A DNA stretch of 64,000 nucleotides from Epichloe hybrida (taxonomy: Eukaryota; Ascomycota; Sordariomycetes; Hypocreales; Clavicipitaceae). Below are positions 1 to 64,000 of this stretch, in pieces. Made by a program: the position numbers and the translations under genes. The notes beneath the pieces were generated by a model, which saw only the letters and a list, made by a program, of their open reading frames with translations, was not told the origin of the DNA and did not search any database. Location: contig JAFEKR010000017.1 of the NCBI GenBank assembly GCA_019022495.1, positions 744,001 through 808,000 of the forward strand, given 5' to 3'. How positions within the stretch are numbered: position 1 is the stretch's first letter; every line of letters starts with the position of its first letter.

Positions 1-102
1 TCAAATTACTTGCAGATGTGCTAATGTGTACGCGCGCGGGATGACTATTGAAACATTACTATACAGACAGATGGACTGCCACCTGGCGCCGTTGATTTCT
101 AC

Positions 103-1231
103 CTAGAGCCCAACTTTGGGTAAGATTGTTCGAGCTATTTGCAGAAAAGCAGATGCTCCTTTACTAGACGGCTCAGATACCACTGTAGGCTTACCCCGCT
201 CGCCGTCGTCGCCAATACTGGGGTGAAGTGGAATTTCGCCGAGGAAGTCCATGTCATGTGCCGTGCATAGTTTCTCAACCCTCTCGTTGGACCCAAAAAT
301 ATTCGTTTCGCCATGACAGTGTGGACATGTGAAAAGCGACATGTTTTGTACCAAGCCCAGTATGCTCACGTCCACGGCTCTGAACATGTTGATTCCCTTT
401 ACGGCGTCTTTGGTTGCCAAGGTGTGTGGTGTGGTGACAATAACAGAACCTGACAACTTCATGTGAGCCTGGAATCTCTCGTATAAGGGCATCTGTGAGA
501 AGGGAAAACCCACCGTCCAAAATGACTTGCTGCGTGATCGTCAGCTGAGTATCACCAGTACCGGGCGGCAGATCCAGCACTAGGATGTCTAGGCCGCCCC
601 AATCAACTTCATGAAGGAGCTGTTGAACCGCCTTCATTACCATTGGCCCTCGCCAGACAACTGGCGCATTCTCTCCGACGAGATAGCCCATAGACATGGT
701 CTTGACACCATAGTTTGTCAATGGAACAAGTTGATTATCTAGATGAATCCTTTCAGTGAATAGTCATTGGAAAAATCTGAACAAGACGAGAGAGCTTACT
801 CTTCGATAGTCTCGGTTCTCCAGATAAGTCAAACAAAGTTGGAATTGAGGGACCAAAAATGTCAGTGTCCAGTATGCCTGCCCTGAATCCAAGTCTTGCA
901 AAGGCGAGTGATAGGTTGGCTGGGACACTCAGTGTTTATTCTACATGATGCTGTCTAGCGGAGGATTGCACTACTGACCTGCAACGGTGCTTTTGCCGAC
1001 GCCACCTTTGGCAGAGGACACGGCAATGACCTTGTCGACGCCTGCGATCTTGCGCCTTTGCGGACGTTTGCCCCATGTAGGCGGAGTGCCGGCGCGCGGG
1101 AGGCCCTACTGTCGAGTTTAGATTTCTGCCCCCCCCCCCCCCTCGGTGCATGGATATTGAGTACGTACGAGGGGGTTTTCATGCTGCAATGGTCGGAAAG
1201 ATTGGAATAGGCGTGTCGTTGTTGGTCGCAT
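103..1231 (-). CDS. IND1: Mitochondrial Fe-S protein Ind1 (NUBPL-type P-loop ATPase), 5 exons
   Basis: Ind1/NUBPL proteins deliver Fe-S clusters during assembly of respiratory complex I in the mitochondrial matrix. Exons read on the minus strand are 1231-1169, 1105-979, 919-800, 738-514 and 449-103, joined by GT-AG introns of 63, 59, 61 and 64 nt. They give one 293-residue frame. The start [12 protein letters not shown] is Arg/Thr-rich without acidic residues, as expected of a matrix presequence. The Mrp/ApbC-type Walker A KGGVGKST lies at about residues 54-61, followed by DIFGPS, the family signatures [10 protein letters not shown] and LDLPPGTGD, and the cluster-binding CPHC (C220, C223). 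CPHC followed by HGETNIFG, together with [12 protein letters not shown], fits Ind1 rather than cytosolic Cfd1 or Nbp35. Intron 1 holds a 14-base G run. The start was chosen because it gives the presequence in frame with GLPRAGTPP. It is divergent from BFR2. Exon structure is my reading, not transcript-supported. Confidence 0.93.
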
Positions 1232-1668
1232 GTTGGCGATGAGGTCGCGATGGGGTGCGAGGGGTGTAACTTGATGAAACTTGTGGATCTGCACTTAGGC
1301 ATTCATTGCGAGAGACAAAACTGTTCATGAAAGATGTGATAAGGAAATTATGATGAGGTGAAGCATTTGAAAGATGAACTGAAGTAAAGCACGGATGCAT
1401 CACAATGACGAGACGAGGTTAACTGTATAATACTAGTAACCCACACATGTTACCCTCTGTACGGAGTAATACATATGTACATACATACGGAGTTGCCGCC
1501 TCTCTGGTTGACCCACTCATCGATAGAGAGCCTCTGTTCTGCCGCCACCCACCGCCTAAAAGTTCAGGCTTTTATTATCGGAGAGACGCAAGTCAAAATC
1601 TTCTGGGTTGGGGCGGGCGAGCAACCTCTTGTCTGTCTACGATAAAAGTGCAACCAGAAGCGGAAACC
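1232..1668. promoter_or_regulatory. Divergent promoter between IND1 and BFR2
   Basis: This 437-bp gap separates two start codons pointing away from each other, so it must hold both promoters and 5' UTRs. It carries two TACGGAG motifs (about 1460 and 1486) flanking a stretch of alternating ATAC/GTAC, related to the palindrome seen at 30,966. No TATA box or known operator stands out. Assignment as a promoter is by position only. Confidence 0.5.
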
Positions 1669-3353
1669 ATGGCTAAAATCAAGGGCCGCGCAAAACATTT
1701 CCAAGACCCGGATGAGGTCATTACGCAAGGTAATTGAGAGAGATTAATGCGGACAGAGATCGTGCGAATATCTAATGAATTCTTGTTGTTTCTCTCCTAG
1801 ACTACGATCCGGAATCCAATGCCCTAGCAAGCGATTGTGGCAGTGGCTCCGATGCCAGCGACGATGAGAACTTGGGCACTGAGCACTATGTTTCCGTGGG
1901 CAAAAGCAAGCTGAGGTATAAAGAGAATGTCTCCTTAGGGCCTGAATATAGAGGGTCTCGAGTCAGTCGCTCCGCTTTGGATGAAGATGAAGAGGAAGGT
2001 AATGACGACGAAGGCGCCTACGATGATTCCGACGACGCCGATCTCGAGGCGGACGAGGCTGAGGCAAGCGATTCGGATATCAATAGCAATGATGCACTTG
2101 GTGCGTCCGATGCCGAGCGGTTCAAACGGGGAAGCTCTAAGCCTGCGAATCCTAAGGGGAAGGCAGGTAGACCAACTGCTGCGGATTACATGTCCAACGA
2201 TGAAGATACAATGGAGGATGAGGACGACTCTCGAGAGGACGAAGACATGGATGATGGGCTTGACGCATTGATCGATGGCGGTGCAAGCGGTTCAGAAGGG
2301 GATAACTTAGATGAGGACGAAGATGACGAAGATGATGATGAGAGCGAGGACGAAGAGGACGAAGAGGATTCGGAGAATCCATCCGAAGAAAAAGACGCTT
2401 CGGCCAAACGGGGTGACAACGCGAGACCGAATTTGTCTGCCCTCTCCAATCGAGCAGATGTGGACAAAGGCATTGCCATTCAAAAGCAACGCAAGATATA
2501 CGACGGGCTGCTCAACCTGCGTATCCGCTTGCAAAAGGCTCTTGTAGCGGCGAACTCTTTCCCTACTGTCGAATCTGAATCAGATGCTGAATCAGAGCCC
2601 TACGAAGCTGCCGAGGAGGCTGCTATCAAGCTGCTGAACACTATCAGCAGTCTGCGAGGGAATTTTGGAACACAAGTGAATGCTGGAGCCAAGCGAAAAC
2701 GTGACATAGAAATGTCAATGTCCAACGACGACATTTGGACGCAGTTGCAGGAGGAAGATGAGGCCGCGGCTGGGTATAGGGCAGAACGATTGGAAAAATG
2801 GTCTAAAAAGGTGCAAAGCGTCAACATGATTCAACCCGACCGACTCGGACATCAGAGCAAATCCCTCATCAGCGCTCTCCAGGAACAGCTCATGGTCCCC
2901 GACAACCGGCTCGTCAAACGAACGAGGGTGCCACGCTCTTGTGCCCCTGCTCAACGCTTCCTGAAGGTCACTGAGGACGACTACATCTACGACGATGCCG
3001 ACTTCTACCAGGTCCTTCTTAAGGAGCTCATCGACCAGAGGACCGTCGAAGGCAGCGGCGAACAAGCCACCGCCGTACCGACCGTCGTGGTCACCGCCAG
3101 TAAGGAAGCCAAGCTGCGCAAGCAGGTGGATCGCAAGGCAAGCAAAGGCCGGAAAATGCGTTTCACAGTTCACGAAAAGTTGCAGAACTTCATGGCTCCC
3201 GAGGACAGAAGATGTTGGGAGCAGGGGGCCATCGATCGATTCTTTGGAACTCTGTTTGGTAGAAGGATGGAGCTGAATGAGAATGAGAGCGAGGATGATG
3301 ACAGGGAGGGCATTGACGCAGAGGAGGAGGGATTGAAACTGTTTAGGAGTTGA
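1669..3353 (+). CDS. BFR2: Bfr2/AATF (TRAUB-domain) ribosome biogenesis protein, 2 exons
   Basis: Bfr2 (AATF/Che-1 in animals) is a nucleolar small-subunit processome factor needed for early 18S pre-rRNA cleavage. The start ATG at 1669 lies in the context AAACCATGG. Exon 1 (1669-1729) ends in phase 1; a 71-nt intron (1730-1800, GTAATT...CTCCTAG) leads to exon 2 (1801-3353). The product is 537 residues, close to the yeast protein. Residues about 80-220 are three blocks of Asp/Glu-rich sequence, typical of the family. An AATF-type segment begins near IQKQRKIYDGLLNLR (about 246), and the C-terminal TRAUB domain runs from about DDADFYQVLLKELI (411) to GAIDRFFGTLFGRR. The 1872 ATG is internal; the short first exon restores the conserved KGRAKHFQDPDEV N-terminus. 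It shares its promoter region with IND1. Confidence 0.95.
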
Positions 3354-3682
3354 TCTGCGTACATGTGTTTTGCACATTTTGCATATTGCTCCCTGGGATC
3401 ATCAAGACGAACAGTGAAATGGCTTTGCACGTCTTCTGTGTCATGCATGTACAAACCACGTGCCATCCCTGCAGCAAGCCTTTCGTTGAGCCATGTACCC
3501 TTCACATGGGGTCAACGCGGACGCATTTGGCTCCCAAGTCGACCCTGGGGTCTGTATCTAACAGGATTATGTGTGAATTAGCCTGTAATCATTATGCTAG
3601 TAATTTTTCTTTGCATAAATTACTATGTACATCGCACTTTACGATTATCCTAGGTAAGCAAGGCGTAATACTTGCATATGTA

Positions 3683-3764
3683 TGTACGCGGTCGCTGACC
3701 TTGTGGCGAGGGGCTGTGGGGGCCCCGTAGCCCCACAAGCCATATCACGACTACGACTAAGGAG
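3683..3764. repeat. Fragment resembling the right end of the MITE at 29,488
   Basis: The stretch contains CTGACCTTGTGGC, then a G-rich/C-rich hairpin (GGGGCTGTGGGGGCCCC), CCACAAG, and ends in CTAAGGAGA. The same order of blocks occurs at 29,671-29,728. The left terminal repeat is not visible here, so this is probably a decayed or partial copy. Alternatively, it is a chance likeness of two GC-rich hairpins. Confidence 0.4.
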
Positions 3765-3860
3765 ACACATAATACAGGTATTAATAATTCCTGGCTGGCG
3801 GGTTCTGCGGAACACTTGAAAGGCTGGCCAGCACTGTTTGGCAGGTGGGCAAGGTGGGCA

Positions 3861-3905
3861 GGTGGCAGGCAGGCAGGTGGCAGGCAGGCAGGTGGCAGGC
3901 AGGCA
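3861..3905. repeat. 15-bp minisatellite, three perfect copies
   Basis: The unit GGTGGCAGGCAGGCA occurs three times without mismatch at 3861, 3876 and 3891, with partial units on the left (GGTGGGCAAGGTGGGCA). It lies 122 bp upstream of the transcription factor start codon. Copy number is likely to vary between strains. Confidence 0.95.
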
Positions 3906-4026
3906 GAGGCGGGAACAACCGCCCGACTCTCTTCCCCTCCTCTCTCGCCATGATCTCTCTCCGTCTTTCGTGTCTCGCAGGTTCTGGTCGCAAAAATCCT
4001 TGACGAACAAGACTCCATGTGGCCGC

Positions 4027-6876
4027 ATGGAGCAAATCGAGACACAAGCCTCGGATTTGCGCTACTTGGCGCAAGCTCCTGTTGCGCTGAGCGACACGGC
4101 AAGCGTATCGTATGATGATACACCACGGCCTGGACCACACGGCAGTCCCTCTGGTTCCGCAGGATACGGAGACAATTCCGCTGCTCCTGGCTCAGCCTCC
4201 AACACCACCAATAAGAGGAAGTCGGTTGATGATGCAGCTGCGCAGAAGCAGACGAGGAGCAAGAGAAACCGCGTGAGTTGGATATTCGTCCGTGTCCTCG
4301 TTCTCGCGCCTTGTGGCGCCTACTTTGTGTGCTACTTTGACTGAAACCTTCCCCTCGTCTGCCGTGTTGTCAATTTGTCTGGCGGATTTGTGTCACGGCT
4401 CACGACAACTCAACTTGCTGCTTTCGTTTTTCGCCGGGGCAACGTGCTGTTTGTGTACAACGATCACATGCATACATTTTCGTTCTTGGCCTGGAATTCC
4501 TTCTTTCTTCTTTTCTCGTTCTCTATTGTACCCTTCGTTTTTTTTTTGTTTCGCTAACAACCTTGTCATCTGTCCTTTGACGCTAGTACATCTCAATAGC
4601 ATGGTAAGTTTGATCTATCCAAGCGAAGAATCCCCATTCTGAAGGCGACGTATTTCATCACCACGCAGGTGTCCAGTTTCTGACCCTGGCCACACAGCAA
4701 CGAGTGTAAAAGAAGAAAAATCAAATGCAATGGCGAAACACCCTGTCAGCGCTGCGGGAATCTCAACCTGGCGTGCTTGTACGCTCCCAACTGCTGTTCA
4801 AATGGCTTTAAAGATTCGGACGAGTTCAAGTCTGTCACGACCCAACTGAGTCGCCTACAAAATGAAGTCGAGTGGTTGAAGCAGACCATCAAGAATATGC
4901 AGGCTGGTTCAGCTCGCTGCGTCGCCCCCTCGACTGAACGTATGTCGAATGGTGGACCTCCGTCTGTCATTGCACCTTCGCCGTCCCAGAGTTTTGCGTC
5001 AATGCTCCGTCACGATGTTCTTCACTCCAAAGGTGGACCCTTCCGTGGCCCTACGAGCATGGCATTCAGCCTTGATATAGCTAATAACACCATTGCCAAC
5101 ATGGGATATCGCGGAATGGATGAATCTGACGATCAGGATCTGCAGGGGAGTGACGTTGCCGCGCGAAAGCCGCCCAGCAGTCATGGATACGATCCACTGC
5201 TCGACTTTGGAAAGGACGAAATGGTCCGTCTATGTCGACTTCATGAGGACGAAAGCGGTATAATGTACCCGGTCCTCAGCATTGATTCAGTCATTGCCCA
5301 TGCGAAGAATATCGCTCCTTATTTGGAATCTGCGCGGACTTTACAGCAGTCAGAAGTCATGAATGATGAGAAGACGTTGCAGCTCAAGATGGTCATGTGT
5401 TGCGCTTTGGCAGTAGAGTCACATGGCCATAGCGAGAAGGCCACGCGCCTCTACGAGAGCATGGAGGCAGTGGTAAACAGAAAACTGATGTCAGATGTCA
5501 GCGATGTTACCAATCTCCCACTTCTAGCTCTTTTGGCCGGCTACAGATTTCTATCCAACGAGGAAGTCTTGGCTTGGAGAGTCATTGGCCAAGTCATGAG
5601 ACTTTGTCTGGAGGTGGGCATCCACCAGAAGAGGGGATTGATGAAGATTCGGAACGAGTCGGAGAGGGAAAATGCTTTGAACAGTTTTTGGTCGGCCTAC
5701 GTCCTAGATCGCCGATGGGCATTTGCAACGGGTCTTCCCTTTGCTGTTCAGGATGATGAGATTGACCCTAACCTGCCATTTCCGGTGAGATGCACTACAG
5801 GACCAGGATTTGACCTGGCTGTGATTGTTTGCTGACGACTTCTTCCAGGACGGATACCCTTTTCTGGTGGCCATGATTACGTACTCGCGCATAGGTGCCA
5901 AAGTTTGGCGCCAAGTATCGCATTTCGGCCCTGTTCTGGCTCACGAGCCGAGGCAAGAGGAAATCGACAATCTCGATCGAGAGATACTCGAATGGTATGA
6001 AAAGGTCCCTGATGAAGTCAGGGTTCGGAATTGGGACAAGGAGAAGCAAATCACGTCGACGCCGTCGTACAATCTGCAGCGGCTCAGAATTTGGACGTAT
6101 CTGAGACTGAATCAAGTGAGTCGATTTATTTGTACTCGCAGCACCCTTGGGGAGACATGTTTACTTACTGGGGATAGATTCGCATTTGGCTGTACACTCC
6201 GGTCTTGCACAGCGCCATGAGCATCATGCAGCATCCAGTGCAGGCGCAACGAGTTGTAGATTTGGCCAGAGACACCATTCAATACCTGAACCACTTGAAT
6301 AGTACGACCAATCTATACCGACGCGCCCAAGTGTTCTACCATCAGTTTCTTGCGTCGGCCATAGCTGTGGTGTTTCTGGCACCGGTCCACGCTCCCGTTC
6401 GCTTCAGTGCCGTTTGCAGAGAAGAGTTTTATATGGCACTGGACTTGGTCAAGGATCTCTCAGCAAAGAGCTGGGTATCCAAACGACTGTGGCGCACGAT
6501 CAAATCTCTCAAAGACGTGGCGCCACGGTTTGGCCTAAATCCCGATGGCGATGCGCATTCAAATGCCGCCCTGGGAATGATTGGTCTCGCCATGGGCCAC
6601 ATGGATGGCAACCATCCCGTCGGCCCGTCATCGTTTTCGCACATGAGTATGCCTCAAGTCCACCAAAACCCCTCACCGTCGGAGACATCGATGGATCAGA
6701 ACGGCAAGAAGATCCAAAGCGAATTGTCACGCATATTCGAGGGCTACGTTGGTCTAAACAGATTCCCGTTCGGAGACGACCGAATGCAACCAAATTCCGT
6801 CATGACGCCGGATTCAGCGAGGGGCATGTTCACTCCTGACGGGACGGTGTTTTCTCATCTTCGAGAAATGTTTTAG
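4027..6876 (+). CDS. Zn(II)2Cys6 transcription factor with fungal-specific middle homology region, 5 exons
   Basis: A nuclear DNA-binding regulator of the Gal4 class; target genes cannot be told from sequence. Exons: 4027-4272, 4587-4603, 4698-5784, 5849-6115, 6178-6876; 771 residues. All introns are GT-AG (314, 94, 64 and 62 nt). The second exon is only 17 nt and encodes YISIA plus most of the first zinc Cys. The binuclear cluster is C88-x2-C91-x6-C98-x5-C104-x2-C107-x6-C114 with the basic core KRRKIK. A basic run (TRSKRNR) precedes it and a short coiled-coil-like linker follows (TQLSRLQNEVEWLKQTI, about 135). The middle region, from about LLDFGKDEMVRLCRLHEDES, matches the fungal_trans architecture, including a stretch around NSFWSAYVLDRRWAFATGLP. 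The first ATG after the minisatellite was taken as start; an in-frame ATG at 3838 is possible. I do not recognise a characterised orthologue. Confidence 0.9.
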
Positions 6877-7099
6877 AAGTTTGATGATCAAATGTGTAAC
6901 CCATTTATTTGAAGGCCTTACTTACTTGCCGCGGGGGCTTTGTTCCTTCTGTCATATCTTGTACGATATCATAACCATTTACTCAACGTGTGAACTGCAG
7001 CCAAAGCTATGTATGCATACACATTGATTGACATATGTGCCACGCCGCCATTTCGCACCATGGGTAACCTATGAGACCTTTCGTAACCAATCGTTTCTG
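6877..7099. other. Short convergent 3' region
   Basis: This 223-bp gap separates two convergent genes and must hold both 3' UTRs. I see no gene and no repeat. Confidence 0.5.
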
Positions 7100-7696
7100 T
7101 CAGGCCGCTGCAGCACCGCCGGCAGCACCGCCGGCATTACTCCTCCTCCTTCTGCCTTGCTCGATCTTGGCCATGGCCGTCACGACAACCCAATCCCTTA
7201 TAAAGTCATCCAAAAACACCCGGAAGTACAAAGTTCCCCTCTTGGAAAAACTGAAGCTCGCGGACTCGTAGTCGGCCACGACCTGGCCCGTCTGATCCAC
7301 GAGTCGCAAGTCGCTCGAAAACGACACGGTCTGCCACGTCCACTCGAACATGGGCGTCTGAATGACACTGTCGGTGCTCATGAAGCGCCGGCGGGCCATG
7401 ACAGCCTGGCTCTCGCGCACCTTTATATCGACTTCAGACGTGAAGGAGTGGAAGTGGGCGGAACCCACGGGGACAAGCTGCTGGTGATTCTGCGGCGACG
7501 GACGAGAGACGTCGACGCAGCGCGTCCAACTCGAGTTGCGGACCTCGTACAAGGGCGTGTGGGTAGTTGGATCCACGAGAACGAGGCGGTGGAAAGAGTC
7601 TCTGAGCACCTGCAACGCCGGGATGGCGTAGGCGGCTGGGGGAGGGGCATCGCTCACTTTGGGCGCGTGCGAAGGCGATGCCATTGCCGTTTGCAT
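7100..7696 (-). CDS. Conserved beta-rich protein, possibly Tubby-C-terminal-like (LURP/DUF6593-like)
   Basis: A single-exon 198-residue protein without signal peptide or membrane segment. The core, about residues 25-175, has alternating hydrophobic strands: FHRLVLVDPTTHTPLYEV, HFHSFTSEVDIKVRE, FEWTWQTVSFSSDLRLVD, VVADYESASFSFSKRG and TLYFRVFLDDFIRDWVVVTA. This order (a labelled 'default' strand, a charged turn, a final hydrophobic helix) recalls the LURP-one/Tubby-C-like fold. The fold call is inference; no catalytic residues are apparent. The tail is RRRR followed by a Gly/Ala-rich end, coded by short GCC repeats at 7105-7135. The first ATG (7696) is followed by a second at codon 5; either may be used. 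A longer ORF on the plus strand over the same bases is a shadow. Confidence 0.72.
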   Translation of the reverse strand: MQTAMASPSHAPKVSDAPPPAAYAIPALQVLRDSFHRLVLVDPTTHTPLYEVRNSSWTRCVDVSRPSPQNHQQLVPVGSAHFHSFTSEVDIKVRESQAVMARRRFMSTDSVIQTPMFEWTWQTVSFSSDLRLVDQTGQVVADYESASFSFSKRGTLYFRVFLDDFIRDWVVVTAMAKIEQGRRRRSNAGGAAGGAAAA

Positions 7697-8166
7697 TGTG
7701 GAAGTAAGTGGCGAGCACTAAGGGAGAGAGTATAAACGTTGTTCCAATGTTGTATTCTTGGCACGGTGTCGCGTGCTCTAGATATATGGTGTGCTCCATC
7801 TGATACTGTACGACGGGAGGCATTGAGCTGAGCCCCGTTGACGTCGTTTCGTCTGACGGGTGTTTGTGGCGGCGGCAATGTCTGGGGTTCTGCTAGACCC
7901 GACTCAAGTTCGCCTTACGCCCGACGAACCTTCGAAGGGTTGGGTTGGGTTGGCCTTGCACCTGCGCCACTGCCGGCCTTGGGTCTCAGAGCAGAGGTCT
8001 TTACGGAATTCCAACATACTTGCTCCTTGACCACGGCAGGGGTGACTGGGAAGCAAAAGAAAAGACATGTTATCACTTAGAAGTCTCTTGGCAGATTGTG
8101 ATGATAACTTGCTGTCTGTCGCTGCTTACTGCTTGGCAGAGTGCAAAAAATGAAGGCGTGGCTCAT
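7697..8166. other. Intergenic region, upstream of the 7100-7696 gene
   Basis: It contains the promoter of the minus-strand gene and the 3' flank of the tRNA. Short ORFs on either strand have no recognisable protein features. I see no repeat or RNA gene. Confidence 0.5.
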
Positions 8167-8238
8167 CTCTCCCGCCGGGAATTGAACCCGGGTCTCAAGC
8201 GTGACAAGCTTGCATACTGACCACTATACTACGGAAGA
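8167..8238 (-). tRNA. tRNA-Asp (anticodon GTC)
   Basis: Read on the minus strand, the 72-nt sequence starts TCTTCCG and its 3' arm ends CGGGAGA plus discriminator G, giving a 7-bp acceptor stem with one G-U-type pair. The A box region is GTATAGTGGTCAGT, typical of eukaryotic tRNA-Asp. The anticodon arm CAAGC-TTGTCAC-GCTTG places GTC at the anticodon. The T arm is CGGGTTCAATTCCCG. No intron. The 3' flank has no clean T4 run within the first few bases, so termination is not resolved. Confidence 0.96.
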
Positions 8239-8667
8239 TGGAGTGGCTTTGTGAAGCCATTGTAGCGGGGCTGTTTCTGTATGCACGTGGTGGGTAAAGA
8301 TGATTATAAAGGCACAGCAGACGGTAGGAAGACACGGGCCTTTTGTTTTGGGTTAAAAAAAAAAAGGTTGTGCACCAGACTTGAATGTGATGAAGCCAAT
8401 GAAATTCGCGGACTAGCCTCAAATAGATACATGCGTAAAGTGACACATTTTCCCTTCCCAACGAATTAACACGCTTGCCTAATAAATGACCATTCCTCAC
8501 TTTGCCCAACATTCGCTCAGTAGTCCTCCATCACCGACGTTGCGCTGCATGCTGGTTTCACATTGTGGCGGCGAACACCCGGAGCAACAAATCCTGGGCC
8601 TGCAGGTGCCGCCCAGACCAGACTTTACCGAGACTCATCTGAAGACCTTTATTTTCCCCCCCTTTCC
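8239..8667. other. Intergenic region between tRNA-Asp and the secreted protein gene
   Basis: No gene is supported. It holds an 11-A run near 8356 and the 3' end of the secreted protein gene. The plus-strand ORF running through 8486-9616 is the reverse strand of that gene. Confidence 0.5.
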
Positions 8668-9312
8668 TTACTGTCCAACGACTGGGACAAGCGCCACACC
8701 AGAGGCAGGACCAAGGCCGCTTAGACCAGAGACAGGGCCGCCGGGAGCAGCACCGGGAGCAGCGGCGGCAGGAGCGCCAAGTGGGAGACCTGGGATAGAG
8801 CCGCCATTCGCGCCCCTGAGAGCTTCGAGGGCACCTGCCTTTTGCAGTTCTCCATACTGCTTCAGGATCGCGGCGGGATCAATGCCGAGGCTGCTCAACA
8901 TACCACCGGTCAAAGCTCCCTGGGCAGCGGCAGGCTTGGTCAAATTGCTGGCTTTGCCGCCCGAGGATCCCATGGCCTTGAGAATTTCGGCAACGTCGGG
9001 GCTCGCTGCACCCGGGCCGGCCATTACTTTCTTGCCGGTGGCAGGCTTCGTGTTGTTGCTCTTCTTGCTACCTCCGAGCAAGCCGCCGAGCAAGCCGCCG
9101 AGGCCGCCGGCGGTCTCAATGGTCGCTCTGGTCGACTTCATGGACTTCATGGTTCCGTTGCTCTTTTTGCCGCCTCCTCCCAACAGGCCGCCGAGAAGCC
9201 CAGAGATATCTGCACTCGTGCCAGTCATGGCTTTATTGTTTGTGGGCGGTGCAGTTGGTGCGGCCAGTGCACACGAGATGCAGGCGAGAACGGCAGCTTG
9301 GGTGAACTTCAT
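8668..9312 (-). CDS. Secreted Gly/Ala-rich protein with duplicated GLLGGLLGG-KK segments
   Basis: A single-exon 214-residue protein. MKFTQAAVLACISCALAAP is a clear secretory signal with a cleavage site after about residue 18. The mature part is low-complexity: two copies of a GLLGGLLGG(G/S)KKSN segment (near residues 39-52 and 74-86), a middle part with LKAMGSSGGKASN, a GALTGGMLSSLGIDPAAILKQYG helix, and a Pro/Ala/Gly tail. The two KK dipeptides after the repeats resemble possible kexin processing points; this is inference only. There are few cysteines, so it is not a typical disulfide-rich effector. I know no named family; it could be a wall-associated protein. The start is the only ATG preceding the signal sequence. 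Confidence 0.75.
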   Translation of the reverse strand: MKFTQAAVLACISCALAAPTAPPTNNKAMTGTSADISGLLGGLLGGGGKKSNGTMKSMKSTRATIETAGGLGGLLGGLLGGSKKSNNTKPATGKKVMAGPGAASPDVAEILKAMGSSGGKASNLTKPAAAQGALTGGMLSSLGIDPAAILKQYGELQKAGALEALRGANGGSIPGLPLGAPAAAAPGAAPGGPVSGLSGLGPASGVALVPVVGQ

Positions 9313-10851
9313 GATGAGAATATTGGACGGGTTGGGAAATGATGCAGTGTTTTCTTTGGAGTTTACGCTGCAAGAAGCTGTTAGGAGGCTTCATCGTAGT
9401 TGGGGCGCGGATGGGCGAATTGATTTATATAGGAGTACGTTGTGTATTCGTGAGAAGATGACAATGCAATTCCGAGATGCTGCCAATTCGGGCGGGCTCA
9501 GTCGTGCCATGCCGGCGAAGTTCTTCAGGAAAAGATGGTTCGGAATGGAGGATCAGCAGGGAGGAATCGAGTCGGCCACGCACCTACCAGGAATCTCGCG
9601 CGGAGGCAAGACATGATTCTGAGACAGCAAGGCACCAGACCAGACTCAACGGGAAATCTCCCATCAGACTGCCACAACGGATGGCAGATCTGTCACATTC
9701 TCCATTTTCCAAGCAGACTGGCAGACTGGCCGTGCATTCCATATGTGTGAAGATGGCTCAAGCATGTCAGGAAACATCGTCGGCATTCGGCATGTTTGTT
9801 TCTGTCGTGGTTGGATTTCTGCAATCTTCTTGCACCACGCGCCCATCAAAAGTGCTACAATGCCGTCTCTTGCCGAACTGGACCAACTTGTCGTGGCGGC
9901 TCGCTGCGTGGGCGCCGAGAATGTCCTCACCAGCCCGCCCACGTCCAAGACCGCAGCTACGCAACCATGTCCTCCATATGCAATGAATGATGGAGGCCTG
10001 TTCCTGACGCTTGGTGTATTCTGTCTGCCTCGGCCAGGTCAGGTTTGCTGCGGAACCGCCGTGGGTTACACGCCAGAGGGGACCATTTGTGTCTCTGGCA
10101 TTGTCAACCAGGTAGCTTCCGCTCTTGACGGTCAACCTATTTTCTGATCGAATCGGTGCATGCTTGCTTGCATTCGTCGTGCCAAACTTCCATCACAACT
10201 CAGTGCCCCATGAACCACACGTGGAATTCCGCAGCTCGTTCTCTTGATCTCGTGGGACCATGCAAGACACTTGCATTCTGGACTAAAAGTTCGCGGAGGT
10301 AATGTCTCACTAGGACAATGTCGCTGAAACAAAATCTTTCCTACCGAGCTGTAGCCACCATCCCGCCACTTCCCGATGATATAGTCGACCGCGAGTCTGA
10401 CGGTGCTTTTTGCTTCGTGTTCCTGCCCACCCTCGACTGTCGCCGAAGCAAATTTCGTACCTTGTCGTATGTCAACTTGTCAACCACCTCATGACTGGAA
10501 GGCGGCGTCACGTAGTCAAGGTATATCGCCCACGGCAGTGGCGAAGCATGATCCGCAATATCTCAACTACCCTATTCCAGGAACTCCAAAATGGTCGAGG
10601 GTACCTCATCTTTTTCGCGAGCAGGATCAGCCCATACAATCAGAACGAATGTGTACGTGTACAGTCAATTTGTGAGACACGGGATATTCGGAAGTACATT
10701 CTTTCAATTGCCAGTGTATATCCTCTCCAAGGGCCTATAAACCGTTTGTGATGAGTCACTCCGTGACTTGGAGCCGTTCACATTGTCCATGATGCTCTTG
10801 TGTGGTAGATCATCACGCCGCCCATTACTGTGACCAAGAGTCGAGTAGAGG
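9313..10851. other. Gene-poor stretch before the transposon block
   Basis: This 1.5-kb stretch has normal base composition and no RIP signature. It holds the promoter of the secreted protein gene (a TATATAG lies near 9425). ORFs of 60-134 codons occur on both strands, but none shows a domain, signal or plausible splice continuation that I recognise. It ends at the first target duplication (10,852). Confidence 0.5.
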
Positions 10852-10856
10852 ATCTC

Positions 10857-11090
10857 TGTTGGAATCCCACCGCAAGCGCTCAACCGCATGCAGGCAACTT
10901 GGACACTAGGACTCACCTAACTGGTTACTTTTCCGGACCTTTAGTAAATACATAGTACAGTTTATATAGGCAAGATTACACACCCTATAGTACAGGTACT
11001 TAGTTATTTAAACCGTAGTCCACGCCCTCTTATAGGATTAGGTAACTTAATCCACACCTTCATTTCTAATCCTAGCTACTCGGTCTAATA
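10857..11090 (+). repeat. 5' LTR of Cop-A copy 1
   Basis: This is 234 bp, equal in length to its partner at 29,254. The first 80 or so bases keep many CA/TG steps; the inner part is RIPped and ends GTCTAATA, where the partner has GTCCAACA. The bases after it, TAGTAGCA, would read TGGTAGCA before RIP, a possible tRNA-Met-type primer-binding site. Confidence 0.93.
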
Positions 11091-12319
11091 TAGTAGCAAT
11101 TACTTAGTGTTCATAATACAAAGACCCTTCTTTCTAATTAATACCTTTATTAAGTTAATTCTAATTAATTAATTATTAAATTTAGTATATCCTAGTAAGA
11201 GGATAGGGTTTAATCACAATCATTAATATTATAATTAGGCAACCCCTAGTAGCAAGGAAGATTTATATAGGCTAAAGTTTAATAAATTATAATAATAATA
11301 ACATAGGATATTATTAAGATATCTAAGGAAACTAATACTACTTAAGGCTATAAGCTAGTAGTTAAGCTATAGAAACCCTATTATTAGGACCTATGGTTTA
11401 AGATAATAAAGGTAAGAGCTATTAAAGATAGGATTTAGGTTTTTATTAATCCTAATTTAATAATAACTCTTAACTACCCACCTAAGCCGCTAATCCTAAT
11501 AGGAAAAGGGACTCTAGTAGCAAGAAAAGTAGTAATTATAGCTTTAACCGCTTTACTAGAAAACCAGACTAAAGGGCCTTAAACACGCTTAAGAATATTA
11601 ATATCTAGAGTTATAAGTAATTAGTAATAACCTTAAGAAAGCTCTCCTCCTATAAGCATTACTCCTATTATTAACTTAACTAAAGAGGGATACTTTAAAT
11701 ACCCTTAATAACTAGATAATACTAAGGATAGCGCTTAGTATATAGTTCTTAATAAATAATATTAAGTATTTAATAGTTAGTATTAGAGTCTATTAAAGAC
11801 TATAAGAGAATACTATAATTAGTTTATTATAATGCTTAGAAATAAGTATAAGCAAATAATCCTATAGTATATCTTGCTTTATAAGAAGCTTAGAGAGCTT
11901 ATAAGGAATATAATGCCCTTAAATAGAATAATTAGGTATTACACTAAGGTTAACTTTAATAAAGTTATTAAGCGTAGCCTAGTAAAGGTTAATATTAATA
12001 AATAGCTTGCTAATGCGTTAATTAGCTATAAGTAATGTTTTTAAGTAAATTGCTTAATTATAAAAGGCAACTCTCTAATTAAGATGATTAATAATGCTAT
12101 TAGCACCTGATTCCCTTTAATTTCAGCTTAAATTAATTCACTAATCTTTACTGCTAAGATTAAGGGTAAAACCCTTAATTTCTACTTTATAATTATAAGG
12201 ATTAGGTATCTAATTAAAGCCTAGGGAAGATCTCAAAGCAAATCCAGAGAATCTTTTAGAGTAGAGCTAACTCTTAATAGTTAGACTAAAGAAGATCTTA
12301 ATAAGGGAGATAAAAAGCC
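11091..12319 (+). pseudogene. RIP-degraded gag region of Cop-A copy 1
   Basis: Plus-strand reading gives gag-like, Lys/Asn-rich fragments broken by many TAA/TAG. It is colinear with 35,232-36,405 in the second Cop-A copy, which shows it is element sequence. It is cut by the Cop-B insertion close to the zinc-knuckle codons, which resume at 25,511. Confidence 0.8.
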
Positions 12320-12577
12320 TGTTGGATGCACCAAGGTCCTGCGCAGGTAATAAATCCCGTATAAATTAAAGTCGATGATAGTTAGATAGATAGCTAGGAA
12401 AGAGGGAGAAGAGAGGGAAAGTCTAGATGCTAGAAAAGGTAGGCAAAATCCGTATATGGGGCACAAAAGGGGGTGGCAAATTAATGCAGCCAATCACATC
12501 ACATGCATCGCGCCGGACCCACAATTAGTCCGGTCTTTAGCCACGATTAAACCAATAAAGATCCGAAGGAATTAACA
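12320..12577 (-). repeat. 3' LTR of Cop-B copy 1
   Basis: Plus-strand ends are TGTTGGATGCACC and GGAATTAACA. The outer (left) edge is little mutated; the inner (right) edge is RIPped. Confidence 0.93.
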
Positions 12578-12758
12578 CTAGCAATCTCTCTTTTTCCTTT
12601 GTAGCTAAAGAGCTTAAAAACGTAATAAAAATCAGATTAAAGGAAAGTGTACATAAGTAAATCCCTTAATAGGAATCCGCTACTCTAATTAGCTATCGCG
12701 GCATTAGTTAATTAAATTAATCCGTTAGTCCTTGCCTAAGCTCCTATCCCCTAATATC

Positions 12759-12960
12759 TGTGAGGCCCTACTCACAACACCAGCGCGCCAGCGCACCACC
12801 AGGCGGGCGCACCACGCCCTAGGGCTAGGTCCACGTGACACTAGCGAGTCACTACCTATAAGTTAGCAACTCGCACACATAACACACTTAGACCTAGCAA
12901 GCTTTAGTTAATATATAAACGCCCCTATACCTCTTACCTAGCTATCCCTTTATTCTTATA
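12759..12960 (+). repeat. 5' LTR of Gyp-A copy 1
   Basis: It starts TGTGAGGCCCTACTCACAAC and ends TTCTTATA, the RIPped form of TTCTCACA seen in the 3' copy. The left, outer part is GC-rich and nearly free of RIP. Confidence 0.95.
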
Positions 12961-15900
12961 ATTCTAAAGCTTCTCCTACTAGCTACCTAAGAGTAATATA
13001 GGGGGGAGAATAACCTAATCCACTAGAACTATACCACGTATTACTTAGAATTAGCTAGATAATAGTAACACTATAGCTAGGGACGTGCTACGTTCTATAA
13101 CCCTATCTAAAGCCATACCCTTTACTATAGCAGCAGAAGAGGCAGTGGTTAGGGAGCGAATTGCCTAGCTTAAGCAACTTAAGGAACTATAGGATTAAGA
13201 AAAGGAGCTTACTAACTTAATATAATCTTACAGAGAACTAGCAAAAAGGGGCTAAAAGGATAGTTTATCCTTAAGCCTTAGTAGCTAAGAAGTTAAGGTC
13301 TAAAATATTATAGAACTCTAATACCCTACAAACCCGTAGAAGTATAAGATATAGCTTAATAACCTTAGCTATGCCTTTAAGGGGGCGAAGAAAAAGTATC
13401 ACTAGGATAACTAAAAGATTCTCTTTACACTTAACTATATATATACGAACTATTGGGCTAGATAGGACTGATATGTTAAAGAACAACTAGCTAATAGTTA
13501 GGATTATCCTAAGGATAACTAGGACAAGTTCTAAGACTAGACCCTTACGCTACTTAAAGACTCCATAAGTTATAATATATAAATAGCCACGCAGCTAGAA
13601 AACGCGAAGCAAAAGGAGAGCTAGAGTCCTATTAAGTTTAGCATCTACTTGGATTCGCTAGAGAAACACCTGGAATAAGCTCTAGAAAAGACCTATGCTC
13701 TTACATTCTTTGTAAAATTACTTCCTAACTTATAAGATTATATTAACCTACACACGGATATCACTAGTCTAACACAAGAAGATATTATATAACTTGCCTA
13801 GCGATTCTAGGAGGTAATATTAAAGAATAAGCAAAAGCTAAACGATTTAGAAAAGAAGGGGCTGTATAAGGTAGCTTAACACTAAAGACATAACTCCCTA
13901 TAAGGGCATTAGCCAAATAGGGACTAAAGAGATAAGGATAAGGACAAGAAAAAGACCCTAGCCACTTACCTAAATAATAATAGACTATAAGGAAGAAAAT
14001 AGTGCTATAACTATAGTAGTATAGAGCATTTCTTCTATAATTATAATAAGCTAAGGAAAGACTAATAAGAAGGTTAGGAAAACTCCTAGAGGTAGAAGTA
14101 AAAGCCCTTACCTCTACCTTAGACACTAAGGTACTAGTAGGACGCTAATTCTATACACTAGTTACTATCCATAGGCATAAAGACATTAAAATAGCAGCGG
14201 ATCTTAATAGTTACGCTAAGATTAATATTATAAGCGCCTAATTCACATAGACTTACAAGCTTAATTAGGCTAAGGCTATAACACCTATCTTAAAGGTAGT
14301 AGGGGCTTTAATAGTCCCCTAATATAGTGTCTATAAGGTGCCTATTTTAATTAAAGATTTATAGGGCAAAGAGAGAGACCTTAAGTTACTATGTGTAGCT
14401 ATTAATAGGGACCTAAGAGCAGAGGGAAGCCCTGTATTAATTAGAATACACACGCTTATAGAAGAATACATATATCTCTGCTTACACTCATAAGAATAGT
14501 GGTTTAAAAAGAGAAAGGTAGCCTTTTTACTACTAACTCCCCGTAAGTTCGCAAAGGTAACGCATAACAAGATAATTATATATGCTATTATAGGCGTGAT
14601 AAAAGATGAGTTTATCCCTCTTAAAGACAAAGAGGAGGTAAAAGTATACAAAACTATTAAAGATATCCTAGAGGAACTACGCAAATTTAAAGATATATTT
14701 GCATTAGATAAGGCAGGGAGCCTCCTATTAAAGAAGTTAACTAACCACGTAATTAATCTTATACTAGGAGCTACACCCCTATACAGACTAATCTATCCTC
14801 TCTCCTAAAGCAAACTTAGGGAGCTCTAGGAATATATTAACAATAACCTAAAGAAAGGCCAGATAAGACCCTTAAAGAGCCTAGCGGGCGTGCCTATCCT
14901 ATTTATGCTAAAGAAGGATAGAACGCTATAGCTATGCGTTAACTATTAAGGACTTAATAAGGTAACATAGAAGAATCACTACGCTCTCCCCCTAATTTTA
15001 GAGATCCTTAATTAATACTAAGGGGCCTGTTTCTTTTCCAAGATTAATATTAAGGACGCGTACTACTAAATTTACATTAAAGAAGGTAATAAATAGAAGA
15101 CAGCTTTTCACACACATTACGGGCACTACAAGTACCTTATAATGCCTTTTAGGTTAACAAATGCCCTAGTTACTTTCTAGAGTTATATCTATAAAGCGCT
15201 ACACAGGCTAGTTAACACTATTTATATAGTGTATTTAGATAATATCTTAATCTTCTCTAAGACAAAGGAGGAGCACACTAAACACATTAAGCAAGTCCTT
15301 AAACACATAAGGTTAGCGGAGTTATACGCGAAACCCTCTAAGTGCTCTTTCTACAAGGAATTAGTAAAATTCCTAGGGTTTATTCTCTTTATTAATAGGA
15401 TATTAATAGATACTTACTAGGTTAATATAATTAGAGAATAGAAGGAGCTAATAAGTTTTAAGGATATATAGTCATTTCTTAGGTTCTATAACTTCTACTA
15501 ACGGTTTATCTATAGATACTCTGGAATTATAGCATCTCTTTATGTATTAATAAAGGGTAGTTAAAATAGCATCTAGACTAGGAGGTTTATATTTAGAGAA
15601 AAGGAGTGGTTAGCGTTTAACTAGCTAAAAGATGCCTTTTAGTAAGCGCCTCTACTCTAATACTATAACCTAAGTTAGGTAGTGTGTATTAAGACAGATA
15701 CCTTGATTTTCGTAATAGTAGGAATCCTATCTTAGCAAGATAATAAGGGCTATTAGTATCTAGTAGCTTTTTAGTTAAGGAAGTTTACAGACACTAAACG
15801 TAACTATAGCATAGCTAATTAAGAGCTGCTTACTATAGTAAAGTTATTTAAACACTAGTAATATTATATTAAAGGCATAGAGATACCTATAGAGGTCCTA

Positions 15901-17860
15901 TTAAACTATTATAACCTATAGACCTTTATAAGGCAGTAGAAGCTAAATAGAAGATAGGCACGATAGTATATGTTCCTCTACCCTTTCTATTTTATAATTA
16001 AGCATAGACTAGGGAAGAGCAACCCCATAGATACACCATTAAGAAGGTCTAATTATAAGGGCAAACCTATATTAAATAGGGCGCTCCTACTAGAGCTTTA
16101 AAGGAAGATAGCAGATATCTTTATAGTAGAAGAAGAAGTACTAATGTATTAAAGAAGTTATAGCATAACGCTAGTCTTAGAACCCACTAAGGTAAGAGTA
16201 GCCTAGGTGGAAGGCTAGTTAGCCACTATAGATCTGGTAATAGGTTAGCTAAACAAGGGTAATTTTAAGGAGAAAGTAGTGTATGTTTAAGACATCAGTA
16301 TAGTATAAGTAATTTAGGGGGCTATTATATTACTAAATCCCTACTAATTCGCGGCAAATAAACTATTAGCATAACTACTATAGAAGGCATAGGACTAAGA
16401 TCTAGATTTATAAAAGCGCGGAGGTAAGGTTAACTCCTAAGTAAAAGGGAGGGGAAAAGCTAGTCTATAGTTACATAGCGTAAGGGGCCTCCTAATATAC
16501 AAAGACTAGGTAGTTATTCCACGGGAGCCTATCTTGTAACAGGAGCTTCTATAGCTACACTATAACAATTTATTAGCGGGTTACTTCAGGACTAAATGCA
16601 CTCTAGAGCTGCTAAAACATCACTATTAGTAGCTAGTAATAAGTAAAGCTATTTTAGACTATATATCTAGCTACAGAGTATACTAGCGCGTTATAGCAAG
16701 ATAGCACTGCCCCTATAGAAGCCTTAAATTACTGCTAATACTAAGGCAACCGTAGGCAGAGATCTTAATAGACTTTATCATAGGTTTGCTACTAGTGCGG
16801 CTAGGCAAGCGAGAAACTAACGTAATCCTAGTAATTATAGACTAATTTACTAAGTACTCTGTCTTCCTTCCTATAAAGACTATAATTAACGTAGCCGAAT
16901 TAGCAGAGTTATTCTATAAGGAGATCAAGCTACAATTTAGAGCGCTAGAGGGCATTGTGTCTAATAGAGGATTAGTATTTACAAGCTAATTCTAGTTAGA
17001 GGTATATTACTAGTTATATATGAAGCGAAGGCTTTTAATAGTATTTTACCCCTAAACTAATAGGCAGATAGAGAGGATAAATTAGGTGCTTAAGTATTAC
17101 CTATAATGTTTTATTAAAGAGAACTAATAACTATAGCTAAAGCTACTCCTAATAGCCTAATTTACATGTAATAATGCTATTAATAGGATAATAGGCTACT
17201 TCCCTAACTACGCTCTTATAGGCTATTTACCTAAGTTCTGCCTTACTCTTAAGGGCAAGAGCATAGAGGGGGAGGTCCTAGAGGCTTATGCGTGTATTAA
17301 AAAGCTATATAAGGTTAGGGAGAAACTAGCGTATAACTAGGTAAGGGCCACTAAAGCATAGGCGAAGTACTACAACCAGAGACATTAGCTAATAACCTTA
17401 AAAAGAGGAGACTTAGTACTACTATTAGCAAAGAATATTAGGCTTAAGGACGCGAAACGGAAGCTAAACCTAAGATTTATTAAGCTATTTTGGATACTTA
17501 ACGCTATAGGTAAATAAGCGTACTGACTGGCGCTACCTAATAAGTATAGCTAACTATATAACGTGTTCTACGTTAGCCTATTAGAGCTATGGAATCGCTA
17601 GGAAGACGCCCTAGATAAGGACATGCTGATACCAGACCTTAAAGACAATAACGACAAGTTTAAAGTCAAAGAAGTTAGGGATTACAGGAAGACGCGTAAA
17701 GGCAATAAATACCTAGTAAAATAGAAGGGCTAGCTAAGCGAATATAATTAATAGGTAGTGTTAGAAGATATAGAAGGCGCTTAACGCGTAATTTAAGCTT
17801 TCTATTAAAGTAAAACAAGTAGAAAGTATAGCAAGATATAATTAAGTTATAAGTAATAAG
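12961..17860 (+). pseudogene. RIP-degraded gag-pol of Gyp-A copy 1
   Basis: Gag spans about 13,080-14,100 and ends in a zinc knuckle whose Cys codons have become Tyr (CYNYSSIEHFFYNYNK near 14,010). RT is best read at 15,121-15,420: YLIMPFRLTNA, then YLDNILIFSKT where active elements have YLDD. The region from 14,596 matches the segment upstream of gypsy RT (LRKFKDIFALDKA, YRLIYPLS). Integrase follows at about 16,500-17,400 and a chromodomain-like end near 17,680 (RKTRKGNKYLVK, then GQLSEYN). Stops are almost all TAA or TAG. It cannot be expressed as a polyprotein. Confidence 0.88.
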
Positions 17861-18299
17861 GGATAAGGTAATTATAAAAAAGGCCTGGCCTTATTAGCTA
17901 CTATCACACTCTAATTAAAACCCTTATTAGACTATTTGCTAAATAATAAAAGAAAAGATACCTATAAGGAGGGGAGTCTCATAGGAAACCCTTCTATGGT
18001 TACCCCCTTATACGTTAAAATAACGCTATTACAAAGGAGGTACTTAGCGCCCTCGCTCTTATCCTCCTAAACCACTACCTTTATTGCCTAGAAAAACTAG
18101 TGCTTCACCACCCCCTAGGGCACGAATCCTAGATCGTAATATTACAGCTATAAAGTTATTTTTCTCTTTTAGGAATCATAATATATAGTGTAGTTTAGCT
18201 ATAAAAGTTAGTAAATAGGTAGTAAAGGAGGAGCGATAACTTATAATCCCTAGGGTAGGGTAGGATATATAGTAACTAAAAGTTACTAGCGTGAAATAA

Positions 18300-19040
18300 T
18301 ATACTAATTATACGTAGCCGAAGCGGCCTACCTAGGGAGTAAGCAAAGGTCTAGAGAACACGCAATAAAACATACCTAATAGACCTTAGTAGCCCCAGTT
18401 AAACCAAAGGAAACATGATAAGCTATGTTAGCGTAATCAAACCCTAAAATAAGGTTTAGACAATAAGTGCTAAAACAGCGGCAAGTTACCTTAGAAAACA
18501 TATAATTATTAGGGTTATTAGGGTCCTGATCGCTTAGGGCATCTATTAAAGTTTTTACCTAATTAAGGATAGTAAGAAAATCTAGAAAATCCCTTTATAT
18601 AGTTAGCATTGCCTAGAGAGATATAGGCGATTAGGGACCGAAAGAGTAAAGAATATAATATACTTACTATCTCGTAAGTATTGCTACGTTTAACACACTA
18701 GATATAATACTTTAAATGTTTCCCTTTAATAATAGTGGTTAGCGCGCCGGGGAATTAATAGTTAATCTGAGGGATGTTAGGCTTAGCTAGAGAATTCTTC
18801 TTAAAGTCCGCGTAACCTATACGCAGATAATACATATAGGAACATCCTCTTAAATAGATGTTAGGGATAGCTATAATAATAACGCTCTTAACGCTTTCCC
18901 TATCTAATTCTATTCTGATAATAAGGCGAGTAGTAAAGGTAAAGTTATAGTAACTAACAATATAATAGTATCTAGGGAAAAGTTTGCTATAAATAAGAAA
19001 GGGAAAAGTTAGTAACACAATAGGGAGTTATAGGTGAATT
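18300..19040 (-). pseudogene. Antisense ORF region between pol and 3' LTR of Gyp-A copy 1
   Basis: On the minus strand, 19,018-18,755 is open for 87 codons, with TFPFLIYSKLFPRYYYIVSY and, further on, NIYLRGCSYMYYLRIGYADF. The frame continues leftward through a TAA (a probable former CAA) into FPGALTTIIKGK. The same protein sequence is read on the plus strand at 63,583-64,000 in the second Gyp-A copy, which is inverted. Retention in both copies as a protein-level match suggests the ancestor carried a gene here on the strand opposite gag-pol. Function unknown; the true start and any splicing are not visible. The left limit is approximate. Confidence 0.6.
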
Positions 19041-19156
19041 TATACTTAAACACTAATATTATTTGTTATTATTTTAGTATAGCTACTACTTAGCGAATAG
19101 CTATATAGTACTCACTAAAAGCCGTTCAGGAGCCTGGCTAAAAGTAAGGGGGTAAT

Positions 19157-19358
19157 TATGAGGCCCTACTCACAACACTAGCGCGCCAGCGTACCACTAG
19201 GCGGGCGCACCACGCCCTAGGGCTAGGTCCACGTAACACTGGCGAGTCACTACCTATAAGTTAGCGACTTGCACGCATAACACACTTAGACCTAGCAAGC
19301 TTTAGTCAATATACGAACGCCCCCATACCTCTTGCCTAGCTATCCCTTTGTTCTCACA
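19157..19358 (+). repeat. 3' LTR of Gyp-A copy 1
   Basis: 202 bp. The inner edge reads TATGAGG (RIPped TGTGAGG), and the outer edge TTCTCACA is intact. It is followed by ATATC. Confidence 0.95.
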
Positions 19359-19363
19359 ATATC

Positions 19364-22300
19364 ATAGGTCTCTTTACCTATCCTTTAATATAAATTATTA
19401 ATTCGTTTAAATTAATCAAAGAGGAAAGTAATAAATTCAGCAATGCTTTTATTATCGCATCTGCTAGATTATTATTGCTGTTAATCCATCTGACTTCGTA
19501 AATCTCATGCCTTTTATACAATTAATAAAGAGCCATAATATTAATTATTAGTCTCTTCTCCTTTATGGTTCCTAGCTTCATAAGACATTTATATAATAAA
19601 AAAGAATTAGTATAAAGAATTATAGGAATTCAAGGCATCTTTAATCAATCCATGATCTAATATAAAGTTATGGAAACTACGTAGGTAATATCTACGCCTT
19701 AAACCATACTATATAACTTAGAGGTAAGCATACTATAAGTAACTCTCTTACTCTTTATTAAGCTATATGTAATAATATTACCTTTTATAATAAAGGTATT
19801 ATTATCTTGCATTATCTCATTACTAATCACAATCACGTATCTAATCTATAAGCTTAAATCCTTATTATTAGCAAGCAATCTATCTACGAACACAAAGAGC
19901 TTTGCCTCCTTAAGGACCAAAGGAATATATCGCAGTCCGCGCTATTAGTTCTCAATCTGCCATTTAAGGCGTTTATTAAGACATATAATATCTTCTATAA
20001 AGGGCTCTTAGTGTTAAGCTGCAATTAAAAGGTTATATAAAGCCTCCAGTTAACACATAGTTATAATATAGCTTCCTCGCGCTTATTACTCTATATAATC
20101 TTGCTTTACTGTTAGGGATTAAGAATTAACTTCCTTAATCTTCTAGCTCTAGCCTTTTTAGGTTAAGATTAGCAAGTTATTAGTGTTTTAGGTTAAGATA
20201 TAGCCATTAAAGATAAGGGGATTCTTAGTAGTTAATTGTTGCTTTTCTTTAGCTATGAAATTAGCCTTCTAGAGCTCTTTCTCTTCTTTTTAAAAGAAGT
20301 TATCATCGCTTAGGCCTAATATATCATTAGTTTGCATTCTAATAATACCAAAGAGGTTCTTATTATTTAGGGCTATGATTAATAAGCAGGGATTATAGGT
20401 TAAAGTTATTATATTAAGGTTATCCCTATAGTAACAGAAGTACATTGCCCACTAGTAAGTTCCGGCCTCTATAATCCTATAAAGAGGTCTAATTAATTTG
20501 ATTATAGTCCCTTCTAGAAAGAGATATATAATTTGCTTTAGCAATCTCACGATAATTAGCCTCGTTAGCACCGTGTGTAATTAAGTGTAGGCTTACGTGA
20601 TATCACAAATCTAAAGGTAAATACCTCTTCTTCTTAATAATAAAGTAATAGCTACAATAAGTTATTAGCTTGCTTATTAAATTATTAGCGATTGCGTTAG
20701 GATGAATTCCTTTCCTTTGTCATTATAGCCTTGTATAATAAGATAAGATTTCTCGTATAGCAAGTCCGTTCCTTTGCCTTTAATCTCTCTAACTATATAA
20801 GAATCAAAGATTCTATAGCCTCTATGCTTCGCTAGGTTAAACTTAATAAATTTAAATATATTATAAGCTTATAAAGCATTAATCTTAGCTTAATTAGATT
20901 ACTTAAAGGGTTTTCCTAGGGTTATAATCTTCCCTTCTTAGCGGAGCTAAAGGGCAAGGTTCTAATTAGCCTCTTCCTTTACTATAAGGAATACTATACT
21001 TAGTATCCCTCTAGTTATAATCTCTTAAATAAAGGCCTTCTCTTAATCTTTATTTATAAGTATATAGAGCTAAACTAGGCTAATGTCCTTCTTAGGGCTA
21101 TAAGGTTTTCTTTTCCTTACTTTTATTCCTTTAGGGCGTAGTAATAAGTCTTTAACTTAATAGCTTCCCCTTAGGGCCTTTTAGGCTTTACAAGCCTCTT
21201 TATTAGACTCTCCCACACTTATAAATTACACTATAAGGGCCTTTCTTAGTCTCCCTTATCTTCTCTTAGCTAGTGTCTACGGCTCTTTACCTTCTTCTAT
21301 TAGAGAATCTCTTTTATTAGTAGTAGTTAGTTATATAGCTTCTCTTTCCTTTACATTACTTAGCTATTACTCTAGCAGATTATAGGGCTTTATCTCCTAC
21401 TACTCTAGCCCCTCTATAATACATAGGTCTTTATAGTAAGGCTTTACTACTATAGAGCAAAACTTTACTAGGCCACAGGGTATATTAATAGTATAAGTCT
21501 CTCTATTAGTAGTAAGCAGCTTATACAAGCTATACTAGCTACCTTTCTCTCTCCATATACATATATTAGCCTATAAGGGCAGCTAATATATAGGCGCTAT
21601 ATTAGGGCCATTCTAGGCTCTAAGGGTATTATAGACCTGCCATAAAGCTAGAAGACATTAGACTTTATCCGTTACCTTACAAATTACCTTAGCATATTAA
21701 ATAACAAAGACACTTAGTAGTAACTTATCTATTATCCATAGGTAGCCTCTAAAGACTAGCATGGTTAGGATAATACTATTTAGGCCTATAAAGTCATTAA
21801 TAGCCTTAATAGCTATTTAGAGGCATTACTCTAGCGTAAGCTCTATTCTAATTAAGTCTATAATAATATTATAGGCTTATTGTAGAGGTCCGTAGTATCT
21901 CTTAACTTTTCCAATGCTATTATAGGCTTTAATCAGTATCTCACCGGTTTTAATTAACATTAATTAAGCATAATACCTAAATTTAGCAGAAGCAAAGTTA
22001 TTACTAGCATCATAGATAATCTAATCTAGAGGTCCAAGATAAGTATCAATCCAACATTCACGGATTACGTCCTAGATATCTCAAGCCTTTTGCTTCTTTA
22101 GATTAAGGAATTAGGCTACTTAGAATAAGGTTACTAAATCAATAATATAAAGCACTAGTTAGCTATTGATTTACATAATATTAATAATAATCTCATAGTT
22201 AAATTCATAGTTATCTTTAATTATAAACTTAAATTAACCAGGGGCCTTTCTATGTATCTAGGAATAGTAGCAGACTTTAGTTAATTCCTTAATTACCTAG

Positions 22301-25252
22301 CGTTTAACTTTATAACCAGCTTAATAAAGGATCTTTACAAGTCATTAAACGGAAGGGTAACCAAGTTAACAATATAATTAACAGATATCTCCTTCTAAAA
22401 GGTAGAAGGCAACTATTTCTCTCGCTTCTAGTAACCACTAAGGATAGCCCTATTATTATATAATAGGTATAGTCTTATTACCTTAGATAAGTATATTAGT
22501 AAGGTTATTAATCTTAACTTATATTTCATCCATATTAGTAATTAAGAAGAGAAAGGGGGTAGCTATGTTAAGGACATAGAATTCAAGCTCTCTAAGTTCT
22601 ATAAGCATATAAAGGATTCCTCTTATAACTACTAATCTAGCGCTAAATGTAATAATTTAAGGTTCGCAGGGGGTTACCTTTAATAAAGGCATTAATCTTA
22701 GCAAAGCCTTTACTTATACCTCTCCTATAGTTAACTTTCCTATAGCGCTAGTGTTAGGCATAATCCCTCTAAAAACCTCTTTAGAATAGCGTTCTTTAAA
22801 GATATAGTAAATTAAGCCTTTATCGCACTCTTATAGCTTATAAAGCTCCTGCCTAAGGAATACGTGTTAGAAGGCTTGATTATTTAGGGTCATAAGAACA
22901 TTAACGTTAGTGGCGTTGTGGTTAGTCTATAATCCAGAGCAGAAGAATTATGTGATGCTTAGGTGTGCTATTAATAGTAGCTCCTCCACATTATTATCAT
23001 TATCTTTAGCTTCTGTATAGGCTAAAAGATATAATTCCTAATTCTAACCTAAGCCTTTATTAGGCTTGTTATCATCCTACCCTTCATAGGAGGTAAGGAA
23101 TACCTAGAATCTTTTCTCTAAAGGGGGTATATAATATGTTTTACTAGCCCACTAGCGGTCCTTTTCCTTTTAGAGTTCTTTAGCAGAGTAATTAAAGAAC
23201 TAGCAGCCGCTCTTACCACACACAAAGCAGCACTTAATACTTAGCCTAGGGCTCCGTCCACGGGGGGATAATCGCTATCCATACTAACAATTAGTAAACA
23301 TAGCCTCTAGAGGGTCTCCTTATTAGTACTAAAGGTATTAGGAGAACTTCTTATTTAATTCCGTAATAGTAATTGCCTTACGGAGGTCTCCGGCAAGACT
23401 CTCAAAGCCTGCGGAGTATATATATTCCACTATCTAACATTTAGGCACACTAGCTATAGCATTTAAGGCCTGCTTATAAAGTTTGGTATCTACTATTTTA
23501 GCAGGGTATAGGCCTCTGTGGATTTTCTTAAGGGTTAATAATATAATCTTAAGGCACTTAAGCTTGCTTTTATTAGGATTTTTCTTAATTATACTCTTTA
23601 GCGTTATACTACTTTATTTATAGTAATAGAATTACTAGTTGCTTTCCGTCTTAAAGCGTTAATAAATATAAGCAATTATCTCTTTATAGGAATAGTTATT
23701 CCTAAAGAGGTAATTAAGGTAATATTACTTAGTATTACCTATTAATATAATAGGGAAAGCCTTCTAATAATACGTTTAAGGAAGGTTAATTCTATTACAC
23801 TTATTTTTAAAGAGCGTAATCTTTAGCGTTAAGAAGTTATATAGCTTTCTACTATAGTAGTTGCTATCCTTATATATCTTTGTAAGCTCTAAGATCTTCT
23901 TTATAATCTAATCTTCGGAGGGGAATTACTATAAAGGCATAATTTATTATAAATAATAGTCCACTAGTTATTCTTAATAATAATTATCCGGATAGAGCTA
24001 TTAATATAATAGGGATTATCGTAGGGGTTTTTATAAGGGTTTAAGTAATCTCTAGGGTTAGGGAAGGTTAATTTCTAGGGTAGGTTATTAGGGCTATTAA
24101 TATTAAAGTTCTAGGGGTTTAGAAAATTATAGTTTTTCTTATGATCTTTCCTATAACTAAAGGGGCATTAAGGTTTAATTAAGCACTTCCTTAAGCAATA
24201 CTAGGATTAAATATCCTAGGCCTCGCCTAACAAGGACGCCGTAATCTTATAAAGAATTACATAATTCTCTAATAACATCCTTAAATACCCTTTTAAAGGT
24301 GTCTTTAGACTAGCCTTTAAAGTCTTCTTAGAATAATTCCTATAGGTTATTATCTCTCTAACCTTAATACTCACTAAGGTTAATAAATCTCATAATCTAG
24401 TTATTAAGCTTAAGCTACGTAGTAGTCTCTAGATCTAGCTTAACAAATTCTTTCCAGTCATATAAGAATTCATAAGTAAGCTATTAAAGGCATAGGGGTA
24501 ATTCATACCTTTAAGGTCTCTCAGGGGTAATAATTAAAGCCTTACTATTACTAGCAGCCCTTCCTCTTATGGAAGGTCCAGATTCCTCTACTATTTTCAA
24601 CTATTAAAGGAAAGAGCAGCAATAGGAGTAAATTAACAGGGATAAAGAAAGCAATAGAAGTGTTAAAAGTGAGTAAAAGCAACAAGAAAGATAATAAGGA
24701 ATTAACAGGAATTACCCTTCCTGTTTTTCGTAAAAAGAAGGGAAGGAGGTAATCTCTCTCTCTTACTAATAAGTATAGGGCAAATAGCACTAATAATAAA
24801 GGGGGCAAAAAACAAGCTATAAATGCTTATATAAATAGATTAAAGGTCTGTCAGATAAAGGGAATATTTATAGAGTAATTGTAGATATATCAGCTAGCTT
24901 AGCTAAGGTTATTTAATGTCAGGTTTGAAATAAATGCCTCGTGGTAATAGATTTAGTTATTTAGTTAGTTTTCTCGTGATAAACAATAAAATCAATAATT
25001 AATAATAATATCCTAGATAGATATAACGAAGTTATATCCCTAAGCCTAAGGGTTAATAAATTAATTCCTTAGAAGCCTAACAAGCTTATAACTAGGATTC
25101 TAGTCTTTTCCTTTAGCACACTTATATAGTCATGCCTCTCTACCATAATAACTATTATAGCATAATAAGGGGTAGTAGTAGTAGTATCTGTAGAAATGTC
25201 TCTTCTTATAATACCTAGCTTATCTATAGTTATAAAGTTAACTACTAATTAG
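19364..25252 (-). pseudogene. RIP-degraded gag-pol of Cop-B copy 1
   Basis: Read right to left it follows the Ty1/copia order. The leader and gag start lie near 24,550-25,250. Gag and the zinc-knuckle region extend to about 23,200, integrase lies in about 21,600-22,300, RT in about 20,200-21,000, and the RNaseH end in 19,380-19,900. In the RNaseH end the minus strand gives a KLGTIKEKRLII-type stretch and a WINSNNNLADAI-type end motif, the common copia RNaseH tail. Stops are dense. Domain limits are approximate and come from comparison with the Cop-B copy at 36,406. Confidence 0.8.
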
Positions 25253-25510
25253 TGTTAGATACACTAAGGTCTTACGCAGGTAATAAATCCCGTATAAATT
25301 AAAGTTAATAATAGTTAGATAAATAGCTAGGAAAGAGGGAGAAGAGAGGGAAAGTCTAGATACTAGAAAAGGTAAGCGAAATCCGTATGTAGGGCACAAA
25401 AGGGGGTGGCGAATTAATATAGCCAATCGCATCGCGTGCATTGCGCCGGACCCACAATTGGTCCGGTCTTTGGCCACGATTGAACCGATGAAGATCCGAA
25501 GGAATCAACA
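25253..25510 (-). repeat. 5' LTR of Cop-B copy 1
   Basis: 258 bp. The right, outer 90 bases (GCGCCGGACCCACAATTGG...GGAATCAACA) are practically unmutated, and the left, inner half is RIPped. Confidence 0.93.
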
Positions 25511-25515
25511 AAGCC

Positions 25516-28500
25516 ACTTTACATTTATTATAATAAGCATAAGGCTAAGAAGTTAAAGGACTCTTAGAAGAACTATTAAACGCTTTACCTACCTAAGAAT
25601 TAGACTATCAAGGAAGATTAATTAAAAAAGGCAAAAGAAGTAATAAATCAACAATCTAACAATATCAAAAAGGCCTATAACACGTAGCTTAAGGAGTATA
25701 ACATAAAGGAAGCAAAGGAAAGCAAGCTAAAGGGAGATACTACCTTTATTACTATAGAGCTATCTTTAGAGGCTTTTTATGCCTAAGGGCGCTTACAAGT
25801 AATACTTAATAGCAGTACTTTAGTACATATCTTTAATAATGAACGCTAGTTTATTAACCTAGATTACAGCAATTAACCAAGTATTTAAGCTAGGTATAGA
25901 GTTACTAAGGCTCACGGCGTTAGTATAGCCTAGATTAAATTAACAGACAGCTATACCCTTACGTTATTAAACGCGTAGTATTAACTAACCTTCTTTACAA
26001 ACCTTATATTGCTTTAGTTACTTATAACTAAAGGCATAAGGTAGGATAATCTCATAGGGATTATTATAGACCTAGTAAAAGGTAATTATAAGATCTTTTT
26101 AACTATAACCCTTAGTACTTAACTATGTATTAAAGGGGATAGCCCTAATAAGGCTTTTACTATTAGAAAGGACTCTTATAATCTAAAAACCCTAATAGCC
26201 ACAAAAGCAAACCTTTAGCACGTAAAAATAGCTTATCTAGGTGAAGATATAATAGATTAAGTGCTTTAAAAGGTTAATATACTAATAAAAGAGCGTAGTA
26301 AGGGTAAATATAAGGTTTACCACATAGCTAAGGCGCAAAGGCAGATATTATAAGTTCTATAGATAAATTCCCTACCCTTAGGACCTCTTTAGGTTATAAC
26401 CTATAACCTCTTTGCTTAATTACAGGGCTATAATAAGGATTATTATATTACTCTCTTTACTTATAGAGTAACAGGCCTCCGCTATATCTTTATAATTCTA
26501 ACAAAGACTAAAATCATGTCTTGCTTTAATTAATTAGAAGCGCGCTATGTAAGAACCTTTAGAATCTATATTATAGTTATTATTACTAATAGGGAAACTA
26601 CCTTCTAGACTAAGAAGTAAGAGGTAGAGGTTACTAGTAGAGGCATTATTATTATAAAGTCTAGTCTAGCTTACCCGCATTAAAATAGGCATGCTAAGCA
26701 GTCTAGGGGGGTGATAATAAGAGTTATAATGACTCTAATAACCTAAGCAGGCTTTCCAGAGAATCTTTAGCCTATAGCTACGGAAGTAGCTATTTATATC
26801 CTTAATTACATGCCTAGAAAGTCTCTAGATTAGCTTTTACCACATCAAGCTTTAAATAAATAGCTATAAGAGAACAAGCTTTAATAAAATCATTTACTAG
26901 AGAAGCTAAAAGCTTTATTAAATTATCTTCGAGCTTTTGGTTACAAAGCTTTCGTAATAATATAGGATAGGCTTAGGAAGACAGGTCCAAAGCTATTACA
27001 AAGAGCTTACATTAGTTATCTAGCTAGTCATATCTCTTCCACCTAATATCTGATTTAGGTACTAATAATGCAAAGGAATTATTAGTTCTCATTAAGCTAT
27101 GTTACCTTTAATAAGTTAATCTTCTACGCTTAAGAAAAGGACCTTTTAATTAAGGAAAAAGAACCTAAAAAACGCCTCCTTTAAGAGCTTATAGAAGACT
27201 TTAAGGTTAATAATGCAAATATAGGATATCCTTAAGATATAAGGCACCCATAGGCATAAGACTCCCTTCCTCTAATCTATTAGCAAGAAAATCAACATAA
27301 TCGCAATCGACTAAACAATAAAGAAAAGGGAAAAGGAACTTAGGAATTAACTCTCCTAACTCCTCCGAATTCACCTAGCTATTAACCGGATTTTTCAGAT
27401 TGCAAACCAATAAATATTAATAGTCTATTAAATCCTTCTGAAATAGATTATAAAGATAAAGATCTAGATATTTCTAATATTAACAAAGATAACCTCCTTA
27501 AAGCTTTTACTGCTACCTTTACCCTAGGAGCTAAGAGCGAAGAAAAGCCTTATATATTAAGACTTCCTCTACCTCCTACTTATTATAATTATTTAGCTAG
27601 GCACCCTAAAGAAAAGGTATTTATTAAAGTAAGAGATAAAGAGTATAATAAAGTTATTAATAACAAGGTTGCTATTAAAGTTAGCAGATTAGAAGTCCCT
27701 TTATATATTAAGATCTTAGGACTTACTTAGGTATTTACCTATAAATTAGATTAATTAGGCTACCTTATAAGGCATAAGGCTTAATTATGTATGCTTAGGA
27801 ATTAGCAAGCAAAAGGGAACCTTTCTACAAGAGCTACTATATTAGTAGGCATTACGTTTAGGCTTCTTATAGTAATTCTATACTACTTTAACCTTAAAGC
27901 TTATTAGTATAACTTTATTATAGCTTTCCTAAACTTAAAGCTAGATAAAGAGGTATATTATAAGATACCGCTAGGTTATAGGGATAAATAAGCTTACTTA
28001 AAGCTCTTAAGCGCTATCTATAGGCTATATAGAGCTCCCCTTCTTTAAATAAAGGAATTAATTAAATAGTTAGTAAGTAAAGGATTTATATAGATCTTTA
28101 AAGATATTTATATATTTGTTAAAGATAGATTAATTATCTTCTTCTATGTTAATAACCTTATAGCCTTATTCGCAAAGGGAAAGTTAGCTCTTTATAATAA
28201 ATTTAGAGAGAGACTCTTTAAGAGGTATAACATTAAGGACCTTAGGGAATTATAATAGTTCTTAGGGGTTAAAATCATTAGAGATTGCGAAAATTAATGA
28301 TTATAGCTTAATTAGAAGTCCTATTAGAACAAAGCCACGATTAAATTTAATATTAAGGTCCTAGAATAGAAGCTAATAGCACTAATAACTACTATTTTAC
28401 TTAATCCCTTTAAAGGTAATATTAATCTAAAGGATTTAAAGAGATATTAATCCCTAGTTAGTACTTTACTATATCCTATAATTATTATATAGCTAGATAT

Positions 28501-29253
28501 TACCTTCGCAGTATCACAACTATTATAGCACCTTTAACGCCTAGGACCTTAGCACATAGAAGCTATAGAAAAGGCTTTGGAGTATAGTTACATGTAGGGA
28601 GATCTCTTAATTAAATTTAATAGTAATAACCTTAAACTTAAAGTATATAGTAATACTTCCTTTACTAATAATCTAGTTATAAGAAGGAGCTTATAGGGCT
28701 ATATTATAAAGCTCTTTAAAGGTCCTATGCTCTTTAAAGTAGGAAGATAAGAGACTATAATAATCTCTTCTATAGAAGCAGAGCTCCTAGTACTATCACA
28801 TTATAGCAAAGAGCTAATTACCTTTAAATAATTATATTAGGAAGTTAGATTATATCTCGGAGATAATACCCTTAAGATTAAATGTAATAATATGTAGACA
28901 ATTTGTCTTCTTAAGGAAGAATTCGTTAAGCTTATAACGCAACTACGCTATGTTAATATCTATTATCACTAGCTTTATTAAGAGGTTACAAAGGGAACCT
29001 TTAATATTACCTAGAAGGTAATAAAAGAGATAATTACTAATAGCCTTATAAAGCTACTAATAGGAAAAGCATTTACGGATTTTAGATAGGCACTAGGGCT
29101 TATATAGTTACTAGATTAAATGCTTAGTACTAACCTAAAAGAGTAGGAATTGCTAGAAGACCTTACTATAATAGATAATAATTAGATTGTTGTAGAGATT
29201 GATTTAATTAAATTATTATAGGATGCCTTAATTACAGGCCTCCTAGGGGGATG
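25516..29253 (+). pseudogene. RIP-degraded pol region of Cop-A copy 1
   Basis: It resumes in the gag zinc-knuckle area (YIYYNKHKAKKLKDS, Cys positions turned to Tyr/Ser). Integrase is seen near 26,660 as AYPHQNGHAKQSGGVI, the copia-type HQNG signature. RT lies at about 27,500-28,300, and RNaseH at about 28,600-29,100 (ISSIEAELLVLSHYSKE, then LRYVNIYHHWLYQE). Many TAA/TAG and frameshifts are present. It is colinear with 50,358-52,606 plus 59,419-60,091. Confidence 0.85.
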
Positions 29254-29487
29254 TGTTAGAATCCTACTACAAGCGCTTAACCGCATGTAGGTAACTTAGA
29301 CACTAGGACCTACCTAACTAGTTACTTTTCTAGACCTTTAGTAGATGCATAGTATAGTTTATATAGGCAAGATTACACACCCTATAGTACAGGTACTTAG
29401 TTATTTAAACCGTAGTCCGCGCCCTCTTATAGGATCAGGCAACTCAATCCACACCTTTATTTCTAATCCTAGCTGCTCGGTCCAACA
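29254..29487 (+). repeat. 3' LTR of Cop-A copy 1
   Basis: 234 bp. It starts TGTTAGAATCC just after the polypurine tract and ends GGTCCAACA, followed by the ATCTC duplication. The outer right third keeps CG-rich, unmutated sequence. Confidence 0.95.
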
Positions 29488-29728
29488 ATCTCCTTAGACA
29501 CGGTCCACCTTGTGGAGTCACCTCAACTAGGGTCAGTATCCAATTAGACAGAAGTGGATTAGAGGTACGTTCGCTTACATATAAACAGGCTAATAATAGA
29601 TGTACTCCTAATTTTCCTTGTACAAACTATTACACTACACTTTCATGTGTTTACAAAGTCACTGACCTTGTGGCAGGGGGCCTATGGGGCCCCCACCGAT
29701 CCACAAGGTGGACCGTGTCTAAGGAGAT
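29488..29728. mobile_element. 241-bp MITE with 29-bp perfect terminal inverted repeats
   Basis: Positions 29,488-29,516 are an exact reverse complement of 29,700-29,728; the outer part reads ATCTCCTTAGACACGG. Between them lies non-coding AT-rich sequence and an inner G-run/C-run hairpin near 29,676-29,694. The element is too short for a transposase. A clean target duplication cannot be defined, because the left edge coincides with the ATCTC duplicated by the Cop-A insertion: Cop-A copy 1 landed on the very end of this MITE. A related fragment may lie at 3683. Confidence 0.75.
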
Positions 29729-30120
29729 GGTCTTGCGCGACTGAAAAGAACCCTTGCCGAATCCAAATGGACGGAGCCGTTATTCTGAGCTCTGATTGAC
29801 CACCTGGGTGAAGCAAATGAACGCAAGGGCATCATTGTCGTCCACCTCGAATGCAATCGACAAAGAGGGTTACTGGTTCGTATTTCGAATGGGAGTAACG
29901 GCTGGTCGTACATGCTGATGCCATTCCGCTATGCAAATCAAAAGAAGAAGGAAAACTCCTAAACCAAATGCCAGAAACTCCGGCCATGCGATGCTCCCAT
30001 CTAGACGAGAAGATGAGGAGAAGCAGAAAAAAAGAGGAAACGTCCAGCAGCTTCAAATGCGGCACTGGGCTTGAAAACCGAAAGATGACTCCCCACGAAT
30101 GCCAACACCGATATGCGAAG
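29729..30120. other. Intergenic region right of the MITE
   Basis: The sequence is unmutated and of normal composition. Overlapping short ORFs on both strands show no recognisable protein. It may hold the 3' UTR of the minus-strand gene that ends at 30,121. Confidence 0.4.
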
Positions 30121-30590
30121 CTAGGGAAGCATCTGCTTCCGCAGTCTTCTTTGCAAATAGTGTCGAGCAGCCTGCGCTGACACACTCAGCACCATGATGA
30201 CCTGAAGGCCAACCAGGCCGAACCAGATAAGATTCAGGATCCTGTCTTCGTCATAATGGATGCGAGTTTTGGAAAAGACAGCCATGTCTTTGACCCAGTG
30301 CGGGAAAAATGTCGTCGCCGATGGGCTGCACAAATTCCGGGGAGCCGGCGAGGCCGATGACGGTTGGGCGAGCTTGCTGCCTCTGTGTAATCGAACTTGG
30401 ATTGATATCGACCGAGGTGAAAGACCCTGAAATGATGCATTTAGGAATGATGCAAACAGCGTCTCTCATAATATTATGTACAGAGTGGTCCGTAATTGAA
30501 CGGCGTCGGCTGTCGGCTGTCGGCGACAAGTGTTGCGACAAACAGGTTTTCTGGGAGGCGGCATTGCTCACCTCTCAAAATCAAGGACAT
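30121..30590 (-). pseudogene. Probable small membrane-protein gene with one-base frameshift
   Basis: On the minus strand, a 19-nt exon (30,590-30,572, MSLILR) joins by a GTGAGC...TTTCAG intron of 145 nt to exon 2 (30,426-30,121). Exon 2 opens as GSFTSVDINPSSITQR and runs to FVQPIGDDIFP. The frame then has to shift by one base at a run of five T (plus strand A run 30,305-30,309) to continue as HWVKDMAVFSKTRIHYDED, a hydrophobic segment LIWFGLVGLQVIMVLSV, and a basic end RRLRKQMLP. The two halves are each open and protein-like, which is why I suspect a single gene broken by an indel, or a sequencing error in the run. I do not recognise the family. Confidence 0.45.
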
Positions 30591-31829
30591 GGGCCCTGAT
30601 CCCCCGCAGCGGAAGGAGAGAAGGGGCTAATGATACATGAAATGACGGGGCGAAGTGCTGGAGGATCAATTCAATGCCGTCGCAGCCAGGGGCGTTCCGT
30701 CCCCCAAGCGGCACAATCTGGTAGTATCGCTATTAAATCAAAGACTCTCACGCGGCGAGAACGAACGGGGACGCGGCGACGAAGAGGTTTTGCCAAGAAG
30801 GAAAGCTGACAGTTTGCAAGTTGGGCTGGCGGCGATTCTTTATGAAGCAACCCAAAAAAAAATCCACGCTGATGTTGTCGAGAAACGATGGTCACGCTCG
30901 CACAGACCAGACCAGACCAGACCAGGATTGATGCTGGGTTTCCGTAACATTTGGGTCCCCAGCGTCAATACGGAGTACTCCGTATTGGCTTAATACCTGG
31001 GACCCTTGCGATATTTTTTTTTTCTTTTGTGGCAGAAGGATTCGGGCTGCCACACTTCCACTCATCAATATTACGTACGATTCAATACGATACAACATTG
31101 ACAGTGGAATGTCCACGTGGCCTTTTGGCATCTCCGGCAATTACATGTAGCAGCCAAAAGTTGCTCTTTAGCCGCAATGGCGATCGGGCTGTTTCAATTC
31201 CCTTCGAACATGCTTCAACATGCTCAAGCGCACTAACAAGCATCTTCACCGCCCCATCTGATGCTGCGCTGACCGTTGCGTTGCGTCTGCTCGTTAAATC
31301 ATTAGTCCATACGGAGTACTCGGTACTTAATTACTTAATCCGTATGTAATTCGTAGATCGATCAGTTTCTTTCTGGACCCGCGGCAATGGGTGGCACTCC
31401 ATGTTTCATGTTGCAAATCCCACCCATGGTCTCTAGTCAAGTTTACCCGGAAGGACTCAAACTCTACTCCGTAAAAGCGATTGCGGTATCATGCATGGTC
31501 CTCGTTTCCCGCCAAATCGTTCGTGCAGAATCGTGCCCTCGTGGGAGGGGCGTTTGTTAGGCCCACCGTGGCCCCACCGTGGCCCCACTGTGACTTGCTT
31601 GGTGTACTCCGACTCGTCACTCTATGTACATATGTAGGAATGCGGTGATTATGCACTTCGTATACTAATGATAATCGTATGATAAAATACTTCCTAGCAG
31701 GCTTCTAGAGATTCTGTTTCGTGAGTATGTAAAGGCAGCCTGCTAGCATATTTGACTAGCTTAAAGAAAGAAAATAAAGGCCTCCTTCCCACTTGCGAAC
31801 CCAATCTCATCTAATCCAATCTGTGATAG
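30591..31829. other. Intergenic region with palindromes and short tandem repeats
   Basis: No gene is supported. It contains a CCAGA/CAGAC tandem run (30,904-30,925), a perfect 22-bp palindrome (30,966-30,987), a degenerate second copy of that palindrome (31,308-31,328), and a duplicated CCACCGTGGCC unit near 31,563-31,590. The last 150 bp is probably the promoter of the secreted-protein gene. Confidence 0.5.
30966..30987. repeat. Perfect 22-bp palindrome around CGGAGTACTCCG
   Basis: The half-site is CAATACGGAGT followed at once by its reverse complement. A related but imperfect form lies at 31,308, and half-sites (TACGGAG) occur at 1460 and 1486. It could form a hairpin or be a dimeric protein site; its role is unknown. 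Confidence 0.9.
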
Positions 31830-32329
31830 ATGGCCAAAATAAAGCTCCTCTTTCTTATCTTAATCCCAGTGGCCATGGCCTTGAATTTTCCTCCATACCT
31901 ACAACCAGATCCACAACCAGAACCACAACCAGAACCGGAACCGAAACCGGAACCGAAACCAAAACACAATCGTTGGCATCCAGACGGGAGCAAACGAATG
32001 CACTGTAACCACGGAGGCATTGGCAATGGTGGTTGCGAAGCTCAAGGCCTTCATACCTATTGTGTGAGACAACTTACTATAACGCATACATATTGTTCCT
32101 ACCCTTTGAGTAGTCTTAATGCTAACTACGCTCTAGTGTGATGCCTTTAATATGAGCCACCCTTTTTTTTACGCGCCCAGATGGACAACTGTACAAACAG
32201 CAGGTCCGGACGGGTATAGTCAATGTGGAGGACGCAAACATCCTGGGCTATTGTACTGCTCGCCGTGAGCAAAAGGGGGAAAGGGGTGTTGGGTCACGTT
32301 GTATTGCTAGAATTGTGACCCCTTATTAA
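31830..32329 (+). CDS. Small secreted protein with Pro-Glu/Pro-Lys repeats and four Cys
   Basis: MAKIKLLFLILIPVAMALN is a secretory signal. It is followed by an unusual run of PQPEPQPEPEPKPEPKPK, then a Gly/Cys segment (KRMHCNHGGIGNGGCEAQG). The exon reads to about 32,061; an intron must follow, because the frame ends near an uninformative tail. Two splice choices fit the acceptor at 32,180. A GTGTGA donor at 32,062 gives 126 residues ending at 32,329 (YGQLYKQQVRTGI..., two further Cys). A more canonical GTGAGA donor at 32,064 gives 90 residues ending at 32,219. I list the longer form because its second exon stays open for 49 codons. Size, signal and Cys content fit a secreted effector-like protein, but no family is recognised. 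Confidence 0.6.
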
Positions 32330-33088
32330 GAGCTTTCTACTATCTTCTACATGTATGGAGTGTCGCAGAATTTCTTTCTCTGATGAGAACAAAATCAAAA
32401 ATGCCTAGCCACGCGGGTCAAGAAACGGATGACGGGTCTGGCCCACACCCACACGGCCCCTTTTATCGGAATCTAGCTCGAAGCCTCCGAGTAATAACGA
32501 ACCCATCATTTATTTAATGCTTGGCAGGATAGAAGTAGCTTCTTATCGTGACATGACATGACGTTTACACGAATGCTGCTTGGCACTATCTACACCCAGA
32601 AGTTCTCTGGCATGATGCAGAAGTGGCTTCAATATGCGCGCACACTGGCAGGCTGTCAACGCAGTTCGCGGCTCACACTGGCAGGAACGAGCCGTGGGTG
32701 GCAGCAATTGTGTCGTCATTGACAACAAGAGGGCAAAAGGGCAAGAGCACAAGAGCGCAAGGGCGCAAGGGCGCAGGCACATGCAAACAAGGCCCTGCCA
32801 CCATCCGCCTGCCTTGTTGATGACGTTGCGGGTTTGCCCCGCTCCAGTCTCTCACCAAGAGCTCCCCATGTCATCGTCTAATACGCGCCGAGTCCGTGTT
32901 CCTCCTTCGATCCTACATCATCACCCTTATTTTTTGAAAAGCTCTACTGATTCACGAAACCTTCCTGACTTGCTCTTCCACTTCTAGTCAGGTTAAACAA
33001 ACTTCAAGTATTCCACTGCCTTGATATCAATAACAAAGCCAGCTGTCACATCACACCACAAATCTCATCTGATAGCGGGGTAACAACA
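32330..33088. other. Intergenic region and VIP1 promoter
   Basis: No gene is supported. It holds a degenerate GGGCAAGAGCACAAGAGCGCAAG tract near 32,732-32,780, split here as repeats of about 8-9 bases (GCAAGAGC, GCAAGGGC), and a repeated CACTGGCAGG unit (32,643 and 32,677). The final 100 bp with CT-rich sequence is probably the VIP1 leader. Confidence 0.5.
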
Positions 33089-34090
33089 ATGGCCGCCAAC
33101 GCAACTGTTTACGTCAAGAACATCGCTTCGTCGACGAGCGATGCCGAAGTCAAGAACTTCTTCAGTTTTTGGTAAGTTTTTGAACCGTATGCAACAGCAA
33201 TCTTGGAATGATATTCTAACCAAGTCCTTCTCAGCGGCAAGATTGCCGAGTTCAAGGTCACCCCTGATGCAGAGGCCAAGTCCGCAGAGGTCACCTTCGA
33301 GAAGGAGACGGCCATGAAGACGGCCCTCCTGCTGAACAACACCCAGCTGGGACCCAATCACATCACTGTCGTCAGTGCAAACGGCAGCACCGATGACGAC
33401 GGCAGCCACTACACTAAGAATGATGAGCGCGACTCCGACGACATCACCCAGGAAGAGAAGCCCCGCTCCCGCATCTTGGCCGAATACCTTGCCCATGGCT
33501 ACGTTGTCGGCGATGTTGCCCTCGAGCGCGCTATTGAACTCGACAACAAGCACAACGTCTCAACCCGCTTTCTCAACACCATCCAGAACCTTGACAAGAA
33601 GTATCATGCTACCGACCGCGCCAAGGCAACTGACGAGAGCTACGGCATCATGCAGCGAGCCAATTCCTTCTTGACTGGCATTGGCTCATACTTTGAAAAG
33701 GCGAGTAACAACCCCACCGGCAAGAAGATTGCAAAGTTTTACACAGACAGCACGCGCCAGGTGCAAGACATTCACGCCGAGGCTCGACGTCTCGCCGATT
33801 TGAAAAAGGAGGAGCATGGCGGCAGCGCCTACAAGGCTGCCGGATTGGAGAGAGTCTTTGGCAAGGAACCCCCCAAGGAGACTTCTGAAAAGACATCCAC
33901 TACTGCTGCTCCCGGCTCCACTCCCAGCTCTGGCGCTGGTGTTGTGTCTGGCTCAGGAACCAGTTCTGGTGGTGTCGTTGGTGTTGGTGCTACCGCTGGT
34001 GCCGATGCTGGTGCCGGTGGCGCTCTTGGGGCTGAGAATAACGCATCTGTGTCGTCTGCGCTCAAGACAGCTGATGGGAAGGCTACTTGA
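33089..34090 (+). CDS. vip1: Vip1-like RNA-recognition-motif protein, 2 exons
   Basis: A fungal RRM protein related to fission yeast Vip1; the RNA target is not known to me. Exon 1 is 33,089-33,171, the intron 63 nt (33,172-33,234, with a TTCTAAC branch-point-like sequence), and exon 2 is 33,235-34,090; 312 residues. The N-terminal RRM spans about residues 5-75: RNP2 is VYVKNI (7-12) and the RNP1 position is the degenerate KSAEVTFE. Then a charged linker (DERDSDDITQEEKPRS), a helical middle (ILAEYLAHGYVVGDVALERA ... FLNTIQNLDKKYHATDRAKA) and an Ala/Gly/Val-rich C-terminus. The splice rebuilds FSFCGKIAEF, needed for the RRM. Convergent with the 75-residue gene, 183 bp away. Confidence 0.93.
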
Positions 34091-34273
34091 GAGTCCGCTC
34101 TCCTGGGAATGTAGGCGAGGAAGGAGGACATTACATCTGTCGTCTGGACGATGTATGCTCATTGAGTTGATCCCAAGAATATGGCAAGCTTATTATATAT
34201 GAATACAATGCAACTGCAAAGATGCTCTGGAACATGTCTGTTATGAATTAATCGGGGAGAAAAAAGCCAAAAT

Positions 34274-34574
34274 CTATTTTTGTACATGAGCCCCGACGCT
34301 ATTGCCTTCACCCTTTGTAAACTTCTTTTTCAACTCATCGTCCAATGGGCCTTTCGGATTGGATTCGAGACGCTGTCAAGGGACTTGGGTTAAAGTCTTT
34401 ATCCAGCAGAGATTAGAATCAAAAGAGCGATTGTCGTCACCATACCTCGGCATCTGACTTATTGTTCTCTTGGTTTTTGTTGCCCATCTTGGACGTGCCG
34501 AATCCGTCGCCGTCACCGGGTGTTTCGTGAAGCTGCTTGCCGCTCTGGCGCTCTGGAGGTGGAGATTCAGCCAT
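34274..34574 (-). CDS. Small conserved hydrophilic protein of 75 residues, 2 exons
   Basis: Exons 34,574-34,446 and 34,372-34,274 are joined by a 73-nt GT-AG intron (34,445-34,373, GTATGG...TTGACAG). The 75-residue product begins MAESPPPERQSGKQLHETPG, is rich in Gly, Asp, Asn and Lys, and ends KKKFTKGEGNSVGAHVQK. There is no signal peptide or membrane span. This looks like the intrinsically disordered small proteins widespread in filamentous ascomycetes; a function cannot be stated. Both exons together restore a single frame ending in TAG. The second Cop-A element starts about 425 bp upstream, so the promoter is bounded by transposon DNA. Confidence 0.75.
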
Positions 34575-34998
34575 GACGTAGATGGAGAGTATGTCGTGAA
34601 GTGAAGAAGGACACATGATTTGGGGCGGGGCGGAGGCGCTCTTTATATGCTGCGCGACATTCCCATGCCGTCATCCAGTGATCAGTGATGATGACTGGGC
34701 TGTAGGCTGTTTACATCATCCCAGGTCCCGTTTATTGCGTGCACGCACTGCGAGTGAAGAGACGACGTCAAGATGACGGCTACAAACCCACTTGTAGATG
34801 GCGCGCAGGGCCGTTCTCCTACACACATACATACATACATACTGTATAAGTGTACATATGTAATGAGACGCTTTGATCTTTTGTCCCGTTTCTCTGTCGG
34901 TGCCGCTGCGCTGGAGCCAAACGAGTTTAGTGCCCCGGTGCCCGTGTCGACAGCCGCATGTACAGTGGGTGTAGTGCCGTGTTGCACCCACAAGGGCA
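34575..34998. other. Upstream region of the 75-residue gene, up to the second transposon block
   Basis: It is not RIPped. It includes a (CATA)n run near 34,823-34,841. ORFs on both strands are not convincing. It ends at the first Cop-A copy 2 base. Confidence 0.5.
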
Positions 34999-35231
34999 TA
35001 ATTGATCCCTGCCGCACGATAGTCTCACTACTCAATTAGCTGAGACAAGAGTCCACCCCTAGCTAGTCATTTTCTATAATCTCTATAACCGCATAGTATG
35101 TTTTAGCACTATATTAGCACCTTACCTATAGTAAAGGTACTTAGGTATTTAAGCTATAGTTTACACTCTCTTATAGGGTTAGATAACTTAATAGAGGTAG
35201 TTATATTAAACCCTAGCTTTATAGTCTAATA
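34999..35231 (+). repeat. 5' LTR of Cop-A copy 2
   Basis: It aligns along its length with the 234-bp LTR of copy 1 (shared GGTACTTAG(G/T)TATTTAA, CTCTTATAGG, and the end GTCTAATA). The start is set by length and by alignment of GATCCCTGCCGCACG to AATCCCACCGCAAGCG; the exact first base is uncertain by one or two. Confidence 0.72.
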
Positions 35232-36405
35232 TAGTAGTAATTACGTGGTATTTATAATTATTATACCTTTCTTCTAAATTAGTACTCTTCTCTTTAAATA
35301 ATTAGTATATACCTAGTAAAGGAGAGGCCTAATTTATTAATATTATAATTAAGTAACCCTAGCACGCTAGGATTAATACTACTTTTACTAGTTTAATAAT
35401 AATACTATAGGATATCTTATAATAGCTAAGGAATCTTTAAAAGGTAATAAGCTAGCTATTAAGCTATAGGAACCTTACTATTAGGACTTATAGTATAAAA
35501 TAGTTAAGGTAAAAGCTATTAAAGATAGAATCTAAGTCTTTATTAATCCTAATTTAAAGATATAGCTAGACTACCCTCCTAAGCCTCTAATCCTTATAGG
35601 AAATAAAACTTTAGTAAAGAGAAAGGTAGTAAAAGCTATATAAAGTTAATTATTTATAATAAAGACCTTAGGAGTTTAAATACACTCTTATAGCACTAGA
35701 GCTATAACTAAGAGCTTACTAAAACCTAAGGAAAGCTTACCTAAAGATATTAAAGTAACTAAAGAGAGTTATTTTTAGTACCCTTAATAACCTAATAATA
35801 CTAAAGATAGCGCCTAGTTTATTATTCTTAGTGGTTATTATTAGGTCTTTAATAGTTAATTCTAGAGCCTTATAAAAGCCTTATAAGAGTATTATACGTG
35901 GTTTATAAGGACCCTTAGGCCTAAATATAAGTAAATAACCTTAAGGTATATATCTCTTTATAATAAGATTAAGGAGCTTTAAAGGAATATAATACCTTTA
36001 AGTAAGACTATTAAGTATTATACTAAAATTAATTTTAATAAGACTATTAAGCAGAATCTTATAAGAGTAAACATTAATAAATAGCTTATAAATACTTTAA
36101 TTAGTTATAAAAGATACTTCTAAGTAAACTACCCTATTACTAAGGGTAACTTGCCTATAGAAATAATTAATAACGCTATTAAGGCTTAATTCCCTGCTAT
36201 CTTAGCTTAGGTTAGCTTATTAATTTATACTACAGAGAGTAAGGGAAAGGTCCTAGATTTCTATAGTATTATAAGTAGGATTAGGTACCTAATTAAAGCC
36301 TAAGGAAGGTCTTAAGTAAAGGCTAATAACTCTTTTAGAGTAAAACTAACTCTTAATAGTAAAATAAAGGATAAAGCTAAAAAAGAGAAGGTAAAGAAAG
36401 ATAAC
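35232..36405 (+). pseudogene. RIP-degraded gag region of Cop-A copy 2
   Basis: It is colinear with 11,091-12,319 and equally broken by TAA/TAG. It ends at the ATAAC duplication. Confidence 0.8.
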
Positions 36406-36661
36406 TGTTAATTCCTTCGGATCTTCATCGGTTCAATCGTGGCCAAAGACCGGACCAATTATGGGTCCGGCGTGATGCACGCGATATGATTGGCTGTATT
36501 AATTCGCCACCCCCTTTTATGCCCTATATACGGATTTCGCTTACTTTTCTAGCATCTAGACTTTCCCTCTCTTCTCCCTCTTTCCTAGCTAGCTAACTAA
36601 CTATTATTAACTTTAATTATACGGGATTTATTACCTGCGTAGGACCTTGGTGTAACTAATA
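36406..36661 (+). repeat. 5' LTR of Cop-B copy 2
   Basis: 256 bp. The outer, left half (TGTTAATTCCTTCGGATCTT onward) is nearly free of RIP. It ends GTAACTAATA (RIPped GCAACCAACA). Confidence 0.93.
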
Positions 36662-37769
36662 CTAATTAGTGGTTAACTTTATAACTATAGATAAGCTAGG
36701 TATTATAAGAAGAGACATTTCTACAGACACCACTACTACTACCCCTTATTATGCCGTAATAGTTATTATAGTAAAGAGGTATAACTACATAAGTGTACTA
36801 AAGGAAGAGACTAGAATCCTAGTTATAGGCTTATTAGGCTTCTAAGGAATTGATTTATTAACCCTTAGGCTTAGGGATATAACTTCGTTATATCTATCTG
36901 GGATATTATTATTAATTATTGATTTTATTGTCTATTACGAGAAAACTAACTAACTAACCGAATCTATTGCTGTAAGGCATTTATTTCGAACCTAACATTA
37001 AATAACCTTAGCTAAGCTAGCTAACATATCTATAACTTCTCTATAAATATTCCCTTTATCTAACAGACCTTTAATCTCTCCCTATAAGCATTTACTACTT
37101 GTTTTTTGCCCCCTTTACTATTAGTGCTATTCGCCCTATACTTATTAGTAAGAAAGAGAGATTACCTCCTTCCCTCCTTTTCATAAAAAACAGGAAGTAG
37201 TAATTCCTATTATTCCCTTATTACTTTTCCTACTATTTTCTAGTTACTTTTAGAACTTCTAGTGCTTTTATTATCTCTATTAATTTATTCTTATCACTGC
37301 TTTTATTACTTCTACTGCTTTTTCTTCTGTTTTTCCTGTTTTTGTAATCTTCTGATTTCATTAGAGTAATAACGCTTCTAAAATGTAAAAGAAAAACCTT
37401 ATAATAGTAATAGGTAAATACAGGAGCTTAATTAGTAGTAAAAACAATAAATTAGTAACATTCCTTTTATAGTTAAAGATAGCAGAGAAATCTAGACCTT
37501 CCACAAGAGTAAAGGCTACTAGTAATAGCAAGGCTTTAACTATTACCCCTAAAAGACCCTAAGAGCATGAGTTACCCTTATGCCTTTAATAGCTTACTTA
37601 TAACTTCTCTAGTAATTAGAAAGAATCCGTTAAGCTAGATCCAGAGACTACTATATAGCTTAAGCTTAATAACTAGATTATAAGATTTATTAACCTTAGT
37701 AAGCATTAAGGTTAGAGAGATAATAACCTATAGGAATTATTCTAAGAAGACTTTAAAGGCTAGTCTAAA
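36662..37769 (+). pseudogene. Leader and 5' gag part of Cop-B copy 2
   Basis: It begins CTAATTAGTGGTTAACTT, the sequence that follows the 5' LTR in all Cop-B copies, then runs into gag fragments. It is interrupted at GATAC. Confidence 0.75.
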
Positions 37770-37774
37770 GATAC

Positions 37775-38034
37775 TGTTGGATTCACCAAGGTCCTGCGCA
37801 GGTAATAAATCCCGTATGATTGAAGTCAATGATAGTTAGATAGCTAGCTAGCTAGGAAAGAGGGAAAAGAGAGGGAAAGTCTAGATGCTAGGAAAGTGAG
37901 CGAAATCCGTATGTAGGGCATAAAAGGGGGTGGCGAATTAATGCAGCTAATTATATCGCGTGCATCACGCCAGACCTATAATTAGTCCAGTCTTTAGCTA
38001 CGATTGAACTAATAAAGATCTAAAGGAATTAACA
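37775..38034 (-). repeat. 3' LTR of Cop-B copy 3
   Basis: 260 bp, same length as its partner. It starts TGTTGGATTCACCAAGG on the outer side, unmutated, and ends GGAATTAACA on the RIPped inner side. Confidence 0.93.
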
Positions 38035-41000
38035 CTAGTAATCTCTCTTTTTCCTTTATAGCTAAAGAGCTTAAAAATGTAATAAAAATTAGATTAAAGG
38101 AAAGTATACACTAGTAAATCCCTTAATAGGAATCCGCTGCTCTGATTAGCTATTACGGTATTAGTTAATTAAATTAATTTATTAGTCCTTGCCTAAGCTC
38201 CTGTCTCCTAATATTATAAGTCTCTTTACCTATCCTTTAACATAAATCATTAATTTGTTTAAATTAATTAAAGAGGAAAGTAATAAATTTAGTAATGCTT
38301 TTGTTATTACATCCGCTAGATTATTATTGCTATTAATCCATCTAACTTCATAGATCTTATACCTTTTGTATAATTAATAAAGGGCTATAATATTAATCAT
38401 TAGTCTCTTCTCCTTTATAGTTCCTAGCTTTATAAGATATTTATATAATAAAAAAGAATTAGTATAAAGAATCATAGGAATTTAAGGTATCTTTAATTAA
38501 TCCGTGATCTAATATAGAGTTATGGAAATCGCGTAGGTAATATCTGCGCCTTAAACTATATTATATAACTCGGAGGCAAGCGCGCTACACGTAACTCTCT
38601 TGCTCTTTGTTAAGCTATACGTAATAATATTACCTTTTATAATAAAGGTATTGTTATCTTACATTATCTCGTTACTAATTATAATTACATATCTGATCTA
38701 TGAGCTTAAATCCTTGTTATTAGTAAGCGATCTATCTATAAACACGAAGAGCTTTACCTCTTTAAGAACTAAAGGAATGTATTATAGTCCGCGTTATTAA
38801 TTCTTAATCTGCTACTTAAGGCGTTTATTAAGGTATATAATATTTTCCCTAGAGGGTTCTTAGTGTTAAGCTATAATTAATAGGTCGTAGGAAGCTTCTA
38901 GTTAACACATAGTTACGATATAGCTTCCTTAGGCTTATTATTCTATGTAGTCTTACTTTGCTATTAGGGATTAAGGATTAACTTCCTTAATCTTCTAGCT
39001 CTAGCCTTTTTAGGTTAATATTAGTAAGTTATTAGTGTTCTAGGTTAAGATATAGCTGTTGAAGATAAGGGGATTCTTAGCGGTTAATTATTACTTTTCT
39101 TTAGCTATGAAATTAGCCTTCTAGAGCTCTTTCTCTTCTTTTTAGAAGAAGTTATTATTACTTAGGCCTAATATATCATTAGTTTGTATTCTAATGATGC
39201 TAAAGAGGTTCTTATTATTCAGAGCTATGATTAATAAGCAGGGATTGTAGGTTAAAGTCGTTATATTGAGGTTATCCCTGTGGTGACGGAAGTATATTGC
39301 CTACTAGTAGGTTCTGGCCTTTGTAATCCTATAAAGAGGTTTAATTAATTTAATTACAGTCCCTTCTAGAAAGAGATATGTAATTTGCTTTAGTAATTTC
39401 ATAATAATTAGCCTCGTTAGTACTATGTGCGATTAGGTGTAAGCTTATGTGATATCGCGAATCCAAAGGTAAATACCTTTTCTTTTTAATAATAAAGTAA
39501 TAGCTATAATAAGGCGTTGGCTTGCTTGTTATATTGTTAGCGATTGCGTTAGGATAAATTCCTTTCCTTTGTTATTATAGCCTTATATAATAAGATAAGA
39601 TTTCTTGTACGGCGAGTCCGTTCCTTTGCCTTTAATCTCTCTAACTATACAAGAATTGAAGATTCTATGGCCTCCGTGCTTCGCTAGGTTAAACTTAATA
39701 AATTTAAATATATTATAAGCTTGTAAAGCATTAATCTTAGCTTAATTAGACTACTTAAAGGGTTTTCCTAGGGTTATAATCCTTCCTTCTTAGTAAAGCT
39801 AAAGGGTAAGGTTCTAATTAGCCTTTTCCTTTGCTATAAGGAATACTATACTTAGTATCCCTCTGGTTATAATCTCTTAAATAAAGGCCTCCTCTTAATC
39901 TTTATTTATAAGTACGTAAAGCTAAACTAGGCTAACGTCCTTCTTAGGGCTATAGGGTCTTCTTTTCCTTACTTTTATTCCTTTAGGGTATAGTAACAAG
40001 TCTTTAACTTAATAGCTTCCTTTAGGGTGTAGTAATAAGTCTTTAACTTAATGGCTTCCCCTTAGGGCCTTTTAGGCTTTATAAGCCTCTTTATTAGACT
40101 CTCCTACACTTATAAATTACACTATAAGGGCCTTTCTTAGTCTCCCTTGCTTTCTCTTAGCTAGTGCCTGCGGCTCTTTGCCTTCTTCTATTAAAGGATC
40201 TCTTTTATTAGTAGTAGTTAGTTATATAATTACTTCTTTCTCTATGTTATTAGGCTTTATCTCTTACTACTCCGGCGTGTTATAGGGTTTTATCTCCTTT
40301 TACTCTAGTCCCTCTATATTATATAAGTCTTTATAATAGGGCTTTACTACTATAGAGTAGAACTTTACTAGGCTATAGGGTATGTTAATAGTATAGGTCT
40401 CTTTATTAGTAGTAAGTAGCTTATATAGGCTATACTAGCTACCTTTCTCTCTTTATATATATATATTAGCCTGCAGGGGTAGCTAATATATAGGCACTAT
40501 ATTAGGGCCATTTTGGGCTTTAAGGGTATTATAGACTTGCCGCAAAGCTAGGTAGTAGCGGACTTTATTAGTGGCTTTATAAATTACTTTAGTATATTAA
40601 ATAATAGAGATGCTTAGTAGTAACTTATCTATTATTTATAGGTAGCCTCTGAAAACTAGTATAGTTAGGATAATACTATTTAGGCTTATAGAGTTATTAA
40701 TTACCTTAATAGCTATTTAGAGATGTTGCTCTAGCGTGAGCTCTGTTCTAATTAAGTCTATGATAATATTATAGGCTTGGCGTAGAGGTCTGTAGTATCT
40801 CTTAACCTTTCTAATACTATTATAAGCTTTAATTAGCATCTTACTGGTTTTAATTAATATTAATTAAGCATAATACCTAAATTTAGCGGAAGCAAAGTTA
40901 TTACTAGCATTATAGATGATCTAATCTGGAGGTCTGAGATAAGTATTAATCTAATATTCGCGGATTGTATCCTAGATATCTTAAGCCTTTTACTTCTTTA

Positions 41001-44000
41001 GATTAAGGAATTAGGCTACCTAGAATAATGTTACTGAATTAATGATGTAAAGCACTAGTTAGCTATTGATTTACATGATATTAATAATAATCTTATAGTT
41101 GAATTCGTGGTTATCTTTAATTATGAACTTAAATTAACTAGGGGCCTTTCTATGTATCTAGTAATAGTAGCAGACTTTAGTTAATTCCTTAATTACCTAG
41201 CGTTTAACTTTATAACTAGCTTAGTAAAGGATCTTTATAAGCTATTGAATAGAAGGGTAACTAAGTTAATAATATAATTAATAAATATCTCCTTCTAAAA
41301 GGTGAAAGGTAACCGTTTCTTTTACCTCTAGTAACCACTAAGGATAACCCTATTATTACATAATAGGTATAGTCTTATTGCCTTAGATAAGTACGTTAGC
41401 AAGGTTATTAATCTTAACTTATATCTTATCTATATTAGTAATTAAGAAGAGAAAGGGGGTAGCTATGTTAAGGATATAGAATTTAAGCTCTCTAAGTTCT
41501 ATAAGTATATAAAGGATTTCTCTTATAACTACTAATCTAGCGCTAAATATAATAATTTAGGGTTTATAGGGGGTTACTTTTAATAAAGGTATTAATCTTA
41601 GCAAAGCCTTTACTTATACCTCCCCTATAGTTAACTTTTCTATAGTGCTAGTATTAGGTATAATCCCTTTAAAGACCTCTTTAGAATAGTGTTCTTTAGA
41701 GATATAGTAAATTAAGCCTTTATTACACTCTTATAGCTTATAAAGCTCCTACCTAAGGAATATGTATTAGAAGGCTTAATTATTAAGGGTTATAAGGATA
41801 TTAATATTAGCGGTGTTATAGTTAGTCTATAATCTGGAGTAGAAGAATTATATAATACTTAGATATACTATTAATAGTAGCTTCTTAATATTATTATTAT
41901 TATTTTTAGCTTTTATATAAGCTATAAGATATACTTCCTAATTCTTACCTAAGCCTTTATTAGGCTTATCCTTATTTTACCCTTTATAGAAGGTAAGGAA
42001 TACTTAGAATCTTTTCTCTAAAGGGGGTATATAGTATATCTTACTAGCTTACTAGTAGTCTTTCTCCTTTTAATGCTCTTTAGTAAAGTAATTAGAAGAC
42101 TAGTAACTACTCTTACTATATATAAAGTAGTGCTTAGTGCTTAGCCTAGGGCTTTATCTATAATAGCTTCCGCTACTATAGGATTATTATTTATACTAAT
42201 AATTAGTAAACATAGCCTCTAGAGGGTCTCCTTATTAGTACTAAAGGTATTAGGAGGACTTCTTATTTAATTCTATAATAGTAATTACCTTATAGAGGTC
42301 TTTAGTAAGACTTTTAAAGCTTATAAAGTATATATATTTCACTATCTAATATTTAGGCATACTAGCTATAGCGTTTAAGGCTTACTTATAGAGTTTAGTA
42401 TTTACTATCTTAGTAAGGTATAGGCCTCTATAGATTTTCTTAAGGGTTAATAATATAATCTTAAGGCACTTAAGCTTACTTTTATTAGGGTTCTTCTTAA
42501 TTATACTCTTTAGTGTTATACTACTTTACTTATAGTAATAGAATTACTAGTTACTTTTTATCTTAAAGCGCTAATAAATATAAGTAATTATCTCTTTATA
42601 GGAATAGTTATTCCTAAAGAGGTAATTAAGGTAGTATTACTTAGTATTACTTATTAATATAATAGGGAAAGCCTTCTAATAATATATTTAAGGAAGGTTA
42701 ATTCTATTACACTTATTTTTAAAGAGCGTGATCTTTAGTGTTAAGAAGTTATATAGCTTTTTACTATAGTAGTTACTATTCTTATATATTTTTATAAGCT
42801 CTAAGATTTTCTTTATAATCTAATCTTTAGAGGGGAATTACTATAAAGGCATAATTTATTATAAATAATAGTCTACTAGTTATTCTTAATAATAATTATC
42901 TAGATAGAGCTATTAATATAATAGGGATTATTATAGGGGTTCTTATAAGGGTTTAAGTAATCTCTAGGGTTAGGGAAGGTTAATTTCTAGGCTAGGTTAT
43001 TAAGGCTATTAATATTAAGGTTCTAGGGGTTTGGAAGATTATGGTCTTTCTTATAATCTTTCCTATAACTAAAGGGGTATTAATGTTTAATAAAGCACTT
43101 CCTTAAGTAATACTAGGATTAAATATCCTAGGCCTTACCTAATAAGGACGCTATAATCTTATAAAGAATTATGTAATTCTCTAATAATATCCTTAGATAC
43201 CCTTTTAAAGGTGTCTTTAGACTAGCCTTTAAAGTCTTCTTAGAATAATTCCTATAGGTTATTATCTCTCTATCCTTAATACTTACTAAGGTTAATAAAT
43301 CTTATAATTTAGTTATTAAGCTTAAGCTATATAGTAGTGTCTAGATCTAGCTTAATAGATTCTTTCTAGTTATGTAAGAATTCGTAAGTAAGCTATTAAA
43401 GGCATGAGGGTAATTTATGCCTTTAAGGTCTCTTAGGGGTAATAATTAAAGCCTTGCTATTACTAGTAGCCCTTCCTCTTATAGAAGGTCTAGATTCCTC
43501 TACTATTTTTAACTATAAAAGGAACGTTACTAATCTGTTGTTTTTGCTACTAATTAAGCTCCTGTGTTTGCCTATTGCTATTACAAGGTTTTTCTTTTGT
43601 ATTTTAGGAGCGTTATTACTTTAATAAAATCAGAAGATTGCGAAAATAGTAAAAATAGAAGAAAAAAAAATAGTAGAAGTAGTAAAAGTAGTAATAAGAA
43701 TAAATTAATAGAGATAAAGAAAGCAATAGAAGTTCTAAAAGTAACTAGAAAATAATAGGAAAAGTAATAAGGGAATAATAGGAATTACCACTTCCTATTT
43801 TTTGTAAAAAGAAGGGAAGGAGGTAATCTCTTTTTCTTGCTAATAAGTATAGGGTAAATAGCACTAATAATAAAGGGGGTAAAAAATAAGTAGTAAATGC
43901 TTGTGTAAATAGATTAAAGGTCTGTTAGATAAAGGGAATATTTATAGAGAAGTTATAGATGTGTTAGCTAGCTTAGCTAAGGTTATTTAACATTAGGTTT

Positions 44001-44326
44001 GAAATAAATGCCTTGCGGTAATAGATTCAGTTAGTTAGTTAGTTTTCTTATAATAGATAATAAAATTAATAATTAATAATAATATCCTAGATAGATATAA
44101 TGAAGTTATATCCCTAAGCCTAAGGGTTAATAGATTAATTCCTTAGAAGCCTAATAAGCCTATAACTAGGATTCTAGTCTCTTCCTTTAGCACACTTATG
44201 TAGTTATGCCTCTTTACCATAATGACTGTTATAGCATAATAAGGGGTAGTGGTAGTAGTATTTATAGAAATCCCTCTTCTTGTAATACCTAGCTTATCTA
44301 TAGTTGTGAAGTTAACCACTAATTAG
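38035..44326 (-). pseudogene. RIP-degraded gag-pol of Cop-B copy 3
   Basis: Minus-strand order is leader, gag (about 43,500 down to 42,100), integrase (about 41,000-40,400), RT (about 39,800-39,000) and RNaseH (about 38,900-38,250). It is colinear with copies 1 and 2. Stops are too frequent for any product. A tandem duplication of an about 50-bp segment (TTTAGGGYRTAGTAAYAAGT...) is visible near 39,980-40,060 and is absent from copy 1. Confidence 0.8.
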
Positions 44327-44586
44327 TATTAGATTCACCAAGGTCCTACGTAGGTAATAAATCCTGTATGATTGAAGTTAATAATAGTTAGATAGCTAGC
44401 TAGCTAGGAAAGAGGGAAAAGAGAGGGAAAGTCTAGATACTAGGAAAGTAAGCGAAATCTATATGTAAGGCATAAAAGGGGGTGGCGAATTAATACAGCC
44501 AATCATATCGCGTGCATCGCGCCGGACCCATAATTGGTCTAGTCTTTGGCCACGATTGAACCGATGAAGATCCGAAGGAATCAACA
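44327..44586 (-). repeat. 5' LTR of Cop-B copy 3
   Basis: 260 bp. The right outer side (GCGTGCATCGCGCCGGACCC...GGAATCAACA) is unmutated and the left inner side starts TATTAGATTC. Confidence 0.93.
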
Positions 44587-44591
44587 GATAC

Positions 44592-47500
44592 CTTTAAAAG
44601 GGTATCTAAGGATGTTATTAGAGAATTACGTAATTCTTTACGAGATTACAGCGTTCTCATTAGGCAAGGCCTAGGATATTTAATCCTAGTATTACTTAAG
44701 GAAGTGCTTTATTAAACCTTAATACCCCTTTAGTTATAGGAAAGATCATAAGAAAGACCACAATCTTCCAAACCCCTAGAACCTTAATATTAACAGCCCT
44801 AACAACCTACCCTAGAAATTAACCTTCCCTAACCCTAGAGATTACTTAAACCCTTATAAGAACCCCTATAATAATCCCTATTATATTAATAGCTCTATCC
44901 GGATAATTATTATTAAGAATAACTAGTAAACTATTATTTATAATAAATTATGCCTTTATAGCAACTTCTCTCTAAGGATTAGATTACAAAGAAAATCTTA
45001 GAGCTTACGAAAATATATAAGGATAGTAACTACTATAGTGAAAAGCTATATAACTTCTTAATGCTAAAGATTACACTCTTTAAAAATAAGTATAATAGAA
45101 TTAACCTTCCTTAAATATATTATTAGAAGGCTTTCCCTATTATATTAATAAGTAATACTAAGTAATACTACCTTAATTACCTCTTTAGGAATAACTATTC
45201 CTATAAAGAGATAATTACTTATATCTATTAATACTTTAAGACAAAAAGCAACTAGTAATTCTATTACTAAGAATAAAGTAGTATAACACTAAAAAGCATA
45301 ATTAAGAAGAACCCTAATAAAAGTAAGCTTAATTACCTTAAGATTATATTATTAACCCTTAAGAAAATCCATAGAGGCCTATACCCTACTAAGATAGTAA
45401 ATACTAAACTCTATAAGCAGGCCTTAAATACTATAGCTAGTATGCCTAAATATTAGATAGTAAAATATATACACTCTATAGGCTTTAAGAGTCTTACTAG
45501 AGACCTCCGTAAGGTAATTACTATTGCGGAATTAAATAAGAAGTTCTCCTAATACCTTTAGTACTAATAAGGAGACCCTCTAGAGGCTATATTTACTAAT
45601 TATTAGTATAGATAGTAATTATCCCCTTATGGCGGAGGAAGCTATTATAGGCAAAGCCCTAGGCTAAGCACTAAGCGCTACTTTATATATAGTAAGAGCG
45701 GCTGCTAGTCTTCTAATTACTTTACTAAAGAATATTAAAAGGAAAAGGACTACTAGTAGGCTAGTAAAACATATTATATACCCCCTTTAGAGAAGAGATT
45801 CTAGGTATTCCTTGCCTCCTATAAAGGGCAGGATAATAATAAGCCTAATAAAGGCTTAGGTTAGAATTAGGAATTATATCTTTTAGCTTACATAGAAGCT
45901 AAAGATAATAATAATAATATGGAGGAGCTACTATTAATAGTATACCTAAGTATTATATAATTCTTCTACTCTAGATTATAGACTAACCATAATACTACTA
46001 ATGTTAATATCCTTACGACCTTAAATAATTAAGCCTTCTAATATATATTCCTTAGGTAGGAGCTTTATAAGCTATAAGAGTGTAATAAAGGCTTAATTTA
46101 CTATGTCTCTAAAGAACACTATTCTAAAGAGGTCTTTAGAGGGATTATACCTAATACTAGCGCTATAGGAAAGTTAACTATAGGAGAGGCATAAGTAAAG
46201 GCTTTATTAAGATTAATACCTTTATTAAAGGTAACCCCTTATAAACCCTAAATTATTATATTTAGTGCTAGATTAGTAGTTATAAGAGAAATCCTTTATA
46301 TACTTATAGAACTTAAAGAGCTTAAATTCTATATCCTTAATATAGCTACCCCCTTCCTTTTCTTAATTACTAATATAGATAAAATATAAGTTAAGATTAA
46401 TAACCTTGCTAATATACTTATCTAAGGCAATAAGACTATACCCATTATATAATAATAGGGACATCCTTAGTAGTTACTAGAAGCAAAGGAAATAGTTGCC
46501 TTTTACCTTTTAGAAGGAGATATCTATTAATTATATCATTAACTTAGTTACCCTTTTATTTAATAGCTTATAAAGATCCTTTACTAAGCTAGTTATGAAG
46601 TTAAACGCTAGGTAATTAAGGAATTAACTAAAGTCTACTACTATTACTAAATACATAGAAAGGCCCCTAGTTAATTTAAGTTTATAATTAAAGATAACTA
46701 TAAATTTAACTATAAGATCCTTATTAATATTATGTAGATTAATAGCTAACTAGTACTTTACATCATTAATTCAGTAATATTATTCTAAGTAGCCTAATTT
46801 CTTAATCTAAAGAAGTAAAAGGCTTAAGATATCTAGGATATAATCCGCGAATATTAGATTAATACTTATCTCGGACCTCTAGAATAGATTATACACAACG
46901 CTAGCAATAACTTCGCTTCTACTAAGTTTAAGCACTATGCCTAACTAATATTAATTAAGACTAATAAGATACTAATTAAAGCCTATAATAGCATTAGAAA
47001 GGTTAAGAGATATTATAGACCTTTACGCTAAGCTTATAACATTATCATAGACTTAATTAGGATAGAACTTACGCTAGAGTAATGCCTTTAAATAGCTATT
47101 AAGGTAATTAATAACTCTATAAGCCTAAATAGTATTATCCTAACTATACTAGTTTTCAGAGGCTACTTATAAATAATAAATAAGTTACTACTAAGCATCT
47201 CTATTATTTAATATGCTAAAGTAATTCATAAAGCTACTAATAAAGTCCGCTACTATCTAGCTTTATAGTAGGTTTATAATACACTTAAAGCCTAGAATAG
47301 CCCTAATATAGCGCCTATATATTAGTTACCTCTATAAGCTAATATATATGTGTAGAGAGAGAAAGGTAGCTAGCGTAGCCTATATAAGCTGCTTACTACT
47401 AATAAAGAGACCTATACTATTAATATACCCTATAGCCTAGCGAAGTTTTGCTCTATAGTAATAAAGCCTTATTATAAAGACCTATATATTATAAAGGGAC

Positions 47501-49434
47501 TAGAGTAGTAGGAGATAAAGCCTTATAATACGCCAGAGTAGCAGGAGATAAAGCCTAGCAATATAAAGAAAGAAGCAACTACATAACTAACTACTGCCAC
47601 TAAAAGAAATTCTCTAACAGAAGAAAGCAAAGAGCTGTAGGCACTAGCTAAGAGAAAATAAGGGAGACTAAGAAAGGCCCTTATAGTTTAATTTATAAGT
47701 GTAGGAGAGTCTAATAAAGAGGCTTATAAAGCCTAAATAGCCCTAAGGGGAAGCTATTAAGTTAAAGACTTATTACTACGCCCTAAAGGAATAAAAGTAA
47801 GGAAGAGAAGACCTTATAGCCCTAAGAAAGATATTAGCCTAGTTTAGGTCTATGTACTTATAAACAAAGACTAAGAGAAAGCCTTTATTTCAGAGGTTAT
47901 AACTAGAGGGATACTAAGTATAGTATTCCTTATAGTAAAGGAAGAGGCTAATTAGAACCTTACCCTTTAGCTCCGCTAAGAAGGAAGGATTATAACCCTA
48001 GGAAAACCCTTTAAGCAGTCTAATTAAGCTAAGATTAACGCCTTACAAGCTCATAATATGTTTAAATTCGTTAAGTATAACCTAGCGAAGTATAGAGGTT
48101 ATAGAATCTTTAATTCTTATATAGTTAGAGAGATTAAAGGCAAAGGAACAGACTTACCATATAAGAAATCCCACCTCGTTATACAAGGCTATAATAACAA
48201 AGGAAAGGAATTTATCCTAACGCAATCGCTAACAATATAACGTGCGAGCTAATAACTAATCGTAGCTATCGCTCCGTTATTAAGAAGAAGAGGCATTTAC
48301 CTTTAGATTCGTGATATTACGTAAGCTTACACTTAATCGCACATAATACTAACAAGGCTAATTATTATAAGAATCCTAAAGTAAATTACACACCTCTTCC
48401 TAGAAGGGACTATAATTAAATTAATTAAACCTCTTTATAGGATTATAAAGGCTAGAACCTACTAGTAGGTAATGTACTTCCATTACCATAGGGATAACCT
48501 TAATATAATAACTTTAACTTACGATCCCTACTTATTAATTATAGCTCTGAATAATAAGAACCTCTTTAGTATTATTAGAATACAAACTAATAATATATTA
48601 GGCCTAAGTAATAATAACTTCTTCTAAAAAGAAGAGAAAGAGCTCTAGAAGGCTAATTTTATAGCTAAAGAAAAGTAACAATTAACTACTAAGAATCCCC
48701 TTATCTTTAATAGCTATATCTTAACCTAGAACACTAATAACTTGCTGATATTAACCTAGAAGGGCTAAAGTTAGAAGATTAAGGAAGTTAATCCTTAATC
48801 CCTAATAGTAAAGCAAGACTACGTGAAATAATAAGCCTAAGGAAGCTATATTATAACTATATGTTAACTAGAAGCTTCCTATGACCTATTAATTACAGCT
48901 TAATACTAAGAACCCTCTAGGGAAGATATTATATGCCTTAATAAATGCCTTAAGTAGTAGATTAAGAATTAATAACGCGAACTATAATATATTCCTTTAG
49001 TTCTTAAAGAGGCAAAGCTCTTTATGTTTGTAAATAGATCGCTTGCTAACAACAAGGATTTAAGCTTATAGATTAGATACGTAATTATGATTAGTAATAA
49101 GATGATACAAGATGATAATACCTTTATTATAAAAGGTAACATTATTACGTATAGCTTAATAAAAAGTAAGAGAGTTACTTGTAGCGCGCTTACCTCTAAG
49201 TTATATAGCATAGTTTAAGGCGTAGATATTGCTTACACAATTTCCATAACTTTACATTAGATCACGGATTAATTAAAGATACCTTAGATTCCTATAATTC
49301 TCTATACTAACTCTTTTTTGTTATATAAATATCTTATAAAGCTAGGAACTATAAAGAAGAAGAGACTAATAATTAATATTATAGCTCTTTGTTAATTATA
49401 TAAGAGGCATGAGATCTACGAAGTTAGGTGAATT
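44592..49434 (+). pseudogene. RIP-degraded gag-pol of Cop-B copy 2 (main part)
   Basis: Continues gag after the GATAC duplication. The zinc-knuckle area lies near 45,640-45,710 with Cys turned to Tyr, integrase in about 46,500-47,300, and RT near 47,900-48,900. In RT, 48,058-48,240 is still open and reads FKFVKYNLAKYRGYRIF, then HLVIQGYNNKGKEFILTQSL, typical of copia RT. The RNaseH part runs up to the miniature element insertion at 49,440 and finishes in 49,802-50,096. Confidence 0.85.
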
Positions 49435-49439
49435 AATAG

Positions 49440-49520
49440 TGTTGAAATCAAAAGAGTGGACCAATCCAACTGAACCTAGGATTACAAAGCCTTATATATT
49501 TTTAACAATATATTTTAACA
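49440..49520 (-). repeat. 3' LTR of the miniature element
   Basis: 81 bp. In minus orientation it contains TATATAAGGC, a TATA-box-like motif. It differs from its partner by A/G at 49,463. Confidence 0.93.
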
Positions 49521-49528
49521 CTCCCCCT
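49521..49528 (-). promoter_or_regulatory. Polypurine tract of the miniature element
   Basis: AGGGGGAG on the minus strand, abutting the 3' LTR. This is the expected place for plus-strand priming in an LTR element. Confidence 0.8.
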
Positions 49529-49594
49529 GGAATTGTATATCCAGGTGCCCTATTGGAGGTTAGGCTTATACTAGCAATTGAATTTCTTTAGTTG

Positions 49595-49701
49595 TTTTTT
49601 TTTTTTCGGCAGGGTTCGAACCCATAACCTTGCCTCGCAGAGCAGTGCTCTACTGTGGTGGGCGGGCTAATACGCTACAGTGAGCCACAACCACTGCGCC
49701 A
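49595..49701 (-). ncRNA. tRNA-like (SINE-like) cassette with Pol III A and B boxes inside the miniature element
   Basis: On the minus strand TGGCGCAGTGG (49,701-49,691) matches the Pol III A box, and identical bases occur in eukaryotic initiator tRNA-Met. GGTTCGAACCC (about 49,622-49,612) matches the B box. About 68 nt separate them, somewhat more than in a plain tRNA. TGCCG and an A12 run (49,606-49,595) follow. No complete cloverleaf acceptor stem forms, so it is not a functional tRNA. It looks like a SINE head with its oligo(A) tail or a captured tRNA relative. Whether it is transcribed is unknown. Confidence 0.65.
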
Positions 49702-49715
49702 CTGGGCTCATAACC
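49701..49715 (-). promoter_or_regulatory. Primer-binding site of the miniature element
   Basis: GGTTATGAGCCCAGT adjoins the 5' LTR. It is the reverse complement of ACTGGGCTCATAACC, the initiator tRNA-Met anticodon arm up to about position 39. Priming from such a half-tRNA is known for copia. Confidence 0.8.
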
Positions 49716-49796
49716 TGTTGAAATCAAAAGAGTGGACCGATCCAACTGAACCTAGGATTACAAAGCCTTATATATTTTTAACAATATATTTTAACA
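49716..49796 (-). repeat. 5' LTR of the miniature element
   Basis: 81 bp, 80 identical to the 3' LTR, followed on the right by the AATAG duplication. Confidence 0.93.
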
Positions 49797-50096
49797 AATA
49801 GTAATGATAATCCGGTAAACGCAATGACTAAATTATCGCTGAATTTATTACTTTCCTCTTTAATTAATTTAAACGAATTAATAATTTGTGTTAAAGGATA
49901 GGTGAAGAGACCTGTAATATTAGGAGACAGGAGCTTAGGTAAGGACTAATAGATTAATTTAATTAACTAATACCGTGATGGCTAATTAGAGTAGCGGATT
50001 CCCATTAAGGGATTTACTAGTGTATACTTTCCTTTAATCTAATTTTTATTACGTTTTTAAGCTCTTTAGCTACGAAGGAAAAAGAGAGATTACTAG

Positions 50097-50352
50097 TGTT
50101 AATTCCTTTGGATTTTTATTGGTTTAATCGTAGCTAAAGACTAGACTAATTGTAGGTCTAGTGTAATACACGCGATATGATTGGCTGCATTAATTCGCCA
50201 CCCCCTTTTATGCCCTATATACGGATTTTGCCTACTTTTCTAGTATCTAGACTTTCCCTCTCTTCTCCCTCTTTCCTAGCTAGCTAACTAACTATTATTG
50301 ACTTCAATCATACGGGATTTATTACCTGCGCAGGACCTTGGTGCAACCAACA
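50097..50352 (+). repeat. 3' LTR of Cop-B copy 2
   Basis: 256 bp. The left inner half is RIPped (TGTTAATTCCTTTGGATTTT), while the right outer half is intact up to GGTGCAACCAACA. Confidence 0.93.
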
Positions 50353-50357
50353 ATAAC

Positions 50358-52606
50358 TATATCTATTATAAGAAGTATAAGGTAAAGAAGTTAAAAGACT
50401 TATAGAAGGTCTATAGGGCTCTCTACCTAACAAAAGACTAGAAGATTAATAAAGAGCTATTAAAGAAGGTAAAAGAAGTAATGAATTATTAACCTAATAA
50501 TATAAAAAAGGCATATAATGCTTAGTTAAAGGATAATAGCGTAAAGGAACTTAAAGAAAATAATACTATGTTTACTACTATAGGAGAGTTTATAGAGGCT
50601 TTCCTTACCTAGGATAAATCGCGAGTTATACTTAACAGCGAAACCTTAATCTATATCTTTAATAATAAACGCTAGTTTATAGACCTTAATTATAGCAAGT
50701 AGCCTAGAATTTAAGCAGGTTATAGTGTCATAAACACTCATAGCGTTAGCATAGCTTAGATTATCTTAATAGATAGCTAGACCCTTACCTTATTAAACGC
50801 CTAGTACTAGCTAATGTTTTTTACAAACCTTATATCTCTTTAGCTACTTACACAAAAGGGGCTAAGGTAAGATAATCTTACTAGAAGGGTAATAGACCTA
50901 GTAAGAGGTAATTAAGAGATATTTTGAACTTAGGTTATTAGTATATAGCTATATATAGAGAGCTTAAGCTTATTAGAAGCTTTTGTTATTAAGGGAGATT
51001 TACGAGACCTAAAGACAGCTATAATAATGCCTATAGATTTGTGGCACACTAGATTAGCATATCTAGGTGAGAATATAATAGATTAAGTACTTTAGAAGCT
51101 TTAAATTTAATTAAAGAAAAGGAGCGTAGGTAAATATAAGGTTTACTAAACCTCTAAAGCATAAAGGTAAATATCACAAGTCCCTTAGATAGGATCCTTA
51201 CCTTTAGGACTGCTTTAGGTAGTCTTTTTTAACCTCTTTGCTTAATTATTAGGGTATAATAAAGACTAATACATCACTCTTTTTACCTATAAAGTAATAG
51301 GACTACGTCATATCTTTATAATCCTATTAAAGACTAATATTACGCTCTGCTTTGATTAGTTAGAAGCTATGTACGCAAGAGTGTATGGCATCTATATTAT
51401 AGTTATAATAACTAATAGTAAGACTACCTTCTAGACTAAAAAATAAGAAGAAGAGGTTATAAATAAAGGTATTATTATCAGAAAGTCTAGCCTGGCTTAC
51501 CCACATCAAAATGGGCAAGCTAAACAGTCTGGGGGGGTGATAATAAGGGTTATAATAACTCTTATAATATAATTAGGCTTCCTAGAAGACCTCTAGCCTA
51601 TAGCTACTAAAGCAGCTATTTACATCTTAAATCACATACCTTAAAAGCTACTTAACTAGTAATTACCTTAATAAGCATTAAATAGGTAGTTAAGAGATAA
51701 TAAGCTTTAATAGAGTTACTTACTAGAAGAGCTAGAAGCTTTAATAACTTATTTACAAGCTTTTAGATATAAAGTATTCGTAATAACGCAAAGTAAGCTT
51801 TATAAGGTAAGTCTAAAGCTCGCTTAGAGAGCTTATATTAGATACCTTACTAGATACATTTCCTCCACGCAATACCTGATTTAGGTACTAACAATGAAGA
51901 GGAGCTACTAGTTCTTATTAAGCTACGTTACCTTTAATAAGTCTATCTTCTATGCTTAAGAAAGAGGCTTATTATTAACTATAAAAGAGGTTAAAAAAAG
52001 ATGCCTTAAAGAGCTAGTTAAGGATAATAAGGATAAAAGCTCTAATATAAGGCTTCCATAGATAGCGTACCCTCTATTACTATAATAACTACTTAATTAG
52101 CTTTAATAGGTGGAAATTCCTACTAGTTACAATTAATAAGATTATAAAGAAAAGAAAAAAGAAAGTTAAGAAATAAATTTACTAACTCCTCCGAATTTAC
52201 TAGGGAAATTCCTAGATTTAGCGAATTATACACTATTAAGTATTAATAATTTGCTTAACCTACCTAACAGTAGTAATAATTATAAAATATTAGTAAATCT
52301 AGAAGATTATAATAATCTTAAAGTATTTACTATAGCCTTTAAGCTAGGACCTAAGAGTAAAAAAAAGCCTTATATATCTAGTCTTTCTCCTTCCCTAGCT
52401 TATTATAATTATTTAGCTAGTTATCTAAAAGAAAAAGAATTTTATAAAGTATAAGATAAAGAATATAATAGAATTATTAATAAAAAGGTAGCTAAGAAGG
52501 TATCTAGAACTAAAGTCCTTTTATATATAAAGCTTCTAGGCCTTACTTAGGTTTTCTTATATAAATTAAATAAGTAAGGTTACCTCCTATAATATAAAGC
52601 TTATCT
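50358..52606 (+). pseudogene. RIP-degraded zinc-knuckle, protease and integrase part of Cop-A copy 2
   Basis: It starts YIYYKKYKVKKLKDL, colinear with 25,516 onward. Integrase signature AYPHQNGQAKQSGGVI lies near 51,500. The stretch 52,251-52,454 is open and reads into the segment before RT (FTIAFKLGPKSKKKPYI). It ends at the CTATA duplication of the Cop-C insertion. Confidence 0.83.
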
Positions 52607-52611
52607 CTATA

Positions 52612-52918
52612 TGTTAGATTCACAGGGTATTGAATTCAATGTAATACAGTCGTGAGCCCGAAGAATAGTATCGTTATCGATTATCTATTCTAGGCTACGT
52701 TGTCTGTTGTCATGATTAATTAAGTTATAGGAAAAGAGAGGTAAAAAGCTAGAAGTTATAATATATAAAGGGAAAAGGGGTTACGCGTTTGTGTCCCTAT
52801 ATTTCCTAGCTAATTAACGTGCCAGGTTATGGGTTACGTGTAGGGTCCGCGCGTAGCCTAAGCTTCTACTAGGTAATTACAGCTACGACACGCAATTAAT
52901 ATTACCTTTGTTCTAACA
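52612..52918 (-). repeat. 3' LTR of Cop-C copy 1
   Basis: 307 bp. The outer left 110 bases keep CA/TG steps lost in the partner, while the inner right part is RIPped. Confidence 0.93.
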
Positions 52919-55900
52919 CTAAAACTTCTCTCTTTTAACATAATTATTAACACGCAATATTAATCACAGAAATGAAAAAGAAAGATAAATTAAGAATATA
53001 ATTAATAGGGGATATAAGAAAAAGAACTCATAGCCTATCTAGGCATATAGTTACTAATAAAAGGGAAATAATAATCTTACTTAGCCTATAAGCCTATATA
53101 AGGATAAGTAAGTCCTTCTAAATCCCTTCTTTTCCTTAAAATAATATATATACTACACCTTAGCGCATATATAACGTCTTCCTCCTCCTTAGCAATACCT
53201 TTATCCTCCTACATACCACTATTAATTTCTATAGTCCACTAGGAGGGCCTAGTAAGCTAGCGTAGTTATAGCTACTAGGGATATTAACTATAAGGGCGTA
53301 AATCCCCTGTATATCGCTATCTCATCCCTATGGCTATCCTCCTAGAGGATTACCTTTTCCTCTTACTATACATATATTACGCGTAGGTAACCTATCCCTC
53401 TATCTGGATAGTTATTTAGTTAGTTAAGATAAAGCTCTTAAGGGCCTTATTAGGTAATACCTTTATAAAGGCATTAGCTAGGTTATCCTCTCTATTAATC
53501 CATTAGATCTTATAGAGTTCTTAGCGTTTATATAACTATTAAAGGGCTATAATATTAATTATTAGGCGTTTCTCCTTTATTATACTAAGCTTAATAAGGC
53601 ACTTATATAAGGAGTATAAATCTATATATATAATAACTAGGATCTTCAGGAGCTTTAGTTAGTTAGTAACTAAGTTTAGGGTAGTTATAATTATATAAGC
53701 TATATTAACACTAGCTACTATACTATAGACTTCTAAGGTAAGCACACTTTATATAACTCTCTTACTCTTTATTAAGCTAAAGTATATAATATTACCTTTA
53801 ATTATAAACTTACTATTAGTATAGTCTTTATTTGCTAGGATAAGTATATATCCTAGTTATAAGGATAGGTCCTAGTTATTAGCAAAGGATCTATCTATAA
53901 AGGCAAAGAGCTTTGCCTTCTTAAGGTTAATTAGGATAAATATTAGACCTCTCTCTAGGTAATCTATCTACTACTTTAGGCAGTAATTAAGGGCTTTTAT
54001 ATCCTCTAGGGTTAGCTCCTAGTATTATATAGCAACGGATAGGTTAAAGTAAGCCTCTAGTTAGCAGATTAAGGTAATATAAGCACCTTAGGCCCTTTAC
54101 TTAACGTATTTACGCTTTAAGTTAGTTATTAGGACTAACTCTAACTTATTACTCTACCCTTTCTACTAGATCTTAATAGTATTATTCTCTAGCAAGATAA
54201 TGCCACTATTAAACATAAGAGAGCAGTCCTAAGTTAGGAATTACTTTGGCTTTACGTTAAAGCTTACTATAGCAAGCTAGGTCTCTTCCTTCTTAGAGAA
54301 CTTCTTATCTAAGAGGCTAATTATATTATTAGTCTATATTCTAACGTAAGTAAAGTCAGGGCTTTCCTTTGTAGTTATAAGCAGGTAGGGATTATATATA
54401 GAGGTTTCTATCTAGAGGTTCTCTCTATAATACTTATAATACATAACCCACTAGTACGTTCCTACTTCTATAAGCCCGTAAAGGGGTTTTATAACCCTTA
54501 AGATTATACTAGGTAAGTAGAGGTGCTATATCTAAATTAGTAAGCGCGCTAGGATTAGCCGCTCTAGTAATATACAGGCCTATATATAAGCCTAATAGAT
54601 ATCTCTTAGCTAGATAAGGAATTTCCTTAATCTTACTAATAAGGCTATCATAAGGATAACACATTAGCTTACGCGTTAAATCGTTAGGGCCTATGTAAAA
54701 ATAGCCTATTTCCCTTTATCCTCACACCCTTAGATTATAAGGCATGACTTTTTATAGGGTTCCGTTATCTTACCTTTAATCTTATTAATAATTCGGGAAT
54801 TAAAGATTCGAATTCCACTATATTCTTCCTTATTAAACATAATAAATTTAAATATACCTAGCTTAATTAGAGTGTTAATTTCCGCTTTTATTAACAGCTT
54901 AAAAGGTTTGCTAGGGGTCTTAATAATTCCTTCCTTATATAGCTTAATTACAAGAGCTAGGTTACTATATTCTTTTGCTAATAGGAAGGTATTAGCACCT
55001 TAAGGCATTATAGGAGGGTTTTTCTATAGCCTTCCACGTCCTTGCTTTAGTAGTATTAGTAACACTATGTTCTTATTATAGGCCTCTCGCCCTTTTTCTC
55101 CTTCCTCTTTACTAGGCTCCGCTATCTTCTCCACACTAGGATTATTATAGTAAGGCTTAATAGATATTAACCTAAAGGTCTTTAGGCCTCTAGGTATATT
55201 AAGTATATAGCTTTCTCTAGTAATTGCTAGCAGCTTATATAAACCTACTTATCCCTCGCCTTCTTACTAGACCTTAACCTTTAATCTAAGTAGCAGGCTA
55301 AGGGTCTTTAAGGTATCTAGGCTATTATATTTAGCAAGGGCCTTATTAACCTTCTAGATAGCGTAAAGTCTCTTAATCTCTTTAGTAGCCTTCTATACTA
55401 TAATCACACGCTATGTAATATTAGGTAATAGCAAGGACTTATTTATTATGCGTAGGTAGGCTCTAAAGATAAGGAGGGTTAGGACAAGACTATTAGGGCC
55501 TATGGTGTTATTTAGGGCCTTAATTACTATTTAAAGGGCAATAGGTTCTAGCGTTATAGGGCATTCGTGTCTAATTATATTATAGGCTCTTTAGAGTAGC
55601 CTATAATACCTTTTAACCTTCCCTATACTATAGTATGCCTTAATAGGGACTTCCTTAATTAAAATTAATATTAAAGCTATGAATTATCTAAATTTATTAC
55701 TATAGAAGTTTATTCTAGTATCTATAATAATAAAGTCTAGGGGGCCTAGGTAAGCATTAATCTAGCATATTTAGAGGGCTTCCTAGGTTGTTTTTACAGA
55801 GATGTTATTAAGGAATTTTACTATATTAAACACTATAGCTATATCTACAGCATGAAGTATAAGGTAGTTACTATCTAGGTAAAAGATATCTACTATTACT

Positions 55901-58900
55901 TTATAATTAAAGCTATACTTATCCTTAAGGGTAAACTTAAAGTAATTAGGGCTATTTATATGTATTTAGCATTAGTAGTAGATTCTTATTAGTTCCCTAA
56001 TAGCTTTAATATTAATATTATGCCCTAATCTATAAAGAACCTTATGTAAACGTTAGATTAATAGATATCTAAAGCAGCGGTGTAATCACTATAGCTTGCC
56101 TTCTATAAGGTAGCTCCAAGCAACTACTTCTTCTTTCTATGTAAGAAGCATCTAGGCGTAGCCCTATTTGTATATAATAAGGACTTTAATATTTCCTTAT
56201 TATAGCGTGTTCTTAGAGATATTAAAGTTAATCTTCAGACAGTCTATATTATTAAGGGATAAGAGAAATAGAGTATTTATAGGGATAACCTAAAAGAGAA
56301 TATTTCTAAAGGGAGTAGGCACATTAGCTACTCTAAGCGCGATAATTAGGTCTCCTACGCTAAATCTAACTAATGCCTTCTTCTCTATTAATTCATTAAG
56401 CTATAATATAGGTATCTAACATTACAAAGCAAGAAATTAAGGGTACCCTACTGTAAAGAATTTCGTAGCTCCTATATCAGGTATAATCCCTTAGAATATC
56501 GCATAGGAATAGCGATTTTCTAACATAAATATTACTAGGGCTTTATTCATAAGTTCCTACTAAAAGGGGTCTTCTTTACTTAGACTATAATAAGCCGCTT
56601 GCCTTATTAGGAATTAAACCATTCTCTCGCCATCAATCTGCGTTCTATACGTAAAGAAGCTTATAAGTACTAGCCTATCTATATTATTAGGGCTATTATC
56701 AAATCCAATACTCTTTATATACTAAGCAATTTTATTATTAATAGGGGGTTAGGACTTATGTTCTCCCTTGTACTAAGTAAGGAATAAATGATATAAGTTA
56801 TTAGTTAAATCTATAAGGTAGTAATTCTTAAAGCGTTAAAATACCTTCTTATAGTTCTCTTTAAGGTGCTTAGATAACTAGTATCCTTCCTTACTATATA
56901 TATAGCACTTCTTTATACAAGGAGTACCTCCTCTTCCTTATGGTTTTAAGGGGTATTAGGTCTCTTTTCTATTCCTATTATATCTTTAGTTAGTCTAGAA
57001 TTACTCTAGGGTTATAGCTTTAGTTAGGAACTATTAATAGTTCTTCTTCTTTTCCTTAATAAGATAAAGGGTCATTCTAATCTATTTATAGAACTCTTAT
57101 AGTTTATCTAGCAGATCTATAATCACTCCTTTACACTCTAGAATACTATAATAAGCTCTAATAAGTTAATTCTAGAGTGCCCTTTTAGTTTAGCTTACTT
57201 TAGGCACTACTTATTATAAGATAGCTAGTCTTTCTATAAGTTTATTAAAGCATTTAATTATTAACTTACTTAGGTTATTATTTACTATTTCTTGTAAGGA
57301 AGTGTTATTTTACTCTAGCAGATATCTTTGCTATATATCCTTAGTTTTAAATTATTCTCTTATATAGCTAATAAGCGTAGGGAGATCTTATAGTTATCTA
57401 GGTTTAGAGAGGTAGTCTATATAGTATTACAGTGCTTTGCCTTTAAGTATAACCTTAAAAGCATAACTAGCTTATTTAGGCTAGATATTAAGTAACTCAC
57501 ACTTTCTATAGAATATTTAAAGCTTTAATTTAAGGATATTATAGTTATTAGTGCTATAGAGTTATTCTTTAGGGTATACCTTAGATAAGTTAATAATTTA
57601 CTTTAGCAAAAGTCTCTAGGTCTATAGGGGTCTCTAGGTATTTCCCTCTGTATTTATAGAAGGGGTGGTAAGGTTTTTAGGAAGTAAGAGGGTGGCTTTA
57701 TAAGTAGCACCCTTAGGGCTTATTATTCCCTCTAATCCTTCTCTTTCTTATATTAGGGAGGAGGAATTATAGCTCTTTAAGCTATGCTAATAGGGGCACT
57801 ACTAGCCCTAGATAGTATAGGTTACCTCTATTAGTAACTCTCCTGCTTAGGGGCATTATTAGTAGTGTTACTAGGGTAATACTACTAACTTACCTCTAGT
57901 GAAGGTATAGGCAAGGGAGTTACCTATAAATGCTTGTAAATAGTATTCTTAGGTAGTCTTAACTCTAGGTTAATTAATCTTCCTAGGGGAGATTAACTAG
58001 GCTTTCCTAGAGGGGATTAACTTAGTCTTCCTAGGGGAGTCTAGCTTATTAATTCTTTTAATAATGATTATACTAATAACTAAGGTAATGGGGTAGGTTG
58101 CCTAGTTCTAATATCACTATTATCTAGTAAATCACGGAAGAACTCTTTGTTCTATAGGTTCTTTTAGAAGCCTATGTACTTCTTCCTAGCCTTTTTAATT
58201 TCTTTAAGAGTCTAAAATTAGAATTCTTCTTGGTTTACTACTTCTTCGAGGTTATTTACTATCTTAGTACCTCTTCTAATAGTTATGTATACTCTATTAT
58301 AAAGAAAATAATCTTAAAGTCTATTCTATAAAAGGTCTCTCCCTTTTGTAAACTTCTCCCTTAACTATTTGTAAAAGTCATTACTAAATTCAGAGAATAG
58401 TATTCTTCTAAATAACCCTTGCTCCTTATATTATTTAGTCTTTATAAGGATATAAAGACTGATTTCCTTAGGTGTTATTATCTCTTTATGTTTAGAACTT
58501 CCTATTCATTAAAGCAGTTCTTCTATAATATATTATTAAAGCCTTATAGAGATATAGGGGTATAGGTTAGTGTAAACAAGGGTTTTTCCTTTGTTAAGGT
58601 ATTTATTATTATCTCCTATTTTAACGCCTTCTATAGCATCATTATAGCTATCGGTCTTACTAGGAACTCTAAATTAACTAGAGGTCCTAGACAGTCTAGG
58701 TACATCTAATATTATAATTAATTAAGGGAGGTAAATCTTATAATATAAGGAGAAAAAGGGTATAGCTGTAATTATGTAACGTATTTTGGATATAAAGGAT
58801 TGCAAGGTAAGGCAGTTAACTTCAAATATATAATAGAACGCATAATAAAGAAAGACAAGGGGATAGCTTAGCTACTAGTATTAAACCTTTCTTTATTATT

Positions 58901-59106
58901 TCAGAGTCTATATAGATATAGATATTAATACTAAAGTAAGAAGAGAGCTATATTATACCTTTCTGTTAGCATAACTTATTATTAAACGTAGCCCTCCTAT
59001 TTCATAGGGCAAGTCATTGTTAGATAAGTTACCTCTTCTAATTAACCTTGCTAATCTACAGTGTTTAAAGACTATGTGGTTATCTATGAAGGTAACTACT
59101 AATTAG
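52919..59106 (-). pseudogene. RIP-degraded gag-pol of Cop-C copy 1
   Basis: Minus-strand order is leader and gag (about 59,000-57,000), integrase (about 56,400-55,500), RT (about 55,000-54,000) and RNaseH (about 54,000-53,400). The RNaseH end resembles the common copia tail: a KEKRLIINIIAL-like block and a WINREDNLANA-like end. Stops abound. It shares CTAATTAGT(A/G)GTTA after the 5' LTR with Cop-B. Confidence 0.8.
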
Positions 59107-59413
59107 TGTTAGATTCACAGGGTATTGAATACAATATAATATAGTCATAAGCCCAAAGAATAGTATCATCATTGATTATCTATTCTAGGCTACGTTATCT
59201 GTTATTATGATTAATTAAGTTATAGGAAAAGAGAGGTAAAAAGCTAGAAGTTATGATATATAAAGGGAAAAGGGGTTGCGCGTTTATATCCCTACATTTC
59301 CTAGCTAATTAACGTGCTAGGTTATGGGTCACGTGTGGGGTCCGCGCGCGGCCCGAGCTTCTGCCAGGTAATTGCGGCTGCGACGCGCGATTGATATCAC
59401 CTTTGTTCCAACA
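59107..59413 (-). repeat. 5' LTR of Cop-C copy 1
   Basis: 307 bp. The right outer 90 bases (GTGTGGGGTCCGCGCGCGGC onward) are unmutated, where the partner reads GTGTAGGGTCCGCGCGTAGC. Confidence 0.93.
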
Positions 59414-59418
59414 CTATA

Positions 59419-60091
59419 TTCTTAGAAATTATTAACTAAAGAGTTACCTATTAACTTAGGTAGTAACCCTAGCTACTAATACTTTTAGGCTATTTATAGC
59501 TATTATATGCTACTTTAATCTTAAAGCATACTAGTATAACTTTATTATAGTATTCCTAAATTTAAACCTTAATAAAGAGGTTTACTATAAGATACCTCTA
59601 GGCTATAAAGATAAATAAGCTTATCTAAAGCTTCTTAAAGTAATCTATAGGCTATAGAGAGCACCTCTTCTATAAATAAAGGAGCTAATTAGCTAGCTAA
59701 TTAGTAAAGGCTTTATATAGATCTTTAAAGATATTTATATATTCATTAAGGATAGGTTAATTATTTTCTTCTATATAGATAACCTTATTACTCTCTTTAC
59801 TAAAGGGAAATTATATTTATATAATAAATTTAGGGTAAGACTCTTTATAAAGTATAATATAAAGGACCTTAGAGAGCTATAATAGTTCCTAAGTATTAAA
59901 ATTATTAGAGATTATACTAATAGGAAGGTATAGCTTAATTAAAAGTCCTATTAGAATAAAGCTACTACTAAATTTAATATAAAAATCCCTTAATAAAGGC
60001 CTATAGCCCTAATAATTACTATACTACTAGAACCTTTTAAAGAAAAGATTAGTACTTAAGATCTTAAGAGGTATTAATCTTTAATTAGAAC
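59419..60091 (+). pseudogene. RIP-degraded RT part of Cop-A copy 2
   Basis: Colinear with 27,840-28,430 of copy 1 (shared ATTCCTAAAYTTAAA and ATAGATCTTTAAAGATATTT). It is broken by stops and ends at AGAAC before the next Cop-B LTR. Confidence 0.82.
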
Positions 60092-60351
60092 TGTTGATTC
60101 CTTCGGATCTTCATTGGTTCAATCGTGGCCAAAGACTAGACCAATTGTGGGTCTAGCGTGATGCACGCGATATGATTGGCTACATTAATTCGCTACCCCC
60201 TTTTATGCCCTACATATAGATTTCGCTTACTTTCCTAGCATCTAGACTTTCCCTCTCTTTTCCCTCTTTCCTAGCTAGCTAGCTATCTAACTATTATTAA
60301 CTTTAATTATACGGGATTTATTACCTACGCAGGACCTTAGTGAATCTAACA
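60092..60351 (+). repeat. 5' LTR of Cop-B copy 4
   Basis: 260 bp, TGTTGATTCCTTCGGATCTT to GTGAATCTAACA. The outer left half is little mutated. Confidence 0.92.
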
Positions 60352-62034
60352 CTAATTAGTAGTTAACTTCATAACTATAAATAAGCTAGGTATTATAAGA
60401 AAAGGTATTTTTGTAAATACTACTGCTACTACCCCTTATTATGCTATAATAGTTATTATAGTAGAGAGGTATAACTATATAAGTGTGCTAAAGGAAGAGA
60501 CTAGAATCCTAGTTATAGGCTTGTTAGGCTTCTAAGGAATTAATCTATTAACCCTTAGGCTTAGGGATATAACTTTATTATATTTATCTAGGATATTGTT
60601 ATTAATTATTGATTTTATCGTCTATTATAAGAAAACTAACTAACTAACTAAATCTATTGCCGCGAGGCATTTATTTTGAACCTGACGTTAAATAACCTTA
60701 GCTAAGCTAGCTAACATATTTATAACTTCTCTATAAATATTCCCTTTATCTAATAGACCTTTAATCTATTTATATAAGTATCTACTGCTTATTTTTTGCC
60801 CCCTTTATTATTAGTGCTATTTGCCTTATACTTGTTAGTAAGAAAGAGAGATTACCTCCTTCCCTTCTTTTTATAAAAAACAGGAAGTAGTAATTCCTAT
60901 TATTCCCTTATTACTTTTCCTATTATTTTCTAGTTACTTTTAGAACTTCTATTACTTTCTTTATCTTTATTGATTTATTCTTGTCACTGCTTTTACTACT
61001 TCTGCTGTTTTTTTTCTTTTATTTTTGCTATTTTTATAATCTTCTAATTTTATTAGAGCGATAACGCTCCTAAAATGCAAAAGAAAAACCTTATAATAGT
61101 AATAGGTAAACATAGGAGCTTAATTAGTAGTAAAAATAATAGATTAGTAATATTCCTTTTATAGTTGAAAATAGCAGAGGAATCTAGACTTTCTATAAGA
61201 GGAAGGGCTGCTAGTGATAGTAAGGCTCTAATTATTACCCCTAAGAGACCTTAAAGGCATAAATTACCCTTATGCCTTTAATAGCTTACTTACGAATCCT
61301 TGTATAACTAGAAAGAATCTATTAAGCTAGATCTAGACACTACTACGTAGCTTAAGCTTAATAACTAAATTATAAGATTTATTAACCTTAGTAAGTATTA
61401 AGGATAGAGAGATAATAACCTATAGGAATTATTCTAAGAAGACTTTAAAGGCTAGTCTAAAGACACCTTTAAAAGGGTATCTAAGGATATTATTAGAGAA
61501 TTATGTAATTCTTTATAAGATTACAGCGTCCTTATTAGGCGAGGCCTAGGATATTTAATCCTAGTATTGCTTAAGGAAGTGCTTTATTAAACCTTAATGC
61601 CCCTTTAGTTATAGGAAAGATTACAAGAAAGACTATAATCTTCTAAACCCCTAGAACCTTAATATTAATAGCCCTAATAACCTACCCTAGAAATTAACTT
61701 TCCCTAACCCTAGAGATTACTTAAACCCTTATAAAAACCCCTATAATAATCCCTATTATATTAATAGCTTTATCTAGATAATTATTATTAAGAATAACTA
61801 GCGGACTATTATTTATAATAAATTATGCCTTTATAGTAATTCCCCTCTAAAGATTAGATTATAAAGAAGATCTCAGAGCTTATAAAGATATATAAGGATA
61901 GTAACCGCTATAGTGGAAAGCTATATAACTTCTTAACGCTAAAGATTATGCTCTTTAAAAATAAGTGTAATAGAATTAACCTTCCTTAAATATATTATTA
62001 GAAGGCTTTCCCTATTATATTAATAGGTAATACT
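60092..62034 (+). mobile_element. Cop-B copy 4, truncated after gag
   Basis: A 260-bp 5' LTR (60,092-60,351), then leader (CTAATTAGTAGTTAACTT) and gag sequence colinear with copy 2 up to about 45,160. The match stops abruptly at GGTAATACT (62,034), where unrelated unmutated sequence begins. No 3' LTR or right-hand AGAAC is present before that point. It is RIPped. Confidence 0.88.
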
Positions 62035-62595
62035 TATTGAAATGTAGGGAGCTAGTTGCCAGCTGGCAACAGCTGTACAGGTGCAAGCTCTACGGTCGGG
62101 GACCAATAGGGCTGCAACGTTGAATCAATCAACGCAACGCAACGGAAGGTTGTGGCAGTTATTAACTAATAGAATTCAATTTAGATCACTTTTATGATAT
62201 CTTATAGAGCAATAGAATTGATTTTAGATACGTTGTACGGGCAATGCGGCTGTTGTTGGTTGAGAGGACTAGCTATCTAGCTAGTTGAAAAGATCTTCTT
62301 CCTCTCATAGACCTACCGACCGTATCGGTGGATCCGGGCCGCCAACGGGGTCTTACGGGCCACTTTTGATTTTCCGCAAAATTCATTTGTATGCAAAAAC
62401 CAAAAAATCGACTCACCACCATACTAGCTAGCAACCCGTATGCACCAACTTTTGGTCCAAAAAATAACCTTGCATAAAGAGAAGCCCTATCTTCAAGCTT
62501 CAATTTGCTATATGTAAAACTTTTGTACGACCTCTAGATAAAGAGAAAATCGTTGTCAAAGATAGCTATAGGGTAAGTTATGTGTAGGGTAACCT

Positions 62596-62634
62596 GCTTA
62601 CGTCACCCTAGCTTACGTCACCCTAGCTTACCTA
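62596..62634. repeat. 15-bp tandem repeat, 2.6 copies
   Basis: GCTTACGTCACCCTA occurs at 62,596 and 62,611, then partial GCTTACCTA. Each full unit contains TTACGTCA, a CRE-like octamer. It lies inside the 844-bp segment. Confidence 0.9.
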
Positions 62635-62716
62635 ATTACTAGTGGCGTGGTTGTAGCCACACTTGCAGCCACAACGCAATTGACTAATTAGTCATCCACA
62701 CGGTCGGTCGCAGCTG

Positions 62717-62805
62717 TTGACAGCTGCGACGCAGCCATTGACAGCTGCGACGCAGCCATTGACAGCTGCCCTCGCGACCGTTGACAGCTGCAGTGCAGCT
62801 GTCAG
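62717..62805. repeat. 21-bp tandem repeat with CAGCTG cores, four copies
   Basis: Two perfect copies of TTGACAGCTGCGACGCAGCC(A) at 62,717 and 62,738, then two diverged copies at 62,759 and 62,781. The core CAGCTG is an E-box palindrome. It lies inside the 844-bp segment. Confidence 0.92.
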
Positions 62806-62878
62806 ACTTGCAAAGCAAGCTAGTAATAAGAAGGTTCTTTAACTAGAAAAGGGCTAAAAATAGGTCTTATTTTTAACA

Positions 62879-63242
62879 TATATCTATAGCGTGGAGTGTA
62901 AGGCAGTTACTATCTAGGTAGAAGATATCTACTATTACTTTATAATTAAAGCTACACTTATCCTTAAGGGTAAACTTAAAGCAATTAGGGCTATCTACAT
63001 ATATTTAGCATTAGTAGCAGATTTTTATTAGCTCCCTAATAGCTTTAATATTAACGTTGTGCCTTAATTTACAGAGAACCTCATGTAGACATTAGATTAA
63101 TAGATACCTAAAGCGGTAATATAATCACTATAGCTTGCCTTCTATAAGGTAGCTCTAAGCAACTACTTCTTCTTTCTATATAAGAAGCATCTAGGCGTGC
63201 CCTTATTTACATATAATAGGCACTTTAATATTTCCTTATTAT
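62879..63242 (-). mobile_element. Cop-C copy 2, integrase-region fragment
   Basis: It aligns base by base, apart from RIP differences, with about 55,838-56,203 of Cop-C copy 1 (for example GTAAACTTAAAG(C/T)AATTAGG, then AGAAGCATCTAGGCGT). It begins abruptly after the 844-bp segment and is cut on the right by Gyp-A copy 2. Confidence 0.85.
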
Positions 63243-63444
63243 TGTGAGAACAAAGGGATAGCTAGGCAAGAGGTATGGGGGCGTTCGTATATTGACTGAA
63301 GCTTGCTAGGTCTAAGTGTGTTATGCGTGCAAGTCGCTAACTTATAGGTAGTGACTCGCTAGTGTCACGTGAACCTAGCCCTAGGGCGTGGTACGCCCGC
63401 CTAGTGGTGTGCTAGCGCGCTAGTGTTATAAGTAGGGCCTTATA
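63243..63444 (-). repeat. 3' LTR of Gyp-A copy 2
   Basis: 202 bp, the reverse complement of the LTRs at 12,759 and 19,157. The left outer edge is unmutated; the right inner edge reads GGGCCTTATA (RIPped GGGCCTCACA). Confidence 0.95.
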
Positions 63445-63582
63445 ATTACCCCCCTACTTTTAGCTAGGCTCCTAAACGGCTTTTGGTAAGTACTATATAG
63501 CTATTTGCTAAGTAGTAGCTATACTAAAATAATAATAAATAATATTAGTATTTAAGTACAAATTTACCTATAACTCCCTATT

Positions 63583-64000
63583 ATATCACTGACTTTTCCC
63601 TTTCTTATCTATAGCAAACTTTTCCCTAGATACTATCATATTATTAGTTACTATAACTCTACCTTTACTACTTACCTTATTATTAGAATAGAATTAGACA
63701 GGGAAAGCATTAAGAGCGTTATTATTATAGCTGTCCCTAATATCTATTTAAGAGGATATTCCTATATATATTATCTACGCATAGGTTACGCGGACTTTAA
63801 GAAGAATCCTCTAGCTAAGCCTAACGTCCCTTAGATTAACTGTTAATTCCCTGGCGTGCTAACCACTATTATTAAAGGGAAACATTCAAAGCATTATGTC
63901 TAGTGTATTAAACGCGGTAATACTTATAAGATAGTAAGTACATTATATTCTTTACTCTTTCGGTCCCTAATTACCTATATCTCTCTAGGCAATACTAACT
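63583..64000 (+). pseudogene. Antisense ORF region of Gyp-A copy 2 (partial)
   Basis: The plus strand reads SLTFPFLIYSKLFPRYYHII, then IKSVIIIAVPNIYLRGYSYI and RIGYADFKKNPLAKPNVP. A TAG and a TAA follow, and it continues as FPGVLTTIIKGKHSKHYV and SLLFRSLITYISLG. The three stops are all explained by RIP of CAG/TGG or CAA codons. It matches the minus strand of 18,300-19,040. It lies opposite to gag-pol. Function unknown; the far end is outside the window. Confidence 0.6.

Follow-up and report, generated by a model that had tools for sequence, protein, structure and literature searches.

A short TRIM-type element with an internal tRNA-like cassette in Epichloe hybrida and its candidate Copia partner

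How could a non-coding LTR element of 357 bp multiply in a fungal genome with RIP-type mutation, and would its transcript start in the LTR or at the tRNA-like cassette that it carries inside? The question is raised by one insertion in a stretch of 64,000 nucleotides from Epichloe hybrida, the whole of which is called the window here. A preliminary description of this DNA had proposed a miniature, non-autonomous LTR element with a Pol III cassette, short enough to evade RIP.

Anatomy of the window copy

The insertion, here named mini, has the following parts in the window.

49440..49796, minus strand: whole element, TRIM-type, 357 bp
49716..49796, minus strand: 5' LTR (LTR-A, 81 bp), direct repeat
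49440..49520, minus strand: 3' LTR (LTR-A, 81 bp), direct repeat
49435..49439: left copy of the duplication AATAG, read directly
49797..49801: right copy of the duplication AATAG, read directly
49768..49774, minus strand: TATATAA in the 5' LTR, read directly; a possible Pol II TATA box
49702..49715, minus strand: primer-binding site (PBS) GGTTATGAGCCCAG, complement of the Met-tRNA anticodon arm
49691..49701, minus strand: A-box-like TGGCGCAGTGG, directly adjoining the PBS
49612..49622, minus strand: B-box-like GGTTCGAACCC, motif match
49595..49606, minus strand: A12 tract, of differing length between copies
49521..49530, minus strand: polypurine tract (PPT) CCAGGGGGAG, read directly, abutting the 3' LTR at 49521

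The 81-bp LTRs with a single mismatch (80/81 identical) and the AATAG duplication are as originally described, coordinates included, and the A box, B box, oligo(A) and PPT ascribed to an internal part of 195 bp were all located. The minus strand is an addition; read on it, the order is LTR, PBS, A box, B box, A12, tail, PPT and LTR. The non-autonomous LTR frame also stands, as LTRs, PBS and PPT are all present within 357 bp.

The proposed half-tRNA priming by initiator tRNA-Met agrees with the complementarity of the PBS to the Met-tRNA anticodon arm. The commonest form of the PBS in the family, GGTTATGAGCCCGG, is the complement of CCGGGCTCATAACC, and GGGCTCATAACC was found in a Met-tRNA-like context at four genome loci; GATCGAAAC downstream of GGGCTCATAACC is what we take to be the mark of an initiator tRNA. 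By itself, the PBS motif is not beyond chance in the window, where GGTTATGAGCCCRG with up to two mismatches has one match (shuffle mean 0.49; at least one match in 40/100 shuffles). Joined to the LTR end (24 nt, up to three mismatches), it has 185 sites in the genome and none with the reversed control.

The description of the cassette as tRNA-like could be kept only in part. The window has a single case of an A box with a B box 30-95 nt behind it, and 0/60 order-1 simulated windows have one; however, ARAGORN found no tRNA in the cassette, Rfam with E allowed up to 1 gave none either, and the fold does not stand out (z -0.83). The two boxes are all that is tRNA-like about it.

Copies in the genome and a candidate partner

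The searches covered 79.9 Mb, presumably about twice the usual haploid Epichloë genome and perhaps that of a hybrid. With the whole element, at least 56 matches were obtained (40 of the 127 candidates were scored), and a RIP-tolerant pattern of LTR, PBS and cassette hit 126 genome sites (control 0); the pattern of the cassette core hit 127. Among 100 listed cores, 88 lie at most 140 bp downstream of a PBS site, counted against 100 listed sites of the 126 and 10 more from other searches. When the best 30 of the 185 LTR-end/PBS sites were fetched, the cassette followed in 25 and a Copia leader in 5. This 25/30, obtained with a pattern of LTR and PBS only, is the fair figure for the presence of the cassette; the count of 63/63 units was rejected as evidence, because these units had been chosen for having it. 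The 126 sites and the 25/30 bear out the many-copy family that had been claimed.

Loci L001-L091 were merged into 48 regions (160,288 bases), in a sample that, like the 30 sites above, favours well-preserved copies, and a mini LTR is the first element feature in 41 of the 48. A perfect 5-bp duplication was found at 39 of the 41 loci beginning with LTR-A, those of C112 and C66:960002 being read from the flanks in another register than that of the script. At one of the two exceptions, C73:400917, the 5' LTR abuts the purine tract of a further unit; at the other, C80:1507000, the sequence covered stops short of the 3' end. Two insertions occur with the same flanks on two contigs each (L058/L072 at C77:47731 and C85:609367; L046/L041 at C69:3148703 and C8:34017). 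Both pairs are duplicated or homeologous regions with one insertion each, so that the independent cases of duplication number 37. The genome search for further copies, proposed beforehand, thus found them together with their duplications. The LTRs are 81 or 67 bp long, and among 20 equal-length pairs from single copies 6 are identical, 9 have one difference, 4 have two and 1 has three.

At 191 genome sites (control 0), the LTR end and PBS of mini lead into a Copia leader. A bounded Copia copy at C91:1692574-1699693 (7,120 bp) has the duplication ATAAC, AGAGGGGG just before its 3' LTR and a match to RVT_2 at C91:1697171-1697926. Of the 100 listed leader sites, 55 have Copia reverse transcriptase (RT; RVT_2) at a distance of 3.70-3.83 kb downstream (137 of 167 RT matches were used); as some of the matches are free of stops, there are intact RT regions. 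RVT_2 and the 5-bp duplication place this element in the Copia superfamily. Its LTR (LTR-B), 801-844 bp in eight copies without insertion, has only the tips TGTTAAAA and ATTTCAACA in common with LTR-A. The similarity score of the two LTRs is 11.0 against a shuffle maximum of 13.5; the tip similarity is not beyond chance, and the link to the partner is therefore drawn from the PBS, the duplication length and the hybrids described below. A Copia with the LTR ends and PBS of mini, which the preliminary description had proposed to look for, was accordingly found with the same tips and PBS, but its LTR is otherwise different and about 800 bp long. No similarity was seen between the mini tail and the Copia pieces compared, which exclude the Copia 3' internal end, and there might be four further LTR families that use this PBS. 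The window itself contains one LTR of this kind, with no matching 5-bp duplication at its ends:

62035..62878, minus strand: solo LTR-B, probably of the Copia partner; differs from a clean copy by 4 changes to TA

Hybrids, tandem arrays and the route of transposition

Mini and its partner differ in almost the whole LTR, and hybrids between them can therefore be recognised at sight. C1:4645929 reads LTR-B/core/LTR-A with ATTAC on both sides, and C35:659719 reads LTR-B/core/LTR-A/core/LTR-A with GAACC on both sides. The order LTR-B/core/LTR-A/PBS/Copia leader is found at C35:1328553, C74:32087, C80:777841 and L096 (where only the end of LTR-B is covered), and with a shortened LTR-B at C1:3128389. 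A further copy, C80:1511943, reads LTR-A/PBS/Copia leader; at its predicted 3' end no LTR was found in 11 kb downstream, and Pfam detected no retrotransposon domain in ten frame pieces, whereas the genome search with the RVT_2 profile found matches where Pfam frame pieces gave none. The hybrids with clean duplications suggest shared reverse transcription of mini and Copia. The simplest origin of LTR-B/core/LTR-A would be a plus strand started on Copia DNA and completed on mini DNA via the shared PBS.

It is proposed, with a probability that we put at about 0.78, that a Pol II-made mini RNA is primed by initiator tRNA and mobilised in trans by Copia, and that hybrids come from exchange at the PBS and mixed arrays from the joining of DNAs. 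The model starts from what is observed of anatomy, copy number, duplications, hybrids, mixed arrays and the fixed distance of Copia RT from the PBS; the LTR promoter, the mobilisation in trans and the exchange at the PBS are what we infer. Pol II would most likely transcribe the RNA from the very short LTR (67-81 bp, with TATATAA inside), and the 5' half of initiator tRNA-Met would prime it. Proteins of the 7.1-kb Copia, a candidate by its shared tips, PBS and hybrids, would then reverse transcribe and insert it. If both RNAs were packed in one particle, DNA started on one could switch at the shared PBS and be completed on the other, and such exchange would give LTR-B/mini core/LTR-A hybrids, while the joining of DNAs from different mini copies, before insertion or during it, would give mixed tandem arrays. 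The hybrids would thereby form a natural record of shared reverse transcription and cDNA joining that could be counted across strains.

Nine loci are arrays of 2-4 cores with shared LTRs. Seven of them mix subtypes, which are told apart by insertions and deletions; one subtype label also responds to a motif altered by RIP, and the seven stand after an alignment check. The nearest relative lies at another locus for 22/22 array units, by distances that include RIP-type changes and gaps; one unit is tied with its sibling to three decimals, and none is clearly closest to a sibling. Eight of the nine arrays have one matching duplication around the whole array (measured from LTR-B at C35:659719). 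It follows from the nearest relatives elsewhere that the arrays are not plain local duplications, and from these together with the single outer duplication that they were built from different copies. LTR exchange between chromosomal copies after insertion would account for the LTRs shared in every array, and it is known for TRIMs and Cassandra according to the available parts of PMC4717578 and PMC7215508; however, it is made unlikely by the duplications that enclose eight whole arrays and by the lack of units (0/22) with a sibling as their clear nearest relative. The pattern fits the joining of different cDNAs before insertion, or cDNA recombination into a resident copy, better than exchange between chromosomal copies that leaves the ends unmatched, and gene conversion may also have played a part. 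Two arrays have features of their own. The four-unit array L026 (C1:3267834-3271201) has a single subtype and RIP-type changes in 11-17/32 columns, more than the other arrays. In the two-core array L023 (C80:1360259-1363613), which adjoins Copia-like sequence, the first core starts exactly at the A box, with neither PBS nor 5' LTR, and a matching duplication was not found.

The cassette could be an independent SINE that sits in some copies by chance, as boxes followed by oligo(A) look SINE-like and 12 of the 100 listed cores have no listed PBS within 140 bp. However, it was at the same place in 25 of the 30 sites fetched by LTR and PBS, the 127 cores are close in number to the 126 sites with PBS and cassette, and the two that were read among the 12 PBS-less cores are truncated element copies. 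SINEs are defined by non-LTR machinery and the absence of LTRs; mini has LTRs, PBS, PPT and fixed 5-bp duplications. Chance residence of a SINE is thus highly improbable, and a SINE may be the remote origin of the cassette.

Hardly more credible is Pol III as the main promoter, with an RNA starting at the cassette as the transposition intermediate. It is favoured by the correct order and spacing of the boxes, by the A box having fewer non-RIP substitutions than any other segment (0.09 per column in 63 units) and by relatives with Pol III boxes, among them the TRIMp3 groups, for which Pol III is proposed as the main promoter in the available part of PMC10886601. The B box, with 1.36 such substitutions per column in the same units, is not specially conserved; as the copies are young, no long-term constraint can be read from these rates. 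For the first strand transfer, an LTR upstream of the PBS is needed. Because the cassette is internal, a Pol III RNA of a single copy would have its start near the PBS and be without this LTR. T4 is present in the 3' LTR of 63/63 units, and T5 separates the boxes in two insertions, at different loci and with different duplications, which argues against dependence on Pol III. These two, L019 (C67:807708) and L020 (C70:151061), are separate insertions of a common subtype. The cassette is a standing part of the mini family, and its putative Pol III promoter is probably not needed for transposition under the favoured Pol II model.

In tandem arrays, the cassette might conceivably offer a second, Pol III-driven route, a speculation to which we give a very slim chance in all its steps. 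The A box sits 14 nt into the core, so that Pol III initiation would fall roughly on the LTR/PBS border, and the transcript would have the order PBS-core-LTR-PBS, the genome in circular permutation. From a primer at the second PBS, the LTR and core would be copied back to the first PBS, to which the plus strand from the purine tract could then jump. Complete LTR-core-LTR DNA would result with neither a first strand transfer nor a Pol II promoter, and, were this true, arrays and cassette would sustain each other.

Related elements and RIP-type mutation

The mini family is a new TRIM family with an unusual layout. Its TRIM features are two LTRs, PBS and PPT, less than 1000 bp (here 357 bp), no proteins, and short duplications, 5 bp at 39 of 41 loci. 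The closest known systems are Helenus, Ajax and TRIMp3, as far as the available part of PMC10886601 extends. Helenus is a TRIM with tRNA-like sequence in its LTRs (PMC10886601; Kojima, 2024). According to the same part of this source, it is, like mini, short and non-coding with tRNA-like A and B boxes; in fungi it has 5-bp duplications and mostly an initiator-Met anticodon-arm PBS, and Copia is the likely driver, with a common PBS and differing LTRs. Mini shares the 5-bp duplication and the Copia-like PBS with fungal Helenus; however, it falls outside the definition, since the Helenus boxes are in the LTR and those of mini are internal, directly after the PBS. Other differences are the mini LTR of 67-81 bp with its TATA-like motif, and the host: the fungal Helenus hosts listed in that part are Basidiomycota, whereas an ascomycete with RIP-type mutation is now added to the hosts of TRIMs with Pol III boxes.

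The remaining comparisons also refer to the available parts of the sources. Cassandra and Ajax are TRIMs whose LTR contains a 5S-rRNA promoter; they resemble mini in having a Pol III-type promoter sequence inside a TRIM, but that sequence is of 5S type and in the LTR, not tRNA-like and internal (PMC10886601; PMC7215508). Cassandra also forms tandem arrays with shared LTRs, whose units are described as alike, unlike the mixed units of mini arrays (PMC7215508). Plant TRIM/SMART elements are similar in size, in the gene-free LTR-PBS-PPT-LTR frame, in having LTR-element partners (theirs Copia or Gypsy) and in their arrays, e.g., three LTRs with two internal parts; they differ in that no tRNA-like cassette is described and that some partners share most of the LTR, compared with the tips only in mini and Copia (PMC4717578). 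The crapaud element of Podospora is another LTR element in a RIP fungus, and its copies with two LTRs of different subfamilies, for which co-packaging was considered, recall the hybrids; there the difference lies between subfamily LTRs within one element, and in mini there would be exchange with a partner at the PBS (PMC10787394). An internal cassette like that of mini is not described in the available parts of PMC10886601, PMC4717578, PMC7215508, PMC12543289 and PMC10787394 or in the further literature covered, which included few subscription journals; nor was anything on the mini family found in the Epichloë transposon literature of the same coverage.

The preliminary description regarded the element as unmutated, which is roughly true of the window copy (7 of 32 RIP-able internal columns in the TA state, compared with 5/32 in the cleanest units), and as shorter than the length limit of RIP and escaping it for this reason. 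The latter claim could not be upheld. Escape is consistent with a higher GC (median 0.414 in elements vs 0.312 in flanks) and a lower TpA/ApT (1.19 vs 1.68) at 40 loci, although both are explained by the elements having entered old repeats recently. The length usually required for RIP is about 400 bp, but repeats as small as 150 bp are hit, both according to the available part of PMC10787394. Among the sites listed, three CA/TG positions at the LTR-end/PBS are intact in 53/92 mini vs 11/100 Copia sites. This matched-site test was rejected as proof because the gap is mostly due to one position, T in 86/100 listed Copia sites, which may be a family difference; the other two are mutated in 24/100 and 30/100 listed Copia vs 17/92 and 18/92 listed mini sites.

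RIP-type changes are, moreover, the main class in single copies. In 34 single cores, compared with the cleanest copy as reference and with the variable middle left out, 124 of the 163 substitutions are RIP-type changes to TA, the rest being 33 transitions of other kinds and 6 transversions, and CA and TG sites make up 27 of the 99 C/G positions of the reference core. In the single copy L097, mutation has reached 21 of the 32 RIP-able columns. Eight LTR-B copies carry 4 to 80 changes to TA in about 800 bp against one clean copy; young LTR-B copies of 801-844 bp are equally clean (4 and 5 changes), and young hybrids of 1.2-1.4 kb are as clean as minis. Long and short pieces are thus both clean and both mutated, so that escape by length, which we regard as rather improbable, is not needed. 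Clean copies, whatever their length, are accounted for by recent insertion, perhaps in an asexual lineage; in AT-rich fungal DNA, an age-matched control is needed before such copies are taken for cases of RIP escape.

Insertion into an older, already mutated repeat, as first suggested, is supported by two uninterrupted relatives of this repeat in the window:

38180..38479, minus strand: uninterrupted (empty-site) relative of the host repeat, with 87% when the two flanks are joined
19352..19627, minus strand: second uninterrupted relative, with 86% in the same comparison

They differ from the host copy mainly by RIP-type changes (29/44 and 29/46). The host repeat had been named Cop-B; Pfam gave no retrotransposon match for three frame pieces flanking mini. 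Elsewhere in the window, a BFR2-like gene is located in its GC-richer start (1872-3353, plus strand); its protein frame matches Epichloë bromicola at 92% identity, E. festucae at 87% and one further hit at 96%, which marks the genome as Epichloë-like. A tRNA-Asp (GTC) gene is located at 8167-8238 on the minus strand.
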